From Caldibacillus thermoamylovorans (GTDB lineage Bacteria; Bacillota; Bacilli; Bacillales; Caldibacillaceae): a stretch of 64,000 nt of DNA. Made by a program: the position numbers and the translations under genes. Position 1 is the stretch's first letter. Each line of letters begins with the position of its first letter. The DNA is taken from positions 1 to 64,000 of the forward strand of contig NZ_CCRF01000035.1 of NCBI RefSeq assembly GCF_000751775.1, given 5' to 3'. The notes under the pieces are model-generated. The model did not search any database, had not been told where the DNA came from, and saw nothing but the letters and a program-made list of their open reading frames with translations. Positions 1 to 64,000 of this stretch are shown piece by piece.

Positions 1-42
1 TCTACACTAGCTGTTCAAGCATTGATAGAGCAAGGTTTATAG
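1..42 (+). CDS. C-terminal tail of an unidentified gene
   Basis: An open frame enters from the left edge and ends at TAG 40-42; the last residues are STLAVQALIEQGL. Only 13 codons are visible, so no family can be assigned. It lies upstream of a serine recombinase remnant and could be part of the same mobile segment. It may also be chance. Confidence 0.3.
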   Translation, partial: STLAVQALIEQGL

Positions 43-118
43 GGTTTCACTTAAGTTTATTTTATGTTAATAAACAGGTGGTACCCTTTTTGTTATTGGC
101 TTTAGATGCCCTGAAAAT

Positions 119-172
119 CGGGGTTGAGTTGATAGAATGGATTTTGGATGGGGGAGTTGACAGGATAGATGT
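119..172. repeat. Imperfect direct repeat, copy 1 (upstream of recombinase 1)
   Basis: About 50 bp beginning GGGGTTGAGTTGATAG and ending CAGGATAGAT recurs at 3604-3659. Each copy ends about 100 bp before the start codon of a serine recombinase. Shared position and sequence suggest a common recombinase module, possibly part of an att or regulatory region. Confidence 0.6.
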
Positions 173-193
173 AGGGCATAAAATGTGTTATAT

Positions 194-243
194 TTAGACT
201 AATCATATAGTTAAAAATTGCATTGAATATCATTAGTCTAAAA
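194..243. promoter_or_regulatory. 11-bp inverted repeat upstream of recombinase 1
   Basis: TTTAGACTAAT (194-204) and its exact reverse complement ATTAGTCTAAA (233-243) are separated by 28 bp, and four more base pairs can form inside after one mismatch. There is no T-run, so a terminator is unlikely. It lies about 25 bp before the recombinase start codon. It could be a recombinase binding site or an operator. Confidence 0.5.
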
Positions 244-268
244 AACATAAGTGCCAGGAGGTAAGGAG

Positions 269-1198
269 ATGCCTGATCAACGTAGAGTTCACTTTATTCC
301 ACCAAAACCTGTGAAACGTGAAAAGCGAGTAGGCATTTATTGTCGAGTAAGTTCCAATAGCGCTGAATAATTGAATAGTTTAACAAATCAAGTATCTGCT
401 CTAACTAGATTAACAGCATCGACCCCTAACTGGTTATTTGTTGATACGTATATAGATATTGCTTCAGGAAAAGCGAAGTCTAACCGTAAAGCATTTCATC
501 GTCTGATAAAAGATTGTGAATCCAAAGACTTAGAAATTGTGATAACGAAAAACATTAGTCAATTTGGTAGAGATACGGTTGAAGTGCTTGAAGGGTTGAA
601 CAAACTAAGAGAACTGGGAGTACGTGTTATTTTTGAACAAGAAGGCTTAGATACAGCGGATACGGATAGTGCTTTAATGATTACAATTATAGAATCCATT
701 GCGCAAGCGGAAAATGAATCTAGAAGTGAAAATATTAAATGGGGATATAAACGTCATGTCGCCCAAGGAACTTCTAAACTATATAACAGGAAATGCTATG
801 GCTATGAAAATGATGAAAATGGTCTGCTAGGTATAAAAAATGAAGAAGCTAGAAATGTTCGGTTGATTTTTGAGCTGTATTTTGGCGGATTTAGTATTAT
901 AGGTATAAAGCGGGAATTAGAAAAACGTGGAATAAAAACACCAACAGGGAAAGAAAAATGGAGTAAACGAACCATTGATGTCATGCTTAGCAATGAAAAA
1001 TATATTGGTGTAGTGAGGCTATTGAATGCCGGGGAACATCAAGAGCATTATGTCTCTGAAAATAATCATCCAGCAATCATTTCAAAAGAGCAATTTGAAG
1101 CGGTGCAGATTGAAAAGAAGAATAGAAGCAATGTTGTGAAAACTGATGATGGTGTAAAAAGAAAGAGTAGGAAGTACAGTTCGAAGAGAGAGAAATAA
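269..1198 (+). pseudogene. Large serine recombinase, nonsense mutation
   Basis: The ATG at 269 follows a good ribosome site (GGAGGTAAGGAG). The frame reads 33 codons, including YCRVSS that carries the catalytic serine, then hits TAA at 368-370 and continues open in the same frame to 1198. The downstream 275 codons hold the rest of the resolvase domain (ITKNISQFGRDT, IIESIAQAENESRSENI) and the Recombinase domain (GIKTPTGKEKWSKRTI..LSNEKYIG). The stop sits where a glutamine fits, so CAA to TAA is the simplest change. A protein started at TTG 371 would lack the catalytic serine. At 309 codons it is short for the family and lacks the zinc ribbon and coiled coil, so the C-terminus also looks truncated. 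Confidence 0.85.
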
Positions 1199-1280
1199 TA
1201 AGCTGAAAAAATATTTGATAAAAATCTAAGCTTGTTCGATTTACTTTGACAGAAAAATAATGTAAAGGGCGGACGATAAT

Positions 1281-2054
1281 TTGGAAAAGGAAATAAATTA
1301 TTATCCAACTAATGCACAAAATTTTACCATTGATGAATGGATTTATATGTTACAAGAAAATAGTGGTTTTACTCCGGTCTTACTTGAGGCACTTTATGTT
1401 TTAATTATTGAAATGGAAGGTAAAGGATCCGCTAAACAAATATCAGAAATTACTGGGCGCTCATATCAAGTATATAATTCATCTATGGCTCAAACAGTTA
1501 AAAGGCTAAGAAAAAAAGGTTATGCATTTGTAGCTGATGTAAGGAAGAACAGTAAAAAGGAAAGGTATTGGAGTCATTTTTTTAAAGGATATTATGAAAG
1601 GGAACTATTTATTTGGGAAGTGAAAGATACTTTAGAAGAAGCATTTATGAAATACATGCGAAAGTTTGATGTAGGCGGTATCCACACTCATGATAATGAA
1701 GTAGCGAATGAATATGAAACTGTCGAAGGAATGAGACGGCATCGTATTCATTATCAAATCGAACGTAATTCAGAAATTATAAATCTTGCAAAAAGAGAAT
1801 TTATCGAAAAACATGGAGAACTTTTTTGTGAAGCATGCAACTTTTCATTCAATAAAATATATGAGATTGATTTCATCGAAGCACATCATATTCTCCCCTT
1901 ACATAAGGGGAAAAGGGTGACTAAAAAGATAGACTTAATTATGCTGTGTGCAAATTGTCATCGTGCAGTACATAATAAAAAATGGAATGATAAGCCGATA
2001 GATGATTTTTTGGAATACATGAAAAACCACTACCGTCGCATAAATTGTGTCTGA
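1281..2054 (+). CDS. HNH endonuclease domain protein
   Basis: A 257-residue protein with a TTG start behind AAAGGGCGG. The C-terminal part is a classic HNH fold: CEAC near residue 189, the core EAHHILPLHKG near 206, and CANCH near 228, so both zinc-binding cysteine pairs and the catalytic histidine are present. The N-terminal 100 residues contain a likely winged-helix segment (GKGSAKQISEITGRSYQVY), which suggests DNA binding. The gene lies between a decayed serine recombinase and an IS element. It may be a nuclease of the mobile segment or a restriction-like enzyme of the McrA type. No partner methylase is visible, and the specific role is unknown. Confidence 0.75.
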   Translation: MEKEINYYPTNAQNFTIDEWIYMLQENSGFTPVLLEALYVLIIEMEGKGSAKQISEITGRSYQVYNSSMAQTVKRLRKKGYAFVADVRKNSKKERYWSHFFKGYYERELFIWEVKDTLEEAFMKYMRKFDVGGIHTHDNEVANEYETVEGMRRHRIHYQIERNSEIINLAKREFIEKHGELFCEACNFSFNKIYEIDFIEAHHILPLHKGKRVTKKIDLIMLCANCHRAVHNKKWNDKPIDDFLEYMKNHYRRINCV

Positions 2055-2095
2055 ATTTTCAGTTTTATTTTCCTAGACTTTAGAGAAAAAACGAA

Positions 2096-3406
2096 AACAC
2101 CTAAGCGAGGGTAGTAAACATCCATTTTTTTACTATAACCTATGACTTGTGCAACAACGACTGGCAAACCTTTATGGGACGCCGTTTCCTTCGATTTTTC
2201 GTAGCCAAATGTGAGCGGATTTCCACAAAGAAGCCTTCAAATAGTGACTAATTTGTAAGTAACTGCGTTCGCTATTCGTGTTCAACTGAGCTAAAACATT
2301 CAGACAGTACACTATCATGGCTACGTACACTTGATTATGTACAGCTTGTTCACTGTGACCAAAAAACTTTTTAATGTTCAGATGTTGTTTCATCCATTTG
2401 AAAAAAAGTTCGATTGCCCAACGTGATTGGTAGGTTTCTGCAATTTCATCTGCGTCAATGTCAAACCGATTTGTCAGTAAATGAAGCTCATTTCCTTTTG
2501 TATCATGCAATTTGAGTAAGCGAAACACGTTTTCAGAACGATTTTGTGGTGTTCCAATGACAACCATTTCATCAGAGAATACGGGTGAATCTTCTGGTAA
2601 CGAAAAGGATTCTAACACTCGGACAACAGCGTTTTTACGCAAACGGGTCACAAAGAAATAGCCATCTTCCGTCATTTGATCAAAGCGCCCATAATCCAAG
2701 TAACCACGATCAAACACGTACATGCATTCTTTGTCATCCACGAATACTTCTAGTTGACCACGATCATGTTCGTTGGCATTCGTGAGTACGGCTTTATCTG
2801 GATAGGAGAGTCCTTTTTCCATAAAAACAAGTCGTAAGTGAAGCTTTACTCCTGATTTTGTTTTTCGAAACTCTGCCCACTTATGATTGGTCAAATTAAG
2901 CGGTAATATACTCGAATCAATGATTTTCAAAGGCGTTGTCACTTTTCTTCTTGTTTGGAAATTGGTTTTCCGATGAATTTGTGCCACTAAATCGAGAAAA
3001 ATCGTTTGAAAGAACTCAGTTGGGATGGTATTGATTCGTCTCCCTAACTGTGAAAAACTAATCGATTCCAATCCCGTTGCTCGTTGTAATTCTTCTAAAA
3101 AGACAGCGTCACTCAACGCCCGTAAACTCTCGGTTTCATGGAGTTGGGCATACAAAAGCAGTTTCATAAATGAAGCCATATAAAGCTTCTTGGTATAGTG
3201 ATTTAATTGATGTGTTTTCACTAGGTCGTCAAATAATGGACGATTAATCGGTGAAAACCATTGTTCAAATGATGTTTTTCGTGTAAACTTATCCATGGTT
3301 TTGTCCTTTGTATTGGATTTGGATGGTTTACTACCACCCAACCATTATAAAGGATTTTTTTGTGTTTGGATTATATTTCAGAAAATTCGGTTTATTTTAA
3401 GGTGTT
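2096..3406 (-). mobile_element. IS4-family insertion sequence, about 1.3 kb
   Basis: A single complete transposase gene fills the element. The ends are tentative. AACACCTAAG at 2096 and its partner TTAAGGTGTT at 3397-3406 match in 7 of the first 8 positions as inverted termini and give 1311 bp, the usual size for the family. I do not see a convincing target-site duplication outside them. It is inserted between the HNH gene and the second recombinase. Confidence 0.6.
2172..3296 (-). CDS. IS4-family DDE transposase
   Basis: 374 residues from the ATG at 3294-3296, preceded by AAAGGAC at good spacing; the longer frame to 3341 has no ribosome site. The DDE catalytic set is visible: first D in KIIDSS, second D in FDRGYLD, and the glutamate in the YREK-like stretch YQSRWAIELFFKWMKQH. 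The N-terminal part has the DUF4372-like segment common in IS4 members of Bacillus. The length is full and there are no frame breaks, so the enzyme could be active. A TATAAT (TTTATAATGG) lies just upstream of the long frame. Confidence 0.9.
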   Translation of the reverse strand: MDKFTRKTSFEQWFSPINRPLFDDLVKTHQLNHYTKKLYMASFMKLLLYAQLHETESLRALSDAVFLEELQRATGLESISFSQLGRRINTIPTEFFQTIFLDLVAQIHRKTNFQTRRKVTTPLKIIDSSILPLNLTNHKWAEFRKTKSGVKLHLRLVFMEKGLSYPDKAVLTNANEHDRGQLEVFVDDKECMYVFDRGYLDYGRFDQMTEDGYFFVTRLRKNAVVRVLESFSLPEDSPVFSDEMVVIGTPQNRSENVFRLLKLHDTKGNELHLLTNRFDIDADEIAETYQSRWAIELFFKWMKQHLNIKKFFGHSEQAVHNQVYVAMIVYCLNVLAQLNTNSERSYLQISHYLKASLWKSAHIWLRKIEGNGVP

Positions 3407-3458
3407 AAATTATTTTAATGCGACGCTAGTGATGAAAAACAAATTGATAAAATATTAA

Positions 3459-3566
3459 TTCATATTAAATAGCCTAATCAAAAAAGGGTATGTTGACTTG
3501 ACGGAAATGATGGTAAATTACGTAAATACAAGCGTTATTCCTGTTAGACAAAGATGTGTAGAATAG
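3459..3566 (+). pseudogene. C-terminal fragment of an unidentified gene
   Basis: An open stretch of 35 codons after an in-frame TAA reads like coding sequence, ending VIPVRQRCVE before TAG 3564-3566. It has no start or ribosome site and begins just beyond the IS right end. It may be the tail of a gene cut by the IS or by an earlier rearrangement. The family was not recognised. Confidence 0.3.
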
Positions 3567-3603
3567 CCTAAGTACATCACGTTGAGTGCGTGGTATTGAT
3601 GTC

Positions 3604-3659
3604 AGGGGTTGAGTTGATAGGTTAGATTTTTTATTGGGGTTGAGAAGGCAGGATAGATA
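3604..3659. repeat. Imperfect direct repeat, copy 2 (upstream of recombinase 2)
   Basis: Second copy of the element at 119-172: GGGGTTGAGTTGATAGG at the start and GGCAGGATAGAT at the end, with a diverged middle. It ends about 100 bp before the ATG of the second recombinase, the same spacing as copy 1. Confidence 0.6.
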
Positions 3660-3758
3660 ATTAAAAAGATACCACAGGACAAGTAATTCAGAAGTATACA
3701 AATCCTTTTACACAAGCGGAATATGTATACAGCTTAATAGAAAGTGAGGTGCAGCAAG

Positions 3759-5329
3759 ATGGCAGTTAATAAAAATGTAATGATTATACCTGCAATAAAA
3801 CGTGTAGGCAACAATCGAAAAGAAGATGAAACACCAAAACTTCGGGTCGCTGCTTATTGCCGAGTTTCTACAGATAGTGATGAGCAGGCTAGTAGTTACG
3901 AAGTGCAGATTGAACACTATACAGAGTTTATTAAGAAGAATTCAGAGTGGGAATTTGCAGGGATCTTTGCTGATGATGGTATCAGCGGCACAAATACAAA
4001 AAATCGCGACGAATTTAATCGAATGATTGATGAGTGCATGGCTGGGAAAATTGATATGGTTATTACCAAATCAATAAGCCGATTTGCTAGAAATACCTTG
4101 GACTGTCTACAATACATCAGAAAACTTAAAGCTAAAAATGTTGCGGTATATTTTGAGAAAGAAAATATCAATACACTGGATGCCAAAGGTGAAATTATGC
4201 TTACCATTATGGCATCCTTAGCGCAACAAGAGAGCCAGTCATTAAGCCAGAATGTAAAGCTTGGTTACCAATACCGATACCAACAGGGAGAGGTAATGGT
4301 CAATTGTTCTAGGTTTTTAGGATATACCAAAGATGAAAATAAGCGATTAGTAATTGTGCCGGAGGAAGCTGAAATAGTTAAAAGGATTTACCGAGAGTAT
4401 CTTGAAGGCTCAAGTATGGATAAAATCAAAAAAGGACTTGAAGCTGATGGCATACTTACGGGAGCGGGGAAAAAAGGTGGCATACCAGTACTATAAGGAA
4501 AATATTAAGCAATGAAAAATACATTGGTGATGCATTGCTCCAAAAAACTTATACGGTAGATTTTCTTACAAAAAAGAGGGTTGTAAATAACGGAATCGTA
4601 CCTCAGTATTATGTAGAGAATAACCATGAAGCCATTATCCCGCGTGAAATCTTCATGCAGGTACAAGAAGAGTTAGTTCGTAGAAGTAGAGGACATATAA
4701 GTACTAGTGGAAAGAAAAGAAACTTTAGTTCAAATCATGTATTTTCACAAATTATCTTCTGTGGAGAGTGTGGCGAAATATACCGTAGAGTTCATTGGAA
4801 TAACCGAGGTAAAAAATCGATTGTTTGGAGATGCGTCAGTAGACTTGAGAATACAGGGTTAGCTTGTCATTCTCGAACTGTACAAGAGGACATGATAGGC
4901 TTAGCTACGGTGGATGCAATTAATAAGCTACTTGGGCAAAAAGATGACTTTTTGATTACCTTAAAGGAAAATATAGAAACTGTGATAAGTGAAACGGACA
5001 ATAATTTAGTGTATGAAATAGATAAAAGGCTCGAAGAATTACAAAAAGATCTTTTGCAATTGGCCAATTCTAAAGAAGATTATAATGATATAGCCGATGA
5101 AATCTATAGGCTTAGGGATGAAAGGCATAAAGTTTTAGCAGAAGAAGCCGGAAAAAAGGGTTCTAAGCAAAGACTAGAAGAAATGGTTGATTTCCTAAAT
5201 GAAAAACCCACCCTCCTCGAGGAGTATGATGAGCAACTAGTAAGGAGACTTATAGAGAAAATAACGGTCTATGATGATAAACTAACTATTGAATTTAAAT
5301 CTGGTGTAGAAATTGATATAGAAAAATAA
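3759..5329 (+). pseudogene. Large serine recombinase, single-base frameshift
   Basis: The ATG at 3759 follows GTGAGGTG. The first frame carries the resolvase domain with [10 protein letters not shown] (catalytic serine), [12 protein letters not shown] and [17 protein letters not shown], then terminates at 4496. The second frame (4535-5329) continues with the Recombinase domain, the zinc ribbon FCGECGE..WRC..CHSR and a C-terminal coiled coil rich in E and K. Adding one A to the six-A run at 4470-4475 restores a continuous product of about 523 residues ([20 protein letters not shown]), normal for transposon and ICE integrases. It is either a recent inactivation or a homopolymer sequencing error. 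It lies immediately before the arsenic operon and is the likely integrase of the region. Confidence 0.88.
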
Positions 5330-5339
5330 AACGAATTTG

Positions 5340-5381
5340 ACCGCCGATTAAGGGGCTGTGGCATCTTGGTCGGCGGTTTTT
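5340..5381 (+). terminator. Terminator after recombinase 2
   Basis: ACCGCCGA (5340-5347) pairs with TCGGCGGT (5370-5377) and is followed by five T. It separates the recombinase from the arsenic operon. Confidence 0.8.
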
Positions 5382-5412
5382 GTAATTAACTTATTACAAT
5401 TACAAAATCATA

Positions 5413-5452
5413 TTGACAACTATCGATATGCTTGATATTATTGTCATATCGA
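5413..5452 (+). promoter_or_regulatory. ars promoter and ArsR operator
   Basis: TTGACA (5413-5418), a 17-bp spacer and TATTAT (5436-5441) form a near-consensus sigma-A promoter. An inverted repeat TCGATATG (5423-5430) / CATATCGA (5445-5452) straddles the -10 box, the expected position for an ArsR repressor site. ArsR would release the promoter when it binds As(III) or Sb(III). Confidence 0.8.
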
Positions 5453-5499
5453 GAACATTCGATGTCATTGATACATATGAATATATAGGAGGTAATTTC

Positions 5500-5835
5500 A
5501 TGAAACATTCATATGCAGATTATGTTCCTGCAATTAAGGCTATGTCAGATGAAACACGGTTAAAGATTATAGATATGCTATCGTGTGGAGAAATGTGCGC
5601 ATGCGATATATTAGAAGAATTCAGTATTTCTCAATCCACTCTTAGTTATCATATGAAGATATTATCTGAAAGCGGTCTTGTAAATGCAGTACGTGATGGG
5701 GCTTGGATGAGATATACATTAAACAAAGAAAAAACGGATGAGGTTATAGCTTTCTTTACATGCATAACAAACGATAAAGAAGATTGTATTTGTAAAAAGA
5801 GCAAAAATAAAAAATCTGATAATCAATGTTGTTAA
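5500..5835 (+). CDS. arsR: Arsenical-responsive repressor ArsR
   Basis: 111 residues from the ATG at 5500 behind AGGAGGT; the frame is open further upstream but overlaps the promoter. It is a winged helix-turn-helix protein of the ArsR/SmtB family with the recognition helix SISQSTLSYHMKIL. The metal site region reads CGEMCACDIL, with the CxC pair at the start of helix 3 as in other ArsR proteins. The C-terminus is cysteine-rich (CICKK, ending CC), which may add a second thiol site. It is the first gene of an operon of six tightly spaced genes and should repress it in the absence of arsenite. Confidence 0.93.
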   Translation: MKHSYADYVPAIKAMSDETRLKIIDMLSCGEMCACDILEEFSISQSTLSYHMKILSESGLVNAVRDGAWMRYTLNKEKTDEVIAFFTCITNDKEDCICKKSKNKKSDNQCC

Positions 5836-5848
5836 GGAGGATTTAGTA

Positions 5849-6208
5849 ATGAAAAATATTGAGATTTTTGACCCAGCAATGTGTTGCTCGACAGGAGTTT
5901 GTGGACCATCTATTGACCCAGAGCTGTTAAGAGTAGCAACTGTTATTAATTCGCTTAAAGAAAAAGGGATTATTATAAAAAGGCATGGTTTGTCAAGTGA
6001 ACCTCAGGATTTTATCTCCAATAAAGTTATAAGTGAAATTCTACAAAAGGAAGGAGCAGATATTCTTCCTGTAACACTGGCAGATGGTGAAATTGTAAAA
6101 ACCAAAAGCTACCCAACAAACGAAGAGTTTTCAGAATGGTTAGGGGTGGAAATAAGCACAAAACCTCAAAAGAAGAGCGGCTGCTGCGGACCAAAGGGGT
6201 GCTGTTAA
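5849..6208 (+). CDS. arsD: Arsenite metallochaperone ArsD
   Basis: 119 residues, 13 bp after arsR behind AAGGAGG. ArsD delivers As(III)/Sb(III) to the ArsA ATPase. The metal-binding cysteines are visible: CCSTGVC near residues 12-18 in a thioredoxin-like fold, and two C-terminal vicinal pairs (GCCGPKGCC). The length matches the family. The gene ends one base before arsA, consistent with translational coupling and with the known ArsD-ArsA partnership. Confidence 0.95.
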   Translation: MKNIEIFDPAMCCSTGVCGPSIDPELLRVATVINSLKEKGIIIKRHGLSSEPQDFISNKVISEILQKEGADILPVTLADGEIVKTKSYPTNEEFSEWLGVEISTKPQKKSGCCGPKGCC

Positions 6209-6209
6209 G

Positions 6210-7982
6210 ATGTTAAAGAATAATTATGAGCCATTTAGTTTAGATGGGATAAATCTGACTAAGTATATGTTTTTCACAGGAAAGGGTGGTGTAGGTAAAA
6301 CCTCAACCGCTTGTGCTGTGGCAGTAAATTTAGCTGATAATGGAAAAAGTGTTCTCCTTATAAGCACTGATCCTGCATCCAATTTGCAGGATGTTTTTAA
6401 TACTGAGCTTGATGGCAAAGGTGTGCCGATTGATGGAGCGCCGGGTTTAGTTGTGGCGAATCTTAACCCAGAGGAAGCTGCCAGAGAGTATAGGGAATCG
6501 GTTATTGCTCCATATAGGGGGAAGCTGCCGGATAGTGTAATTGTAAATATGGAGGAACAACTCTCGGGTTCATGTACTGTTGAAATTGCCGCTTTTGACC
6601 AGTTTTCGAACTTCATCACTGATAAATCCACAGAGAATAAATACGATTATATTATTTTTGATACTGCTCCGACAGGGCACACACTTCGTATGCTGCAATT
6701 ACCATCAGCGTGGAGTAATTTTATCAGTGAAAGTACACATGGGGCGTCATGTTTAGGTCAGCTCGCTGGACTTCAAGATAAAAAGGATATGTATAAGAAT
6801 GCGGTTGAAAACCTTGCAGATAAAGATAAAACAACTTTGATATTGGTATCAAGGCCGGAGGAAACTCCTTTGATTGAAGCTGAACGTTCAAGCCATGAGC
6901 TTAGTGAGCTAGGGATAAACAATCAGGTTTTAGTTATCAATGGTATACTGAGTGAAGCAACTGACGATGTTTCGATTAAAATGTTAGATAAGCAGCAAAA
7001 GGCTTTGGAAAATATGCCACAGGGTTTAAAAAAGTTTAAGATTTTCACTATACCACTTCGTTCCTATAACGTTGTAGGTATTGATAATATTAGAACATTT
7101 TTATATAGTGACGAATACACAAAAAATAGTATTTATAGCAAATCCTTAAATTTAAGAAACCTAGATGTTCTGATTGAAGATATTTATAGGGCAGGTAAAA
7201 AAGTGATATTTACAATGGGCAAAGGCGGTGTTGGAAAAACAACTATTGCTGCAACCATTGCAGTGGCTCTTGCTAGAAAGGGTGTTAAGGTACATTTAAC
7301 ATCTACAGACCCAGCTAATCATCTCAAATATGTGGTTGAAGATACTGAAAATATTAAGCTAAGTAAAATAGATGAAAAGCAGGAACTATTGCGATATCAA
7401 AATGAGGTATTAAGTAAGGCTCGTGAAACAATGAGCGAAGATGATGTTGCTTATGTTGAAGAGGATTTACGCTCTCCATGCACACAGGAGATTGCAGTAT
7501 TTAGAGCATTTGCTGAGATTGTTGACAAGGCTGAAAACGAAGTTGTAATAATTGATACTGCACCAACGGGTCACACGCTTCTGTTGCTTGATTCTACACA
7601 GAGTTATCATAAAGAGGTTCAGAGAACAAAAGGTGAAACGCCAATATCTGTTCAAAGATTACTTCCAAGACTTCGGGATGAGAAACAAACAGAGGTTATT
7701 ATTGTTACATTACCTGAAGCAACACCGGTATTTGAAGCTCAGAGACTGGGTGATGACCTGAATAGAGCGGGAATTAATAACAAATGGTGGGTGGTTAATC
7801 AGTGCCTTTCATTGACGAATACTAAAAATAGTATGTTAATAGCTCGCGCTGATGCTGAAAAGCAATGGCTGGAAAAAGTTAAGCAAATAAGTTCTGATAA
7901 CTTTGTTGCAATCCCCTGGTTTCAGGATGCATCAATTGAAAATATAGTGAACTTTTCTGGAGGTAGTAAAAGTGATGAATAA
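6210..7982 (+). CDS. arsA: Arsenite-activated ATPase ArsA
   Basis: 590 residues with the duplicated architecture of bacterial ArsA. Each half has a deviant Walker A P-loop (GKGGVGKTS near residue 26 and GKGGVGKTT near 337) and the switch motif DTAPTGHTL (near 150 and 449). Conserved cysteines needed for As(III) allostery are present (SCTVE in half 1, PCTQE in half 2). ArsA energises the efflux permease using ATP. Pairing with an Acr3 permease rather than ArsB is found in Firmicutes. No frame break is seen. Confidence 0.96.
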   Translation: MLKNNYEPFSLDGINLTKYMFFTGKGGVGKTSTACAVAVNLADNGKSVLLISTDPASNLQDVFNTELDGKGVPIDGAPGLVVANLNPEEAAREYRESVIAPYRGKLPDSVIVNMEEQLSGSCTVEIAAFDQFSNFITDKSTENKYDYIIFDTAPTGHTLRMLQLPSAWSNFISESTHGASCLGQLAGLQDKKDMYKNAVENLADKDKTTLILVSRPEETPLIEAERSSHELSELGINNQVLVINGILSEATDDVSIKMLDKQQKALENMPQGLKKFKIFTIPLRSYNVVGIDNIRTFLYSDEYTKNSIYSKSLNLRNLDVLIEDIYRAGKKVIFTMGKGGVGKTTIAATIAVALARKGVKVHLTSTDPANHLKYVVEDTENIKLSKIDEKQELLRYQNEVLSKARETMSEDDVAYVEEDLRSPCTQEIAVFRAFAEIVDKAENEVVIIDTAPTGHTLLLLDSTQSYHKEVQRTKGETPISVQRLLPRLRDEKQTEVIIVTLPEATPVFEAQRLGDDLNRAGINNKWWVVNQCLSLTNTKNSMLIARADAEKQWLEKVKQISSDNFVAIPWFQDASIENIVNFSGGSKSDE

Positions 7983-8505
7983 AAGTGATGCTGGCTGTTG
8001 CTCTTGTGGCAGTGGCTGCTGCGGACAAGAACAGAAAAAAAGGCAGATTATAATAGATTTTCTTTATCTTGATCTGAGTGTATGTAAGAGGTGTCAAGGA
8101 ACTGAAACTAATCTTGAGGATGCAGTTAATGAAGTATCAACGGTATTAAGAACGGCAGGGTTTGATATAGTGGTGAATAAGATTAATATAAATTCAAGGG
8201 AGTTAGCCATTGAACACCATTTTTTAAGTTCTCCAACCATTCGTGTAAATGGCAGGGATATTGCTCTTGAGGTTAAGGAATCTTCCTGCAAAGAATGTGG
8301 AGATCTATGTGGTGACTCTGTGGATTGCAGAGTTTGGGTGCAGGATGGTATAGAGTATACGGAACCACCAAAATCCATGATTATTAACGCAATTTTGAAA
8401 GAAGTTTATGATGGCCATAGTTCAATCCCCTTGACAAATGAGAAATATGAAATCCCACAAAACTTAATTACATTTTTTGATAGCTTGGAAAGAAAGGAGG
8501 ATTGA
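7972..8505 (+). CDS. DUF2703 thioredoxin-like protein of ars operons
   Basis: 177 residues. The start is GTG 7972 or ATG 7975, both inside the end of arsA, with GGAGG at 7959-7963. The N-terminus carries a cysteine cluster (GCCSCGSGCCG). The DUF2703 domain follows with VCKRCQGTE near residue 39, placed like a thioredoxin active site, and further pairs CKECGDLCGD and DCRVW. Its position between arsA and acr3 suggests an arsenic-related thiol role, such as metalloid sequestration or reductase support. The reaction is not established to my knowledge. Confidence 0.85.
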   Translation: MMNKSDAGCCSCGSGCCGQEQKKRQIIIDFLYLDLSVCKRCQGTETNLEDAVNEVSTVLRTAGFDIVVNKININSRELAIEHHFLSSPTIRVNGRDIALEVKESSCKECGDLCGDSVDCRVWVQDGIEYTEPPKSMIINAILKEVYDGHSSIPLTNEKYEIPQNLITFFDSLERKED

Positions 8506-8511
8506 TTTAAC

Positions 8512-9570
8512 ATGAGTAAGGAACAAAATAGTGGAATTGGATTTTTTGAAAAGTACTTAACCGTATGGGTTATTTTATGTATGTTTGCAGGGGTATTGAT
8601 TGGAAAGTTTTTACCTGGAATACCAGCGTTTTTAGGACGTTTTGAATATGCAAATGTATCAATACCAATGGCGATTTTAATCTGGCTTATGATATATCCA
8701 ATGATGCTAAAAGTAGATTTTCAAAGTATTAGAAATGTAGGCAAAAATCCTAAGGGGCTTTTTGTTACATGGATAACCAACTGGTTGATAAAGCCATTTA
8801 CTATGTTCGGCATTGCATGGCTGTTTTTCTTTGTAATTTTTAAATCTCTAATTCCGGCAGAATTGGCACAAGACTATCTTGCGGGAGCAATACTTCTTGG
8901 AGCAGCACCGTGTACAGCGATGGTATTTGTATGGAGTTATTTGACCAAAGGCAACGCAGCTTATACCGTCGTGCAAGTGGCAACAAATGATCTTATAATT
9001 CTCATAGCTTTCACGCCTATAGTTGCGTTTCTTCTAGGTGTGGGCGGCGTAACCATACCCTGGGACACTCTTATTTTATCTGTAGTATTGTTTGTTGTTA
9101 TCCCGCTAGCTGGTGGCATAATTACCCGTAATTACATCACAAAAAGGCGAGGACTCGATTACTTTGAGAATAGCTTTATACCGAAGTTTGGGAATGTCAC
9201 CACCATAGGTCTATTGCTAACATTAATAATAATCTTTTCATTCCAGGGCGATGTAATTCTGAATAATCCACTGCATATTGTTTTAATTGCTATACCATTA
9301 ATTATTCAGACTTTCCTAATCTTTTTCATTGCATATCTAGCAAGCAAGGCTATAAAACTTCCTCATGAGATAGCAGCGCCTGCTGGCATGATTGGCGCCT
9401 CTAACTTTTTTGAACTGGCAGTTGCCGTTGCGATTGCATTGTTTGGAACTCAAAGCCCAGCTGCACTTGCTACCATTGTAGGAGTTCTAACAGAAGTGCC
9501 TGTTATGTTGATATTAGTAAAGATAGCGAATAATACAAGACACTGGTTTCCAGAAAAATCAAGAAAGTAG
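8512..9570 (+). CDS. acr3: Arsenite efflux permease Acr3
   Basis: 352 residues with about ten membrane segments, in the Acr3/bile-acid:sodium symporter superfamily. The conserved cysteine of Acr3 is in GAAPCTAMVFVWS, near residue 144 in a membrane segment. The late helix motif GASNFFELAVAVA is also typical. It follows the DUF2703 gene by 6 bp with AAAGGAGG. It exports As(OH)3 or arsenite across the cytoplasmic membrane, here probably energised by ArsA. Confidence 0.95.
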   Translation: MSKEQNSGIGFFEKYLTVWVILCMFAGVLIGKFLPGIPAFLGRFEYANVSIPMAILIWLMIYPMMLKVDFQSIRNVGKNPKGLFVTWITNWLIKPFTMFGIAWLFFFVIFKSLIPAELAQDYLAGAILLGAAPCTAMVFVWSYLTKGNAAYTVVQVATNDLIILIAFTPIVAFLLGVGGVTIPWDTLILSVVLFVVIPLAGGIITRNYITKRRGLDYFENSFIPKFGNVTTIGLLLTLIIIFSFQGDVILNNPLHIVLIAIPLIIQTFLIFFIAYLASKAIKLPHEIAAPAGMIGASNFFELAVAVAIALFGTQSPAALATIVGVLTEVPVMLILVKIANNTRHWFPEKSRK

Positions 9571-9579
9571 GTATGGCCA

Positions 9580-9981
9580 ATGAGTAATAAACTAAAGGTT
9601 GCATTTATATGTGTTCATAATTCATGTCGAAGCCAAATAGCTGAGGCACTTGGTAAGCACTTTGCAGGAGATATATTTGAAAGCTACTCTGCTGGCACAG
9701 AAACAAAACCTCAAATTAACCAGGATGCTGTGCGCCTAATGAAAGAACTTTATGATATAGATATGGAGAAAACTCAACATTCAAAGTTGCTTGATGAAAT
9801 ACCTCCAGTAGATATTGTTATTACAATGGGGTGTAATGTGGAATGCCCTTACTTTCCATGTAAACACAGGGAAGATTGGGGGTTGGATGATCCTACAGGT
9901 AAGAGTGATGAGGAATTTAAAAAAGTAATCTCAACAATAGAAACAAAAATAAAAGAGTTAAAAGCAAAACTAAAGTCATAA
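9580..9981 (+). CDS. arsC: Arsenate reductase ArsC (thioredoxin-coupled)
   Basis: 133 residues of the low-molecular-weight phosphatase fold. The P-loop CVHNSCRS with the nucleophilic cysteine lies near residue 11. The redox relay cysteines lie in MGCNVECPYFPC near 86-96, as in Bacillus and Staphylococcus ArsC. It reduces As(V) to As(III), which Acr3 exports. It is the last gene of the operon and the only one in the cluster that extends resistance from arsenite to arsenate. Confidence 0.96.
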   Translation: MSNKLKVAFICVHNSCRSQIAEALGKHFAGDIFESYSAGTETKPQINQDAVRLMKELYDIDMEKTQHSKLLDEIPPVDIVITMGCNVECPYFPCKHREDWGLDDPTGKSDEEFKKVISTIETKIKELKAKLKS

Positions 9982-10027
9982 TAATTATAACGCCAATTAC
10001 AAATCTAGTAGTTGGCGTTATAATTAT
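9981..10027 (+). terminator. ars operon terminator, 16-bp perfect stem
   Basis: Positions 9981-9996 and 10012-10027 are exact reverse complements of 16 bp centred on AACGCCAA/TTGGCGTT with a 15-base loop. It overlaps the last base of arsC. The stem ends in AT-rich sequence rather than a clean T-run. Confidence 0.75.
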
Positions 10028-10028
10028 A

Positions 10029-10169
10029 TATGTCGATATGTTCCCGCCTACCGATAGTGCAAAAAGTGCCTTTGACTTGTTTCCGACTACCGACAATGTA
10101 AAAGACATCAAACCAACCGGCTCGTTGCACGTGGAGTGTGTTGCCTTGATGTCTAGGGTAAAGAAATAG
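10029..10169 (+). pseudogene. 3' remnant resembling rlmCD/rumA rRNA methyltransferase
   Basis: A frame with no start reads VDMFPPTDSAK, then FDLFPTTDNVK, then HVECVALMSRVKK and TAG at 10167-10169. This matches my memory of the C-terminus of RlmD/RlmCD-type 23S rRNA uracil methyltransferases (VDMFPxTxHVExVxLxSR). The MFP segment is present twice, in a 41-bp imperfect repeat. The 3' end of rumA is a known insertion site for serine-recombinase elements in other Firmicutes, so this may mark an element boundary. The rest of the gene is absent. Confidence 0.5.
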
Positions 10170-10193
10170 GGCTATTCAAAGCACTGAGAAATA

Positions 10194-10268
10194 AAGGGTT
10201 TTCTGACATTGCAGCCTTCTCTCGGGAATTTTGTCGAGAATGTTCATGTCAGGAAGCCCTTATTTTTA
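10194..10268 (+). terminator. Long nested hairpin terminator
   Basis: AAGGGTTTTCTGACAT (10194-10209) pairs with ATGTCAGGAAGCCCTT (10246-10261) with two G-U wobbles, and an inner TTCTC/GAGAA pair folds the loop. TATTTTTATT follows. It probably belonged to the gene whose remnant lies just upstream. Confidence 0.6.
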
Positions 10269-10343
10269 TTCTTGGAGGAAACATATTGGATACATTAAGA
10301 AACGTCCCGGTGATTCAAGTTAATTTTGACAGGTCACTGCTTA

Positions 10344-11879
10344 TTATCGGATAACAATATATGGTCTCATCATCTCATAATCCTCGTGCTCCAAAATATG
10401 ACAGTGCCATATATATAACCCGGTAAATGGTCCGAACTCCATGATTATTCGAGTAACTTGCTTCGGATTAGCTCGAACGGTATCTTTCCATCCTCGTTCT
10501 TGTGGTTCCGGCGGCATTGCCGGACCTGTATATTCGATAACTTTCTCCTTGTTAAACTTATCAACATCGAAATTTCTTCGGTCAAGTATTTGAAAATCAA
10601 TTAAGTGAAGATGAATTGGGTGTGAATCATCAGTTACGTTGATGAGGTACCATATTTCGGTTGTCCCTAATTTTGGGTTTTCTGATATGGGTGCATCCCA
10701 TGGTTTATTGTCCAATAGCATCCATTCACGACCGTACTGATCCATAGTATCATTTAATGTTAGGTATCTTATCCTCGTAACTGACTGTTCCTTTATTTTT
10801 GGAACAGGTACCATATAAGCCGGAATTGTACTAGTGTCAACACTTGATAAAGGAAGAGTTACTCTAAATTGCATCACTTGACCAACCGTTAATGGATCCG
10901 GTTTGTCACCCCCTGGAAAAGGAGCGGGGGCATCATTTGTCATGATAATATTCTTCCCTTCTAAATTGGTAAAATCAATGATCACATCTGCCCTTTCTGC
11001 AGGGGCTAACATGATTTCCCTGATACCAATTGGATATTCCAGCAACCCTCCATCAGTCGCAATTTGATACATAAATTGTCCAGAATCAAGCTTAATCCTA
11101 TAGAAACGAGTGTTGGATGCGTTTAAAAGCCTAAAGCGGTATTTACGTGGTTCCACTTCTAAATAAGGCCATACTTTACCATTTACTAGAATCGTATCCC
11201 CAATAAATTCAGGAATAATAGACGTTTCTAATTCAGGAATCGGTTTTTCTGGTTGCTTTGGGTAGTAAAGAGAACCATCCTCATTAAATGTCTTGTCTTG
11301 TATCATAAGAGGAATCTCATATTTCCCACTCGGTAAATTCAATGAACGTTCCCGATTTTCTCTGATAAGATAAAATCCTGCTAAACCTGCATAAATATTT
11401 AGCCTCGTAATACCAATCGTATGGTCATGATACCATAAAGTGCAGGCATGATTACAATTATCATATCGATATATTTGCTTTCTAAAATAAGGCCCCACTT
11501 GTTTGAATCCCTTTGTAAACCAAGCCTCTGGGTAGCCATCGCTTTCCCATTCAACACAAGCACCGTGTACGTGTACGACTGTTCTTACATCAGGCACGTC
11601 CCAATGGGCACCATGAACCGTATAATCGATTGGAAAAAGATGCTTATCAGGAAGATTGTTAATCCATTTAATAAACACTTTTTCTCCACTTTCGACTTCA
11701 ATTGTAGGTCCTGGATATCCATTTTCGTACCCCCAAACAGTTGAGTTATTTAACTGACTATGAAGTGATTGACTGAATTCAGTCATATTTACTTCGTAGT
11801 AAGTATAAAACTGATCTTTCCATCGAGGTTTTAAAATAGGTGGAATGGGCAGTTCGTCTACAAATTTAGAGAGAATCAT
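10344..11879 (-). CDS. cotA: Spore coat multicopper oxidase (laccase) CotA
   Basis: 511 residues, about the length of B. subtilis CotA (513). Copper ligand motifs appear in order: VHVHGACVEW near residue 105, LWYHDH near 153, HPIHLHLIDF near 422 and HCHILEHEDYEMM near 495, the last also holding the type-1 copper ligands. Three cupredoxin domains are expected. The gene starts at ATG 11877-11879 with AAGGAGG at good spacing. CotA oxidises phenolic substrates and makes the brown spore pigment in the outer coat. It shows that this is a spore former. Expression by mother-cell sigma factors is expected but no promoter was assigned. Confidence 0.95.
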   Translation of the reverse strand: MILSKFVDELPIPPILKPRWKDQFYTYYEVNMTEFSQSLHSQLNNSTVWGYENGYPGPTIEVESGEKVFIKWINNLPDKHLFPIDYTVHGAHWDVPDVRTVVHVHGACVEWESDGYPEAWFTKGFKQVGPYFRKQIYRYDNCNHACTLWYHDHTIGITRLNIYAGLAGFYLIRENRERSLNLPSGKYEIPLMIQDKTFNEDGSLYYPKQPEKPIPELETSIIPEFIGDTILVNGKVWPYLEVEPRKYRFRLLNASNTRFYRIKLDSGQFMYQIATDGGLLEYPIGIREIMLAPAERADVIIDFTNLEGKNIIMTNDAPAPFPGGDKPDPLTVGQVMQFRVTLPLSSVDTSTIPAYMVPVPKIKEQSVTRIRYLTLNDTMDQYGREWMLLDNKPWDAPISENPKLGTTEIWYLINVTDDSHPIHLHLIDFQILDRRNFDVDKFNKEKVIEYTGPAMPPEPQERGWKDTVRANPKQVTRIIMEFGPFTGLYIWHCHILEHEDYEMMRPYIVIR

Positions 11880-12164
11880 AATTCGCCTCCTTGATTTAAA
11901 GGGTCATTAATGCAAGAAATTTGCCACCCCCATAGTTTTAGATTAATTGGAGACCTCTTTGCAGTGTCTTGACGAAGGGGTCCACCTTATATTGACCCAC
12001 ACACTAAATGACCTTGGATAAGCAAGTCATGGTTATCAAAATGTTTAATAATCGTGAGGACGACTGTAAAAAGTCGTTTTAAAACCGTTATCCTATTTTC
12101 TGATTAGTCTAAATAGATAAATTGAAGGTTAGCATAACTGCGAACCTTAAGAAAAAATTAAATG
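11880..12164. other. Gene-free stretch between cotA and the SDR operon
   Basis: Contains small dyads (AAGGTT..AACCTT at 12125-12148) but no convincing open frame. It should hold the cotA promoter reading leftward. I assign nothing else. Confidence 0.4.
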
Positions 12165-12194
12165 GACTTCTACACTGTGTATAGAAGTCTTTTT
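12165..12194. terminator. Hairpin terminator, probably bidirectional
   Basis: GACTTCTA (12165-12172) pairs with TAGAAGTC (12182-12189), followed by TTTTTG. On the minus strand the stem is followed by ATTTAATTTTTT, so it can also end the leftward operon at 12207-13370. Confidence 0.75.
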
Positions 12195-12206
12195 GTTTGT
12201 TATTAT

Positions 12207-12371
12207 TTAGATTATTGGATAATTCAGCTCGTAACTTGGGTAGCAATAGTATGGTGGTCTAAGTGCGATTTTAGACATTGGCCAGGAATCTTCCATATAG
12301 ACCATCTTTACTTTTTCATTGGAATGGTTTACTAGCAATAGCTTTACTTCTGGATTAAATTCATATCTCAA
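12207..12371 (-). CDS. Small conserved-looking ORF downstream of the SDR gene
   Basis: 54 codons with TTG start at 12369-12371, seven bases after AAGGAGGT, beginning LRYEFNPEVKLLLVNHSNEK and ending ELNYPII. It begins 18 bp after the stop of the SDR gene and ends just before a terminator, so it looks like the last gene of that operon. The sequence is balanced (aromatic, charged and proline residues) rather than low complexity. No family was recognised. It is too short for most gene finders. Confidence 0.55.
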   Translation of the reverse strand: MRYEFNPEVKLLLVNHSNEKVKMVYMEDSWPMSKIALRPPYYCYPSYELNYPII

Positions 12372-12389
12372 AATGGTAACCTCCTTCCA

Positions 12390-13370
12390 TTAGGAATGAG
12401 TGGATTCGCCCCCGTCAACATGAAGAACTTGACCAGTAACAAAACGAGAATCATCAGAAGCAAGATAGACATAGGTTGGTGCGAGTTCAAATGGATGGGC
12501 AACTCGTTCCATTGGATTAAATGCTCCATATACGGCGACTTGGTCTGACGAGAAACTTGCTGAAATAAGTGGAGTCCAAATTCGGCCGGGGGCGACGGCA
12601 TTAACTCGGATCCCTTGTTTTACGACATTTTTAGCTAAGGCACGTGTCCAACCAACTATTGCGCCTTTTGTGGCAGTATAATCAATCATTTGCTGCTCAC
12701 CTACATACGTCACCACTGAAGAAGTGCCAATGATTGAACTGCCTGGTTTTAAATAAGGAAGCGCTGCTCTTGTTGTGTAAAAATGAGAGTATATATTAAC
12801 TTTGAAGGTGTCATCGAATTGTTCATCTGTAATGTCAAGCAGACTTAGTTGTTGGAATTGGATACCAACGTGGTTACAAAGAATATCGAGACGTCCAAAC
12901 GTATTTACTGTTTGTTCTACAATGGAGATACACTGTTGTTTGTCTCGCAAGTCGCCAGGTAGCAGTAAACAACGTTGTCCGAGTTGTTCAATCCTCGTTT
13001 TTGTTCTATTTGCATCCTCATGTTCATCTAAGTATGAAATGGCAACATTTGCTCCTTCTTTAGCAAACGCAATTGCTACAGCTGCACCAATACCACTGTC
13101 ACCTCCTGTAATAAGTGCTACTTTTCCTGTTAACTTCCCACTCCCTTTATAGTTCGGGTTTTCGATAATTGGAAGGGGTACCATAAATTTTTCCACTCCG
13201 GGATGGCGTAGCTGGCGCTGTTCAGGTAAACTTATCGGAATTTCTTCGTAACGTGTTATTTTCCCATAGTTGGGGTACATGGGATAAGGATGAGTTTTCA
13301 TATTCGCTTTAAACATTTGTTGCATTTGCTTTATTTGGTCTAATTGACGACTTTGATCCTTTTGATCCAT
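12390..13370 (-). CDS. SDR oxidoreductase, YdaD/YhdF-type general stress protein
   Basis: 326 residues. An N-terminal extension of about 75 residues ([16 protein letters not shown]) precedes the Rossmann domain, as in the glucose/ribitol dehydrogenase-like stress proteins of Bacillus. The NAD(P) loop TGGDSGIG lies near residue 88. The catalytic Ser is near 210 (GTSSVV) and the Tyr/Lys pair is in DYTATKG. The start ATG follows TAGGAGGT. The Bacillus homologues belong to the sigma-B regulon; no sigma-B promoter could be identified here. The substrate is unknown. Confidence 0.88.
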
Positions 13371-13718
13371 GGAAACCTCCTATAGAAATGATTTTCTTTT
13401 ATAGAATGTTTATGCTGTTCACTAAAAATAAAGTATAAAAATTGTGGAAAAAGTTGTTTGCTTTCGACACATAAGCGTATTCTTCTTCAAAAGAGAGACC
13501 TTTTTTCTTTATTGAACTGACCTTTAGAACAAAGCGCTTTACTCAACATTCTACCCCTTTAACGGGTCAACTTATTGTTAATTAACAGTCTTTAATTGTG
13601 TTAGTATTATGTAAAATCTATATAGTTAAATGATGCGTCACAACAAAGCATTAAGTTATAATAAATATAGTATTTGATTAAGCGTCCCAATGTAAGAAAA
13701 AGTGAGGAGCGTGAGGGA
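13371..13718. other. Divergent intergenic region with candidate -10 box
   Basis: It separates the leftward SDR operon from the rightward reductase gene. A TATAAT at 13657-13662 is well placed for the reductase, but I see no good -35. Small dyads (ACCCctttaacGGGT, GTTAATTAAC) are present. No gene was seen. Confidence 0.4.
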
Positions 13719-14252
13719 GTGGATAGAAACATAATTCTCTATATTGCAGTGAGTTTAGACGGGTATATAGCAAGGACCAATGGAGCAGTTGACTGGCTAA
13801 GTGGTAGTAGTGGGGATCCAAATGTAGATTTAGGATTTGAGGAATTTTATAGTTCAATAGATACGGTTGTAATGGGTAGAACAACATATGAACAAGTTAT
13901 TAATGAATTATCGCCCAATGTTTGGGTATATGAAGGTAAGAAATGTTATGTAGTAACAACAAAAAATTATGAACCTGATAGTAGGGCAGAGTATATATCA
14001 GAGGATATTACTGCGTTTATTAAAAATCTAAAAAAACAACAGGGGAAGGATATATGGCTTGTTGGCGGAGCAAAGTTAATTGATCAATTTATTAAACAAA
14101 ACTTGGTAGATAAGTATATTATAACAATCATACCAACAATTTTGGGTGAAGGGATTCCTCTATTTTTAGGGGAAAATCCAGAAATTCAACTTAAACTTAT
14201 TGGAACAAAAACGAATGATGGTATGGTTGAACTTATGTACGTGAAAAGATGA
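13719..14252 (+). CDS. RibD C-terminal/DHFR-like reductase family protein
   Basis: 177 residues from GTG 13719 behind AGGAG. A longer frame from TTG 13674 has no ribosome site and overlaps the presumed transcription start. The fold is read from IAVSLDGYIAR at the N-terminus, GRTTYEQV, DIWLVGGAKLI near residue 118 and IPTILGEGIPLF, all typical of the YyaP/YwjB-like branch of RibD_C proteins. The real substrate is unknown; most of these are annotated as dihydrofolate reductase family without proof. No partner gene is adjacent. Confidence 0.85.
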   Translation: MDRNIILYIAVSLDGYIARTNGAVDWLSGSSGDPNVDLGFEEFYSSIDTVVMGRTTYEQVINELSPNVWVYEGKKCYVVTTKNYEPDSRAEYISEDITAFIKNLKKQQGKDIWLVGGAKLIDQFIKQNLVDKYIITIIPTILGEGIPLFLGENPEIQLKLIGTKTNDGMVELMYVKR

Positions 14253-14354
14253 TATTAAATCATCTATTGATAGGGTTGTAAAGTATTTAAAATCCATTAA
14301 AGAGGGTTACTTGAAAAAACTAGGTCTCATTTTAAAAGAAAAGCGAGGAGTATT

Positions 14355-14619
14355 ATGGGCACTATAAGCAGTGTCCAAAATGTGGATCTAAAAATACATT
14401 GAAAATTTTGTATGGTATGCCAACCAAGGAAGTTTTCCAAAAGCAGAAGCAGGAGAAATTAAACTAGGTGGATGCAGAAAAATAGTTGGTGGCCCAGAAT
14501 ACTACTGTAAAGATTGTGAGAGTGAATGGAATAAAGAACAGGCTGTTGATGCTGCTTATCATAAAATCAAGGGACTAAAAGCGTCATTTGGCGGTTACTT
14601 CGAAGGCTATTACCCCTGA
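14355..14619 (+). pseudogene. Small zinc-ribbon protein, two frameshifts
   Basis: Read with two one-base corrections, the region encodes about 87 residues: MGHYKQCPKCGSKNT, then FQKAEAGEIKLGGC, then YYCKDCESEWN, and ending GYFEGYYP. The two CxxC pairs (CPKC, CKDC) form a zinc ribbon. One G appears missing after the ATG (GGG 14357-14359) and one A in the run at 14439-14442. A ribosome site GCGAGGAG precedes the ATG. No function can be given. Confidence 0.6.
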
Positions 14620-14744
14620 TTGGTTTTATTTTTTGATGATTTCAGCGGATATTCCGGCTACAATGACATTTGCGGGTGATGTTCCACTCCGGATAAAAAT
14701 TTTAAAAAGCAGTCCTACATTTTTATTTAAAAAATGTAAAACAT

Positions 14745-14782
14745 CCCATCTTCATTTGTTTTTTCAAGAAGATGGGGTTTTT
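14745..14782. terminator. Terminator between convergent genes
   Basis: CCCATCTTC (14745-14753) pairs with GAAGATGGG (14768-14776), followed by GTTTTT. On the minus strand the stem is followed by a T-rich stretch, so it can also serve the Phd-Uma2 gene. Confidence 0.8.
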
Positions 14783-14798
14783 GATAGGAAATATATGT

Positions 14799-15524
14799 TC
14801 ATCTAAAAATTCGCTGCACGTCTATTTTTAATTTCTCAAATAGATAAGACTGAGCCATTTCGTTCTGTTTGTAGGTCGTAAATTCTTGAATATTCTGTTC
14901 GTCAAAAAGATACACAGTGATTTCCTTGTTGTCAGGATTCACAATCCAATATTCCTTCACGCCACAAGACATATAGAGATCGAGTTTCTTAATCAAGTCC
15001 TTTCTTCTTGTCCCCTTGGAAAGCACTTCAACAATTAATGTTGGAACCCCTTTGTAATAATCGTTGTCATCCAAATTTTCTTCCAGGTCACAAATCACCA
15101 TTATATCCGGTTGCACGATATTGATTTGTTCTGGTGTTCTCCTGAGTTCAATATCATAGGGGGCAACTATTGGCGTGCAATTGCTTCCTTGAAAATAATT
15201 GTAGAAACTCCCGTAAATTTCCCCAACTGCTATTTGATGTGCAGTTTTTGGTGAGGCAAGTAAATAAATTTCCCCATCAATGTACTCATATCGTTCATCG
15301 GACTCCTGCCATAATTGCAAAAATTCCTCATAGGTTGCTTTTTTACCGTAGCCATATAGTGGTACACTTTCATGAATTTGATTTACGGCACTACCGAGTT
15401 GATCACCCAAGGCGGTAAGTTTTGCAATTTCAGTACCATTGCGGGTGATAATAATATCTTCCTGTGCAGCTAACATTAAATACTTTCCAAAGTTATTTTG
15501 TAATTCAGTGGAGTTGACCTTCAT
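14799..15524 (-). CDS. Phd/YefM antitoxin-like domain fused to Uma2 nuclease-fold domain
   Basis: 241 residues. Residues 1-45 (VNSTELQNNFGKYLMLA, IIITRNGTEIAKL) match the Phd/YefM antitoxin fold. Residues 65-235 are a Uma2/DUF820 domain of the PD-(D/E)XK superfamily: the acidic residue in YEYIDGEIYLL, PDIMVICDL near 150 and PTLIVEVLSKGTRRKDLIKKLD near 170 supply the expected D, E and K. The fusion places a DNA-binding, toxin-neutralising type of domain on a predicted nuclease in one chain. No separate toxin or antitoxin gene is adjacent. The biological role is unknown. Confidence 0.82.
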   Translation of the reverse strand: MKVNSTELQNNFGKYLMLAAQEDIIITRNGTEIAKLTALGDQLGSAVNQIHESVPLYGYGKKATYEEFLQLWQESDERYEYIDGEIYLLASPKTAHQIAVGEIYGSFYNYFQGSNCTPIVAPYDIELRRTPEQINIVQPDIMVICDLEENLDDNDYYKGVPTLIVEVLSKGTRRKDLIKKLDLYMSCGVKEYWIVNPDNKEITVYLFDEQNIQEFTTYKQNEMAQSYLFEKLKIDVQRIFR

Positions 15525-15730
15525 TTTAGCAGTACCTCCAATATTAGTTAAAGTAGCTAATATAGCTAATAATAATATACAATTAGAATGGCTATGTTTG
15601 CAAATGATGTGAAGGGAGTTCTGAAGCCAAAATGATGATAGAGTTCTGATAAACGAAACCTGTGACTCTTTTACAACGTATATATTAAGCGTATTTAATC
15701 ATTCTTAACATGAAGATGGAGGTGGAAAAA

Positions 15731-16480
15731 TTGGGATTTATTCAAATAACCAAAGGTAATATCGAAACCGAACATATATGCTGTGCTTTAGGGGCAAAAC
15801 AGTATGAACATGCAGTTAGCGAGAAGAAAAAGTGGCTGACGGAACGAATGGATGAAGGGTTAGTTTTTTATCGTTTAGATGAACGTGCAAAAGTATTTAT
15901 TGAATACTTGCCTGCTGAAATGGCTTGGGTTCCTATTGATGCACCGAATTATATGTATATTAACTGTTTATGGGTTTCAGGAAGACATAAAAATAATGGG
16001 TATGCCAAGCAACTGTTAGACTATTGCAGAAATGATGCCATTAACCGTGGGATGGATGGGATTGTACATATTGTAGGGAAGAAAAAATATCCGTATTTAA
16101 GTGACGGGCGTTTCTTTGAACATATGGGGTTTGAAATAGTAGACCAAGTAGAACCATATTTTCAATTAATGGCATTGACATGGAATAAACATGTTGTCCC
16201 TTCTTTTAAAAAACAGGTAAAAACCTTTTCCGGTGATGAAGGGATAACGATTTATTATACTGTGCAGTGTCCATTTGCTGTTGGTATATTGGAAGAACTA
16301 AGAAAAATAGCAGAAAACAAAAATGTGCCTTTTAAAACGATTAGAATAACAACGAAAGAAAAAGCACAAAATTCACCAACAATCTTGACAACTTTTGGTT
16401 TGTTTTATAACGGGAATTTTATTACACACGAAATAATCAGTCCAAACAAATTTGATAGATTATTATCAAAACTATTGTAG
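15731..16480 (+). CDS. GNAT acetyltransferase with YoaP domain
   Basis: I choose TTG 15731 because GGAGGTG lies seven bases upstream; ATG 15710 and 15716 precede that site. This gives 249 residues. The N-terminal 150 residues are an acetyl-CoA-binding GNAT domain (CLWVSGRHKNNGYAKQLLDY). The C-terminal 60 residues match the YoaP domain (YYTVQCPFAVGILEELRKIA, near residue 185) with its cysteine. B. subtilis YoaP has the same layout. The acceptor is unknown. The gene is followed after 22 bp by a YjbR-like gene in the same direction. Confidence 0.85.
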   Translation: MGFIQITKGNIETEHICCALGAKQYEHAVSEKKKWLTERMDEGLVFYRLDERAKVFIEYLPAEMAWVPIDAPNYMYINCLWVSGRHKNNGYAKQLLDYCRNDAINRGMDGIVHIVGKKKYPYLSDGRFFEHMGFEIVDQVEPYFQLMALTWNKHVVPSFKKQVKTFSGDEGITIYYTVQCPFAVGILEELRKIAENKNVPFKTIRITTKEKAQNSPTILTTFGLFYNGNFITHEIISPNKFDRLLSKLL

Positions 16481-16502
16481 GAAAAAAGGAGAATGAATTA
16501 TT

Positions 16503-16862
16503 ATGGATAAAACTACCATTGAAACTATTTGTTTAAATCTGACAGGAACTATTCAAGATTATAAAAAAGAGTGGGAAGCTACTCGCTTTCTAGTTGGCAA
16601 CAAAATGTATGCAATGATTGGTGGTGATTCAGAAGGGAAACCTATCTTAACCTTAAAATGTGACCCAAATCGTTCAGAAGAATTACGAGCGAATCATGAT
16701 AGGATTATCCCCGGATACTATATGAACAAAAAACACTGGAACTCAATTTACTTTGATTCGAGTATATCAAGCGAGTTAGTTGAAAAACTAATCATCCATT
16801 CTTATTCCCTTGTTTTACAAAGTTTACCTAAAAAAATACAAAAAGAGATTAGTCAATCATAA
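16503..16862 (+). CDS. MmcQ/YjbR family protein
   Basis: 119 residues of the MmcQ/YjbR fold (CyaY-like, DNA-binding by similarity). Typical motifs are KPILTLKCDPNRSEELR near residue 57, IPGYYMNKKHWNSIYFD near 75, and a C-terminal helix LIIHSYSLVLQSLPKK. The start follows AAAGGAGAATG at good spacing. It probably forms a two-gene transcript with the YoaP-like gene. Molecular function is not established. Confidence 0.85.
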   Translation: MDKTTIETICLNLTGTIQDYKKEWEATRFLVGNKMYAMIGGDSEGKPILTLKCDPNRSEELRANHDRIIPGYYMNKKHWNSIYFDSSISSELVEKLIIHSYSLVLQSLPKKIQKEISQS

Positions 16863-16973
16863 TGAAATCTATTTTTCCATTAAGCTAAACCTTATTTATT
16901 GAGTTAGACACTTTCATAAGGACTGATATGGGGGACGCTGAACTAGTTTCCATGTCAAAGGGGGGGCAATCGA

Positions 16974-19019
16974 ATGGTTCCAACAACAAATGAAAATCTA
17001 ATTATTCCTATAGATAGAAAAAGTCTGGAATCCATAGCTGATTGGTTCGATCAACAGAAAAACCGGTTCTATCCGCTTGGTTGGACCTATGTTAAAACGC
17101 AGCGGCAAATGGAAGAATTATTTTACCGGTCTATAATGAAAGTCCACAAAGAACTACATCGATTGAAAGGCGAAACCGATTTCGAATCATGGGTTACATC
17201 CATTTTTATACATATTTGCAGGGAGTTTACTACTGATATTAGTTTACTAGCTTCGGAGGAAAATAACCCGCATAATGATTTATTTCAAGCTCTTGACCAA
17301 TTAAATATGGAAGAGAAAGAAGCACTGGTACTTACATATGTGAGCGGATTCCCATATGAAAAAGCGGCCCACCTTCTCCAAGTTTCAGTGGAGAAGCTGA
17401 AAGAGCTTTTGTTTTCCGGCATACAGTCACTTAGAAAAGAATTGGGGTACGGATCAACTTTTCATGGGTGTAAGGAGTATCAAAAGGATTATACCTCTTA
17501 CTTAGATCGAACGATGGAGCGGTCGAAAAAGATTGAGTTTGAAATTCATGTTTATCATTGTCAAAACTGTCAGGAGGATTTAGGGACTTTTCAGGATGTC
17601 CGTATCTACCTTACTGAACAAAGTAAAGAGTTGCCTATTCCCACCGGTTTCATGAAAAATATTAAAGCTAGGCTGGCAGAAAAGGAAAAGAAAAGGCGGC
17701 AAAAGATCAAGAAACGTAATAAATGGGTTTTTATTTTTGCAGTTGTATGTACATTAATAATCGGAATCGGTTTTTTTACCGGGACTTTTGCAAACCTTTA
17801 CTATACATGGACGGTAGAAGATCAAGAATTGCTACCCTATCTGCAACATGATTTTGGTGAGATGCTGAATCTGGAAGCAGAAAGTAATGGAGTGAAAGTT
17901 AAGATTAAAAGCGCAATATCAGATGAGTTCCAGACGCTCATTTTTTATGAAATTGAAGATACAGAAGCAGACAATCAATATGGAATCATGTTTGGCGATG
18001 GGGTTTTTGTGGAGAACGAAATTGATTTGATGAATACGGATGTCTATCCCCTAAATTACCCGCCTGACCTTGAATCGGCTATAAATAAAGAAAAAAAGAA
18101 TGTGTACCATGGAAAAATGGGTTTATTTCCAATCAGAGAGGATAACGGAACAATTAAACTGGTGATTACACAGTTAATGAAATTGAATGATGCCTCATCA
18201 AACCCGGATGAAGTTTACGATGGAAATTATAAAATAGGAGAGTGGGAATTTGAAATCCCTGTGAAAAAACTTCCCACCAAACAATATACATTGGATGAAG
18301 AAATAGCAGTCGAGGGAGTCCCGATGCGATTTGATAAACTAATTATTGCACCAACAGCAACGATTCTGCAATATAGTATTAATGCTATACAGCCGGAAAA
18401 AAATTTAAGTAGTATTACTTTTGACAAACTGGTAGTGAATAATAAAAAGGTGATTGCAGATTTATATGGTGGCGCTTTTATTGATGCGCAGGAGGGCATG
18501 GATTGGAGTACTTATCAGGCTTTCTTTGAACCATTTTTTGGGAAAAAACCAAAAGAAGTCAAGGCTCAATTGAAAGAAGCTTTCCTAACAGTTGAAGACC
18601 AAAAAATCGTTGAATTGGATCCGTCTCAGAATTATCCGCAAACCTTTGCATATGCGGGCAGTACAATCACCATCGAAAAGGTAGAAATTGGAAATCCATC
18701 CAAAGTTGTTATAAGTGATGATAATATTGAAAATCGAACATATGAAACGCTGAACCTCGGTATAAACGGTGATGAAAATATTGAAATGGGAATGAGAGAC
18801 GATGGTGTGATTGTTGATAAAAATGGCAACAAATACGATCCGATTGATGATTTAGTCAAGTATGAAGAAATCGAACAACCCCGTTATTTCGTAACAAAAT
18901 ATGACATCAGTTTACAAAGTGACAAAGCCGGCGAAGAAGTGGTTCCGAAAAGACTCGAAATTTATGGCTATAATACGACGAAATACTTGAACAATGTCGT
19001 AAAAATATCATTGGATTAA
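16974..19019 (+). CDS. Single-chain ECF-type sigma factor / membrane anti-sigma fusion (DUF4179)
   Basis: 681 residues in one uninterrupted frame. Residues 20-90 resemble sigma-70 region 2 and residues 105-160 region 4 (LDQLNMEEKEALVLTYVSGF, then a helix-turn-helix). Residues 164-205 look like a zinc-finger anti-sigma segment (HVYHCQNC). A basic stretch (EKKRRQKIKKRNK) precedes a membrane helix at about 250-271. The extracellular remainder has a DUF4179-like domain and a second beta-rich domain typical of Bacillus anti-sigma partners. These parts are normally two adjacent genes. Here the sigma factor would be tethered to the membrane. Release by proteolysis is an inference. The ribosome site is AAGGGGGGG. 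Confidence 0.8.
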   Translation: MVPTTNENLIIPIDRKSLESIADWFDQQKNRFYPLGWTYVKTQRQMEELFYRSIMKVHKELHRLKGETDFESWVTSIFIHICREFTTDISLLASEENNPHNDLFQALDQLNMEEKEALVLTYVSGFPYEKAAHLLQVSVEKLKELLFSGIQSLRKELGYGSTFHGCKEYQKDYTSYLDRTMERSKKIEFEIHVYHCQNCQEDLGTFQDVRIYLTEQSKELPIPTGFMKNIKARLAEKEKKRRQKIKKRNKWVFIFAVVCTLIIGIGFFTGTFANLYYTWTVEDQELLPYLQHDFGEMLNLEAESNGVKVKIKSAISDEFQTLIFYEIEDTEADNQYGIMFGDGVFVENEIDLMNTDVYPLNYPPDLESAINKEKKNVYHGKMGLFPIREDNGTIKLVITQLMKLNDASSNPDEVYDGNYKIGEWEFEIPVKKLPTKQYTLDEEIAVEGVPMRFDKLIIAPTATILQYSINAIQPEKNLSSITFDKLVVNNKKVIADLYGGAFIDAQEGMDWSTYQAFFEPFFGKKPKEVKAQLKEAFLTVEDQKIVELDPSQNYPQTFAYAGSTITIEKVEIGNPSKVVISDDNIENRTYETLNLGINGDENIEMGMRDDGVIVDKNGNKYDPIDDLVKYEEIEQPRYFVTKYDISLQSDKAGEEVVPKRLEIYGYNTTKYLNNVVKISLD

Positions 19020-19023
19020 CATG

Positions 19024-19046
19024 GGACAGTTTTGTTGTCTTTTTTT
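19024..19046 (+). terminator. Short-stem terminator
   Basis: GACA (19025-19028) pairs with TGTC (19036-19039), followed by seven T. The stem is weak but the T-run is good. Confidence 0.5.
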
Positions 19047-19103
19047 CCAGTTTACTCGTAGACGGTGCATGGGCTGTAACGGGTTATCCGGATTTAAGTA
19101 AGT

Positions 19104-20468
19104 TTATGTAGTTTTCGCGCTCTTTTTCATCTGTTTTATTCTAGGGTATCTTAATGAAAGACCCACAACGATGATACAAAAAATAATGCAAACAATCGCA
19201 ACAATATGGAGATGTTCCACGTCTAAATGCCTGTTAAAGACAATCCCAAGTAAACAGGATGACAGGATGGAACCAATATAACGGCTAGTTTGGAAAAGAC
19301 CGGAAGCAGTTCCGGTTTCTTCCGGCTTAACTTGTTCGTAAAGTGCCGTTTGCATAGAAATGTTATTAAAACCATTACTCATTCCGAGCACAGCCATGAT
19401 GATCAGTAACCATAAGATTGGAGAGGTTTCATTTAAACTAAGTAATAGTCCCGTACCAATGAATAAGAATCCGGCACCCAAAATTAGAGAAGGTTTTGAA
19501 CCGTGACGTTCAATTAATCGTCCTGCCAAAGGTGCAACAATAACACCAAAACCGGCTAATGCCAGCATAATGAGGCCAGTCTGTTTCTCGCTATAATGGT
19601 GTACTTGTTGGAGAAACGTCGGAAAACCATAAAAATAGCAGTAATAAACAAGATTGATACAGATAAATTGTATATAAACTAAAGAAACATTCAGATTCGT
19701 CTTTAAGGCAACTACATCGATAAAAGGTTCCTTCCGATTTTTTTCATACATGTAAAAAATAAAACTAAAAATGAAAAATACGAACAATGCCGACCAATGA
19801 ATTTGTTTCTCTAATGAAAGCAGGAAGAGAATGAGCGCTACTATGGAAATAATAAATAACAAAATTCCGCCCACATCAATACGTTCAAGATTAAATTTTC
19901 CCTGGCCTATACTAGGTAGGATGGTTATCGCTAAGACAATGGATAAAAGAATAAACGGAAAATTTACGATAAAAATCGCCGGCCAATCCCACGAGTCAAT
20001 GATGAAACCACCAATTGAAGGGCCAAATGCTGCAGATGTGGTAGAAAAAATTGATAGAGTAGATAATGCTTTGGCTTGCCCTTCTGTAATACTTGTTCGA
20101 ACAATACTCATTCCGCTTGGAAATAGAGCAGAACTTCCAATCGCTTGCAATGCACGGCAACTTAATAAAAAAGCAAAATTCGTTGAAAACGGAGCGAACC
20201 CGCAAGCAACAGCAACAAGTAAAAGTCCGGTCAAAAACACTTTTTTCGGACCAAACATATCACTCAATCTCCCCATAACAGGTTGCCCAACCGCACTTGC
20301 CAAGTAAAAAACAGAAATCAGCCATGTTGCATCAGCAAATGTTAAACCAAATTCGTGCTGCATTCGTGTTAAAGCTACGGATATCATTGATGAATTTAAT
20401 GGATTTAGCAATGTGCCCAGACCGATTGTTAAAACAAGCAGCCATGGCTTACGTATTGAATTATTCAT
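19104..20468 (-). CDS. MFS drug/solute exporter (DHA family)
   Basis: 454 residues from ATG 20466-20468, seven bases after TAGGTGAT; a GTG three codons upstream overlaps that site. There are twelve or more hydrophobic segments. Motif A, GRLSDMFGPKKV, lies in the loop after the second helix, and a partial second copy, GRLIERHGSKPS, in the middle loop. A GPSIGGFIIDSW segment matches the antiporter motif C of drug exporters. The substrate is unknown; proton-coupled export is likely. Confidence 0.85.
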   Translation of the reverse strand: MNNSIRKPWLLVLTIGLGTLLNPLNSSMISVALTRMQHEFGLTFADATWLISVFYLASAVGQPVMGRLSDMFGPKKVFLTGLLLVAVACGFAPFSTNFAFLLSCRALQAIGSSALFPSGMSIVRTSITEGQAKALSTLSIFSTTSAAFGPSIGGFIIDSWDWPAIFIVNFPFILLSIVLAITILPSIGQGKFNLERIDVGGILLFIISIVALILFLLSLEKQIHWSALFVFFIFSFIFYMYEKNRKEPFIDVVALKTNLNVSLVYIQFICINLVYYCYFYGFPTFLQQVHHYSEKQTGLIMLALAGFGVIVAPLAGRLIERHGSKPSLILGAGFLFIGTGLLLSLNETSPILWLLIIMAVLGMSNGFNNISMQTALYEQVKPEETGTASGLFQTSRYIGSILSSCLLGIVFNRHLDVEHLHIVAIVCIIFCIIVVGLSLRYPRIKQMKKSAKTT

Positions 20469-20483
20469 ATTAATCACCTAGCA

Positions 20484-20645
20484 TTAAGTTATCCTGAATA
20501 AAAAAATCAATGCAATGAAAAAAACGAAACTGAGAAAATAAAGTAAAATGACAATCAGTAAGGGCCACTGATTGCCGGGTGAAAATCTCAAGCCTACTTT
20601 TACAATGCGCCGTTCAGGCCTGCCTCTTGACTCAAATTTTTTAAT
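20484..20645 (-). CDS. Possible small membrane protein upstream of the MFS gene
   Basis: An open frame of 53 codons runs from ATT 20643-20645 to a stop 15 bases before the MFS start. It reads KKFESRGRPERRIVKVGLRF, then a 26-residue hydrophobic helix ending FLFRIT. The charged N-terminus followed by one helix looks like a real single-pass protein. However, no ATG/GTG/TTG precedes the basic part, and only a TTG at codon 19 is available. Either the start was lost or the ORF is chance. Confidence 0.35.
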   Translation of the reverse strand: MKKFESRGRPERRIVKVGLRFSPGNQWPLLIVILLYFLSFVFFIALIFLFRIT

Positions 20646-20780
20646 GCGCTAATGACAATAAGTTTGCCTTTACAGGTCCGGCTTAAGAAAGGAACTCGGA
20701 AAATTTAGCTAATAATTCTGTTGTAAAATGATGATTGTTTTTTGAGGCATCATGTGCTTTTAAAATATTAATTTCGCTGT

Positions 20781-21386
20781 TCAATCTTCCATTTTTTTAT
20801 CCAGCTCTGCAGCCTGTTGTGCGGCGTCTCTTAAACTATCCTGTATGTGCTTAGGGATTTCTTTGTTATATTTATAGTATATTTTATGTTCCAAGCTAGC
20901 CCAGAAATCCATTGCAATCGTTCGAATTTGGATTTCAACATAAACATGTTCCATTCGGTCAGACATAAAAATCGGAATTTTCACGATGAGATGTAGGCTG
21001 CGGTAGCCGTTTGCCTTTGGATTCTTGATATAATCTTTTATTTGAACAACTTCTACATCTTTTTGATTTTTTAACATATCTCCAATTTTATAAATATCTT
21101 CTGTAAAAGAACAAATAATACGAACGCCGGCGATATCTCGAATATTTTCTTTAATATCTGTTAACGAAGAGGTACAACCTTTTTTAATCATTTTATTTAT
21201 GATGCTTTGCGGTGATTTAATCCGGGACGTCACATGTTCAATCGGATTATATTCATGGATGAGTTCGAACTCTGCCTGTAAAATTTCTACTTTTGTTTCA
21301 ATCTCTTTTAAGGCAAAACGATATTGTAATAAAAAACGAGTTATCTCCTGTTGTAATTCTTTTAAATTTGGTATATTTTGTATCAT
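20781..21386 (-). CDS. relP: Small alarmone synthetase (RelP/YwaC type), C-terminus probably frameshifted
   Basis: 201 residues of the RelA/SpoT synthetase fold without hydrolase domain. Motifs are RIKSPQSIINKM (substrate loop), IRDIAGVRIICSF, PKANGYRSLHLIV and EIQIRTIAMDFWASLEHKI. It makes (p)ppGpp from GTP/GDP and ATP. The first two thirds align well with B. subtilis YwaC as I recall it. The frame stops at KKMED, but the sequence after the stop stays codon-like in another frame (RLNSEINILKAHD to FSEFLS, stop at 20683-20685). One extra A near 20786-20789 would extend the product to about 236 residues. Confidence 0.88.
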   Translation of the reverse strand: MIQNIPNLKELQQEITRFLLQYRFALKEIETKVEILQAEFELIHEYNPIEHVTSRIKSPQSIINKMIKKGCTSSLTDIKENIRDIAGVRIICSFTEDIYKIGDMLKNQKDVEVVQIKDYIKNPKANGYRSLHLIVKIPIFMSDRMEHVYVEIQIRTIAMDFWASLEHKIYYKYNKEIPKHIQDSLRDAAQQAAELDKKMED

Positions 21387-21615
21387 TTTTCTTCTGATCC
21401 TTTCAAGTCCAATTCTTCTTTCAAATTATATCATATAGGAAATTATGTATCGAAATTTATCGTTATTTAAAAATATCCAATTCATCTGCTTTCAGGTAGT
21501 GTATAATATTCTTACAAAATAGTAGTAAATAGAATTTAGTAGTTTTGTGACGGAACACAGCTGAAGTGTGGACAAATGCGTATTTCCAAAAACAAATAAT
21601 ATAGAAGGTGATCTG

Positions 21616-21819
21616 ATGAAAATAGGAATGAGAAAACCTAGCTTGAAAAAAAGAGTTGCAGCCAGAACGAGTATAAAAAGGCAACTCGTTCATCGTGCAG
21701 GTTTAAAAATGCCAAGAGGTTATGGCTGGCTACGCAACCCGAAAAAATATACCTATAACAAAGTGTATCATAGAACCACTTTTGATATATTTAAGTTATT
21801 GAAAAAGCTTTTTAAGTAA
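21616..21819 (+). CDS. Small basic protein of unknown function
   Basis: 67 residues from ATG 21616 behind GAAGGTGATC. It is strongly basic (KPSLKKRVAARTSIKRQL, then MPRGYGWLRNPKKYTYNKVYHRTT). The RGYGWLxNPKKxxYNxVYxRTT pattern recalls a family of short Firmicute proteins I have seen only as hypothetical. Basicity suggests nucleic-acid or ribosome association, but that is inference. It is divergently placed from the alarmone synthetase and convergent with the AEC transporter. Confidence 0.65.
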   Translation: MKIGMRKPSLKKRVAARTSIKRQLVHRAGLKMPRGYGWLRNPKKYTYNKVYHRTTFDIFKLLKKLFK

Positions 21820-21880
21820 TGGTTGGGTAAAGGGTTAGATTCTTCTAACGAGAAAACCACGGACTTTGCGGTAGGCTTGG

Positions 21881-22804
21881 TCAGTGCACCCAAACAATAA
21901 TAATCGGCAAAAAAATGAATGAAAGCAAAGTTGTCCAAAGAATCGTCTTTGTGACAATTTGAGGTGATGCATAAAATTTTTGGGCCAGTATTCCTGCATT
22001 GACAGCGACAGGCATGCAGGATAAAACAAATAAAACCGAATGTAAAATACCGTCTATTTTTAAAAGAAACAAGCAAAGTAAGGAAATGATTGGCGCGATA
22101 ATCATTCGGATGCCCATCCCGGTCCAAAAAGTAACCTGTTCTTTATTTTTAATGGATGAAGTTTTTACATTCATCATTTGCATTCCCAAAATAGCCAAAA
22201 CAATCGGTGAATATGCAGCTGAAATCATAGAAACTCCTGTATCAATGGGTTCAGGTAAATGAATTTGAAACGACCGTAATAAAAGTGCAAGCAATGAAGC
22301 GTAAATAGCCGGTAAGGAAAAAACAGATTTGATCGCTTCCTTTATACGAAAATGTGAGCGGGCTGCAAAATAGATTCCAATTGTATTAACAATCACCATT
22401 TGCAAAACAATATAAACGGTGGCTTTGTCCAAACCGGCTTGACCAAAAGCAAGAAGAATCAAAGGGATTCCATAATTCACACTGTTGGTAAACGCGGAGA
22501 TAAGTGTCAAACTGGCCGTATCACTGGAAGAAAGCTTAAATAGTTTTCCAAATCCATTTGAAACAGCCCAAAGGAATAAAAGGCTTAACAAGGAATAAGC
22601 TAATGTCAAATATACATCATGGTACGAAACGTCTGCTTTCATTAACCTTTCAAATATTAACACCGGCGTTAAATAATATAGAACCAATGTCACAAGAGGC
22701 CCTATGTCGATTTGTTTATAACGATCTAATAACACTCCTGCAATAACAGGTAGAGATAGTGGAACAATAACATGAAATAGTGTCGTAAAAAGTTCTTGTA
22801 TCAT
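21881..22804 (-). CDS. AEC family transporter (auxin efflux carrier-like)
   Basis: 307 residues with about ten hydrophobic segments in the two five-helix repeats of the AEC/BASS-like fold. Motifs are PVIAGVLLDRYK in the first helices, FTNSVNYGIPLILLAFG in the middle, and AYSPIVLAILGMQM before the second half. Bacterial members move organic acids such as malate or malonate; the substrate here is unknown. The ATG at 22804 follows AGGAAAGGGA. No regulator is adjacent. Confidence 0.85.
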   Translation of the reverse strand: MIQELFTTLFHVIVPLSLPVIAGVLLDRYKQIDIGPLVTLVLYYLTPVLIFERLMKADVSYHDVYLTLAYSLLSLLFLWAVSNGFGKLFKLSSSDTASLTLISAFTNSVNYGIPLILLAFGQAGLDKATVYIVLQMVIVNTIGIYFAARSHFRIKEAIKSVFSLPAIYASLLALLLRSFQIHLPEPIDTGVSMISAAYSPIVLAILGMQMMNVKTSSIKNKEQVTFWTGMGIRMIIAPIISLLCLFLLKIDGILHSVLFVLSCMPVAVNAGILAQKFYASPQIVTKTILWTTLLSFIFLPIIIVWVH

Positions 22805-22995
22805 AAAAAATCCCTTTCCTATCGTTATTAATTCGAATCTTGATGAAAAAATATATTTCGATAGTTTTACTTGATAAATACATATATTTCGCTATTTCTA
22901 TATAAAAATCCTTCTAAGTTTAGATGGTGATTTTTCATCTACAGTTTCTCAACATATTTTTTAAATATAATGCTGAATTGGAGGAAGTGCTTCCT

Positions 22996-23934
22996 TTGAA
23001 AAAATTTGTCATTACGATCAGTCTTGTAATGGTCATCGGATTATTACTTGGAATTTTCTTTTATAATCAAACGCCTAATCAAGCTTTACCGGATATCGAT
23101 CCACAACCGGAGGAACAAAGCATAGATGAAACACCAACACAACCTGAACAGATTCAAGGAATTTATCTCAATGAACAAATCGGATACTCCCTGCAGAATG
23201 ACCGGCTTCAAATTACTTTTGATAAAGGGAAAAATTGGATCACCGTCCCTATAGAAAAAGATCAATTGTTTGCCGGCGAATATAATGGGAACAAACAGGA
23301 ATTGATTGATCATAGTTATCTATTGACAGAAAATCGGACTGCCTTTTTATATGCCGAAGAACCGAGTTGGGATAACGAAACGATTCGTATCCTATTTACA
23401 CTCGATCAAGGGAAAACTTGGATGAACTCGGTCGTTACCGAACATTACATGGGTGTACGTTTCCGAAAAGTAGGATTTGTAGATGATCAATTCGGGTATA
23501 TTATCATATCCGGCGGGCGGACGATGTCACAAGAAGGTTCCAATGTGTTCTTAACATTTGCCGGCGGCCAAAGTTGGCAGGAAACGAATAATTCGGGCGT
23601 TAGTCGACTTATTGCAGACGGGGGCTTTGTTGATGCAAAGATCGGTTTTCTGTCTTTTGGGACGATAAATCCGGAAGCACCGGAATTATACGTAACTCAA
23701 GATGGCGGAAATACTTGGAAACAAGCAACGGTAAATATTCCATCCGAGTACGACAAAATTTTTGTGCAATCAGAGACACCGTTTATAGAAGATGACCATT
23801 TAGCAGTTTTTGTGAATCAAGGTCCGAATGGCGACTATAAAGGTGGTTTAGTGAAGGGAAAATTTATTTCTACAGACAAAGGAAATACATGGGCGTTTTC
23901 AATGGAGGTGTCCCCGGATGAAGCAAACAAGTAA
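22996..23934 (+). CDS. Membrane-anchored Asp-box (BNR) repeat protein
   Basis: 312 residues from TTG 22996, ten bases after GGAGGA. An N-terminal membrane helix (residues 4-25) is followed by an acidic, proline-rich linker (DIDPQPEEQ). A beta-propeller then carries five Asp-box motifs: FDKGKNWITV, LDQGKTWMNS, TFAGGQSWQE, TQDGGNTWKQ and STDKGNTWAF. Such propellers occur in sialidases and in non-enzymatic sensors. No catalytic residues were identified, so a surface binding role is more likely than hydrolysis. The end overlaps the next gene by 17 bp. Confidence 0.75.
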   Translation: MKKFVITISLVMVIGLLLGIFFYNQTPNQALPDIDPQPEEQSIDETPTQPEQIQGIYLNEQIGYSLQNDRLQITFDKGKNWITVPIEKDQLFAGEYNGNKQELIDHSYLLTENRTAFLYAEEPSWDNETIRILFTLDQGKTWMNSVVTEHYMGVRFRKVGFVDDQFGYIIISGGRTMSQEGSNVFLTFAGGQSWQETNNSGVSRLIADGGFVDAKIGFLSFGTINPEAPELYVTQDGGNTWKQATVNIPSEYDKIFVQSETPFIEDDHLAVFVNQGPNGDYKGGLVKGKFISTDKGNTWAFSMEVSPDEANK

Positions 23935-24784
23935 AAAAATGAACCTAATCGTGGGCTGGATACTGTTTATCTTGTCTATTGGGATTTTTTTCTTGCAAAT
24001 AGGTTTTTTATTCTTTCATGAGCGACTACAATTTGAATATATAGATAATCGACTTTTTTATGTACTTAACATGATATTTGTTATTTGTTTATTTATTGCC
24101 ATACTGCAACTTTTGAACTTAGAGAAAAAATGGAAGGTTTTTGGGGCAGTCGTTGTTTTAATATTTATGATTCCCAATATTACGATGATTTCCCAGACGA
24201 ATAAGGAGATAAAGAATATTATCAGTGTTTCGCCAAACTTTCAACATGTCCTGTCTTTAAAAGAAAATACGAAGACCGGGGAAACATATTACTACCGCTC
24301 CTATTTTGGTATTTTGGGACGACCGAAAGAAAAACTGCCCTATCAAACGAACGGCAGGTTTAAAGTGGATTGGTTAACAGATGATATTGCAGCAGTAACC
24401 TATAAGGCAAAGGACAAAACTGTACATCAATATATTGGTACATATGGCGATCGTGGAACCGGCATATCTTATTATTATGTTGCGGCCCAAATTTATGGTG
24501 TTTGGCAAGGGAAAAATGCTAGAATTACGAATGAAACAGAAGGTCTGTCTGTCACGGTAAATGGAAGGACAGAAATTTATAAATGGGATCAAGTCGTCCA
24601 GTTCGGAACATTGGCGATTGTGTTAATGAAAAATAACGAAGCGGTTTGGACGATTGCCTTAAATAAAGACTTCAATGTTGAAGCTGCAGAAAAGGGAGAA
24701 ACACCAGGTACCATCCTTTTGTACAAAGCAACGATGGGAAAAACGGAACCTATTCTCTTAAAGCGAATAAGTAGTTCCATGTAA
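23918..24784 (+). CDS. Membrane protein of unknown function
   Basis: 288 residues. The ATG lies inside the preceding Asp-box gene with GGAGGTG upstream, so the two are translationally coupled. Three hydrophobic segments fill residues 9-100. The remaining 190 residues look extracellular and beta-rich, with GIGYYY-like aromatic clusters (TGISYYYVAAQIYGVWQGK). No family was recognised. Coupling to a propeller protein suggests that both act at the membrane, perhaps together. Confidence 0.65.
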   Translation: MKQTSKKMNLIVGWILFILSIGIFFLQIGFLFFHERLQFEYIDNRLFYVLNMIFVICLFIAILQLLNLEKKWKVFGAVVVLIFMIPNITMISQTNKEIKNIISVSPNFQHVLSLKENTKTGETYYYRSYFGILGRPKEKLPYQTNGRFKVDWLTDDIAAVTYKAKDKTVHQYIGTYGDRGTGISYYYVAAQIYGVWQGKNARITNETEGLSVTVNGRTEIYKWDQVVQFGTLAIVLMKNNEAVWTIALNKDFNVEAAEKGETPGTILLYKATMGKTEPILLKRISSSM

Positions 24785-24856
24785 TTAAGAATAATATAAA
24801 GCATGAAATAAACGATTTTTATACGATAGCATTTGTAACATAGGGGGAGAATTACT

Positions 24857-25756
24857 TTGCGGTCAGTATTAACAAAGGTAAAAAAAGTCGTTAGCTATAT
24901 CATTATTATTTTATCGTTTATTACAGGAATCGCTGCGACGGCAACAGCCGAATGGGATGATCTCTTTATAAACATCTTTTTATATTTATTATTTGGCGGA
25001 TTGCCTTTTACAATCGGAATCATTATGCTTGAAGGATTAAAAGAAGGAAAGGAGAATGCGTGGGGAAAATTTCGTTTTTATACGGGAATTTCTTTTTTAG
25101 CACCAATTCTATTAAAAATTATTGTGTATTTCAATGATAAAAACACAAACAGGATTTCTACCCCAACTGATATTTACATTACCAATTATCAAGATTTTAT
25201 CGGTTTAATTATCATTTTTACCGGATTTTATGCGTTTTGTCTGTTTATAGTGATTTATATCGTTGGGTTTAAGGTTGAAAAGGAATTGTATATTTCACTG
25301 GTCGTAGCTTTTTTGATTAGTGCCGGATTATCGATTTATGGAAAGAATGATTATTATGCGATTAGGGAAGAAGGATTGTTTTTATCGTCAAAGGAGGAAC
25401 AAATTGCCATCCCGTGGGAAGACGTAGAAAGCGTCCGAATCGAAGCAGCCCTTGTTTCGGATATTGGGAAATATTCTTCACAGGATTTTGAATGGGAGTT
25501 TATTTTTTATTTAAAGGAGCATGAGCCGGTGAAATTTAGCGGATTTGGATACGATGAGCCCAGTCTGACATACTCCCACCAAATTAAGAATGTTATTATG
25601 GAAAATAAAATATCTATGTCTATTGATTCCATAAGTGAAAAAGAATGGGAATTTTTGGAAGTGGACATGGAAGATGATGAAATAAAACCGGACGACTTTT
25701 ATAAATTGTTTCAATATAATCCGGAAACAAATGAATACTATGATATAAACTATTAA
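24857..25756 (+). CDS. Membrane protein of unknown function
   Basis: 299 residues from TTG 24857 behind GGGGGAG. Five or so hydrophobic segments occupy residues 10-165. A soluble domain follows (YYAIREEGLFLSSKEEQIAI) with a PH-like look: IPWEDVESVRIE is typical of bacterial PH domains that judge membrane-proximal ligands. The acidic C-terminus ends DINY. It lies 72 bp after the previous gene and is probably co-transcribed. No function can be assigned. Confidence 0.65.
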   Translation: MRSVLTKVKKVVSYIIIILSFITGIAATATAEWDDLFINIFLYLLFGGLPFTIGIIMLEGLKEGKENAWGKFRFYTGISFLAPILLKIIVYFNDKNTNRISTPTDIYITNYQDFIGLIIIFTGFYAFCLFIVIYIVGFKVEKELYISLVVAFLISAGLSIYGKNDYYAIREEGLFLSSKEEQIAIPWEDVESVRIEAALVSDIGKYSSQDFEWEFIFYLKEHEPVKFSGFGYDEPSLTYSHQIKNVIMENKISMSIDSISEKEWEFLEVDMEDDEIKPDDFYKLFQYNPETNEYYDINY

Positions 25757-25770
25757 AAACATAGAATTAT

Positions 25771-25806
25771 AGCATGTGAATGGATCTAGTACTTCACATG
25801 CTTTGT
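25771..25806 (+). terminator. Terminator after the three-gene membrane cluster
   Basis: AGCATGTGAA (25771-25780) pairs perfectly with TTCACATGCT (25793-25802), followed by TTGTTT. Confidence 0.7.
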
Positions 25807-25837
25807 TTACATTCGTGATAAATTTTGCGCAAAACCA

Positions 25838-25938
25838 TTTACGTCCTAATTAGCCTATATGTTTAAAAAGTAAGGTTAAGTAGTTAAAATGAGAAATTTG
25901 AATTTACGTCCAAATTATCATTATATGTTTAAAAAGTA
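25838..25938. repeat. Tandem duplicated element upstream of pit, 75-bp period
   Basis: TTTACGTCC plus the downstream TATATGTTTAAAAAGTA occurs at 25838-25872 and again at 25913-25938 with a few changes. It lies 170-270 bp before the PiT gene. It may carry a duplicated regulator site or be a neutral tandem duplication. It does not match a PhoP box. Confidence 0.6.
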
Positions 25939-26106
25939 TTAAAACATATTTTTTCAAACTGATGTATAATTGAAAAGGGCATCGGTGAAATTTTGATTTA
26001 TCGTTTAAAAAATATACAATAATAATGTGAAAGCAGTCACAATTATGAACAAATTTTCAAAAAACGATGTAACTGAATACAAATCGTAATTATAGTAGGT
26101 GAGAAA

Positions 26107-27159
26107 ATGTCCTTATCATTCCCAGATTTTATAACAATGATTACTAGTAATCCGATTATGCTTGTGACAGTTCTTTTGACATTAGGTGTTGTAATGGTAA
26201 ACGGGTGGACGGATGCCCCAAATGCGATTGCTACATGTGTTTCAACACGTTGCATGAGTGTTCGTCAGGCGATCATTATGGCAGCTTTAATGAATTTTTT
26301 TGGTGTAACCGTGATGACTGTTTTTAATGCAACCGTTGCTGAAACGATCTATAATATGGTCGATTTTAGCGGTGATGCCCACAATAGTATTGTCGCTTTA
26401 TGTGCAGCCATGGTGGCCATTGTTTTATGGGCTACGGGTGCTTGGTATTTTGGAATTCCAACCAGTGAGAGTCATGCTTTAATTGCCGGTTTAACCGGTG
26501 CTGCCATTGCACTTCAGGGTGGTTTAGCAGGAGTAAATGGACATGAATGGATGAAGGTTATTTACGGGCTCGTGATTTCAACTGTAATGGGATTCGGACT
26601 TGGATTTTTTATTGTAAAAATAATCAATCGTTTATTTAAAAATGTTCCGTTAAGTAAATCAGCAAATTTTTTTCAATATGGAGAAATATTTGCCGGTGCC
26701 GGAATGGCTTTTATGCATGGTGCACAAGATGGTCAAAAATTTATTGGTGTTTTTCTATTTGGTGTTTTTCTCTCACAAGGTGTTACAGAAGCTACCGTGT
26801 TTACGATTCCATTATGGGTGATGTTAGTTATCAGTGTGGTAATCACATTAGGGACCAGCATCGGGGGTTATCGTATCATCAAATCGGTTGGAATGAGCAT
26901 GGTGAAACTGCGAAAACATGAAGGATTTGCCTCAGACCTGGCCGGTGTCATTTCACTTTTAACTGCCTCTATTTTTGGTTTGCCCGTCAGTACTACTCAT
27001 ACAAAAACAACAGCTATTATGGGTGTCGGCGCCTCTAAGCGCATTAGAAATGTGAACTGGGATGTTGCAAAAGAAATGATATGGGCTTGGATTTTAACTT
27101 TCCCGGGATGTGGAATCATCGGTTACTTTATGGCAAAATTGTTTATGCAAATATTTTGA
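26107..27159 (+). CDS. pit: PiT family inorganic phosphate transporter
   Basis: 350 residues with about ten membrane helices and the two PiT signature halves: VNGWTDAPNAIATCVSTR near residue 34 and a second half around MHGAQDGQKFIGV near 201. ALVG-type glycine-rich helices and GLPVSTTHTKTTAIMGVG near 298 are also typical. It imports phosphate as a metal-phosphate complex with protons. No PhoU-like DUF47 gene sits upstream, unlike many Bacillus pit loci. The ATG follows GTAGGTGAG. Confidence 0.93.
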   Translation: MSLSFPDFITMITSNPIMLVTVLLTLGVVMVNGWTDAPNAIATCVSTRCMSVRQAIIMAALMNFFGVTVMTVFNATVAETIYNMVDFSGDAHNSIVALCAAMVAIVLWATGAWYFGIPTSESHALIAGLTGAAIALQGGLAGVNGHEWMKVIYGLVISTVMGFGLGFFIVKIINRLFKNVPLSKSANFFQYGEIFAGAGMAFMHGAQDGQKFIGVFLFGVFLSQGVTEATVFTIPLWVMLVISVVITLGTSIGGYRIIKSVGMSMVKLRKHEGFASDLAGVISLLTASIFGLPVSTTHTKTTAIMGVGASKRIRNVNWDVAKEMIWAWILTFPGCGIIGYFMAKLFMQIF

Positions 27160-27252
27160 CAAATGATTTATCGCATTTGGGTTTAGAAAGTGACTGGAAG
27201 ATCATACAGCAGATGTGTTCAACTCGATTTGCCTCGTAAAAAAGCGAAATAT

Positions 27253-27291
27253 AAAAAAAGCCAATACCTTGAGTGTTTCAAAGCATTGACT
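27253..27291 (-). terminator. Terminator for tRNA-Leu
   Basis: On the minus strand AGTCAAT and ATTGGCT (27285-27291 and 27259-27265) pair, with an inner CTTTGA/TCAAGG stem, followed by seven T (A-run 27253-27259 on the plus strand). It lies 22 bp beyond the 3' end of the tRNA. Confidence 0.7.
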
Positions 27292-27313
27292 TTAGTAGTT
27301 TTCCAAAAATGAA

Positions 27314-27397
27314 TGCGGATAGGGAGACTCGAACTCCCACGCCGGTTAAGGCATATGAACCTGAATCATACGTGTCTGCCAATTCCACCATATCCGC
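27314..27397 (-). tRNA. tRNA-Leu, anticodon CAG
   Basis: 84 nt without encoded CCA. The acceptor stem GCGGATA/TATCCGC, D-loop GGTGGAATTGGCAGACAC, anticodon arm TATGA-TTCAGGT-TCATA (anticodon CAG, codon CUG), long class II variable arm and T-arm GGGAGTTCGAGTCTCCC are all present. The long variable arm fits leucine. Confidence 0.95.
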
Positions 27398-27455
27398 AAA
27401 ATCAAAAATGAATCTAAAACATCACCTACAAAGACAGAAACAACGAACAAAAATT

Positions 27456-27484
27456 ATTATATATCTAAGGGAAAAAATTTTCAA
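27456..27484 (-). promoter_or_regulatory. Promoter of tRNA-Leu
   Basis: On the minus strand TTGAAA (27479-27484), a 17-bp spacer and TATAAT (27456-27461) form a near-consensus promoter about 60 bp upstream of the mature tRNA. Confidence 0.75.
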
Positions 27485-27649
27485 GTACCGAAAAATGCCA
27501 AATTGTCGATCTCGCTTGTCCGTGTTGGGTACGTTTCAATGTTTTCCTACGACCTTGAAAAATATTTTTTCCTTCCAGAAAGATGATCGTCTTATCATTT
27601 TAATAAAAGGTTCTAAGGAAGAGACCGGGTACCCGATCCCTTGGTTCAA

Positions 27650-28225
27650 TTACATTGATAAGCCTTCTAAAACTTGAGGAAAATCTTTGTATGATGATAA
27701 ATGAAAGTCGGCTTCTTCATTTTCATTTTGAAATAAACAAGTTGGAATACCCAATTCTTTTGCCGGTATAATGTCCAATGCCCGATCCCCAATAACGAGG
27801 TCAATTCCGTACTTGTCATGAACGTAGGCATAGGATGCGACATGGGGTTTGCGTGGAAAGCCATCTTCCTCAGGGCAAACAATTTCTTGGAAGTAATGAT
27901 CCATTTTCCAATGTTTTAATAGGCGTAAAGTAGATTTTCTAAATCGATGGGTAACAATGATATTTTTATCTGCCATTTTTAAAACATCTTCCACAAAAGG
28001 AAACGGTTTTTTGTCCTCATCTTTAAACTGTAAATCAATTTTTTGATATTCTTGCCGCTTGTCTTCGGAAATTCCGTAATGTTTGAAAGCTTGTTTGGAA
28101 TCTTTTTTTAACCAGCGGATAAGTTCATCCTCATTGATTTGCTTTCCGGCGAGTTTTTGAAAAGAAGCCATTAATTTTGGGTATGTATCAAATAAAGTTC
28201 CGTCTAAATCCCATAATATATTCAC
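27650..28225 (-). CDS. HAD-superfamily phosphatase
   Basis: 191 residues of the phosphoglycolate-phosphatase-like HAD branch. Motif I is WDLDGTLFDT at residue 5 with the nucleophilic aspartate. Motif II is IIVTHR near 89. Motif III is the lysine in FPRKPHVASY. Motif IV is VIGDRALDI near 147. A helical C1 cap (residues 18-75) is present. The substrate is unknown. It is transcribed toward the tRNA gene and no operon partner is close. Confidence 0.88.
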   Translation of the reverse strand: MNILWDLDGTLFDTYPKLMASFQKLAGKQINEDELIRWLKKDSKQAFKHYGISEDKRQEYQKIDLQFKDEDKKPFPFVEDVLKMADKNIIVTHRFRKSTLRLLKHWKMDHYFQEIVCPEEDGFPRKPHVASYAYVHDKYGIDLVIGDRALDIIPAKELGIPTCLFQNENEEADFHLSSYKDFPQVLEGLSM

Positions 28226-28408
28226 CGAGTTACCTCCGAGTTGATTGAAATAGTATTTCCCATATGTTTATTGTAAGCAAATCCATAGTTTTCGACAAGT
28301 GGATGAGGAATGCCTGCATGGATATTGATTTTCCTTTGTTGAAATGAAGAAGCCTGATGCTTAAACGAAATCAGTGGAGGATAGCGCTTCCCCCACTGAA
28401 GTGCCCCT

Positions 28409-29895
28409 TTATTTCGATATAGCGTTAATATTTGTTTTATTAATTATAAACGTGCTTAACAGGTCATTTTCCTTAATATGTTTTCCGGCTTCCAGATCAA
28501 AAATTTTCTTAACAGCTAATTCCGCAAATAGTCTTTGTCTTTGGGAGACAACGGCATCGAGAACACCTTGTTTGATCGCTTGTAAATTGACCGGATTGTC
28601 ATCAAAACCGATAAATTTTTTATTTGAAATGTCATGTTTTTCGGCATAAAGCATAGCGACTGTTCCAAAATCACTGTCAACCCCTGCAGCAAGGTCGAAA
28701 CCACCGCATGTTTTAACGATTTTCTCGAAATCCTTCACCCGCTCTTGATTATCGAAGAAACCGGATTGCTCACCAACAACTTTAATATTAGGGTATTTTG
28801 CTAAAACATCGTATACACCTTTCACCCGTAATTTTAAATTTTCCTGATTGATGTTGGTTGCACTCAAAATAACCTTACCACTTCCGCCAAGTTGTTTGAC
28901 AATCAAATTCGCTAAGTTTTTCCCTGCTTCATAATTGTCGGTACCGATAAAGCTAATTCGTTTACTGTTAGGGATATCTGCATCCACACAAATGGTTTTA
29001 ATTTGCTCACGATACAAATCATCAATAACAGGTGCAAGGCTTTTTTGCTCGGAAGGTATGATAATTAAATAATCCAATCCTTCCTTTTTTACATCATTAA
29101 TCATTTGAATTTGCTCCGACTTATCAAAGCGATTCATGAATTTAGCGGTAAAATGAAAACCGTATTTCTTCGCTGCTTTTTCTCCGTTTTCTATCATCAG
29201 TTCCGTAAAAGGATGCCCCTTTTGCAAATTGCTGATAAAAGCAATTTTTTTAGTAGTTTTTGTTCTTTTGTCAACCCGATAATTATGAATGGATTTCTCA
29301 ACTTCTACCACTACTTGTTGTAATTGTTTCGATAAGTCTAGTAAAATTTCATTGGATTGTTTTTGCTGCATGCTTAAGGTGGCAGCTTCTTGCGTTGAAG
29401 CGGCGGATTGTTGGGCGATGGCGGCAATACTATTAATCGCATCAATTAAGTTATCTTTCGTGTCATTTAACACATTCATATGTCCACGAATATTATTTTG
29501 GTCATTGATTAAATCAAGTACATTTGTATCAAATTGATCAAAGACTTGATTGACTTCTTCAAACGATTGCTGTTGAATTTCAAACTTTTGATTAGTCGAT
29601 TCAACCGATTGAATAATTGCATTGATTTTTTCCTTTAAGTTATCCAATATTTTACCAATTTCTGAAGCTGAATTGTAGCTTTGATCCGATAGTTTCCTGA
29701 TTTCGCTGAATCTCCTTCTTTAATAAATTCAGCTAATATTTTTGAATGGTCTTGTTTACGTGATTGAAGAAGATAAATGAGGATAACGCCAATAATTCCT
29801 AATGATAATAAAATATTTCCGGCTATAGGGTAAATTAGTTGTAGGATAAGGGCAACTATCAAAATGAAAAATAAAGCCAACAGTTGTTTTTTTAC
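28409..29895 (-). pseudogene. Membrane sensor with MCP-like coiled coil and sugar-binding-protein domain; 5' truncated and frameshifted
   Basis: Two frames join near 29670-29675 if one A is added, giving about 490 residues. Order: basic start (KKQLL), two membrane helices (LALFFILIVALILQLIYP and NILLSLGIIGVILIYLL), a basic SRK, a coiled coil with the MCP-like IAQQSAASTQEAATLS, then a complete type-1 periplasmic-binding-protein domain (IAFISNLQKGHPFTELM, FIGTDNYEAGKNLA, FIGFDDNPVNLQAI). The positive residues after the second helix predict that the sugar-binding domain is cytoplasmic, which is unusual. No proper start is left: upstream in frame lies TAA 29896-29898. The gene abuts the remnant of an oppositely oriented LytTR gene, so a deletion removed its beginning. 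Confidence 0.7.
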
Positions 29896-30024
29896 TTAGC
29901 TCATGTTGAAGGAATGAATGAAAACTGTGCCGTTGTTAGAGGGAAGGAACTTTTGATCAGTCGTCCAAGAAGGAAAGCATTCATGGAAGCGTTAGCTAAT
30001 TATTGGGGCGAGGTGATTAAATGA
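29893..30024 (+). pseudogene. C-terminal remnant of a LytTR-family response regulator
   Basis: About 43 codons remain, reading LAHVEGMNENCAVVRGKELL, then ISRPRRKAFMEALANYW, and TGA at 30022-30024. This is the end of a LytTR DNA-binding domain (the ISRxRRKxFxxAL helix is characteristic). The receiver domain and most of the DNA-binding domain are missing. The stop overlaps the ATG of the histidine kinase (ATGA at 30021), the normal arrangement for an agrA/agrC-type pair. The left edge is a deletion junction with the sensor gene on the other strand. A short protein from the ATG at 29914 could not bind DNA as LytTR does. Confidence 0.75.
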
Positions 30025-31343
30025 CTAATGTCATTCCGGATATACCGAGAATCTATACAGCCTTGGCCGAATGGATGGCCTGCCTCATTTATATCTCATT
30101 ATTAAAAAAGCGATTAACCGGTTGGAAACTGATAACATTTTCCGTTTGTACACTATTCATCCAATCTATTTTTTTAGTTATAACGAGAGATTTACCGATT
30201 GTTTTTTGGATTCCGTGTATGATCATGGCAATCGGTATGATGCTTTTTTTCATTTTTTTTAGTTGTGATATTACGATTTTTGAAGCAGGTTATTTTAGCG
30301 TAAGAGCATTTGTCGCTGCAGAACTGATTGCTTCTTTGGAATGGCAAGTGCATTTCTTTTTTTGGAATGCAGAAAAAGCGACTTTGCCAATGGAATTACT
30401 ATTATTATTTGCCATCTATGGAGTAGCATTTTTATTCATTTGGTTTCTGGAAAAACGTCAAGTTCCGATTGATGGGAAATTAAATATAAGACAGCACGAA
30501 TTATGGTCAACGGTTGTGATCGGGGCGGCCGTCTTTGCCATAAGTAATTTAAGTTTCATAACGACGAGAACACCGTTTAGTGGGCAATATGCGCAAGAAA
30601 TCTTTAACATTCGTACATTGGTAGATTTAGGTGGATTTGCCATTCTTTACGCTTACCATATTCAATTAAATGAATTACGCGTCAGGCATGAATTAAAAGC
30701 AGTGCAAAATATTTTGCAAAATCAGTTTGTTCAATATCAACAATCAAAAGAAAGTATTGAAATGATCAATTTTAAATACCACGACTTAAAAAACCAAATT
30801 ATTGCGCTTAAAGCAGAAAAAGATGCAGATAAGCGCAATGAGTTTTTAACAAAAATGGAGAATGACATTAAGCTGTACGAGGCACAAAATAAAACGGGGA
30901 ATCATGTATTAGATACATTGTTAACCAGTAAAAATATGAATTGTATGAAAAACGGGATTACGCTAACCTGTGTAGCAGACGGAACATTACTGAATTTCAT
31001 GGATGTCGTCGATATTTGTACGATTTTCGGAAATGCGCTCGATAATGCAATTGAATACGAACAAAAAATAGCTGATAAAGAAAAACGATTACTCCATGTT
31101 TCTGTTTTTGCACAAAAGGGATTTTTGATGATTCGTATTGAAAATTATTTCGAAGGCGAGCTCAAGCTTGAAGGGGACTTGCCGGTCACGACAAAAAAGG
31201 ATACGTTTAATCATGGTTACGGGCTGAAAAGTATTCGCTATGCGGTTCAGAAGTATGGCGGTGTCGTTAGTGTAGATCAAAAAGATCATTGGTTTGAACT
31301 AAAGATCCTCATACCTTTGAAAAACGAAAAATCGGATCTTTGA
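30021..31343 (+). CDS. GHKL-type sensor histidine kinase (AgrC-like)
   Basis: 440 residues. The N-terminal 215 residues hold about six membrane helices with no extracellular domain. The cytoplasmic part starts with a coiled coil, then the phospho-acceptor YHDLKNQI near residue 252. The GHKL ATPase follows with N-box IFGNALDNAIEYE near 338 and G-box HGYGLKSIRYAV near 399. The domain lay-out matches AgrC/YehU-like kinases that signal to LytTR regulators. It is translationally coupled to the truncated LytTR remnant. Without that partner it is an orphan kinase unless the regulator lies elsewhere. The signal is unknown. Confidence 0.88.
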   Translation: MTNVIPDIPRIYTALAEWMACLIYISLLKKRLTGWKLITFSVCTLFIQSIFLVITRDLPIVFWIPCMIMAIGMMLFFIFFSCDITIFEAGYFSVRAFVAAELIASLEWQVHFFFWNAEKATLPMELLLLFAIYGVAFLFIWFLEKRQVPIDGKLNIRQHELWSTVVIGAAVFAISNLSFITTRTPFSGQYAQEIFNIRTLVDLGGFAILYAYHIQLNELRVRHELKAVQNILQNQFVQYQQSKESIEMINFKYHDLKNQIIALKAEKDADKRNEFLTKMENDIKLYEAQNKTGNHVLDTLLTSKNMNCMKNGITLTCVADGTLLNFMDVVDICTIFGNALDNAIEYEQKIADKEKRLLHVSVFAQKGFLMIRIENYFEGELKLEGDLPVTTKKDTFNHGYGLKSIRYAVQKYGGVVSVDQKDHWFELKILIPLKNEKSDL

Positions 31344-31355
31344 AAGAATTTTCAT

Positions 31356-31392
31356 GGCTTGGATAAGACTCAGTGTCAATCCAGGCCTTTTC
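31356..31392 (+). terminator. Histidine kinase terminator (copy 1)
   Basis: GGCTTGGAT (31356-31364) pairs with ATCCAGGCC (31379-31387), followed by TTTTCT. A second copy is at 33596-33632. Confidence 0.75.
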
Positions 31393-31460
31393 TATTTAAA
31401 AAGGCTCTTTTATCGTCCAGCAGCATTCGGTCAAGATTTTTTCAAAACAGGAAATGCAAT

Positions 31461-31495
31461 AACAGTTTGTGCAAAAAAATGAACAGTTTATGCAA
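31461..31495 (+). promoter_or_regulatory. LytTR-type operator 1, upstream of the chemoreceptor
   Basis: AACAGTTTGTGCAA (31461-31474) and AACAGTTTATGCAA (31482-31495) are direct repeats at a 21-bp period. AgrA and other LytTR regulators bind two ACAGTT-type 9-mers with a 12-13-bp spacer, which is this geometry. It lies about 210 bp before the chemoreceptor start. A candidate -10 (GATAACAT) follows about 40 bp downstream. Confidence 0.7.
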
Positions 31496-31704
31496 CGTAT
31501 TTTTACAAACAAAATAACATGATAACATTTGACTATGTTTTAATGTCGGCAATAGTTGCGGCTATCCTAATCAGACCGGATAAGCTTAATAGAAACGAAC
31601 TACTTTCCAATTAATTTCCAGCTATATAAAATGGGACTTCTATCTCTATGCTGAATCCTTTAGGTCATATTGTCCTTAAATTAAATATTTGGAGGTAATT
31701 ATCA

Positions 31705-33474
31705 TTGCGAAAATCGATTACATATCGAATTTTGATTATACTCTTTTTTTTATTGTTTCTTTTTCTATTTAATACTGTCATAAGTGGTGTTACGAACAGC
31801 CAAGTACAGTTATCATCTGCCCTGTTTTCAAACTACTTTGTAAAAATAGAAGGGGAGCAGGTAAAAATAGCCAAAGAAATAGGGGAAATTAAATTATCAG
31901 TTGATCGGTATATTCAAGGAACAGTGAATGATCCAAAAGAAGTGTCTGAAAAGATACAAAATAATATTGAAAAAGTAAGAAATAGTTTAAAGATAATTGC
32001 AAATAAAAGCGATGGGTTTTCCGAAAAGGCGATGAATGATGAACTTAAGAATGCTTTTGCTCCTTACTTAAAGAATATGGAAGCGTTTTTGGAACAAGCT
32101 ACGAATATTGCAGAAGATATTTCAAATGGTGATATTCCATCAGTAAAAGAAAAATATCTAACATATGAGTCACTATTAGAAGAAATGCATGTCGCAGAGA
32201 CCGATTATCAAACGGTTTTAGATAAAAGTATTGACCACGAAGGTAGTCTCATCCACTCCCGAGTTTACAGATCCACTATTATCGTTTGGGTAATGGGAGT
32301 AATTTTTATCGCAGCAGTTGCAATAGCTGTTTGGATTTCAAAAAAGACGATTATATCACCGTTAAAAAACGCAACAACGAGTTTAAATCATATCATTCAA
32401 AAGCTCGAAAATAATGAAGGCGATTTAACAGTTCGCATTGAAAACCGTTCTGAAGATGAAGTCGGACAGATGGTTAAAGGTATCAATCAATTTTTAGATG
32501 CTTTACAAAATGCTATGATTTCTATTAAATCCGGTTCCAAGTTCATTTATCAATCTACTGAAAATATTAGTCAGCAAATATTAGAATGTAAAGATTCTAC
32601 ATCCAGTATTTCTGCCGGATTAACTGAATTAACCGCAAGTATGGAAGAAATAAGCAGTACGATCCAGAATGTCGATTATGGCGCTCAAGAAGTCCTATCC
32701 GCCTCTAACGATATTGCCGATGACGCCAAAACAAATTTAACGCATGTCAGTAGTATTGTTGAACAAGCAGATGTAATTCAAATACAAACGATAGAAAGTA
32801 AAAAACAGACAGAAGAGGTTCTTCAAGATATTAACAAATCAATGAGTTTGTCTATAGAGAATAGCCGTTCTGTAAAAAGAATTAATGAACTTACGGCAGA
32901 TATTTTAGAAATTTCCAATCAAACGAACTTACTTGCTTTGAATGCATCGATTGAAGCAGCGAGAGCAGGAGAATCAGGAAAAGGGTTTGCAGTAGTTGCT
33001 GAAGAAATTAGGAAACTATCAGAGAGTACCAAGGAGATTGCAAGTAATATTCAAAATATCAATTCGCTAGTCATTCATGCTGTAGATGAACTTGTAAATA
33101 ATGGCGAAAAACTGTTGTCCTATATTACGGAAAACGTTCTGCCTGATTATGATGGGTTTGTAAATATCGCAAATAAATATAAACAAAATATTGATACAAT
33201 AAATGCTATGTTAACTCGCTATCAAGAAAAGTCCGGCGATTTGAGGAGAATTTCAAATAATATGGCTGAAGGTATTGAAGGAATCACAATAGCAGTGGAG
33301 GAAAGTGTAAGAGTCATGGTTCAATCAAGTGATGATACCGCTATGTTATTAAACTCAATAACGGTCATTTCTGATGAATCTTCAAGAAATTGGGAAATTG
33401 TAGATGACTTAAATAAACAGGTGGATAAGTTTAAAAAAGTTGAAAAAGAGACATTGGAACAACCTGCTAAATAA
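31705..33474 (+). CDS. Methyl-accepting chemotaxis protein
   Basis: 589 residues from TTG 31705 behind GGAGGT. A membrane helix (residues 8-29), an extracellular helical-bundle sensor (30-190), a second helix (190-212), a HAMP domain ([20 protein letters not shown], then [13 protein letters not shown]) and the signalling hairpin follow. The tip reads [20 protein letters not shown], the invariant CheA/CheW contact. It should control swimming or surface behaviour in response to a ligand. It lies inside a locus controlled by LytTR-type sites and beside glycan genes, so the ligand may be sugar-related. That is inference. Confidence 0.9.
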
Positions 33475-33521
33475 GTTAGTTCGTTTTATCTTTACCTTGG
33501 TTATGTAGTTTGCTAATTTTT

Positions 33522-33632
33522 ATTATGTGAATCAAAAATTGGCTTGAACTAAAGATTTCATACCTTAGTGAATCGAATATTGGATGAATTTTCTTGGCTT
33601 GGATAAGACTCAATGTCAATCCAAGCCTTTTC
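33522..33632 (+). repeat. Degenerate second copy of the histidine kinase 3' end and terminator
   Basis: The stretch matches 31268-31392: GAACTAAAGAT near the last kinase codons, then GGCTTGGATAAGACTCA and the terminator stem (GGCTTGGAT 33596-33604 with ATCCAAGCC 33619-33627). The similarity continues into the LytTR site downstream. Two copies 2.25 kb apart flank the chemoreceptor. It works as the chemoreceptor terminator now. Confidence 0.75.
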
Positions 33633-33699
33633 TGTTAAAATATAGACTTTATTATTCAGCATTCATTTCAGAGTAAGATTTATAAATAGAAAACGCTTT

Positions 33700-33734
33700 T
33701 ACAGTTTATGCAAAAATCCATGCAGTTCGTGCAA
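33700..33734 (+). promoter_or_regulatory. LytTR-type operator 2, upstream of the permuted GH3
   Basis: TACAGTTTATGCAA (33700-33713) and TGCAGTTCGTGCAA (33721-33734) repeat at a 21-bp period, as in operator 1. A TATAAG -10 candidate lies about 35 bp downstream (AGTATAAGAATG). A weak cre-like sequence (GAAAACGCTTTTACA) overlaps its left edge but departs from the consensus at both ends. Confidence 0.7.
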
Positions 33735-33948
33735 GTAAATTTTATAAGAAAAAAACTGTGTTAGTATAAGAATGTCAAATATGAGGAAGGAAGAAAGGGC
33801 TTAAATTTTTTTGAGGATATGGAGAAATTATGAAGCTATTATTATATTTTTGAAAATGAATACGCTTAAAATCCTCTGAAAATTTAAGTTTTCGCAAAGA
33901 TTTCTTCCACATAAAAAAATACTATATTAAGTGAGGGGGAGTAATTAC

Positions 33949-36834
33949 ATGAGTAAAACCAAGAATAAAAAAAGATCTCGCATTATTTGGAGATCGGTTT
34001 TGTCTGTTTTGTTGGTAATTGCTATTGGGGCAAATATTGCCTTGTATCATTTTTCAGATGTTATTTCAGCTTATTTTTCTACGATTGACATGGATAGTAA
34101 GGAAGCGGTTGCTGCACGTGAGACATCAACAAAATTAGTTGAAAAAATTGCTGATGAAGGTATTGTCCTTCTTAAAAATGATGACAATACACTTCCACTT
34201 AAAACTTCACAAGAAAAAAAGACGAAGGTAAACGTTTTTGGATGGAGTTTTACAAATCCAATCTATGGTGGGACTGGTTCCGGTTCAGCGGATGCTTCTA
34301 CAGCCGTTACACCAAAGGCGGGACTAGAGTCTGCAGGATTTGAAGTGAATGAACAATTATATAAAGCATATGTAGATACAGGTTTAGAAAGACCAATGGT
34401 AGGAATGAATGGTCAAGATTGGACGATTCCAGAACCTGAACCAACAAAATTTTATACAAATGAACTTATGAGACAAGCTAAGGAATTTTCCGATACCGCT
34501 ATCATCTTTATTGCTCGTTCCGGTGGTGAGGGTGCAGATCTTCCGGTAAGTTTAGATGGTGAAGATACCTTTGATCCAGAGGGCGGAGCATTCGGTGCTA
34601 CGGGCGTAAGATATGGGAATAAAGATGATCTTGACGCAAATAAACATTACTTGGAACTAAGTAACCGTGAAAAAGGGATGATTGATGCAGTTACAGCAAA
34701 CTTTGATAACGTTATTCTTGTTGTCAATAGTTCCAATACATTTGAGCTTGGCTGGGTTAAAGATTATAGCCAAATTAAAAGTGTGGTCAATATTGCCGGT
34801 CCAGGTCAAAATGGCTTCACTTCTCTTGGTAAAGTTCTTGCCGGGCAAGTTAATCCATCAGGTAGGACAGTCGATATTTATACTGCTGATTTGTTGAAAA
34901 ACCCGGCAATGAGTAGTTTCGGTGATCAATACTATGTACTTAAAAACGAAGATGGATCATATTCTATTGCAACTGATAAACAAAAAGTAAAATTAAATTA
35001 CGTTGATTATAAAGAGGGCGTTTATTTAGGATACCGTTTTTATGAAACAGCCGCCGATGAAGGTGCAATTAATTATGATGAAGAAGTTGTTTATCCGTTC
35101 GGTTATGGTTTAAGTTATACAGAGTTTGCACAAGAAGTTGTACCAAATAGTTTAAAATGGGATGATGAAAATATTTCGGTTGATGTAAAAGTAACTAATA
35201 CAGGTTCAGTGGAAGGTAAAGAGGTGGTTCAGTTGTACTACTCAGCACCTTACACAGGAAAAATTGAAAAACCATCAAAAGTTCTTGGTGCTTTTGCTAA
35301 GACAGATGTGATTAAACCAGGTGAATCAGAAACGATAACTCTATCATTTAAGGTAGAAGATATGGCATCTTATGATTCAAATAAAGTCTATACATCAAAT
35401 GGTGGATATGTTCTAGAGGCGGGAGAATATTCCTTAATGCTTATGAAGAACTCTCATGAAAAAATTACGGATGTAGCTTCTAAGGAACTCTCTCAAGTTA
35501 CTTATTATACAGAAGGTCGTTCCAGTGATCAACAAGTTGCTGTGAATCGGTTAGACAACGAACTAACAGGTGAAGGTAGTCTAACTAAGGTTCTTTCAAG
35601 AGCTAATGGTTTTGCAAATCTAAATGAAGTACTTACACAAGATCAAACTTATACGGTTAAAGATGCAGAGAACAAAACAATGACGGTAAAAGGTAAAGTT
35701 ACAACTACTAATTTTGTTAATTATATAAACGGAATCAGATATGATGTACCTGCTGATACAAATGACAAAGCACCAACTACGGGAGCAGAAAACGGAAAGA
35801 CATTAAAAGACTATGTAGGTGTCGATTACAATGATGAAAGTTGGGATACTTTACTTGATCAATTAACGGTTGATGATTTGGTTAGTCTTTCAACCTTAGG
35901 AGGATACAGAACCGTTGAAATTGAATCAGTAGGTAAACCTGCAACTTTAGACTATGACGGGCCAGCAGCTATTAATAATATGAATATGGCTGCAAATGGA
36001 CAATCTGGTATCGCATTCCCTGCAGAAGTTATGCTTGCATCTACTTGGAATGTTGAATTAGCAAAACAAATGGGCGAAAGTATTGGTGCTGAGGCTCAAG
36101 CTTATGGTGTTACAGGCTGGTATGCACCTGCTATGAATATTCATCGTACCGCATTTGCCGGACGTAACTTTGAATATTATTCAGAAGATGGATTACTTTC
36201 TGGTAAGATGGCAGCAGCTGTAACGAATGGATTCCAAAGCAAAGGTGGATATGTTTACATCAAACACTTTGCTTTAAATGACCAAGAAACAAATCGTACA
36301 AATGGTGTTTTAACATGGGCTAATGAACAAACCGTTCGTGAAGTTTACTTAAAACCATTTGAACTTGCGGTTAAAGAAGGTGGAGCCGGAGCTGTAATGT
36401 CGTCTTTTAACAGTATCGGTAATACATGGGCAGGTGCTAGCTCGGGTCTGTTAAAAGAAATCCTTCGTAACGAATGGGGATTCACTGGTTTGGTTGTAAC
36501 TGATTTCTATATGATTAATGCCTATCCTTATATGAATTATGAACTGGGTATCCGTAGTGGAAATGACTTGTATTTAACAGGTGCTGCCCCTGTTGGTGTT
36601 GCTGAAGTAAATACTGAAAGTAATGACACGTTATGGGCGATGAGAGATGCAGCTCACAGTATCTTATACACTGTTGCAAACAGTAGTGCAATAGACAATC
36701 CCATGAGCTCAGAAACTCCAACATGGGTTAAGATCACCATTGCGGTTGATGTTCTTGTTGCTTTAGGTATCGGTATCGGTTTCTTCTTAACATTTCGAAA
36801 GGGAAAGGAAAAAGGAAAAGAAAATGCTGCCTAA
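33949..36834 (+). CDS. Membrane-anchored glycoside hydrolase family 3, permuted domain order
   Basis: 961 residues from ATG 33949 behind GAGGGGGAG. Order: basic N-terminus, membrane helix (12-36), the domain that is normally C-terminal in GH3 (about 70-400, with ADEGIVLLKNDD and YPFGYGLSYTEF), an Fn3-like domain (420-510), a linker, then the normally N-terminal TIM barrel (about 610-900). The barrel has GRNFEYYSED, IKHFALNDQE and the nucleophile in VVTDFYM, near Asp852. A second membrane helix (about 925-945) and a KGKEKGKE tail end it. Both ends thus sit in the membrane with the enzyme outside. Swapped-order GH3 enzymes are known from rumen bacteria. The substrate is probably a beta-glucoside or related surface glycan, unproven. 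Confidence 0.9.
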   Translation: MSKTKNKKRSRIIWRSVLSVLLVIAIGANIALYHFSDVISAYFSTIDMDSKEAVAARETSTKLVEKIADEGIVLLKNDDNTLPLKTSQEKKTKVNVFGWSFTNPIYGGTGSGSADASTAVTPKAGLESAGFEVNEQLYKAYVDTGLERPMVGMNGQDWTIPEPEPTKFYTNELMRQAKEFSDTAIIFIARSGGEGADLPVSLDGEDTFDPEGGAFGATGVRYGNKDDLDANKHYLELSNREKGMIDAVTANFDNVILVVNSSNTFELGWVKDYSQIKSVVNIAGPGQNGFTSLGKVLAGQVNPSGRTVDIYTADLLKNPAMSSFGDQYYVLKNEDGSYSIATDKQKVKLNYVDYKEGVYLGYRFYETAADEGAINYDEEVVYPFGYGLSYTEFAQEVVPNSLKWDDENISVDVKVTNTGSVEGKEVVQLYYSAPYTGKIEKPSKVLGAFAKTDVIKPGESETITLSFKVEDMASYDSNKVYTSNGGYVLEAGEYSLMLMKNSHEKITDVASKELSQVTYYTEGRSSDQQVAVNRLDNELTGEGSLTKVLSRANGFANLNEVLTQDQTYTVKDAENKTMTVKGKVTTTNFVNYINGIRYDVPADTNDKAPTTGAENGKTLKDYVGVDYNDESWDTLLDQLTVDDLVSLSTLGGYRTVEIESVGKPATLDYDGPAAINNMNMAANGQSGIAFPAEVMLASTWNVELAKQMGESIGAEAQAYGVTGWYAPAMNIHRTAFAGRNFEYYSEDGLLSGKMAAAVTNGFQSKGGYVYIKHFALNDQETNRTNGVLTWANEQTVREVYLKPFELAVKEGGAGAVMSSFNSIGNTWAGASSGLLKEILRNEWGFTGLVVTDFYMINAYPYMNYELGIRSGNDLYLTGAAPVGVAEVNTESNDTLWAMRDAAHSILYTVANSSAIDNPMSSETPTWVKITIAVDVLVALGIGIGFFLTFRKGKEKGKENAA

Positions 36835-36864
36835 AGTATAATGACTCGAATAAAAGAAAAATTA

Positions 36865-36890
36865 GGCGGTACTTCATCCGAGGTACCGCC
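36865..36890 (+). other. Intergenic hairpin between the two GH3 genes
   Basis: GGCGGTACTTC (36865-36875) pairs with GAGGTACCGCC (36880-36890) with one wobble and a four-base loop. It is followed by CAAAAAATAAAAA, not T, so it is unlikely to terminate rightward transcription. It may be an mRNA-stability or processing element in one transcript. Confidence 0.6.
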
Positions 36891-36915
36891 CAAAAAATAA
36901 AAAAGAGGAATGACT

Positions 36916-39363
36916 ATGAAATATAAAGACATAATTCAAGAAATGACCCTGGAAGAAAAAGCCTCTCTTATGTCCGGAAAGGATTTCTGGCAATCGCAAA
37001 ATATTGATCGTCTTGGCATCCCTAGTATGTTTCTTTCCGATGGTCCGCATGGGGTTCGGAAACAGGCCGCTGCAGCCGATCATCTGGGCTTAAATGAAAG
37101 TATCCCGGCAACTTGTTTCCCAACAGCAGCAACCGTTGCGAATAGTTGGAATGTGGAACTTGTTGAAAACATGGGCAAATATCTTGGGAAAGAGGCAGTT
37201 GCTCAGAAAGTCAATGTTTTGCTGGGGCCAGGTATTAATATGAAAAGAAACCCATTGTGTGGAAGAAACTTTGAATATTACAGTGAAGATCCATATCTTG
37301 CCGGAAAAATGGCTGCCGGGCTCATTCGCGGAATTCAATTGAATGGAATTTCCGCTTGTGTGAAGCATTTTGCCGTCAATAATCAAGAAGAAAGACGGAT
37401 GGTCATTGACACAATTGTCGACGAGCGGACACTCCGAGAAATTTACTTAACAGCTTTTGAAATTGCTGTTAAAGAAGGAAAAACGAAAACAGTTATGTCT
37501 TCCTATAATATGTTAAATGGCACACATACGAATGAAAATATACATTTAATGAGAGACATTCTCCGTGATGAATGGGGGTTTGATGGTGTCGTCGTAACTG
37601 ATTGGGGTGGAAACAATGATCGTGTTGCTGGACTCCTTGCCGGCAATGAATTAGAAATGCCGACAACAGACGGTGAAACCGATAAAGAAATCGTCGAAGC
37701 AATAAAAAGCGGAAAAATTCAAGAAGAAGTGTTAGATGAATGTGTCGACCGCTTATTGGATCTTATTTTCACGACAGAAAAAGTATTTGAAAAGCCTCAT
37801 ATCGATTTTGACACGAAAGAACATCATCAAATGGCCCAAAAAGTGGCCGAAGAATCCATTATCCTATTAAAAAATGAAGGAAATATTTTACCATTAAAAA
37901 AAGATGCAAGAGTAGCCGTGATTGGTGATTTTGCAGAAGAGGCAAGGTATCAAGGGGCCGGTTCATCCATTGTCAATCCGACCATTTTAAATCATACATT
38001 GGATTGCCTTGATGAATCCGGTATTAAAGCTATTGGCTTCGAACCGGGTTTTGAACGATACGGGAAAAAGAATAAGAAAAAAATAGATAAGGCATGTGAA
38101 CTGGCAAGTCGTGCCGATGTCGTTCTATTATATATCGGATTAGATGAAGTGACAGAGGCTGAAGGATTAGATCGGGAAAATATGAAAATCCCGGAAAATC
38201 AGGTCGAATTATTACATGCTATTTATGAGGTAAACCGGAATATTGTTGTTGTTCTTTCATGCGGTTCGGCTGTAGAAATGCCTTGGATTGATAGAGTGAA
38301 GGGGCTCGTCCACGGATATTTAAGTGGGCAAGCGGGGGCTAAGGCAGTCTTGAACGTACTATCCGGAAAAGTCAACCCATCCGGTAAATTAGCAGAAAGC
38401 TACCCAATCCGTTATGAAGATACCCCTTCCTTTCATCACTTCCCGGGCAAAGAAGTAAGTGTCGAATATCGGGAAGGACCATACATTGGCTATCGTTATT
38501 ATGATACAGCTAATGTCCCGGTATTGTTCCCGTTTGGCTACGGGCTAAGTTATACAACGTTTGCGTATGATGATCTTAAGGTAAGCCGCAAAGGAGTAAC
38601 ATTTAACATAACGAATACCGGAAATCACGCCGGATCAGAAATTGCTCAACTGTATGTCGGTTGCAAGTCTGAAGCAATTTTTAGACCAAAAAAGGAATTA
38701 AAAGGATTTAAGAAAGTTTATCTTCAACCGGGTGAAACAAAGGAAGTTACCATTTCCTTTGATGATAAAACATTTCGTTATTTTAACGTAAAAACTAACC
38801 AATGGGAAATTGAGGATGCTGAATATGAAATAATGATTGGTGCTTCAAGTGTGGATATAAGATTGAATGGAAATCTACATGTCGAAGGAACCGCAGCACC
38901 CGTACCGTATGAAAAAGAAGAACTGCCATCTTATTATTCTGGAAAAGTAAGTAATGTAAGTTTAGAAGAGTTTGAACATTTGATTGGCAGAAAAGTTCCT
39001 GATCCGAACTGGGACCGTTCAAAGCCGCTTGGATACAATGACACGATTGCACAATGCCAATATGCAAAAGGTGGTTTTGCAAGATTTGCCTTTCATCTTA
39101 TAAAATTTGCCCATTGGTTTTTAAGAAAAATTGGAAAAAGAAGCACGGCCAATCTCATCATCATGTCTGTTTATCATATGCCATTTCGAGGGGTTTCCAG
39201 AATGACCGGCGGCATGATTAACATGCCAATGCTCGATGGCCTTTTAATGATTGTAAACGGACATTTCTTTAAAGGACTAAATTATTTCTTAAAGCAAAGA
39301 AAATTAATGTTAAAAGAAAAAAGTTCTTTAACCCGTGAAACTGACGCAGTTAAGGAGATGTAA
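36916..39363 (+). CDS. Glycoside hydrolase family 3 (beta-glucosidase-like)
   Basis: 815 residues from ATG 36916; ATG 36910 is only one base from the ribosome site GAGGA. It has the usual GH3 order: TIM barrel with LSDGPHGVR near residue 37, GRNFEYYSEDPYLAG near 117, SACVKHFAVNNQE and the nucleophile in GVVVTDWGG (Asp229); then the alpha/beta sandwich; PFGYGLSYT; and a C-terminal Fn3-like domain. The last 150 residues, with WFLRKIGKRSTANLIIMSVYHMP, are an extra tail. There is no signal peptide, so it is cytoplasmic. Together with the anchored GH3 it could break down or trim the same glycan. Confidence 0.92.
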   Translation: MKYKDIIQEMTLEEKASLMSGKDFWQSQNIDRLGIPSMFLSDGPHGVRKQAAAADHLGLNESIPATCFPTAATVANSWNVELVENMGKYLGKEAVAQKVNVLLGPGINMKRNPLCGRNFEYYSEDPYLAGKMAAGLIRGIQLNGISACVKHFAVNNQEERRMVIDTIVDERTLREIYLTAFEIAVKEGKTKTVMSSYNMLNGTHTNENIHLMRDILRDEWGFDGVVVTDWGGNNDRVAGLLAGNELEMPTTDGETDKEIVEAIKSGKIQEEVLDECVDRLLDLIFTTEKVFEKPHIDFDTKEHHQMAQKVAEESIILLKNEGNILPLKKDARVAVIGDFAEEARYQGAGSSIVNPTILNHTLDCLDESGIKAIGFEPGFERYGKKNKKKIDKACELASRADVVLLYIGLDEVTEAEGLDRENMKIPENQVELLHAIYEVNRNIVVVLSCGSAVEMPWIDRVKGLVHGYLSGQAGAKAVLNVLSGKVNPSGKLAESYPIRYEDTPSFHHFPGKEVSVEYREGPYIGYRYYDTANVPVLFPFGYGLSYTTFAYDDLKVSRKGVTFNITNTGNHAGSEIAQLYVGCKSEAIFRPKKELKGFKKVYLQPGETKEVTISFDDKTFRYFNVKTNQWEIEDAEYEIMIGASSVDIRLNGNLHVEGTAAPVPYEKEELPSYYSGKVSNVSLEEFEHLIGRKVPDPNWDRSKPLGYNDTIAQCQYAKGGFARFAFHLIKFAHWFLRKIGKRSTANLIIMSVYHMPFRGVSRMTGGMINMPMLDGLLMIVNGHFFKGLNYFLKQRKLMLKEKSSLTRETDAVKEM

Positions 39364-39365
39364 TC

Positions 39366-39992
39366 ATGGCGAGTGGTAAAATCAAACAAAATAAAATGGT
39401 TGCGGGAATGATTGATATATGGGTAAAATACAAAGAGAAGCACCCGAATATTGCGCAGTTTCTAGTGTTTTTTATGTTAAGTAACGGGGTAACAGTTTTA
39501 CAATTTGTATTAATGCCTTTATTAAAAAACATTTTTGGGCAAACACCATTGGTAGACACAAATTTTCAGATTATGCAATTTGGGCACAATTTTGATGGTA
39601 GTCCTTATTATGTTTTTGACTATGCAGCGGGGTCCCTATCTAATGGTGGCGGTGGAGGTCTTGCTTATTTCCTTGCCGTTCAAATTACAATCGGTATTGC
39701 ACAAGTCATAAACTTTTTTGCCCAAAGAAATATAACATTTAAGTCGAATAGTAATATTTGGAAAGCCGCTTTTTGGTATGTCGTTGCTTATATTTTAATA
39801 ACTATCGGTGCTGCAGCAGCTCAAGGTTTCTACAAAGCGCCAATCTATAACTTACTCATGAATACATGGGGATGGGGCTCTGCTGGTGAAACGACTGCCG
39901 ATATTATTACAATGCTCATTAACAGCGCAATTTCCTTCTGGGTATTTTTCCCGATCTTTAAAATTATTTTTAAAAACGAATCGGAAAAGTAG
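39366..39992 (+). CDS. GtrA-like membrane protein
   Basis: 208 residues starting 2 bp after the GH3 stop, with AAGGAGATG upstream. Four hydrophobic segments and the GtrA pattern (FLVFFMLSNGVTVLQFVL near residue 35, FFAQRNITFKSN near 118) are present. GtrA proteins are thought to flip or hold undecaprenyl-phosphate-linked sugars for glycosyl transfer outside the cell. There is an inserted soluble loop between helices 1 and 2 (DTNFQIMQFGHNFDGSPYY). The next gene is a GT2, the usual GtrA partner. Confidence 0.88.
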   Translation: MASGKIKQNKMVAGMIDIWVKYKEKHPNIAQFLVFFMLSNGVTVLQFVLMPLLKNIFGQTPLVDTNFQIMQFGHNFDGSPYYVFDYAAGSLSNGGGGGLAYFLAVQITIGIAQVINFFAQRNITFKSNSNIWKAAFWYVVAYILITIGAAAAQGFYKAPIYNLLMNTWGWGSAGETTADIITMLINSAISFWVFFPIFKIIFKNESEK

Positions 39993-40025
39993 AAACCTAG
40001 GTTCAAAAAAAAGGTAGTGTGATAG

Positions 40026-41042
40026 ATGAAATTATTATCAGTCGTTATTCCTTGTTATAATTCACAAGAATATATGAGAAATTGCATTGACTCCCTGTTG
40101 CCCGGGGGGGAGGATGTGGAATTGCTGATAGTAAATGACGGGTCCCGGGATCAAACAGCAGTAATTGCCAATGAATATGCAAAAAAATATCCAACCATTG
40201 TGAAAGCAATCCATCAAGTAAACGCCGGCCATGGTGGGGCTGTTAATACCGGTATTCGTCATGCTTCAGGTTTATATCTAAAAGTTGTGGACAGTGATGA
40301 CTGGGTCGATTACCCATCGTATATGAAAATCTTGCACAAACTGAAAACGATGGCGAGAAATCATACGGTTGTTGATATGGTGGTCAGCAATTTTGTATTT
40401 GAAAAAGAAGGAAAGAAAAACAAGAAAGTAATGAAATATGAAAATGTCTTTCCGCAAAATCGGATATTTTCATGGGACGATATCGGTCGTTTTCGTAAAG
40501 GGCAATATATCATGATGCATTCCCTTATTTACAGGACGAATTTATTAAGAGAATGCGGCTTGGAATTACCGAAACATACTTTTTATGTTGATAATTTGTT
40601 TGTTTATCAACCGCTCCAATATGTGAAAAAAATGATTTACATCGATGTAAATTTTTACCGCTATTTTATTGGCAGAAATGACCAGTCGGTAAATGAGAAG
40701 GTTATGATAAAACGAATTGATCAACAGATAAAGGTTAATAAGCTTATGATTGAACTTGTAAAATTGGATACAATTGAAAATCCAAAGCTACGGGAATATA
40801 TGCTCAATCATATAGAAATCGTGACGGTTATTTCGGCAATTATGTTAATTCGTTCAGGTACCCCGGAAAACTTGGAAAAGAAAAAGGAATTATGGAATTT
40901 TATTAGAGAAAGAGATTTTGAACTATATCATAATCTTAGATACGGAATGTTAGGTCAGCTCATGAATTTGCCCGGGCGAGTTGGTCGAACCATTTCTGTC
41001 GGAGCCTATAAAATCTCACAAAAAATTGTCGGCTTTAATTAA
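40026..41042 (+). CDS. Family 2 glycosyltransferase
   Basis: 338 residues. The GT-A fold starts with LSVVIPCYNSQEYM. The nucleotide-binding NDGSRDQT lies near residue 37, the DxD-like VVDSDDWVD near 90, and the acceptor-side region MHSLIYRTNLLRECG near 163. There are no membrane helices at the C-terminus, so it is not a DPM/GtrB enzyme with its own anchor. With GtrA and UDP-galactopyranose mutase it may assemble a galactofuranose-containing surface glycan. That is inference. Confidence 0.88.
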   Translation: MKLLSVVIPCYNSQEYMRNCIDSLLPGGEDVELLIVNDGSRDQTAVIANEYAKKYPTIVKAIHQVNAGHGGAVNTGIRHASGLYLKVVDSDDWVDYPSYMKILHKLKTMARNHTVVDMVVSNFVFEKEGKKNKKVMKYENVFPQNRIFSWDDIGRFRKGQYIMMHSLIYRTNLLRECGLELPKHTFYVDNLFVYQPLQYVKKMIYIDVNFYRYFIGRNDQSVNEKVMIKRIDQQIKVNKLMIELVKLDTIENPKLREYMLNHIEIVTVISAIMLIRSGTPENLEKKKELWNFIRERDFELYHNLRYGMLGQLMNLPGRVGRTISVGAYKISQKIVGFN

Positions 41043-41080
41043 CAGATTTACTTGTAAAAAAGATGACAAGTTGAATGCAC

Positions 41081-41120
41081 ATACCTTTCAATGGTAAGAT
41101 AGTTGAAGGGTATTTTTTTT
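41081..41120 (+). terminator. Terminator after the GT2
   Basis: ATACCTTTCAA (41081-41091) pairs with TTGAAGGGTAT (41103-41113) with one wobble, followed by eight T. It closes the GH3-GH3-GtrA-GT2 transcript. Confidence 0.85.
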
Positions 41121-41295
41121 ACAGATAAAACCAGCATGACGGTTATAAGGGGCTGAAAAAAGTATGGATTGAGGCTACTGAAAAACTACTCGAAATAAGT
41201 TCATGACCCAAAAATATAGTATGGTTAACCGCAAAAGTATTTCTAGTTATGGCGTTCGGAAAAATTTTTTCGCACCTTTTCAGTAGACTAGAGTG

Positions 41296-41510
41296 CCTTT
41301 CACGGACAAAAAGGGAAGCCAAACAGCGAGAACTGTCCAATAGAGCAAGCTCTCACCGACAAAAAGGGAAGTTAATCAGGAGAAACTGTCCAATAGAGCG
41401 GCTCTCGTGGACAAAAAGGGAAGTTAATCAGGAAGAACTGTCCAATAGAGCGGCTCTCGCGGACAAAATCGCAAGTCAATCCGTAGAAACAGAGGCTGTC
41501 CAAAAAGTCA
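41296..41510. repeat. Tandem array of a 52-bp unit, four copies
   Basis: GGACAAAAAGGGAAG starts at 41304, 41357 (as CGAC), 41409 and 41461, a period of 52-53 bp. Each of the first three units contains GGACA and TGTCC as an inverted pair and ends CAATAGAGC. The fourth is diverged. No gene is encoded; open frames here arise from the repeat. The same period is seen in the larger array at 49.6-50.3 kb with unrelated sequence. Confidence 0.85.
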
Positions 41511-41534
41511 CTAATTTTGACTTTTTGGACAGCC
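41494..41534. repeat. Perfect 17-bp hairpin at the array end
   Basis: GGCTGTCCAAAAAGTCA (41494-41510) and its exact complement (41518-41534) flank a 7-base loop. It could act as a terminator or be a miniature repeat element. It abuts the 52-bp array. Confidence 0.7.
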
Positions 41535-41596
41535 GCTTCTTCATAAAGTGAGAAACGATTTCTGTTAATGAATTTAGATGACAAGGTGGAAGAAAG

Positions 41597-42706
41597 ATGA
41601 ATGAGGATTATTTAGTGGTAGGTTCCGGGCTTTTTGGCAGTACTTTTGCCTATGAAGCTGCCAAACGAGGGAAAAGGGTTAAGGTCATTGAAAAGCGGGA
41701 CCATATCGGTGGTAATATTTATACTGAAACTTTGGAAGGGATTCAAGTTCATAAATACGGGGCCCATATTTTTCATACAAATAATAAGGAAATTTGGAAC
41801 TATGTAAACCAGTTTGCTGAATTTAATCGATACACAAATAGTCCAATAGCCAATTTTAAAGGGGAAATTTATAATCTACCTTTTAATATGAATACATTTA
41901 ATAAATTATGGGGTGTGATTACCCCGGAAGAAGCAAAAGCGAAAATTGAGGAACAAAGAAAGGCTGCCGGGATTGAGAAGCCGACGAATTTGGAGGAGCA
42001 AGCCATTTCCTTGGTCGGCACCGATATTTATGAAAAATTAATTAAAGGCTATACAGAGAAACAATGGGGAAGGAAAGCGACGGAACTGCCTGCTTTTATC
42101 ATAAAACGGTTGCCGGTTCGCTTTACATATGACAACAACTATTTTAATGACCGTTATCAAGGTATTCCAATTGGCGGGTATACGCAAATTATTGAAAAAA
42201 TGCTTGCAAGTGAACGAATCGATGTGGAATTGAATACCGATTTTTTTGCAAAACGTGAAGAATATTTGCAGGAATTTCCAAAAGTTATTTATACCGGAAT
42301 GATTGATCAATTTTTTGATTATCAATTTGGAGAATTAGAGTACCGTAGTTTGCATTTTGAAACGACGATTTTAGACCTAGAAAATTATCAAGGAAATGCG
42401 GTAGTCAATTATACGGATGCAGAAACACCTTTTACGCGAATTATTGAACATAAACATTTTGAATTTGGCAATCAACCAATAACAGTCATTACAAAAGAAT
42501 ATCCGCGAACGTGGAAAAAAGGTGATGAACCTTATTACCCGGTGAATGACGAAAAAAATAATGAAAAGTATCGGAAATATAGTGAACTTGCCGGACAATT
42601 TCCAAATGTTATTTTTGGCGGCAGACTTGGTATGTACAAATATTATGATATGCACCAAGTCATTGCCGCAGCCTTATCAGTCGTGAAAAAAGAATTTCAT
42701 GAATGA
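41597..42706 (+). CDS. glf: UDP-galactopyranose mutase
   Basis: 369 residues. The FAD-binding VVGSGLFGSTFAYEAAKRG starts at residue 7, followed by KRDHIGGNIYTE and HKYGAHIFHTNN. Substrate-binding arginines lie in GKQWGRK-like YTEKQWGRKATELP near 153 and FGGRLGMYKYYDMHQ near 337. The length matches Glf. It converts UDP-galactopyranose to UDP-galactofuranose. It has its own ribosome site (GGTGGAAG) and lies after the GT2 terminator and the repeat array, so it may have a separate promoter. Confidence 0.96.
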   Translation: MNEDYLVVGSGLFGSTFAYEAAKRGKRVKVIEKRDHIGGNIYTETLEGIQVHKYGAHIFHTNNKEIWNYVNQFAEFNRYTNSPIANFKGEIYNLPFNMNTFNKLWGVITPEEAKAKIEEQRKAAGIEKPTNLEEQAISLVGTDIYEKLIKGYTEKQWGRKATELPAFIIKRLPVRFTYDNNYFNDRYQGIPIGGYTQIIEKMLASERIDVELNTDFFAKREEYLQEFPKVIYTGMIDQFFDYQFGELEYRSLHFETTILDLENYQGNAVVNYTDAETPFTRIIEHKHFEFGNQPITVITKEYPRTWKKGDEPYYPVNDEKNNEKYRKYSELAGQFPNVIFGGRLGMYKYYDMHQVIAAALSVVKKEFHE

Positions 42707-42720
42707 GATTTTTCATAGAA

Positions 42721-42754
42721 AGTGGCTCGGAACAGTAATTCCGAGTCACTTTTT
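42721..42754 (+). terminator. glf terminator
   Basis: AGTGGCTCGGAA (42721-42732) pairs with TTCCGAGTCACT (42739-42750) with one wobble, followed by TTTTT. Confidence 0.85.
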
Positions 42755-42780
42755 CCTAAAAGACACAATCCTGGAATTTT

Positions 42781-42934
42781 ACAGTGTTCTCGTATTTCTT
42801 TGGCGATACCGATATGTTTTTATTTAGCATATGGTGAATGAACCTATAACCTGTAGTGTTCCGCAAACTTCTTTGGCGGTATTTACTTATTTTTTCTTTG
42901 CCATATGGTATAAAGAACCTAATATCTACAGTGT
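42781..42934 (-). repeat. Degenerate copies of the MetE-like gene 3' end
   Basis: On the plus strand the pattern AGTGT..TTCTTTgGCGaT..TTT..CCATATGGT recurs at 42783, 42855 and 42930. Only the last is inside the gene (it encodes IDIAKEVWGTL on the minus strand). The other two lie downstream of the stop, 72-75 bp apart, and no longer encode the peptide in frame. Confidence 0.7.
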
Positions 42935-44026
42935 ACCCCAGACTTCTTTTGCGATATCAATAATATATTTTAATTTTGCCCATTGCTCTTCTTCCGTTAA
43001 CTTATTGCCGTGGTGAGTCGAAGCAAAACCGCATTGTGTACTAATACACAGTTGTTCAAGCGGAACATATTTGGCGGCTTCTTGTATCCGTGCTTTAATT
43101 ACTTCTTTGTCTTCTAGTTTTCCGGACTTCGATGTGAAAATACCAATAACGACTTTGGGTCCGCCCTTTGGTATATATTTTAAAGGTTCAAAACCACCGG
43201 ACCGTTCATCATCGTATTCAAGGAAGAAGCCGTCTACTTTTTCCTTAGCAAAAAAGGTGGGGGCGATATAATCATATGGACCCTCAAATGCCCAAGCCGA
43301 TTGATAATTCCCGCGGCATAGATGGGTTGTCACGATTAAGTCATCCGGTTTTCCTTCCAGCACACCATTTGCCACACGTAATGCCCGGTCAATCGATTTT
43401 TGCCGCTCATCTTCCGGAATTTCCGGGATACAGTAACGAGCAATCGCAACATCATCTAGTTGCAGGTAACGACAGCCGGCATTATAGAACGCTTGAATCG
43501 CATCACGGTATGCTTGAATTAGATCTTTTGCAAAATCTTCAACATCCGGATAAACCTCTTCGTTTAGAATTCCCGGATAGAAAAATTGATTTGGACTCGG
43601 AATCGTCATTTTCGCAATGGCCCGGTCGCCGACAATTTCTTTAAATTCGATAAAATCTTGCAAGTGCGGATGGTTCGGATTAAAGCTGACTTTTCCAACA
43701 ACGCGGACATTATATTTTTCGGTTTCGACGCCAACAAATTGATAACCTTGTTCAGGGATATACCCTTCAACCCCGTTTAAATGCTCCATAAAATCCGTAT
43801 GCCAAAATCTCCGTCTGAACTCGCCATCCGTCACAGCTTTCAGACCAATTTCAATTTGTTTATCGACAATTCGTTTGATTTCTTCTGTTTCAATGGCTCT
43901 TAATTCCTCAGCTGTAATGGTTCCTTCTTGAAAGTCCTTTCTTGCTTTATGGATTCGCTCCGGACGAAGTAGGCTCCCTACTTGATCAGCTTTAAAAGGT
44001 GCTTTTGTAATTGTTTTTGTTGTCAT
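42926..44026 (-). CDS. Cobalamin-independent methionine synthase-like protein (YxjG/YxjH type)
   Basis: 366 residues covering only the C-terminal catalytic half of MetE, the length of B. subtilis YxjG/YxjH. Features are the N-terminal DQVGSLLRPERI, the putative zinc ligands in VTTHLCRGN near residue 233 (His, Cys) and STQCGFAS near 333 (Cys), with a glutamate near LEYDDE. It transfers a methyl group to homocysteine; the donor in vivo is uncertain for this subgroup. An S-box riboswitch precedes it, consistent with methionine-related control. The ATG follows GAGGG. Confidence 0.93.
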   Translation of the reverse strand: MTTKTITKAPFKADQVGSLLRPERIHKARKDFQEGTITAEELRAIETEEIKRIVDKQIEIGLKAVTDGEFRRRFWHTDFMEHLNGVEGYIPEQGYQFVGVETEKYNVRVVGKVSFNPNHPHLQDFIEFKEIVGDRAIAKMTIPSPNQFFYPGILNEEVYPDVEDFAKDLIQAYRDAIQAFYNAGCRYLQLDDVAIARYCIPEIPEDERQKSIDRALRVANGVLEGKPDDLIVTTHLCRGNYQSAWAFEGPYDYIAPTFFAKEKVDGFFLEYDDERSGGFEPLKYIPKGGPKVVIGIFTSKSGKLEDKEVIKARIQEAAKYVPLEQLCISTQCGFASTHHGNKLTEEEQWAKLKYIIDIAKEVWGTL

Positions 44027-44095
44027 TATGTTTCCCTCACTTTTTTTATTTTTTTGTTAAGCTTGTCAATATGGTAAGTCACCGGTATTGACAAA

Positions 44096-44258
44096 TGAAA
44101 AACCTCTCTTCAAGAAAGAAGAGAGGTAAACATAACGATTATAGTTTTCGATCTCTTCTTATCTTCAAGCCAAAAGCTTTCTGGAATTGGCACAGTACTT
44201 TTAATAAGTCCGCTGCCGAGGTTTCTTCGGGCCAGTCCCTCCACCTCTCTAGATAAGA
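44096..44258 (-). promoter_or_regulatory. SAM-I (S-box) riboswitch with terminator
   Basis: On the minus strand the aptamer (44258 to 44156) begins CTTATCTAGAGAGGTGGAGG and contains GACTGGCCC, GAAACCTCGGCAGCGG and GTGCCAATTCC, and closes with GATAAG; these are the conserved S-box core. A terminator follows: ACCTCTCTTC/GAAGAGAGGT with TTTTTC (44096-44127). High SAM should favour the terminator and turn off the MetE-like gene. Confidence 0.95.
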
Positions 44259-44541
44259 ATATTTGAAAATATGAAATTAATCTTGTTTATTAATATATAC
44301 GTATTATTCCTATATGTCAACTATTTTTTTAAAAAATTTGTTATGGACCTTTCGCAAATAATTTTCACCCACGTATGAACTTTCTTCAAATTTTAAGCAG
44401 ATGTATGAGTAAAAATAGAGAAAAATTTTTTATCCCTTCATTAGTGATCGGCTTTATCATACGTGTTGATTGTCTTCTTCCAAAATGGTGAGCATTTGCT
44501 TATAATTAGTTAGGTAGACTAATAGAGTAGGGGAAGTTCTT

Positions 44542-45699
44542 ATGAATGTAAAAGACATCGCAAATATCCGAAAGCAATTTAAGTTAGATAATCATCTTTT
44601 GCAAGTGAAAGATATTTTTAATGTGTATATTCGAAAAGAAAGCAGTGAAATTTTTTATCAAGAATGTCATCCGTTTCCGATGTTGGACCGGGAGCAGCAA
44701 GAATTATTTATGTTGAACTTCAAAAAGGTGTTAACCGGCCAGCTGGATGTAAAACTGTTTGAGCTAAAGTTTCAGGCGGAAGCAGAGGCGCATAGCAAGG
44801 ACATTCTATACGAGGCAATCCAAAACGATGATGTTGAATCCTGGAAATCACAAATGCTTCTGCTTGTTGAAAAAATGGTCAAAGATATTCAGTATGAAAA
44901 AGATATCGTAATTACGTTCATTCGCGGCGAATATTATAAACCAACCAAAAGGACGAATGAGGAGACGGAAGAACACGCAAATGATTCCGTATATACCCAT
45001 CCATTTATCCTTTGTAGCATAAATCGTACCGAACAGCCGAAAAAATCACTGCTTTTTGATTTTGTTGAGCTGGAGTTTAAAGCAAATGTAGTCGTCGATT
45101 CAATTATTAATTTAACATCACCAATGTCGGGATTCCTCTTTCCTTGTTTTACGGAAAATTACACTGATATTAATCATATTTTATACTCGACAGGGAAGGC
45201 AAACCAACCGGACTATCATATTATTGAGGATGTATTGAATGCGGAACCGGTGATGACCGCTCAAGACGATAAAGCAGTTTTTGAAGAAATTGTTAAAGAA
45301 GTGGTTGGTGAAGAAGTAGAATCGTCAACACTTTCGAATGTATATGAAGAAATTAATCGAATGATGGAAGAGGAAGAGGAACAAGATATTCCAAAACTCG
45401 ATTATAAAGATGTTGAGCAGGTTTTGAAAGCAAGCGGAGTTGAAGATGTAAATCCGGAAAAAGTCGAAATGGCGTTTCAAAAAGTAATTGATGATGAAAA
45501 ATATGAGCTAAAGGCAACAAGCTTAGTACCAAAATCGATAAAAATTCAAACAAAGGTTGCCAATATCTCAATCAGTCCGCAAGATTTGAAGTATGTTAAA
45601 CAAGTAACCGTCAGCGGCAAACGTTGTATTTTAATTGAAGTTGATGAAGATGCCGTTATTGAAGGCTTTAAGCTCATACCGGAGACGTTGTTGAGTTGA
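44542..45699 (+). CDS. DUF4317 family protein
   Basis: 385 residues. The start MNVKDIANIRKQFKLDN and the internal FVELEFKANVVVDS match the DUF4317 family of Firmicutes as I recall it. The first 250 residues form the family core. A C-terminal acidic helical part (MMEEEEEQDIPKLDY) leads to a small beta domain (LVPKSIKIQTKVANISIS). No membrane segment or enzyme motif is seen. The gene stands alone between an S-box gene and an XRE operon. Function is unknown. Confidence 0.8.
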   Translation: MNVKDIANIRKQFKLDNHLLQVKDIFNVYIRKESSEIFYQECHPFPMLDREQQELFMLNFKKVLTGQLDVKLFELKFQAEAEAHSKDILYEAIQNDDVESWKSQMLLLVEKMVKDIQYEKDIVITFIRGEYYKPTKRTNEETEEHANDSVYTHPFILCSINRTEQPKKSLLFDFVELEFKANVVVDSIINLTSPMSGFLFPCFTENYTDINHILYSTGKANQPDYHIIEDVLNAEPVMTAQDDKAVFEEIVKEVVGEEVESSTLSNVYEEINRMMEEEEEQDIPKLDYKDVEQVLKASGVEDVNPEKVEMAFQKVIDDEKYELKATSLVPKSIKIQTKVANISISPQDLKYVKQVTVSGKRCILIEVDEDAVIEGFKLIPETLLS

Positions 45700-45730
45700 A
45701 AAGGAATCGACTGGAGTAATGAATAAAACG

Positions 45731-45774
45731 AAGGGTGTCCAAAAGATGTTTATCTTTATGTTCACCCTTTTTTG
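45731..45774 (+). terminator. Terminator after DUF4317
   Basis: AAGGGTG (45731-45737) pairs with CACCCTT (45763-45769), with an inner AAAGAT/ATCTTT stem, followed by TTTTTT. Confidence 0.8.
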
Positions 45775-45835
45775 TTGAATGCAGCTTAGTGAAAGATAAC
45801 GGTTGCGGCAATATAGATTGGATTATCGTGAAAAA

Positions 45836-45908
45836 ATACCGATGGAGTGTAAAGATACCTTTACATTCTATCGGTATTTTAGTATTATATATGTAAAGAT
45901 ATCTTTAC
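45836..45908 (+). promoter_or_regulatory. XRE promoter with two palindromic operators
   Basis: TTTACA (45860-45865), 17 bp, TATTAT (45883-45888) form a promoter. TGTAAAGATACCTTTACA (45848-45865) overlaps the -35. The perfect palindrome GTAAAGATATCTTTAC (45893-45908) overlaps the start region. Their centres are 44 bp apart, about four helix turns. ATACCGAT/ATCGGTAT arms (45836-45843, 45870-45877) extend the first into a long dyad. Autorepression by the XRE protein is likely. Confidence 0.75.
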
Positions 45909-45928
45909 TTTTTACGGAGGTTTGACTA

Positions 45929-46138
45929 ATGCCGGTGATTAACCATATTCGAGAAATCCGTCAAAAAAAGGGGATCTCACAAATTAAAATGGCTGAGGAT
46001 TTACAAGTTACACGTCAAACGATAAATGCCATTGAAAAAAACAAGTATAATCCCAGTCTGGAATTAGCATTAAAAATCGTTGCGTATTTTAATATGCCGA
46101 TTGATGAAATTTTTATTTTACAGGAGGATGAAAAATGA
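45929..46138 (+). CDS. XRE-family small transcriptional regulator
   Basis: 69 residues, almost entirely one Cro/CI-type helix-turn-helix ([34 protein letters not shown]). This matches the short YozG/YgzD-like regulators that are paired with a membrane protein. The ATG follows GGAGG. The stop overlaps the ATG of the next gene. Two palindromes in its own promoter suggest autoregulation. Confidence 0.9.
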
Positions 46139-46557
46139 GTGTAAAAGACAGGAAAAAATGGGAAACGATTTTAACAAAGTGGACGCCATTCTTTATTATT
46201 GCTTGTGGTCTTATAGGTATTGTTCTGGGCTCATTTCTTGCTTATTTTTTTCAGGGTGAATTTCCATATGATGTATTTGCCGGTGGTTTGGTTGCAACTA
46301 TCATTTTGACAATAATTCAAGTGATTAAACAGAAACGCAAAAAGGATAATTTGCCAGAAGCAGATGAACGGGTTATTCACAATGTTTTTCGTTTTTTTGC
46401 ATATGCTTCACATCTTTCCTTAGCTATTTTATTTATAGCTTTAGCCGTTTTCACACTTTTAGGAAACGAGTCGATTTCCATTCTTTACCTATGGATCTTT
46501 TTCTTTTCATACATTTGGATTTTCGGGATAGGTGCTATTCTCATTAAAAGAAGGTAA
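46135..46557 (+). CDS. Four-helix membrane protein paired with the XRE regulator
   Basis: 140 residues with four membrane helices (about 18-40, 47-63, 86-106, 115-135) and a charged middle loop ([19 protein letters not shown]). It is translationally coupled to the XRE gene (ATGA overlap). Similar pairs are common in Bacillus, where the membrane partner is thought to modulate the regulator or to be its only target. The function here is unknown. Confidence 0.75.
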
Positions 46558-46589
46558 TCGGTTATTTAAGCAGTACACATAAGCTGTTC

Positions 46590-46622
46590 AGGGTCTAACC
46601 GATTTTCGGTCGACCCTTTTTT
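46590..46622 (+). terminator. Terminator after the XRE operon
   Basis: AGGGTC (46590-46595) pairs with GACCCT (46612-46617), with an inner ACCGA/TCGGT stem, followed by six T. Confidence 0.8.
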
Positions 46623-46885
46623 ACTAATAGCAGGAAAGTATAAATTTTTCAATTTCTACTTTCCTAACACATAAGTGCACAAGGAAAGCTTCACTGGAAT
46701 ACATCGCAGCCGAAAAAATTTTATATTTTTTCGGTGATTAGAGAGACTTCGGTAGCATTACCTCGCAAGCGAAAATGTTTTTCCACTGAACTACGGCTCT
46801 GCCAACGCCTGAAGGCTCGGCAGTCACCGAGTTTTCTTTATAAAAATATTGATGACTGCTCAAAAATATAATAATTTCCATAATA
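46623..46885. other. Gene-free stretch with small hairpins
   Basis: It holds CCGAAAAAATTT..TTTTTTCGG near 46709-46733 and two related phrases (CGCAGCCGAAAA, CGCAAGCGAAAA) but no open frame. No RNA family was recognised. A run of A/T on the left side could end the leftward small gene. Confidence 0.4.
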
Positions 46886-47116
46886 TTAAGAGGCTAACTC
46901 CATATATTCCGCAACAAACCGAAAAACATTTTGATAGTCCAATTTTCCATTTTTATACAAAAGTTCTGCGCGTTGAATTTCTGCTTCTGCAACCTGTGAT
47001 TTTACCTTTACCTCCCTTAAAGTAATCGTACCGTTTAATAACTCCAGAGCCCATTTTTTTAAATTTTCATTATGAGATTGATATAAAACGTAGGATATAT
47101 AACTAATCCGATCCAA
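46886..47116 (-). CDS. Small helical protein of unknown function
   Basis: 76 residues from TTG 47114-47116, seven bases after GGGGGAG. It is rich in charged and aliphatic residues with no membrane segment: ISYISYVLYQSHNENLKKWA and SQVAEAEIQRAELLYKNGKL suggest two long helices. No family was recognised. It is monocistronic and divergent from the amidinohydrolase gene. Confidence 0.6.
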   Translation of the reverse strand: MDRISYISYVLYQSHNENLKKWALELLNGTITLREVKVKSQVAEAEIQRAELLYKNGKLDYQNVFRFVAEYMELAS

Positions 47117-47429
47117 TGCAAACTCCCCCTAAAAAGTTTTTATTCTCTTAAATATAATTCTTCAATAGGATAGCTTCTTCCTTCTAAAATTTCGAATGTT
47201 TTGTCTACAAATATCTACATGTTTTTACATGAATTACATCCAAAAAGGTACTACAAAATATTGTCCGTTCGCTTATCTTTTTTAATAAAAGAGCTTTTTG
47301 GCTGTACCCTTACATAAATTTCACAGTAAATTGGAAAGATAAAACGATACTACGGATAAATTAAATATCTTTCATGCGATTTTTTAAGATAAAATTGCTA
47401 CTTTTACGATCATAATGGGAGGGTTATAA
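47117..47429. other. Divergent intergenic region
   Basis: It lies between two divergently transcribed genes. It is AT-rich and should hold both promoters, but I find no confident -35/-10 pair and no RNA element. Confidence 0.4.
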
Positions 47430-48302
47430 TTGGAACCGTATGAAACAATTCCACCACAAAAAATCCACTGTTATACGGAATACGATGTATTGAAAAAAGT
47501 AATTGTATGTCAACCGCAATATATGACAATTCGAGATGTTATTAATGAGACCCAAAAGCATTTTAAGAATGAAGGGATACATATTGAAAAAGCTTTGGAA
47601 CAACATAACCAATTTGTTGATACATTAAGGCAAAATCATGTTGAAGTCTATTTACTCCCCTACCATCGGAAATATCCTGAGCAAGTGTTTACAAGGGATA
47701 TCGGTTTTGTTCTCGGAGAAACAATATTTGTTGCTGATATGGCAAGTAAGGTTAGAAACGGAGAAGAAGAAGTCTTGAAACGGTGGTTAGAGGACGAAGA
47801 AATTTCTTACTATAATATTATTGGTCATCAAATTGAGGGTGGCGATGTCATTATTGATCGTGACCGCATATATATCGGGTTAAGTGACAGAACCAAAAAG
47901 GAAGCGATTGAACAGATTCAAAAACTGTTGAATAAGCAATTTGAGATTATTCCGGTTCACTTTCATGAAAAATATTTGCATCTGGATTGTGTGTTCAATA
48001 TTGTCTCACCTGATGTTGCTTTAATTTTCCCGGGAGCATTGGATCAAGAACATATTGGAAAATTAAAAGAGCGATATGAATTAATTGAAGTAACAGAGGA
48101 AGAACAATTTACACTAGGAACAAATGTTTTATCAATTGGCAACCGGAAAATTATTAGTCTCCCGGTTAATAAAAAAGTCAACGAAGCTTTGAGAAATCAC
48201 GGTTTTGAAGTCATCGAAGTCGATATAACAGAAATCATTAAATCAGGTGGCTCATTCCGGTGCTGTACATTGCCGATTGAGAGAGAAAGTACAAAAAATT
48301 AG
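47430..48302 (+). CDS. Amidinotransferase/DDAH-superfamily hydrolase (YkgA-like)
   Basis: 290 residues from TTG 47430 behind GGGAGGG. Motifs of the guanidine-modifying fold are FTRDIGFVLG near residue 91, HQIEGGDVIID near 132, the catalytic His in LHLDCVFNIV near 188, and the catalytic cysteine in GSFRCCTLPI near 279. B. subtilis YkgA has the same length and pattern. Likely substrates are arginine derivatives such as dimethylarginine, but the activity is not shown. It is followed by a hairpin and then metA. Confidence 0.88.
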   Translation: MEPYETIPPQKIHCYTEYDVLKKVIVCQPQYMTIRDVINETQKHFKNEGIHIEKALEQHNQFVDTLRQNHVEVYLLPYHRKYPEQVFTRDIGFVLGETIFVADMASKVRNGEEEVLKRWLEDEEISYYNIIGHQIEGGDVIIDRDRIYIGLSDRTKKEAIEQIQKLLNKQFEIIPVHFHEKYLHLDCVFNIVSPDVALIFPGALDQEHIGKLKERYELIEVTEEEQFTLGTNVLSIGNRKIISLPVNKKVNEALRNHGFEVIEVDITEIIKSGGSFRCCTLPIERESTKN

Positions 48303-48310
48303 TAATAAAT

Positions 48311-48343
48311 GGACCGGGTATAGAAATAACTTGGTCCTTTTTT
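48311..48343 (+). terminator. Terminator after the YkgA-like gene
   Basis: GGACC (48311-48315) pairs with GGTCC (48333-48337), followed by TTTTTT. Confidence 0.6.
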
Positions 48344-48495
48344 ATATATTTACTAATACCTAATGGTTTTAAAAAAGAGTATCAAAATACTGCATAAATT
48401 TAATATTTAAAGAAAAATAACGTTGCCATAAATAATAAATAAATTTTATAATAGGTGATACATTATTAAAATTGTGAAATGAAGGGGGAATGACA

Positions 48496-49401
48496 ATGCC
48501 GATTAATATACCAAAAGATTTGCCTGCGGGAGAGTTGTTAAGAAAAGAGAAGATATTTGTCATGGATGAAGATCGGGCAAGAACCCAAGATATTCGTCCA
48601 TTAAATATTCTTATTTTAAATTTAATGCCGGAAAAGGAAAAAACGGAACTGCAACTTTTGCGCCTGCTCGGTAATACACCGCTACAGGTAAATATTACTT
48701 TTTTAAGGACATCTACATATCAATCAAAGAATGTCAGCAATTATCACCTAGATAATTTTTATACAACTTTTGCGGATGTAAAAAACCGCCGATATGATGG
48801 CATGATTATTACGGGGGCACCTGTAGAAAAAATGGCTTTTGAGGAAGTGGACTACTGGGGAGAATTGGCAGAAATTATGGAGTGGACAAAAACAAATGTA
48901 ACATCAACGCTACATATTTGTTGGGGTGCCCAAGCAGCTTTGTATTATCATTATGGCATTGGTAAATTCGAATTGCCGAAAAAATGTTTTGGTGTGTTCA
49001 AACATCAATTATTTGAACCAAAGTTGAAGCTTGTCAGGGGATTTGATGAAGTTTTCAACGCTCCTCATTCCCGTTATACTGACGTTTCCAGGGAGGCCAT
49101 TGAAAACCATCCGGAATTGAAGTTAGTATCTGTATCAGAGGAGGGAGCACCATTTATCATTATGTCTGAAAATGGAAAAAACATTATGATTACCGGACAT
49201 TTAGAATATGATGCTACTACTCTTGCAGATGAATACGTTCGTGATCAAAAGAAAGGACTTGGGACGGCAATCCCGAAAAATTATTTTCCAAATAATGATG
49301 TGAATGAACGTCCGCTTCATACGTGGCGGTCACATAGTTATTTACTGTTCTCCAATTGGCTGAACTATTATGTCTATCAAGAAACGCCTTATCAATGGTG
49401 A
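48496..49401 (+). CDS. metA: Homoserine O-acyltransferase MetA
   Basis: 301 residues from ATG 48496 behind AAGGGGG; ATG 48490 is too close to that site. Start [15 protein letters not shown]. The catalytic cysteine is in [15 protein letters not shown] near 141, and the His/Glu of the triad in TGHLEYD near 234. Bacillus MetA enzymes use acetyl-CoA, so the product is probably O-acetylhomoserine, the first committed step to methionine. A candidate promoter (TTGCCA..TATAAT) lies upstream. No S-box was found in front. Its 3' end is present twice more downstream. Confidence 0.95.
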
Positions 49402-49655
49402 TCGGCGATTTCGAAAAATTATTCTCGTGATGATGAGGTGAACGGACCCTTTATAGGTATGTTCGTATGACTTTTTTCCATTAGCTGAACAATTTTGTAT
49501 ATCAGGAAAAACGCTATTAATGGTGATTGGCAGTTCTGAAAAAATTTCTCTTTATGATGATGAGTTGAACAGGCGCTTCATACGTGGCGGTAGCGTGGTT
49601 ATTAGTTTTCTCTAATTGGCTGAACGATAATATTTTTAGGCAGGAATTTTCTATT
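49275..49655 (+). repeat. metA 3' end in three tandem, diverged copies
   Basis: The segment from GAAAAATT through TTGGCTGAAC to the end of metA starts at 49275 (in the gene), 49413 and 49538. Shared islands are GAACG..CC, CTTCATACGTGGCGG (copies 1 and 3), AATTGGCTGAAC and GGTGATYGGC. The extra copies have lost the reading frame. Periods are 138 and 125 bp. The last copy runs straight into the 52-bp array. Confidence 0.8.
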
Positions 49656-50282
49656 TTTGACGACGAGCCTGAATCTCGTCACCATTTTGAGGCGTGAAAT
49701 CGCATTTTTTGGCGACGAGGCCATTTCTCGTCGTCGTTTTTGCGCGGGAAACTCCTTTTTTTGGCGACGAGGCCATTTCTCGTCGTCGTTTTTGCGCGGG
49801 AAACTCCTTTTTTTTGGCGACGAGACCATTTCTCGTCGTCATTTTGAGCCGAGAAACCCCTTTTTTTGGCGACGAGACCATTTCTCGTCGTCGTTTTTGG
49901 GCAGGAAACTCCTTTTTTTAGCGACGAGACTCTTTCTCGTCACCATTTTGAGGCGAAAATTGCTCGTTTTTAGCGACGAGACCATTTCTCGTCGTCATTT
50001 TGAGCCGAGAAACTCCTTTTTTTGGCGACGAGGCCATTTCTCGTCGTCGTTTTTGCGCGGGAAATTCCTTTTTTTAGCGACGAGACTCTTTCTCGTCACC
50101 ATTTTGAGGCGAAAAACGCTCGATTTTGACGACGAGCCCGAATCTCGTCACCATTTTGAGGCGAAAAACGCTCGATTTTGGCGACGAGAGCGCTTCTCGT
50201 TCCAAATTTTTGCGAAATGCCCTATTGTTGTCGACAAAGCTCCATCCCGTCCCAAATTTTATGCGGATGACCCTTCTTGTGA
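49656..50282. repeat. Tandem array of a 52-bp unit, about twelve copies
   Basis: GACGAG begins at 49662, 49714 and so on to 50183, eleven times at a mean period of 52.1 bp, plus one decayed copy. Each unit has GACGAG..CTCGTC as a short hairpin and a T-rich end before the next unit. Variants (GACCATTT, GGCCATTT, ACTCTTT) alternate along the array. It has no spacers, so it is not CRISPR. Long frames across it are periodic and not genes. Confidence 0.9.
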
Positions 50283-50397
50283 CAAGAAACTGGACTTATG
50301 TATATTTTTTCCAAGAGAACCGCTACAGACGAATGAGAAAGCCAATTCTTTAGAGATGGGGGTTGTCAAAAAGCTGATTTGATGATTTAGAAAGCTT

Positions 50398-50426
50398 TTG
50401 ACGGATTTTTGGTATAGTAGTAATAT
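50398..50426 (+). promoter_or_regulatory. Promoter of the two-component genes
   Basis: TTGACG (50398-50403), a 17-bp spacer and TAATAT (50421-50426) precede the kinase ATG by 22 bp. Confidence 0.65.
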
Positions 50427-50448
50427 AAAGAAAAACTTGGAGCGTGTT

Positions 50449-51531
50449 ATGAAAGCATTTCTTATCCGTACTTCAGTATTAATCGTACTTTGGGGTTTGT
50501 TCTTTTTTTCAGAAGGGACGGTACCATCTGTTCGATCATTATTAATTTGTGCCGCAGTCATGGCCGTGTATTTTTTTCAGAATTCTACAAAAAGACAATT
50601 TATGCTCTTCCTGTTAAATCTTTTATTATTGCTGGCCCTTTACTTTTTTACAATAAACCCGTATGTGTTGGCCTTGCTATTCTATTTTTCAGTAATGGCG
50701 ATTTTTGATTTAGAAGAAAATAAATTCAAATGGTTATCGGTACTTATTTGTATATCTCTTCTTAGCTTTTTAATCATTGGCAAGCTTTCAGGAGTATGGT
50801 TTATACTTTCTCTACTATTCTACTATATTGCGAACCGGACGAACGGCCTTGCCTCGGGGCTAAAAGAGCAAAGAAAAATCTATGAAGAACTGCTGGGAGA
50901 GTATCGCCGCTTAAAAAGGGTGGCCGTTCTTTCTGAAGAGGAGGCAAGGTTTCAAGAACGGACAAAAATTGCTCGTGAAATTCATGATTCGGTCGGACAT
51001 AAGCTTACTGCACTCCTTATGCAATTGGAAATTTTATCAATGGAGAAGGGAGAAGAAGAATATACGGAATTAAAAGACTTGGCAAAAGATTGTCTAGCGG
51101 AGACAAGATTTGCCGTGAGAACGCTCACTACGGGAGAGCTTGAAGGAATGGCAACGATTTTGCAACTGATAAAGAAATTAGAGTCGGAAAGCCATATTCT
51201 AGTTCAATTAACAACGAAGCGAGGAATTTTATCTGTTAAATTGACCAATGAGCAAAGTGTTGTCCTTTATCGTGTCATTCAAGAAGGGCTAACAAATGCC
51301 ATGCGTCACGCACAATCCAGGGAAGTATATGTTGAATTGGGAAGAAATGCGGTAGGTGATATTGAATTTTCCATTAAAAATAAAGTACACGAGAATAAAA
51401 CGTTCCAAGAAGGTTTTGGTTTACAAAATATGCGGAGGCGGGTTGAAGAGTTGGACGGTAAACTTTCAATCCAGCAAAGGGAAGGACATTTTATTGTAAA
51501 AGGAATGATTCCGGTGACAGAACAAGGATAA
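50449..51531 (+). CDS. lnrJ: NarL-type sensor histidine kinase (LnrJ-like)
   Basis: 360 residues from ATG 50449; the longer frame starts inside the promoter. About five membrane helices occupy the first 140 residues. The HisKA_3 phospho-acceptor is AREIHDSVGHKLTALLMQLE near residue 183 and the ATPase N-box QEGLTNAMRHAQ near 281. The order kinase, regulator, ABC ATPase, two permeases matches the B. subtilis yfiJKLMN (lnrJKLMN) linearmycin-resistance locus. It probably senses membrane-active polyketides or lipids. The assignment rests on synteny and lengths. Confidence 0.75.
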   Translation: MKAFLIRTSVLIVLWGLFFFSEGTVPSVRSLLICAAVMAVYFFQNSTKRQFMLFLLNLLLLLALYFFTINPYVLALLFYFSVMAIFDLEENKFKWLSVLICISLLSFLIIGKLSGVWFILSLLFYYIANRTNGLASGLKEQRKIYEELLGEYRRLKRVAVLSEEEARFQERTKIAREIHDSVGHKLTALLMQLEILSMEKGEEEYTELKDLAKDCLAETRFAVRTLTTGELEGMATILQLIKKLESESHILVQLTTKRGILSVKLTNEQSVVLYRVIQEGLTNAMRHAQSREVYVELGRNAVGDIEFSIKNKVHENKTFQEGFGLQNMRRRVEELDGKLSIQQREGHFIVKGMIPVTEQG

Positions 51532-51564
51532 AAAACGGGCTTTGAGAAAAAGGAGAAGGCAAAT

Positions 51565-52194
51565 ATGTGGAACATTTTAATCGTGGAAGACCAATCTATC
51601 GTCAGGCAAGGGTTAAAATTAATGCTTGAACAGGATGGTAATATTCGCGTTGTGGCAGAAGCAAGTAACGGCCGGGAAGCTATAAAATGTGTTGAGGAAC
51701 AAATGATTGATCTTGTTTTGATGGATATCCGCATGCCGGTAATGAACGGAATTGAAGCAACTCGAATCATAAAAGAACGTTTTCCACAGGTGAAAATATT
51801 AATTTTAACAACATTTAATGATGACGAGTATGCGATTCAAGCATTAAAATACGGTGCAAATGCATTTTTATTGAAAACTTCCGACAGCCAAACTTTAATC
51901 GAAGCTGTTTATAGCTGTTTTCGTGGCGGATTGCCCATTCATGAAGAAGTAGCTGCAAAAATGATGCCACGACTTTTACACAAGGCTGAGAAAAAACTAG
52001 ACATTCCCCTTTCGTCTCGTGAACTTGCCATTACCAAACTAGTCGGTGAAGGAAAAACAAATAAGGAAATTGCCGCAGAACTTTATTTATCCATTGGAAC
52101 AGTGAAAAACCATATTACACAAATTCTTCAAAAATTGGAGTTGCGTGATCGCACCCAACTGGCGATTTTTGCTGTTAAAAACGACATATCATAA
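51565..52194 (+). CDS. lnrK: NarL/FixJ response regulator (LnrK-like)
   Basis: 209 residues. The receiver has ILIVEDQSIVRQGL with the acidic pair, the phospho-acceptor in LVLMDIRMPVMNG near Asp54, and LKYGANAFLLKT. The C-terminal LuxR-type helix-turn-helix is ELAITKLVGEGKTNKEIAAE to GTVKNHITQIL. It follows the kinase by 33 bp behind AAGGAGAAGG. It should activate the downstream ABC genes; a perfect 14-bp palindrome in front of them is a candidate site. The 3' end is duplicated downstream. Confidence 0.82.
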   Translation: MWNILIVEDQSIVRQGLKLMLEQDGNIRVVAEASNGREAIKCVEEQMIDLVLMDIRMPVMNGIEATRIIKERFPQVKILILTTFNDDEYAIQALKYGANAFLLKTSDSQTLIEAVYSCFRGGLPIHEEVAAKMMPRLLHKAEKKLDIPLSSRELAITKLVGEGKTNKEIAAELYLSIGTVKNHITQILQKLELRDRTQLAIFAVKNDIS

Positions 52195-52330
52195 GGCTGC
52201 CTTACACAAGTGCTAACGTAAGCCTTATGGTCTCATAACAGTTGTCCTATTTATGCTGATAGTTATTTCACTGATAAAGTAAAAACGACATATCATAAGA
52301 GCTGCCTTACAAGGTCTCATGCACGAAGAG
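52163..52330 (+). repeat. lnrK 3' end duplicated downstream
   Basis: AAAAACGACATATCATAAG followed by GCTGCCTTAC ends the gene at about 52177 and recurs at 52280-52310, about 105 bp later. Both are followed by GGTCTCAT. The copy has no open frame. The rest of 52195-52501 holds no gene. Confidence 0.7.
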
Positions 52331-52405
52331 TTGCAGCGGCCTTAAATAAAGGGTAGCTTTTATTTTTTCAATTGAAAAGTGACGTATTTTAAGCCGTTTC
52401 ACAAA

Positions 52406-52419
52406 ATGACTTAAGTCAT
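52406..52419 (+). promoter_or_regulatory. Palindromic candidate operator before the ABC genes
   Basis: ATGACTTAAGTCAT is a perfect 14-bp palindrome 83 bp before the ATPase ATG, and a further half site ATGACT lies at 52437-52442. It is a candidate LnrK site. Confidence 0.5.
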
Positions 52420-52501
52420 CTTTTCCAACTTAAAAAATGACTACCGACAGTGTTGCAGTTAAAAATGTTCTTTTAAAATAAAGAAAACGGGAGGGGATTC
52501 C

Positions 52502-53434
52502 ATGTTACAAATAATGGATTTATCAAAAAAATATAAGAACGTTCAAGCTGTTTCCGGTGTGAATATGTATTTGGAAAAAGGTGAAATAGTCGGGTTATTA
52601 GGACCAAACGGTGCAGGAAAATCAACGACAATCTCAATGCTATCTTCACTAATTACACCTTCATCCGGTGACGTTCGCTTGCATAATGAAAGTATCGTGA
52701 AACAGCCTGAAAAAATTCGGCATATCCTTGGTGTTGTTCCTCAGGAAATCGCATTATATACCGATTTAACCGCTGAAGAAAATTTGCAGTTTTTTGGCAA
52801 AATCTACGGCTTACAAGGAACAACATTGAAACTGCGAATAAATGAAGTTTTGGAACAAATTGGTTTAACCGATAGAAGGAAGGATCTTGTAAAAACTTTT
52901 TCAGGCGGTATGAAAAGAAGATTGAATATAGGTGTCGCATTATTGCATACACCGGAGATGATCATTATGGATGAACCGACTGTAGGAATCGACCCGCAGT
53001 CAAGAAATTATATATTGGAAACAGTTAAACGACTCAATCGAGAGCAAGGGCTGACCGTTCTTTATACGAGCCATTATATGGAGGAAGTCGAATTTTTATG
53101 TGACAGAATTTACATTATGGATCAAGGTCATATCATTGCTTCAGGAACAAAAGAAGAATTGAAAAATATTCTCTCATCGGAAAATACAATTATTATTAAA
53201 GTTGAAAGAATAAAAGATGAATTAATTCGAGTGTTAAAAGCAGATCCCCATATCAGACAAGTACAAGTTCAAGATCAAAAAATTTCAATCATCGTTCCAA
53301 AAGAAGAAAATCTATTTCAAGCGATTACCCATTACGCAGAAGAAACGAAAACAAAATTAATCTCGATAGAAGTGAAGGCACCAACGCTTGAAGATGTATT
53401 CCTTCATTTAACGGGAAGGGCACTTAGGGATTAG
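52502..53434 (+). CDS. lnrL: ABC transporter ATP-binding protein (LnrL-like)
   Basis: 310 residues. Walker A GPNGAGKST near residue 36, Q-loop VPQEIALYTDL, signature FSGGMKRRLNIG near 134 and Walker B MIIMDEPTVGID are all present. A C-terminal extension (residues 220-310) is typical of antibiotic-resistance ABC-2 exporters. It powers export through the two permeases encoded next. The stop lies directly before the leader of the first permease. The ATG follows GGGAGGGG. Confidence 0.88.
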   Translation: MLQIMDLSKKYKNVQAVSGVNMYLEKGEIVGLLGPNGAGKSTTISMLSSLITPSSGDVRLHNESIVKQPEKIRHILGVVPQEIALYTDLTAEENLQFFGKIYGLQGTTLKLRINEVLEQIGLTDRRKDLVKTFSGGMKRRLNIGVALLHTPEMIIMDEPTVGIDPQSRNYILETVKRLNREQGLTVLYTSHYMEEVEFLCDRIYIMDQGHIIASGTKEELKNILSSENTIIIKVERIKDELIRVLKADPHIRQVQVQDQKISIIVPKEENLFQAITHYAEETKTKLISIEVKAPTLEDVFLHLTGRALRD

Positions 53435-53451
53435 TGCAGGGGGTGATATTG

Positions 53452-54705
53452 ATGATTTTTCCTTTTATAAAAAAAGATTTATTAGTAATGATAAGAAATC
53501 GCCAAGAACTATTAGTCCTTCTTTTAATGCCTATCGTCTTAATTGCAATACTAGGCTTTGCGCTTGGTGGGGTTCTTAAAGGTGATTCACCAAATATTCA
53601 CGCAAAAGTAGCCATTATAAATAATGATAATGAACAGGAAGATTTACAACAATTTATAAAGGATATAGAAAATGCCGGGCTACCGACAGAAGCGGAAACG
53701 TCAATGAAGACCGGTGCACAAAGTTTATTACCCGTTGCGATATTAACAGAAGATGTTTTTGGCAGTGAGGAATTAAAAAAGTACTTTGAAGTTGAAATAA
53801 TCAAACCGGAACAAGCTGAGAAGGTGAAAAAGGACGATAACTATGCTGCGATTATTGAAATACCGGAAAAATTCACCTATCATCTATTATCAAAAGTGTT
53901 TCTTGACAAATCGGCAGAAATTTCTTTGCAGCTTTATAAAAATGAAGGAAAACAAGGCACCTCGAACCTTGTTGAAGATGTTATTAGACAATTTCAAAAA
54001 CAGCTTACAACGATGACGATTGTTGGAAAAAATGGTGTTCAATTGGATACTGAACCGATAACCGGAACGATAGAAACGGTGTCTAAAAAAGAACCGATCA
54101 ATTCGATGCAATATTACACGGTTGGAATGAGTGTTATGTTTATCATGTATGTGGCATCAAACATTAGCTCCTTTGCTTATCGTGAAAAACAGTTACACGT
54201 ATTTAATCGGATTATTTTATCAAATACATCGAGATGGTCTTACTTCATCGGTATCTTTTTCTCGACGATGTTAATTGCGTTCATTCAACAATTGATTTTA
54301 TACGGGGTATCTGCCCTTATTTTTCATGTATATTGGGGAGACTTAGCCGCATTTCTTGTTCTAAATTTATCATTAAGTTTTGCCATTGGTGGTGTTGCGG
54401 CACTTTTGACAGCTGTAAATTACCGAATAGACAGCGAGTCAGCATCCGGTTTTTTCAGCAGCATTCTCGTCACTTTATTTTCATTACTTGGCGGAAGTTT
54501 TACACCATTAGCGGAAGTTTCACCAATTATTGAGTTTATTGGGAATCTAACGCCGAATGGAGCAGGAATGACTGCATTATTGAAAGTGTTGCAAGGCTCC
54601 GGTATAACGGGAATTTTTGAGCATGTGTTATATTTAATCATTTTTGGGATTGTCTTATTGTCCGTTGCCGCGTTTAGTTTTCCGAAGAGGGGGGAAGCGA
54701 TATGA
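53452..54705 (+). CDS. lnrM: ABC-2 type permease (LnrM-like)
   Basis: 417 residues from ATG 53452 behind GGGGGTG; the frame from GTG 53434 precedes that site. It has the ABC-2 plan: one N-terminal helix (IVLIAILGFALGG), a 170-residue extracellular domain, then five helices. DUF-like YYTVGMSVMFIMYVASNIS and the late LNRIILSNTS-type HVFNRIILSNTS loop are typical coupling regions. It forms the membrane pore with the next gene product and the ATPase. Confidence 0.82.
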   Translation: MIFPFIKKDLLVMIRNRQELLVLLLMPIVLIAILGFALGGVLKGDSPNIHAKVAIINNDNEQEDLQQFIKDIENAGLPTEAETSMKTGAQSLLPVAILTEDVFGSEELKKYFEVEIIKPEQAEKVKKDDNYAAIIEIPEKFTYHLLSKVFLDKSAEISLQLYKNEGKQGTSNLVEDVIRQFQKQLTTMTIVGKNGVQLDTEPITGTIETVSKKEPINSMQYYTVGMSVMFIMYVASNISSFAYREKQLHVFNRIILSNTSRWSYFIGIFFSTMLIAFIQQLILYGVSALIFHVYWGDLAAFLVLNLSLSFAIGGVAALLTAVNYRIDSESASGFFSSILVTLFSLLGGSFTPLAEVSPIIEFIGNLTPNGAGMTALLKVLQGSGITGIFEHVLYLIIFGIVLLSVAAFSFPKRGEAI

Positions 54706-55802
54706 TCAGTATTTTACAAACTAAGTTTCGTTTATTTTTCAGGAAGCCGTTACTGTTTATCGGAATGACGGCTATGAGTATGCTTTTTGCTTTTTTCATA
54801 GGTGGTTCGCAATATTCGAGAATATCAGTCCCTATTTATACGGATATAGATCATTTTGAGACAACTGATTTATGGAAGGAGCTCAAGGATTCAAAATTAT
54901 TCCAATTCACCATAGTGACGGAAGCCGAGGCGAAAAAGCAGGTAAGTGAAGGGGACCGAGGGGCAGCCGTGAAATTGATGGAAGATGGGTACGAGATTGT
55001 CATTGCCGCAAAAACATCAGACTTACCGCTGATTAGAAACTATTTACAATCCGTCTATTCCGATTTCTCAATTGAAAAACAGATCAATGAGCAAGTTGCC
55101 GACAATGAAAAAAGCAAAGTGATCATCAAACAAATAAAAAATGATAACTCTCTTTTTACTATTCATACGGATTCCTTCCGGGGAAAAGGGACGGTCATTA
55201 TCGACAACCAATTACAAATTCTCTTTGGAATGTCCTTGTTTTTTGTCATTTATACGATCTCCTATAATGTGCTTCATATTTTGCAAGAAAAACTGGAGGG
55301 GGTCTGGGACCGGCTGATTTTATCCCCGTTAAAAAAATGGCAGATGTATGCAGGTAATCTTGCTTATAGTTTTTTACTTGGTTACATTCAAGTCGCTTTA
55401 TTATTTTTTGTATTTCGTTATTTTGCCGGGGTAAATTTTTATGAAGGATTCGGTAAAACACTGATTGTATTAATACCGTATGTATTTTCAATTGTCTCGT
55501 TATCTATGTTTCTGGTAGGTGTTGTAAAAAATATCCAGCAATTCAATGCCCTTATCCCATTGATTTCGGTCAGTATGGCAATGATTGGCGGTGCATACTG
55601 GCCGCTTGAGATTGTATCCTCACCGGTTTTATTGAAATTGGCGGATTTCATGCCGATTAAGTACGGGATGGAAGCTTTAAAAGGAGCCACCATTTATGGA
55701 GAGTCTTGGGGTGAATTGTTGCAGCCAATGAGTATTTTAATCTTAATGGGCGTTGTTTTTGTTGGAATTGGCATTAATGTAATGGAAAAGAGAAGTACTT
55801 AA
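54702..55802 (+). CDS. lnrN: ABC-2 type permease (LnrN-like)
   Basis: 366 residues; its ATG overlaps the end of the previous gene (ATGA). One N-terminal helix, an extracellular domain of about 130 residues, and five to six C-terminal helices. The coupling loop LEGVWDRLILSPLKKWQMYAGN near residue 200 corresponds to that of LnrM. It forms a heterodimer with LnrM. The last 17 codons and the terminator are repeated downstream. Confidence 0.82.
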   Translation: MISILQTKFRLFFRKPLLFIGMTAMSMLFAFFIGGSQYSRISVPIYTDIDHFETTDLWKELKDSKLFQFTIVTEAEAKKQVSEGDRGAAVKLMEDGYEIVIAAKTSDLPLIRNYLQSVYSDFSIEKQINEQVADNEKSKVIIKQIKNDNSLFTIHTDSFRGKGTVIIDNQLQILFGMSLFFVIYTISYNVLHILQEKLEGVWDRLILSPLKKWQMYAGNLAYSFLLGYIQVALLFFVFRYFAGVNFYEGFGKTLIVLIPYVFSIVSLSMFLVGVVKNIQQFNALIPLISVSMAMIGGAYWPLEIVSSPVLLKLADFMPIKYGMEALKGATIYGESWGELLQPMSILILMGVVFVGIGINVMEKRST

Positions 55803-55831
55803 ATGCTTGGCTTTAACAGTAGAAAAAAAGG

Positions 55832-55861
55832 GCAACCGGTATATTACTCTGGTTGCTTTTT
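55832..55861 (+). terminator. lnr operon terminator, copy 1
   Basis: GCAACCGG (55832-55839) pairs with CTGGTTGC (55849-55856), followed by TTTTT. Confidence 0.8.
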
Positions 55862-55948
55862 GGATTTTGGCGTTGTCTTTGTTGGGTTTGGTATTAATGT
55901 AATGGAAAAGAAAGTACTTAGATACTTGGCTTTAACAGTAGAAAAAAA

Positions 55949-55979
55949 GCAACCGGAATCATACGCTGGTTGCTTTTTT
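55949..55979 (+). terminator. lnr operon terminator, copy 2
   Basis: GCAACCGG (55949-55956) pairs with CTGGTTGC (55966-55973), followed by six T. It is part of the 120-bp duplication. Confidence 0.8.
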
Positions 55980-56124
55980 GATTTGAGGATTTATAAAGAA
56001 TTTTGAACCACCGGTAAGTTCATTGGATATTGAGCCATATGTTAAAAATCTGTTATCATAGTAAAATAAAGCTTCCACAAAAACCAATCGGGAAAGACTT
56101 TTTTAATAGGAAGAAGGCGTTTGG

Positions 56125-57104
56125 ATGACTGGGATGGGTTATCGAACATTAAAAACAGCCGTGGGTGCAGGACTTGCCATTTGGTTGGCTGATTTATTTC
56201 AATTACAATTTTCTACATTTGCCGGGATTATTGTGATTATGTGTATTGAGAGAACTAGGAAAAGGTCGTTGGAAACAATTAAAGGCAAGTTTTTTTCATG
56301 CCTGTTGTCTTTACTTCTTGGCGGATTGTTTTTAGAGGTCTTTGGTTATAATCCATTGTTTTTTCAGTTTTTATTCTATTATTTGTTCCTTTGCTGGTCA
56401 AATTTCATATTCAAGGTGGCTTTGTCACAAGTATGGTCGTTTTCCTCCATCTCTATGCATTGAAGGAGACGAATTTTCAAATTATGCTAAATGAATTTTA
56501 TATCATTTTAATTGGAATCGGGATTGCTATTTTAGTAAATAGCTACATGCCAAGTGTCAAAGAGGATATCCAGAATTTTAAAGAAGAAATTGAGCAGCGG
56601 TTCAGTGTTATCCTTTATGAGTTTTCAGCCTATTTGCGAAACCATGAGCGAAACTGGAATGGAAAAGAACTAATAGAAGCGGAAGATATTATCAATCAAG
56701 CAAAAAATATGGCTCTGAGAGATGTCGAAAATCATTTGATTCGGAAACAATATGAGGACTTATTTTATTTGGAAATGCGGGAAAGGCAATTGGAGCTGTT
56801 AAAACGAATGCTTCCGATTGTCTCATCATTGGAGCTCCAGGTAAAACAAAAGGAAATGTTTGCTGACTTTTTAGCGTTTTTGAGTAAAAATGTGCACTCC
56901 GGCGATACAACTGAACTGTCTTTGCAAAAACTGGAAGATTGTTGGGAGATGGTACGAAAAACGGAATTGCCAGCAACAAGAGAAGAGTTTGAGACGCGAG
57001 CAAACTTATTTTACTTAATGAACGAAATTGAAAACTATTTAATGATTAAAAGAAAATTATTTCATACTCGAAGTGGGATTTTGCTTAGCGATAAGAAAAG
57101 TTGA
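56125..57104 (+). pseudogene. Aromatic acid exporter/FUSC-like family protein (YqjA-like), frameshifted
   Basis: Two overlapping frames (56125-56463 and 56391-57104) join if one T is added near 56374-56382, giving about 326 residues, the size of ArAE_1/DUF939 proteins such as B. subtilis YqjA and YgaE. The first 140 residues hold the membrane helices (GYRTLKTAVGAGLAIWLADL at the start, FAGIIVIMCIERTRKRSLET). The rest is a soluble helical domain (FKEEIEQRFSVILYEFSAYL, DVENHLIRKQYEDLFYLEMR). It may be intact if the deletion is a read error. The ATG follows AGGAAGAAGG. Confidence 0.78.
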
Positions 57105-57190
57105 ATAGGGATTAGAACAGGCATCTATGACTGGGATTTTACAGAAAATTAAATCAAGATTGAATGACATGCAATGTGTGGATAATTAAG

Positions 57191-58944
57191 ATGAATGCTG
57201 AAATGCAGGTAATCCTCGACCAATTGGAAGAAGAAAATTTAGGAATTCGAAAAAAAGCTATAGAAGCTTTGAAGAAATGGGAATATCAATTGGAATTGGA
57301 AGATGCGTGTTTGCTTCTGGAAAAAGCAGCCGAAATAAAACCGTTATGTGAGGATGAATGGGACAATCCATCATATGCTCTAGTTACAGCTGCTTGTATT
57401 TTTATACATGAAGATATGGTTCCGGTTATTGAATAGAACATTCTACGCTATTCACTAAGAGCAGCGATAAAAGTGTTAAGTTTTCTATTGGTTTTAAATA
57501 CAGAATCAGCTATTTCCCTTTATAAGAAGACTTTTCATCAGTTTTATGACCATGTTTCGCTTGTACCGGAGTATGAGGAACGAAACCGAATCCTTGAAGA
57601 AAAGGAGCCTACTATCCTATTACTTGATGTTTTGCTGGAACATCAAGTGTATTTTCATCCTTGGTATGAGTGGTGTTATCATTATTTTGTGGCAATGGGT
57701 ATTGAAAAACAATACTTTAAAGCCGAGCATTACCCTCTAAATAAAGAATATATTCACAATGAACTTGAGGAGCTTTTTGCCATTTATTTAGAAAAACACG
57801 AAATCTATACACAAGAATTGGCATATGAAGTTTGGAAGGATTCGTATTTAAAAATACGGTATAATTTAAGATTTTTATTAACGTTATATTTTTCGTTTTG
57901 CACGGATAAAGAGGCATATGCCTTACAGAACATTTTAAAATGGAAAGATAATCAGATTCGACTAATTTACATCGAATTAATGTGGAAGCGTGGTCTTGAA
58001 ATAGGGATAAAAGAAATAGAGGAAATTTTAAAAGTACAGATGGTTCACAGGAAGCCTTTATAATTATTAATGAGAATAAGCCTGAACTTTTACCAAGAGA
58101 TCCCGTTTTTCAAAATTATTTTGTGACTGAAGCGGCGAGGTTTATCTTTTACAACCATGAAGATGGAATTGAAAAATTTCCGAGTGAAGTGGAAATTATG
58201 GGTTCTTTTGAATGGAAGGAATATGAATTTGATGAGAACTTGATGTACTATGTGGTTCGGTTTAAGTCCGCAGACCCTGTATTTAAAAGTAAAGGTTGGA
58301 TGCGAATGTTAATAGGAGCTTATCATACAGGATCTATTCCAACCTCTTACAACCTCGTCGGACTTGACGATCATTATACAGATTTTGAAACTTGGGATAA
58401 TAAAACTTTCAATGAACACGTAACTGATTTTCAAAACTTCCTTCGCGAAAAACATCAGAAGAATATTGATGAAATCTTCTATGACTATATTCCGATTTTT
58501 GACAAAAAGAATAATACAATAGCATTGATATCATTTATATCTTCGTTTTTTTTAGTATTGGTAAGTGATTGGTTTATAATTCCAGTTATCCTTGCACCAA
58601 TATGGCTTTTATTAAAATATTTTCAAGCTAAAAAGATTAAAAAAAATGTGCGTACAAGAATAAGAGGTTACTATTTGGATTATTTTTGGTTTAACGAAGG
58701 GGAGTACATCGATTTACAAAGCATTGCTGAAGTAAAATTCGAAAAGAAAGTGTTGGCAAAGCAAGACAGGTTCTTATTTCTTCCGTTAAAAAAATGGCAT
58801 TTTGTATTTTATGATTATGGACAAGAAGTTATTTTCAGTATACCGAGGCATTATATAGAAGCAGAATACTTTTTTCCAATCTTTAAAAGCAGAATTGCCC
58901 ATTTTGTTAATAAGCCAAAAATTACTTTCGAGGAATCTGTATAA
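57191..58944 (+). pseudogene. Large protein of unknown function with nonsense and frameshift lesions
   Basis: Three frames form one former gene of about 585 codons. The first, from ATG 57191, ends at TAG 57434-57436, and the next continues in the same frame. The second ends at 58063. A missing A in the run 58030-58033 would connect it to the third (GSQEAFIIINENKPELLPRD). The N-terminal half is helical, like HEAT repeats (ILDQLEEENLGIRKKAIEAL). The last 200 residues include two membrane helices (IALISFISSFFLVLV, WFIIPVILAPIWLLL) and a beta-rich tail. No family was recognised. Confidence 0.6.
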
Positions 58945-59047
58945 TTGATGTTTGAATATAAATAGAAGTGGACGCTTAAGATGAAAGCTTAATTTTTTAT
59001 ACATCTTGATTCATCTTAATAACGTCCTTTTTATTATAGGCTCTTTT

Positions 59048-59242
59048 CTAATCTTTATAAATTTTAATGCCAAGAGATTCAGATAATATCAGGAAACTTA
59101 ACAAAATTATAATAATATATAAGTAGGAATATGGGGAAATAAAAAATTTGGATTTCATCAAGATTTGCAAGATCAGATTAACCAAGCTATAAGCAATAAT
59201 TTCATGTAATTTAATTTCATCATAAATCCCCAAAAAAATCAC
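59048..59242 (-). CDS. Possible small membrane protein
   Basis: 64 codons from GTG 59240-59242, with two hydrophobic helices (IIAYSLVNLILQILM and YLYIIIILLSFLILSESLG). AAAGGAAA lies only two bases before the GTG, so the start is uncertain. It begins 12 bp after the stop of a decayed reading frame on the same strand. It may be real or a chance AT-rich frame. Confidence 0.35.
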   Translation of the reverse strand: MIFLGIYDEIKLHEIIAYSLVNLILQILMKSKFFISPYSYLYIIIILLSFLILSESLGIKIYKD

Positions 59243-59254
59243 TTTCCTTTGCTT

Positions 59255-59446
59255 TTATTCTTGATACAAATTTTTTGCTACTCTTAAGTCATTTTCTGCA
59301 TCAGGTGTCTGTAACGATCTAAAGCATTGTTTCACTTTGCTGTATGCTATGGCTCTGACCTTATATACCAAAGGATTTTCTACCTGTGCTTTAGAAGTTG
59401 TTTCTACTTTAATTTCTTAAATAGCCCATTTTTTACCACAAGATAT
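59255..59446 (-). pseudogene. C-terminal remnant of an unknown gene
   Basis: The minus-strand frame reads VENPLVYKVRAIAYSKVKQC and ends AENDLRVAKNLYQE at a TAA (59255-59257). Composition is clearly protein-like. An in-frame TAA at 59417-59419 sits where glutamine would fit (WAI*EIKVE). Upstream the frame soon breaks again. No family was recognised. Confidence 0.5.
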
Positions 59447-59624
59447 CTTACATTAGTTATAGTAATCCGAAGCGAAAATCTAATCATTTTAAGAACATAA
59501 ATATATTGATTGTTTACTTTATACAATTTTGAAATCGAATTTTAGTTCATGAAATAAAAAACAGTTAATTCCAAGTTACTAATATGACAAATATAACAAA
59601 TTAATAATTTTTTTAAAAATAGAA

Positions 59625-59653
59625 TTGCCATAAATCAAAAAAAATGGTAATCT
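59625..59653 (+). promoter_or_regulatory. Promoter of the amylopullulanase gene
   Basis: TTGCCA (59625-59630), a 17-bp spacer and TAATCT (59648-59653) lie about 125 bp before the start codon. A cre site follows directly downstream. Upstream, 59447-59624 is AT-rich and holds no gene. Confidence 0.65.
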
Positions 59654-59669
59654 AATATATGTGGGGTAG

Positions 59670-59683
59670 TGAAAACGTTTGCA
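59670..59683 (+). promoter_or_regulatory. CcpA cre site 1
   Basis: TGAAAACGTTTGCA matches the cre consensus TGNAANCGNNNNCA at every fixed position. It lies about 10-25 bp after the expected transcription start, a repressing position. Glucose repression of the starch enzyme is predicted. Confidence 0.85.
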
Positions 59684-59776
59684 CTAGTTTTCCTAATTAA
59701 TGTACTACTATGTTTTCTGTTGGAAATAGGCAAACTTATCACTCAATCAACATTAAAACAAGGAGGAGGAGCCGAT

Positions 59777-62700
59777 TTGTGGAGAAAGAGATTAAAACTA
59801 TTTTCTTTAACAATGATTTTCACCTTAGTGCTACAATTGTTTTCAAGTGCAATAATTAGTGCAAACGTTAGCACAGAAGCGTTGGGTGTTCAAAGCCCAA
59901 TCATTAATTCAGACGGGAGTGTGACATTTAACTATTCCCCGAATCAAGGGGAGACCCGTGCATTTGTAATTGGTTCATTTAATAACTGGGATTTAAATAC
60001 CGCCGTTGAAATGACCTTGGAAAATGGAGTATTTACAGCAAACCTGAAGGACTTGTCATATGGGGAACACCAGTATAAGTTTATCTTAAATAACAGAAGT
60101 TGGGACCAATCAACAACAGATCCGCTAAACCCTAATCAAAAAGATGGAAATTCTGTTTTTAGTTTAGTAGATAATGTAGATAATGTAAAAATAGAAGTTG
60201 CTTTAATGGATGCAAAAGATACGATCCATTTAACAGTAAACACAGATTTAAAAGACAGTGATCAATTTAGATTAATAGAAAACGAAACGAATCAAGAAAT
60301 TCCTACAACTTTTACAAAGACTTCAAGCACACAAGGTACACTGACCATCACAGATCCAACACAAGTGAACGTTCAGAATATTTATCGTGTTGAAGCAGAT
60401 CGTTATAAAGGTACAACAGTTATTATGCGTAATATATTGAATGATGATTCTTTCTACTATGAAGGTAACGATCTTGGATATACATATTCACCGGAGAAAA
60501 CAACATTTAAATTATGGGCACCTACTGCGAAAAAAGTAAGCGTTGCCATTTATGAAAATGCCGGTAAATATGACGGCGCATTCGTAACCGATCATACGGA
60601 CGGAAGAGAAACACCTATGACACGTGCGGAAAATGGCGTTTGGTCTGTAACAATGAAAGATGACCTGAAAAATAAATATTATATGTATAAAGTGGAATTT
60701 GCAGATGGTACAACAAATTATGCTGTAGACCCTTATGCCAGATCTACATCTGCAAACGGTCAGCGAGGAGCAATCATCGACCTTAACAGTACAGATCCTG
60801 AAAATTTCCAACCTGACGTGAAGCCACCATTCGTTTCTGCCACTGATGCAGTCATTTATGAACTTCACGTTAGAGATTTTTCGATTAATAAAAACTCCGG
60901 AATAAGCGAAGAAAATAAAGGGAAATATTTAGCGTTTACAGAAACAGGAACAACCGGAACGAACGGAATAAAAACGGGAATCGATTCGTTAAAAGAATTA
61001 GGAATAACTCATGTTCACCTACTTCCGGTCTATGATTTCGGATCTGTGAATGAGCTAACCGTGGATAATTCTAATTCAAAAGATCCAAAATTTAATTGGG
61101 GATATGACCCGGTTCATTTTAATGTTCCGGAAGGCTCTTACTCGACTGATCCTACAAACCCGACAGCACGAGTACAAGAATTTAAACAAATGGTCCAAGC
61201 TTTACACGATCAAGGAATCCGTGTCATTATGGATGTCGTTTATAACCATACATATATTCCGGAAAGTTCTCAATTACAGGGAGGATCACCTTTTGATCTT
61301 ATCGTTCCGGGATATTATTATCGTACGGATGAGAAAGGGAAAATTACGAACGGTTCCGGTACTGGGAACGAAGTAGCATCTGAAAGGCCGATGGTTCGAA
61401 AATACATTAAAGATTCTGTTAAATATTGGGCTTCAGAATACGGAATTGACGGTTTCCGCTTTGATTTAATGGGCCTAATCGATAAACAAACAATGACTGA
61501 ATTAACGAAGGAATTAAAAGAGGAAGTTGATCCATCTATTCTAATATATGGGGAGCCTTGGACAGGAGGAACTTCAAGCTTAGATTCTTCCTTACAAAAC
61601 TATAAAGGAATACAAAAGGATCGTGGATATGCTGTTTTCAATGATAATTTTCGCAGTGCAATTAAAGGTGGAAGTGATGATGCAAGTGCAGGATTTGCCA
61701 CCGGTGCCGTAGGAAGAGAAGGTGATATTGTCAAAGGAGTAAAAGGTGCCATTGACGATTTTACGAACCGGGCATCTGAAAGCATTAACTATGTTACAGC
61801 CCATGATAATTTAAATTTATGGGATAAAATTATGAAAGTTGCAAATATCGATGTTTCAAAGAGTCCTCATGAAATCATTACCGAAGACAATGTTTTAGAT
61901 AATGAATACGTAAAACGTAGTCTACTTGCAAATGGCATTGTACTTACATCACAAGGTATTCCATTTATTCATGCCGGTGAAGAAATATTAAGAAGTAAGT
62001 ATGGTGACCATAACAGCTATAAAAGCCCAGACAGCATTAATATGATTCGCTGGGAACTAAAAGATCAGTATAAGCCTGTATTTGATTATTACCAAGGTCT
62101 GATTGAATTAAGAAAATCTCACCCTGCCTTTCGTTTAGATACAAAAGAAGCTATTGAACAAAATCTTCAAGTGATAAAATCAGATGGTAATATAGTTGTA
62201 TTCGAATTGAAGAATTTTGCCAATAACGATTCTTGGAAAAATATTATCGTTATTTATAATGCTAATAATACTTCAAAAGAAATTGCCTTGCCTTCTAACT
62301 CTGAATGGAAAGTGGTCGTTGATGATCAAAAGGCTGGTACAGAAACAATCCGGACAATTAATGGCAATCAAGTATCTGTTGCTCCGCTCTCAATGATGGT
62401 TCTATATGATGACGCGGAAGAAGAATACACTCCGGAAGTTTCATCCATCGATTTTAACATCGATCAAATCGCTTTAAACCTAGGCGATACGAAAACAATC
62501 GTGCCCTATGTAAAAGATCAAAAAGGCCGAATCTTAACAGGCGAAAAAGTTACTTGGTCTTCGTCTAATGATGAAGTAGCCAAAGTTGTAAATGGAAAAA
62601 TTGTTGCGTTAAATGAAGGAGATGCTATCCTTACAGCAACTGCAGGAAATGTCGAAGCAACTATTAAGGTTTATGTCACTAAATTAGTACCGAAAACGAT

Positions 62701-64000
62701 AACAATTCATGGAGATTCATCTGTTTTTGAATCATACAGTACACAATTATCTACTGTTGTACGTGACCAATTTGATCAAGAAATGTTAGGAGAAAAAATA
62801 AAATGGACATCATCAGATGAATCCGTTGCCGTTGTTGATGGGACAGGTAAAGTTACCGGTAAAAAGCCCGGCACTATTGTCATTACAGCCACATCCGGTG
62901 AAGCTAAAGCAATGTTGACCTTTACTGTAAAAGAAGACGTGAAGCGGTATGTCCGTCTTAAATATGTAAGACCTGATAAAGATTTTACAGATTGGAACAT
63001 TTGGGTTTGGAACACCGGAGTTAAAAATGACCAAATTGACTTTCAAAAATATGAAGGTGACACGGCAATTGCAGATATTGAAATTTCTCCTACAACGGAA
63101 TCAATCGGTTTCTTAATCCGAAAAGGAACGGATTGGAATACGGCAAAAATTTCACCTGACAGCGATGATCACAATATAAAAATTGACAAGGATTCTATTA
63201 TAACAAAAGTTACCGTTGTTACAGGAGTTCCCGGACAATATGTTGTTCCGACAGTAAAAGGGCCAATTTTAGAAGATGGAAATGTAACCTTTTATTATCG
63301 AGATGAAACATTATTCGCTAATGATGCAATGGATACCATTGATGATGTAAAAGTAAAAATTGCTGGAAAAGAATATTCGATGGTTTATGATAAGAAAAAT
63401 GAATATTTTTCATACACATTACAAAATCTCGAACCCGGAAGTTATGAATACAGCTTCCTGGTTACAAAAGATGGTACGACTAGCGAAGTGACAGATCCGA
63501 AAAATACAATTGATGGAAAATCAACCATTACGTACACGATTCCTAGCGTATCCATTAATGCAAAAACTAGTCCAAATAAGATTACATACAATGAAAATGC
63601 AGTTCTTTCTTTCGATATTAACTCGGAGGAAAAGATTGGTTTTCAAGAAATGTATGCTGATCTCACAGCTCTAGGAGGTCAACCGAAAGTAAATATTGAC
63701 CCCCAATTACAAGCATTAACTATTGCTGCGGCTGATACCGTTGTTGCCGGTAAAAAAGAAATTAAAATAACTCTTGTTGATGAATTTGGGAATAAACATG
63801 ATCAAACTGTTGAAATTGATGTGGCACCAAGAACATCGGTAGGGGAGCTGGACTTCGATTGGGATGAGGCTCGGATTTACTTTATGTTAACCGATCGTTT
63901 TTATGATGGGGACAAGAGTAATAATCCGGAGCACGGTTATGACCCTACCCACAGTGAAGCTTATCATGGAGGGGATTTCCGAGGAATTATAGAAAAGCTT
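59777..64000 (+). CDS. Secreted amylopullulanase, 3' part beyond the window
   Basis: Starts at TTG 59777 behind AGGAGGAGG; 1408 residues are visible with no stop. A signal peptide (residues 1-32) ends near SANVS. Next come an AMPK/CBM48-type glycogen-binding domain (45-125), a second N-terminal beta domain, and a type I pullulanase GH13 barrel (about 230-880). The barrel has NWGYDP near 440, DVVYNH near 486, GFRFDLMG near 558 (nucleophile Asp), the acid in YGEPWTGG near 591 and TAHDNL near 674. Two Ig-like BIG2 domains (888-1055), a CBM41/PUD-like domain (LKYVRPDKDFTDWNIWVWN) and further beta domains follow. A second GH13 domain begins at IYFMLTDRFYDGD near 1368, so the enzyme should cut both alpha-1,6 and alpha-1,4 bonds of starch. 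Confidence 0.93.
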   Translation, partial: MWRKRLKLFSLTMIFTLVLQLFSSAIISANVSTEALGVQSPIINSDGSVTFNYSPNQGETRAFVIGSFNNWDLNTAVEMTLENGVFTANLKDLSYGEHQYKFILNNRSWDQSTTDPLNPNQKDGNSVFSLVDNVDNVKIEVALMDAKDTIHLTVNTDLKDSDQFRLIENETNQEIPTTFTKTSSTQGTLTITDPTQVNVQNIYRVEADRYKGTTVIMRNILNDDSFYYEGNDLGYTYSPEKTTFKLWAPTAKKVSVAIYENAGKYDGAFVTDHTDGRETPMTRAENGVWSVTMKDDLKNKYYMYKVEFADGTTNYAVDPYARSTSANGQRGAIIDLNSTDPENFQPDVKPPFVSATDAVIYELHVRDFSINKNSGISEENKGKYLAFTETGTTGTNGIKTGIDSLKELGITHVHLLPVYDFGSVNELTVDNSNSKDPKFNWGYDPVHFNVPEGSYSTDPTNPTARVQEFKQMVQALHDQGIRVIMDVVYNHTYIPESSQLQGGSPFDLIVPGYYYRTDEKGKITNGSGTGNEVASERPMVRKYIKDSVKYWASEYGIDGFRFDLMGLIDKQTMTELTKELKEEVDPSILIYGEPWTGGTSSLDSSLQNYKGIQKDRGYAVFNDNFRSAIKGGSDDASAGFATGAVGREGDIVKGVKGAIDDFTNRASESINYVTAHDNLNLWDKIMKVANIDVSKSPHEIITEDNVLDNEYVKRSLLANGIVLTSQGIPFIHAGEEILRSKYGDHNSYKSPDSINMIRWELKDQYKPVFDYYQGLIELRKSHPAFRLDTKEAIEQNLQVIKSDGNIVVFELKNFANNDSWKNIIVIYNANNTSKEIALPSNSEWKVVVDDQKAGTETIRTINGNQVSVAPLSMMVLYDDAEEEYTPEVSSIDFNIDQIALNLGDTKTIVPYVKDQKGRILTGEKVTWSSSNDEVAKVVNGKIVALNEGDAILTATAGNVEATIKVYVTKLVPKTITIHGDSSVFESYSTQLSTVVRDQFDQEMLGEKIKWTSSDESVAVVDGTGKVTGKKPGTIVITATSGEAKAMLTFTVKEDVKRYVRLKYVRPDKDFTDWNIWVWNTGVKNDQIDFQKYEGDTAIADIEISPTTESIGFLIRKGTDWNTAKISPDSDDHNIKIDKDSIITKVTVVTGVPGQYVVPTVKGPILEDGNVTFYYRDETLFANDAMDTIDDVKVKIAGKEYSMVYDKKNEYFSYTLQNLEPGSYEYSFLVTKDGTTSEVTDPKNTIDGKSTITYTIPSVSINAKTSPNKITYNENAVLSFDINSEEKIGFQEMYADLTALGGQPKVNIDPQLQALTIAAADTVVAGKKEIKITLVDEFGNKHDQTVEIDVAPRTSVGELDFDWDEARIYFMLTDRFYDGDKSNNPEHGYDPTHSEAYHGGDFRGIIEKL
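59860..59873 (+). promoter_or_regulatory. CcpA cre site 2, inside the signal-peptide codons
   Basis: TGCAAACGTTAGCA also fits every fixed position of the cre consensus. It lies in the coding sequence, 190 bp after site 1. A second site in the coding region could act as a roadblock or support looping. Confidence 0.75.

Follow-up and report, generated by a model that had tools for sequence, protein, structure and literature searches.

A membrane-anchored protein of Caldibacillus thermoamylovorans combining a degenerate ECF sigma factor with a ZAS/DUF4179 anti-sigma factor: a probable sigma mimic

Sigma and anti-sigma factors fused in a single polypeptide have been described on several occasions. 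IutY of Pseudomonas putida (ECF243), a fusion shown experimentally to be active, consists of an N-terminal sigma fold, a membrane helix and an extracytoplasmic anti-sigma part of the FecR type; it functions in iron cell-surface signalling and its active sigma factor is freed by Prc and RseP (PMC5411451). Sigma/anti-sigma fusions are also predicted for ECF48, ECF52, ECF53 and some members of ECF36 (PMC8999054). In the actinobacterial ECF48, ECF52 and ECF53 proteins, of which SCO4117 is an example, the C-terminus of an ECF sigma factor runs on into a zinc-finger anti-sigma domain with a membrane helix, and activation by proteolysis is expected. Other known systems share only some of these features. 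The DUF4179 anti-sigma factors RsiV of Bacillus subtilis and BAS1627 of B. anthracis (PMC6066255) carry a membrane-proximal DUF4179 domain and control a sigma factor that is a separate protein, and SigW and the ZAS anti-sigma factor RsiW of B. subtilis (5WUQ) are likewise two proteins. PhyR displays a correct ECF fold in which the promoter- and polymerase-contact regions are degenerate (PMC8103513), and is a soluble response regulator with a receiver domain that acts on a separate anti-sigma factor.

The protein analysed here is encoded in a 64,000-nucleotide stretch of the C. thermoamylovorans genome (contig NZ_CCRF01000035.1, positions 1 to 64,000; hereafter the window). It resembles IutY in the order of its parts, but its anti-sigma portion is of the ZAS/DUF4179 type, a Pfam scan returned no FecR match, and the contact residues of its sigma part are lost. 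It shares the layout of ECF48, ECF52 and ECF53, groups which their descriptions set apart by other ectodomains and another phylum. SigW is its closest solved sigma factor by profile (E = 2.6e-12), but retains all contact residues. With PhyR it has in common a degenerate-contact ECF fold and a structural match to the NepR-bound sigma-like domain of PhyR; it is nonetheless not a PhyR member, being membrane-bound, endowed with its own anti-sigma domain and devoid of a receiver domain in the Pfam scan. Active sigma/anti-sigma fusions are thus already known, and the present protein is a variant with a degenerate sigma part. Our search of the open-access literature found neither a DUF4179 protein described as carrying a sigma part nor a report of a degenerate sigma factor fused to its own anti-sigma factor. 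When automatic annotation labels such proteins as sigma factors or as DUF4179 proteins, their composite nature is masked.

The gene occupies positions 16974 to 19019 of the forward strand (stop codon included), to which all features below belong, and is a single open reading frame of 681 codons that starts with ATG and has no internal stop. A strong Shine-Dalgarno sequence, AAAGGGGGGG, lies just upstream of the start (16957 to 16966), and a G-rich Shine-Dalgarno sequence is similarly placed in most homologues. The N-terminal part comprises a sigma region 2-like domain (residues 18-91; 17025 to 17246), delineated by TIGR02937, the helices of the AlphaFold model and residue comparison, and a sigma region 4-like domain (residues 102-158; 17277 to 17447) that passes the PF04545 cut-off (25.5 bits versus 24.1) and has kept its helix-turn-helix fold. 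The ECF sigma model TIGR02937 covers residues 30-157 just above threshold (45.5 bits, cut-off 42.9), while the curated scores required for the SigV subfamily (45.1 bits versus 190) and TIGR02954 (52.7 bits versus 188.5) are far from reached.

A class I ZAS anti-sigma domain (residues 166-247; 17469 to 17714), helical and located ahead of the membrane helix, comes next. Its motif, C166...H192xxxC196xxC199, accounts for the segment HVYHCQNC that a preliminary description of this locus had called zinc-finger-like: the segment supplies the Hx3Cx2C of the domain, and C166 lies upstream. By sequence the protein thus carries the zinc motif of class I anti-sigma factors. Each of the four ligands is at least 90% conserved in 18 homologues, and HxxxCxxC is found in 70 of the 71 fused proteins with a recognizable ZAS domain. 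Family models detect the domain less readily, in that Pfam zf-HC2 scores 12.3-14.6 bits against a cut-off of 22.2 in the window protein (5/18 homologues match at E <= 0.01), NF052375 and RsrA match below their cut-offs, and the profile match to RsiW is weak. The window protein also hinted that an acidic sigma part might be matched in charge by a basic anti-sigma domain. This idea was dropped because it does not hold generally among fused proteins, whose ZAS domains have a net charge of -2.5 on average, and no correlation was seen.

A single membrane helix (about residues 250-271; 17721 to 17786), located from the sequence and from the alignment of this region, follows. DUF4179 (residues 246-328; 17709 to 17957; PF13786, 51.8 bits, cut-off 30.1) is positioned at this helix, an arrangement that, judged by sequence, is that of RsiV-type anti-sigma factors. 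In homologues a small residue usually comes directly after the helix, where a signal peptidase site is expected, and this position could be a candidate site. The ectodomain further includes a DUF5643-like part (residues 435-529; 18276 to 18560), which falls below the PF18705 cut-off in the window protein (29.6 bits versus 34) and matches in 17 of 18 homologues. Profile searches and a Foldseek comparison of the full-length model both relate the ectodomain to BAS1627 (3FBQ), and no lysozyme-binding domain was recognized in the window protein.

Three genome sets served to assess the occurrence of the fusion: 61 genomes searched at the protein level, 397 genomes from the same order searched with a profile, and a 398-genome sample of the phylum. 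Counted from the match list of the profile search, uninterrupted full-length fusions are present in 59 of the 397 genomes. The phylum sample contained only two carriers, both from the same order, and yielded none outside it. The fusion is conserved across many genera, with carriers including Neobacillus niacini, Peribacillus deserti and Pallidibacillus pasinlerensis. Compared with the window protein, identity ranges from about 60% down to about 21%, and the linker of the aligned fused homologues is short and colinear. Some genomes (L112, L113, L114, L115) harbour the fused gene in two or three nearby copies, one of which (L112, at 12129) has a shortened frame that may merely run past the end of the stretch examined. 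No second DUF4179 protein was found in the genome to which the window belongs.

This distribution refutes a sequencing or assembly artefact, that is, an apparent fusion of two normal genes caused by an overlooked stop codon or a frameshift, an explanation to which we attach practically no probability. Two-gene relatives do exist and might be taken to speak for it, and the preliminary description had designated relatives with two genes and an intervening stop as the sign of an assembly error. Such relatives are, however, diverged split homologues. The fusion is neither fortuitous nor an assembly error, since stop-free full-length versions occur in 59 of 397 genomes and in the named genomes, across many independent assemblies and with the same short, colinear linker.

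The two-gene form was found in four genomes (L107-L110), in which a sigma frame of 174-185 codons immediately precedes a 534-572-codon anti-sigma frame bearing matching ZAS, DUF4179 and C-terminal parts. The start of the anti-sigma gene overlaps the sigma stop codon or sits just past it, and in L110 the two frames share the same register, separated by a single TAG. A small change would therefore suffice for fusion. Phylogenetic analysis of the anti-sigma part places the main fused clade on one side of a branch and the split forms on the other (ultrafast bootstrap 81, SH-aLRT 100). A decayed group (L117-L119/L019) groups, on long branches, with a split relative, and the tree neither establishes nor rejects that all fused proteins go back to one fusion event (AU p = 0.108). 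The fusion is old and probably came about in a common ancestor of some Bacillales, where an ECF sigma gene was joined to the ZAS/DUF4179 anti-sigma gene beside it. The locus offers a traceable case of a fused pair whose sigma part subsequently lost its functional surface while remaining under selection, and the surviving two-gene relatives permit direct comparison. In a side lineage (L117, L118, L119, L019 (L123) and L146) the sigma part is far decayed and the zinc motif lost, with the ectodomain kept.

Residues of region 2.4 take part in promoter contact in ECF factors. Regions 2.1-2.2 bind the polymerase clamp and region 4.2 binds the -35 element (PMC7406223). The fused sigma domains were aligned with 39 free ECF sigma factors and the four split ones, and residues were compared at 12 contact positions from regions 2.2 to 2.4 and 4 and at 20 hydrophobic core positions. 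At the contact positions, which were picked with the alignment in view, canonical residues make up 0.14 in fused, 0.75 in split and 0.83 in free proteins, and none of the 12 in the window protein; the corresponding fractions for the core are 0.94, 0.97 and 0.91. When every column conserved in free sigma factors is tallied, the result agrees: the loss is selective for basic (fused 0.34 versus split 0.86) and polar (0.28 versus 0.79) positions, hydrophobic ones standing at 0.64 versus 0.73. In SigW numbering, Q50/E51 of region 2.2 have mostly become Y and R, and N79 mostly H, K or Q; in the recognition helix E, L and S mostly replace T171, R172 and R175, and the basic patch 86-89 is mostly gone. 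Split sigma factors retain recognition helices of the GTVKSRIYRG type and the basic patch of region 2.4, which the fused ones do not; the fused sigma parts also have a lower net charge and pI, and that of the window protein is acidic. By sequence, the window protein is without the residues through which ECF sigma70 factors contact core polymerase and promoter. The poor conservation of region 2 remarked on in the preliminary description is borne out and extends to the recognition helix of region 4.2.

The decay is uneven, as a VKSRL-type recognition helix is retained in some fused lineages (L114, L127-L132, L142). The Q/E pair of region 2.2 is in turn already lost in the split sigma factors (replaced by H/N in three and by Q/T in the fourth). 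Given both observations, decay looks stepwise, affecting region 2.2 first, then 2.4 and then 4.2.

Across six orthologue pairs, dN/dS amounts to 0.18-0.31 for sigma2 and 0.10-0.44 for sigma4, similar to the 0.14-0.37 of the rest of the protein; only the linker between sigma2 and sigma4 is relaxed. The low values in the sigma part indicate that the domain is maintained. AlphaFold2 modelling of the cytoplasmic module from 11 sequences (pLDDT 83, pTM 0.79) predicts the sigma2 and sigma4 fold of the ECF family, and sigma2 and sigma4 behave in the same way in the full-length model (pLDDT 73.5, pTM 0.49). In Foldseek comparisons against sigma chains, their arrangement groups with those of CnrH/CnrY (TM 0.75), SigW/RsiW (0.73-0.74), RpoE/NepR (0.61-0.69) and the NepR-bound sigma-like domain of PhyR (0.63), which superpose at 4-6 Angstrom; polymerase-bound ECF factors superpose only at 21-28 Angstrom. 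The models thus place sigma2 and sigma4 in a closed form, as in anti-sigma-bound SigW/RsiW and CnrH/CnrY and unlike the polymerase-bound form, which fits a sigma part docked on the neighbouring anti-sigma domain. The sequence, the homologues and the structure predictions accordingly bear out the original proposal of a sigma factor and a ZAS/DUF4179 membrane anti-sigma factor fused in one 681-residue frame, and two of the checks suggested with it returned a predicted sigma fold and similar fusions in the order.

Judging from the contact residues, the sigma part is very probably not a working initiation factor. The explanation that we find the most convincing overall, and consider probable, is that the gene encodes a membrane-anchored pseudo-sigma/anti-sigma fusion, a sigma mimic held by its own anti-sigma domain. 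Against it stand the score of the sigma part, still just above the ECF model cut-off, the VKSRL-type helix of some fused lineages, the earlier loss of the region 2.2 pair in the split sigma factors, the failure to find a partner in trans or a conserved neighbour, and the poor likeness of the model to complexes with inserted anti-sigma factors (RseA, RskA, MucA; 10-13 Angstrom). The preliminary description had envisaged either that a cut somewhere between residues 160 and 250 sets the sigma factor free or that it acts at the membrane, with a pseudo-sigma as the alternative. The fusion underlying the former holds; the former also presupposes a working sigma factor, and the contact residues favour the pseudo-sigma. 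Should proteolysis occur, the first cut would, by analogy with RsiV (PMC6066255), fall at about residues 271-275, just outside the membrane helix, rather than at 160-250. An active tethered ECF sigma factor released by regulated intramembrane proteolysis and using an unusual promoter, as in IutY, would have a known architecture and mechanism (PMC5411451, PMC8999054), and is suggested by the position of the RsiV signal peptidase site within DUF4179 (PMC6066255) together with the small residue usual after the helix here, by the TIGR02937 score and by the VKSRL helix of some lineages. We nonetheless hold it to be unlikely: the polymerase-contact pair of region 2.2, the asparagine and basic patch of regions 2.3-2.4 and the contacts of region 4.2 have been lost selectively relative to the core, the sigma part is acidic, and no conserved autoregulatory promoter was recognized upstream. 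Equally doubtful, if not slightly more so, is a purely structural or regulatory role of the sigma part as a plug for its own anti-sigma domain, the output being that domain itself or the protein being a receptor that no longer regulates transcription. The closed arrangement predicted for sigma2 and sigma4, the lack of a nearby partner gene, and the loss of a recognizable ZAS domain and of most sigma similarity in L117, L118 and L119, which kept the ectodomain, all speak for such a plug, but purifying selection on the zinc ligands and sigma part of the main clade, like that on the ectodomain, is unexpected for a pure relic.

Under the favoured reading of a sigma mimic, the fused protein is probably no direct gene switch and may act as a built-in decoy. 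After fusion, the sigma part would have lost binding to promoter DNA and core RNA polymerase and been retained as a folded mimic docked in cis on the adjoining anti-sigma domain. An envelope signal, presumably sensed through the DUF4179/DUF5643 ectodomain, may then trigger RsiV-like proteolysis, possibly with a cut just past the membrane helix, or a conformational change, and so expose the mimic or free its anti-sigma domain. Either could in turn titrate the anti-sigma or sigma factor of a separate ECF pair in a partner switch akin to that of PhyR, an output that, by this analogy, we put forward tentatively. More tentative by a little is the notion of a whole Bacillales family of membrane-tethered mimics, in which an ECF sigma factor captured by its own anti-sigma factor has no transcription function left and serves as a signal-controlled decoy switching other ECF pairs. 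If the mimic model is true, sigma-factor mimicry, as known from PhyR in Alphaproteobacteria, extends to Gram-positive envelope signalling.

The output is the weakest link of this scheme, because neither a conserved neighbouring partner nor a conserved promoter was recognized. Only the Shine-Dalgarno region is conserved across lineages in a 160-base upstream alignment, which revealed no conserved autoregulatory ECF promoter, and consensus promoter matches in the gene region are no more frequent than in shuffled sequences. No operon partner is conserved across lineages, neighbours being only clade-specific, and no partner acting in trans was found. Upstream of the fused gene in the window lie a 241-residue open reading frame (14799-15524, reverse strand) that joins an N-terminal antitoxin part of the Phd/YefM type (PF02604, E 1.2e-6, slightly short of its cut-off) to Uma2, a putative restriction endonuclease (PF05685, E 4.7e-32), a forward-strand GNAT acetyltransferase gene with a C-terminal YoaP domain (15710-16480) and a YjbR-family gene (16503-16862). 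Downstream are genes for a small RelA/SpoT-family protein of 201 residues, probably a small alarmone synthetase (20781-21386, reverse strand), and for a 336-residue protein with weak BNR/sortilin-like repeat matches (22924-23934, forward strand).
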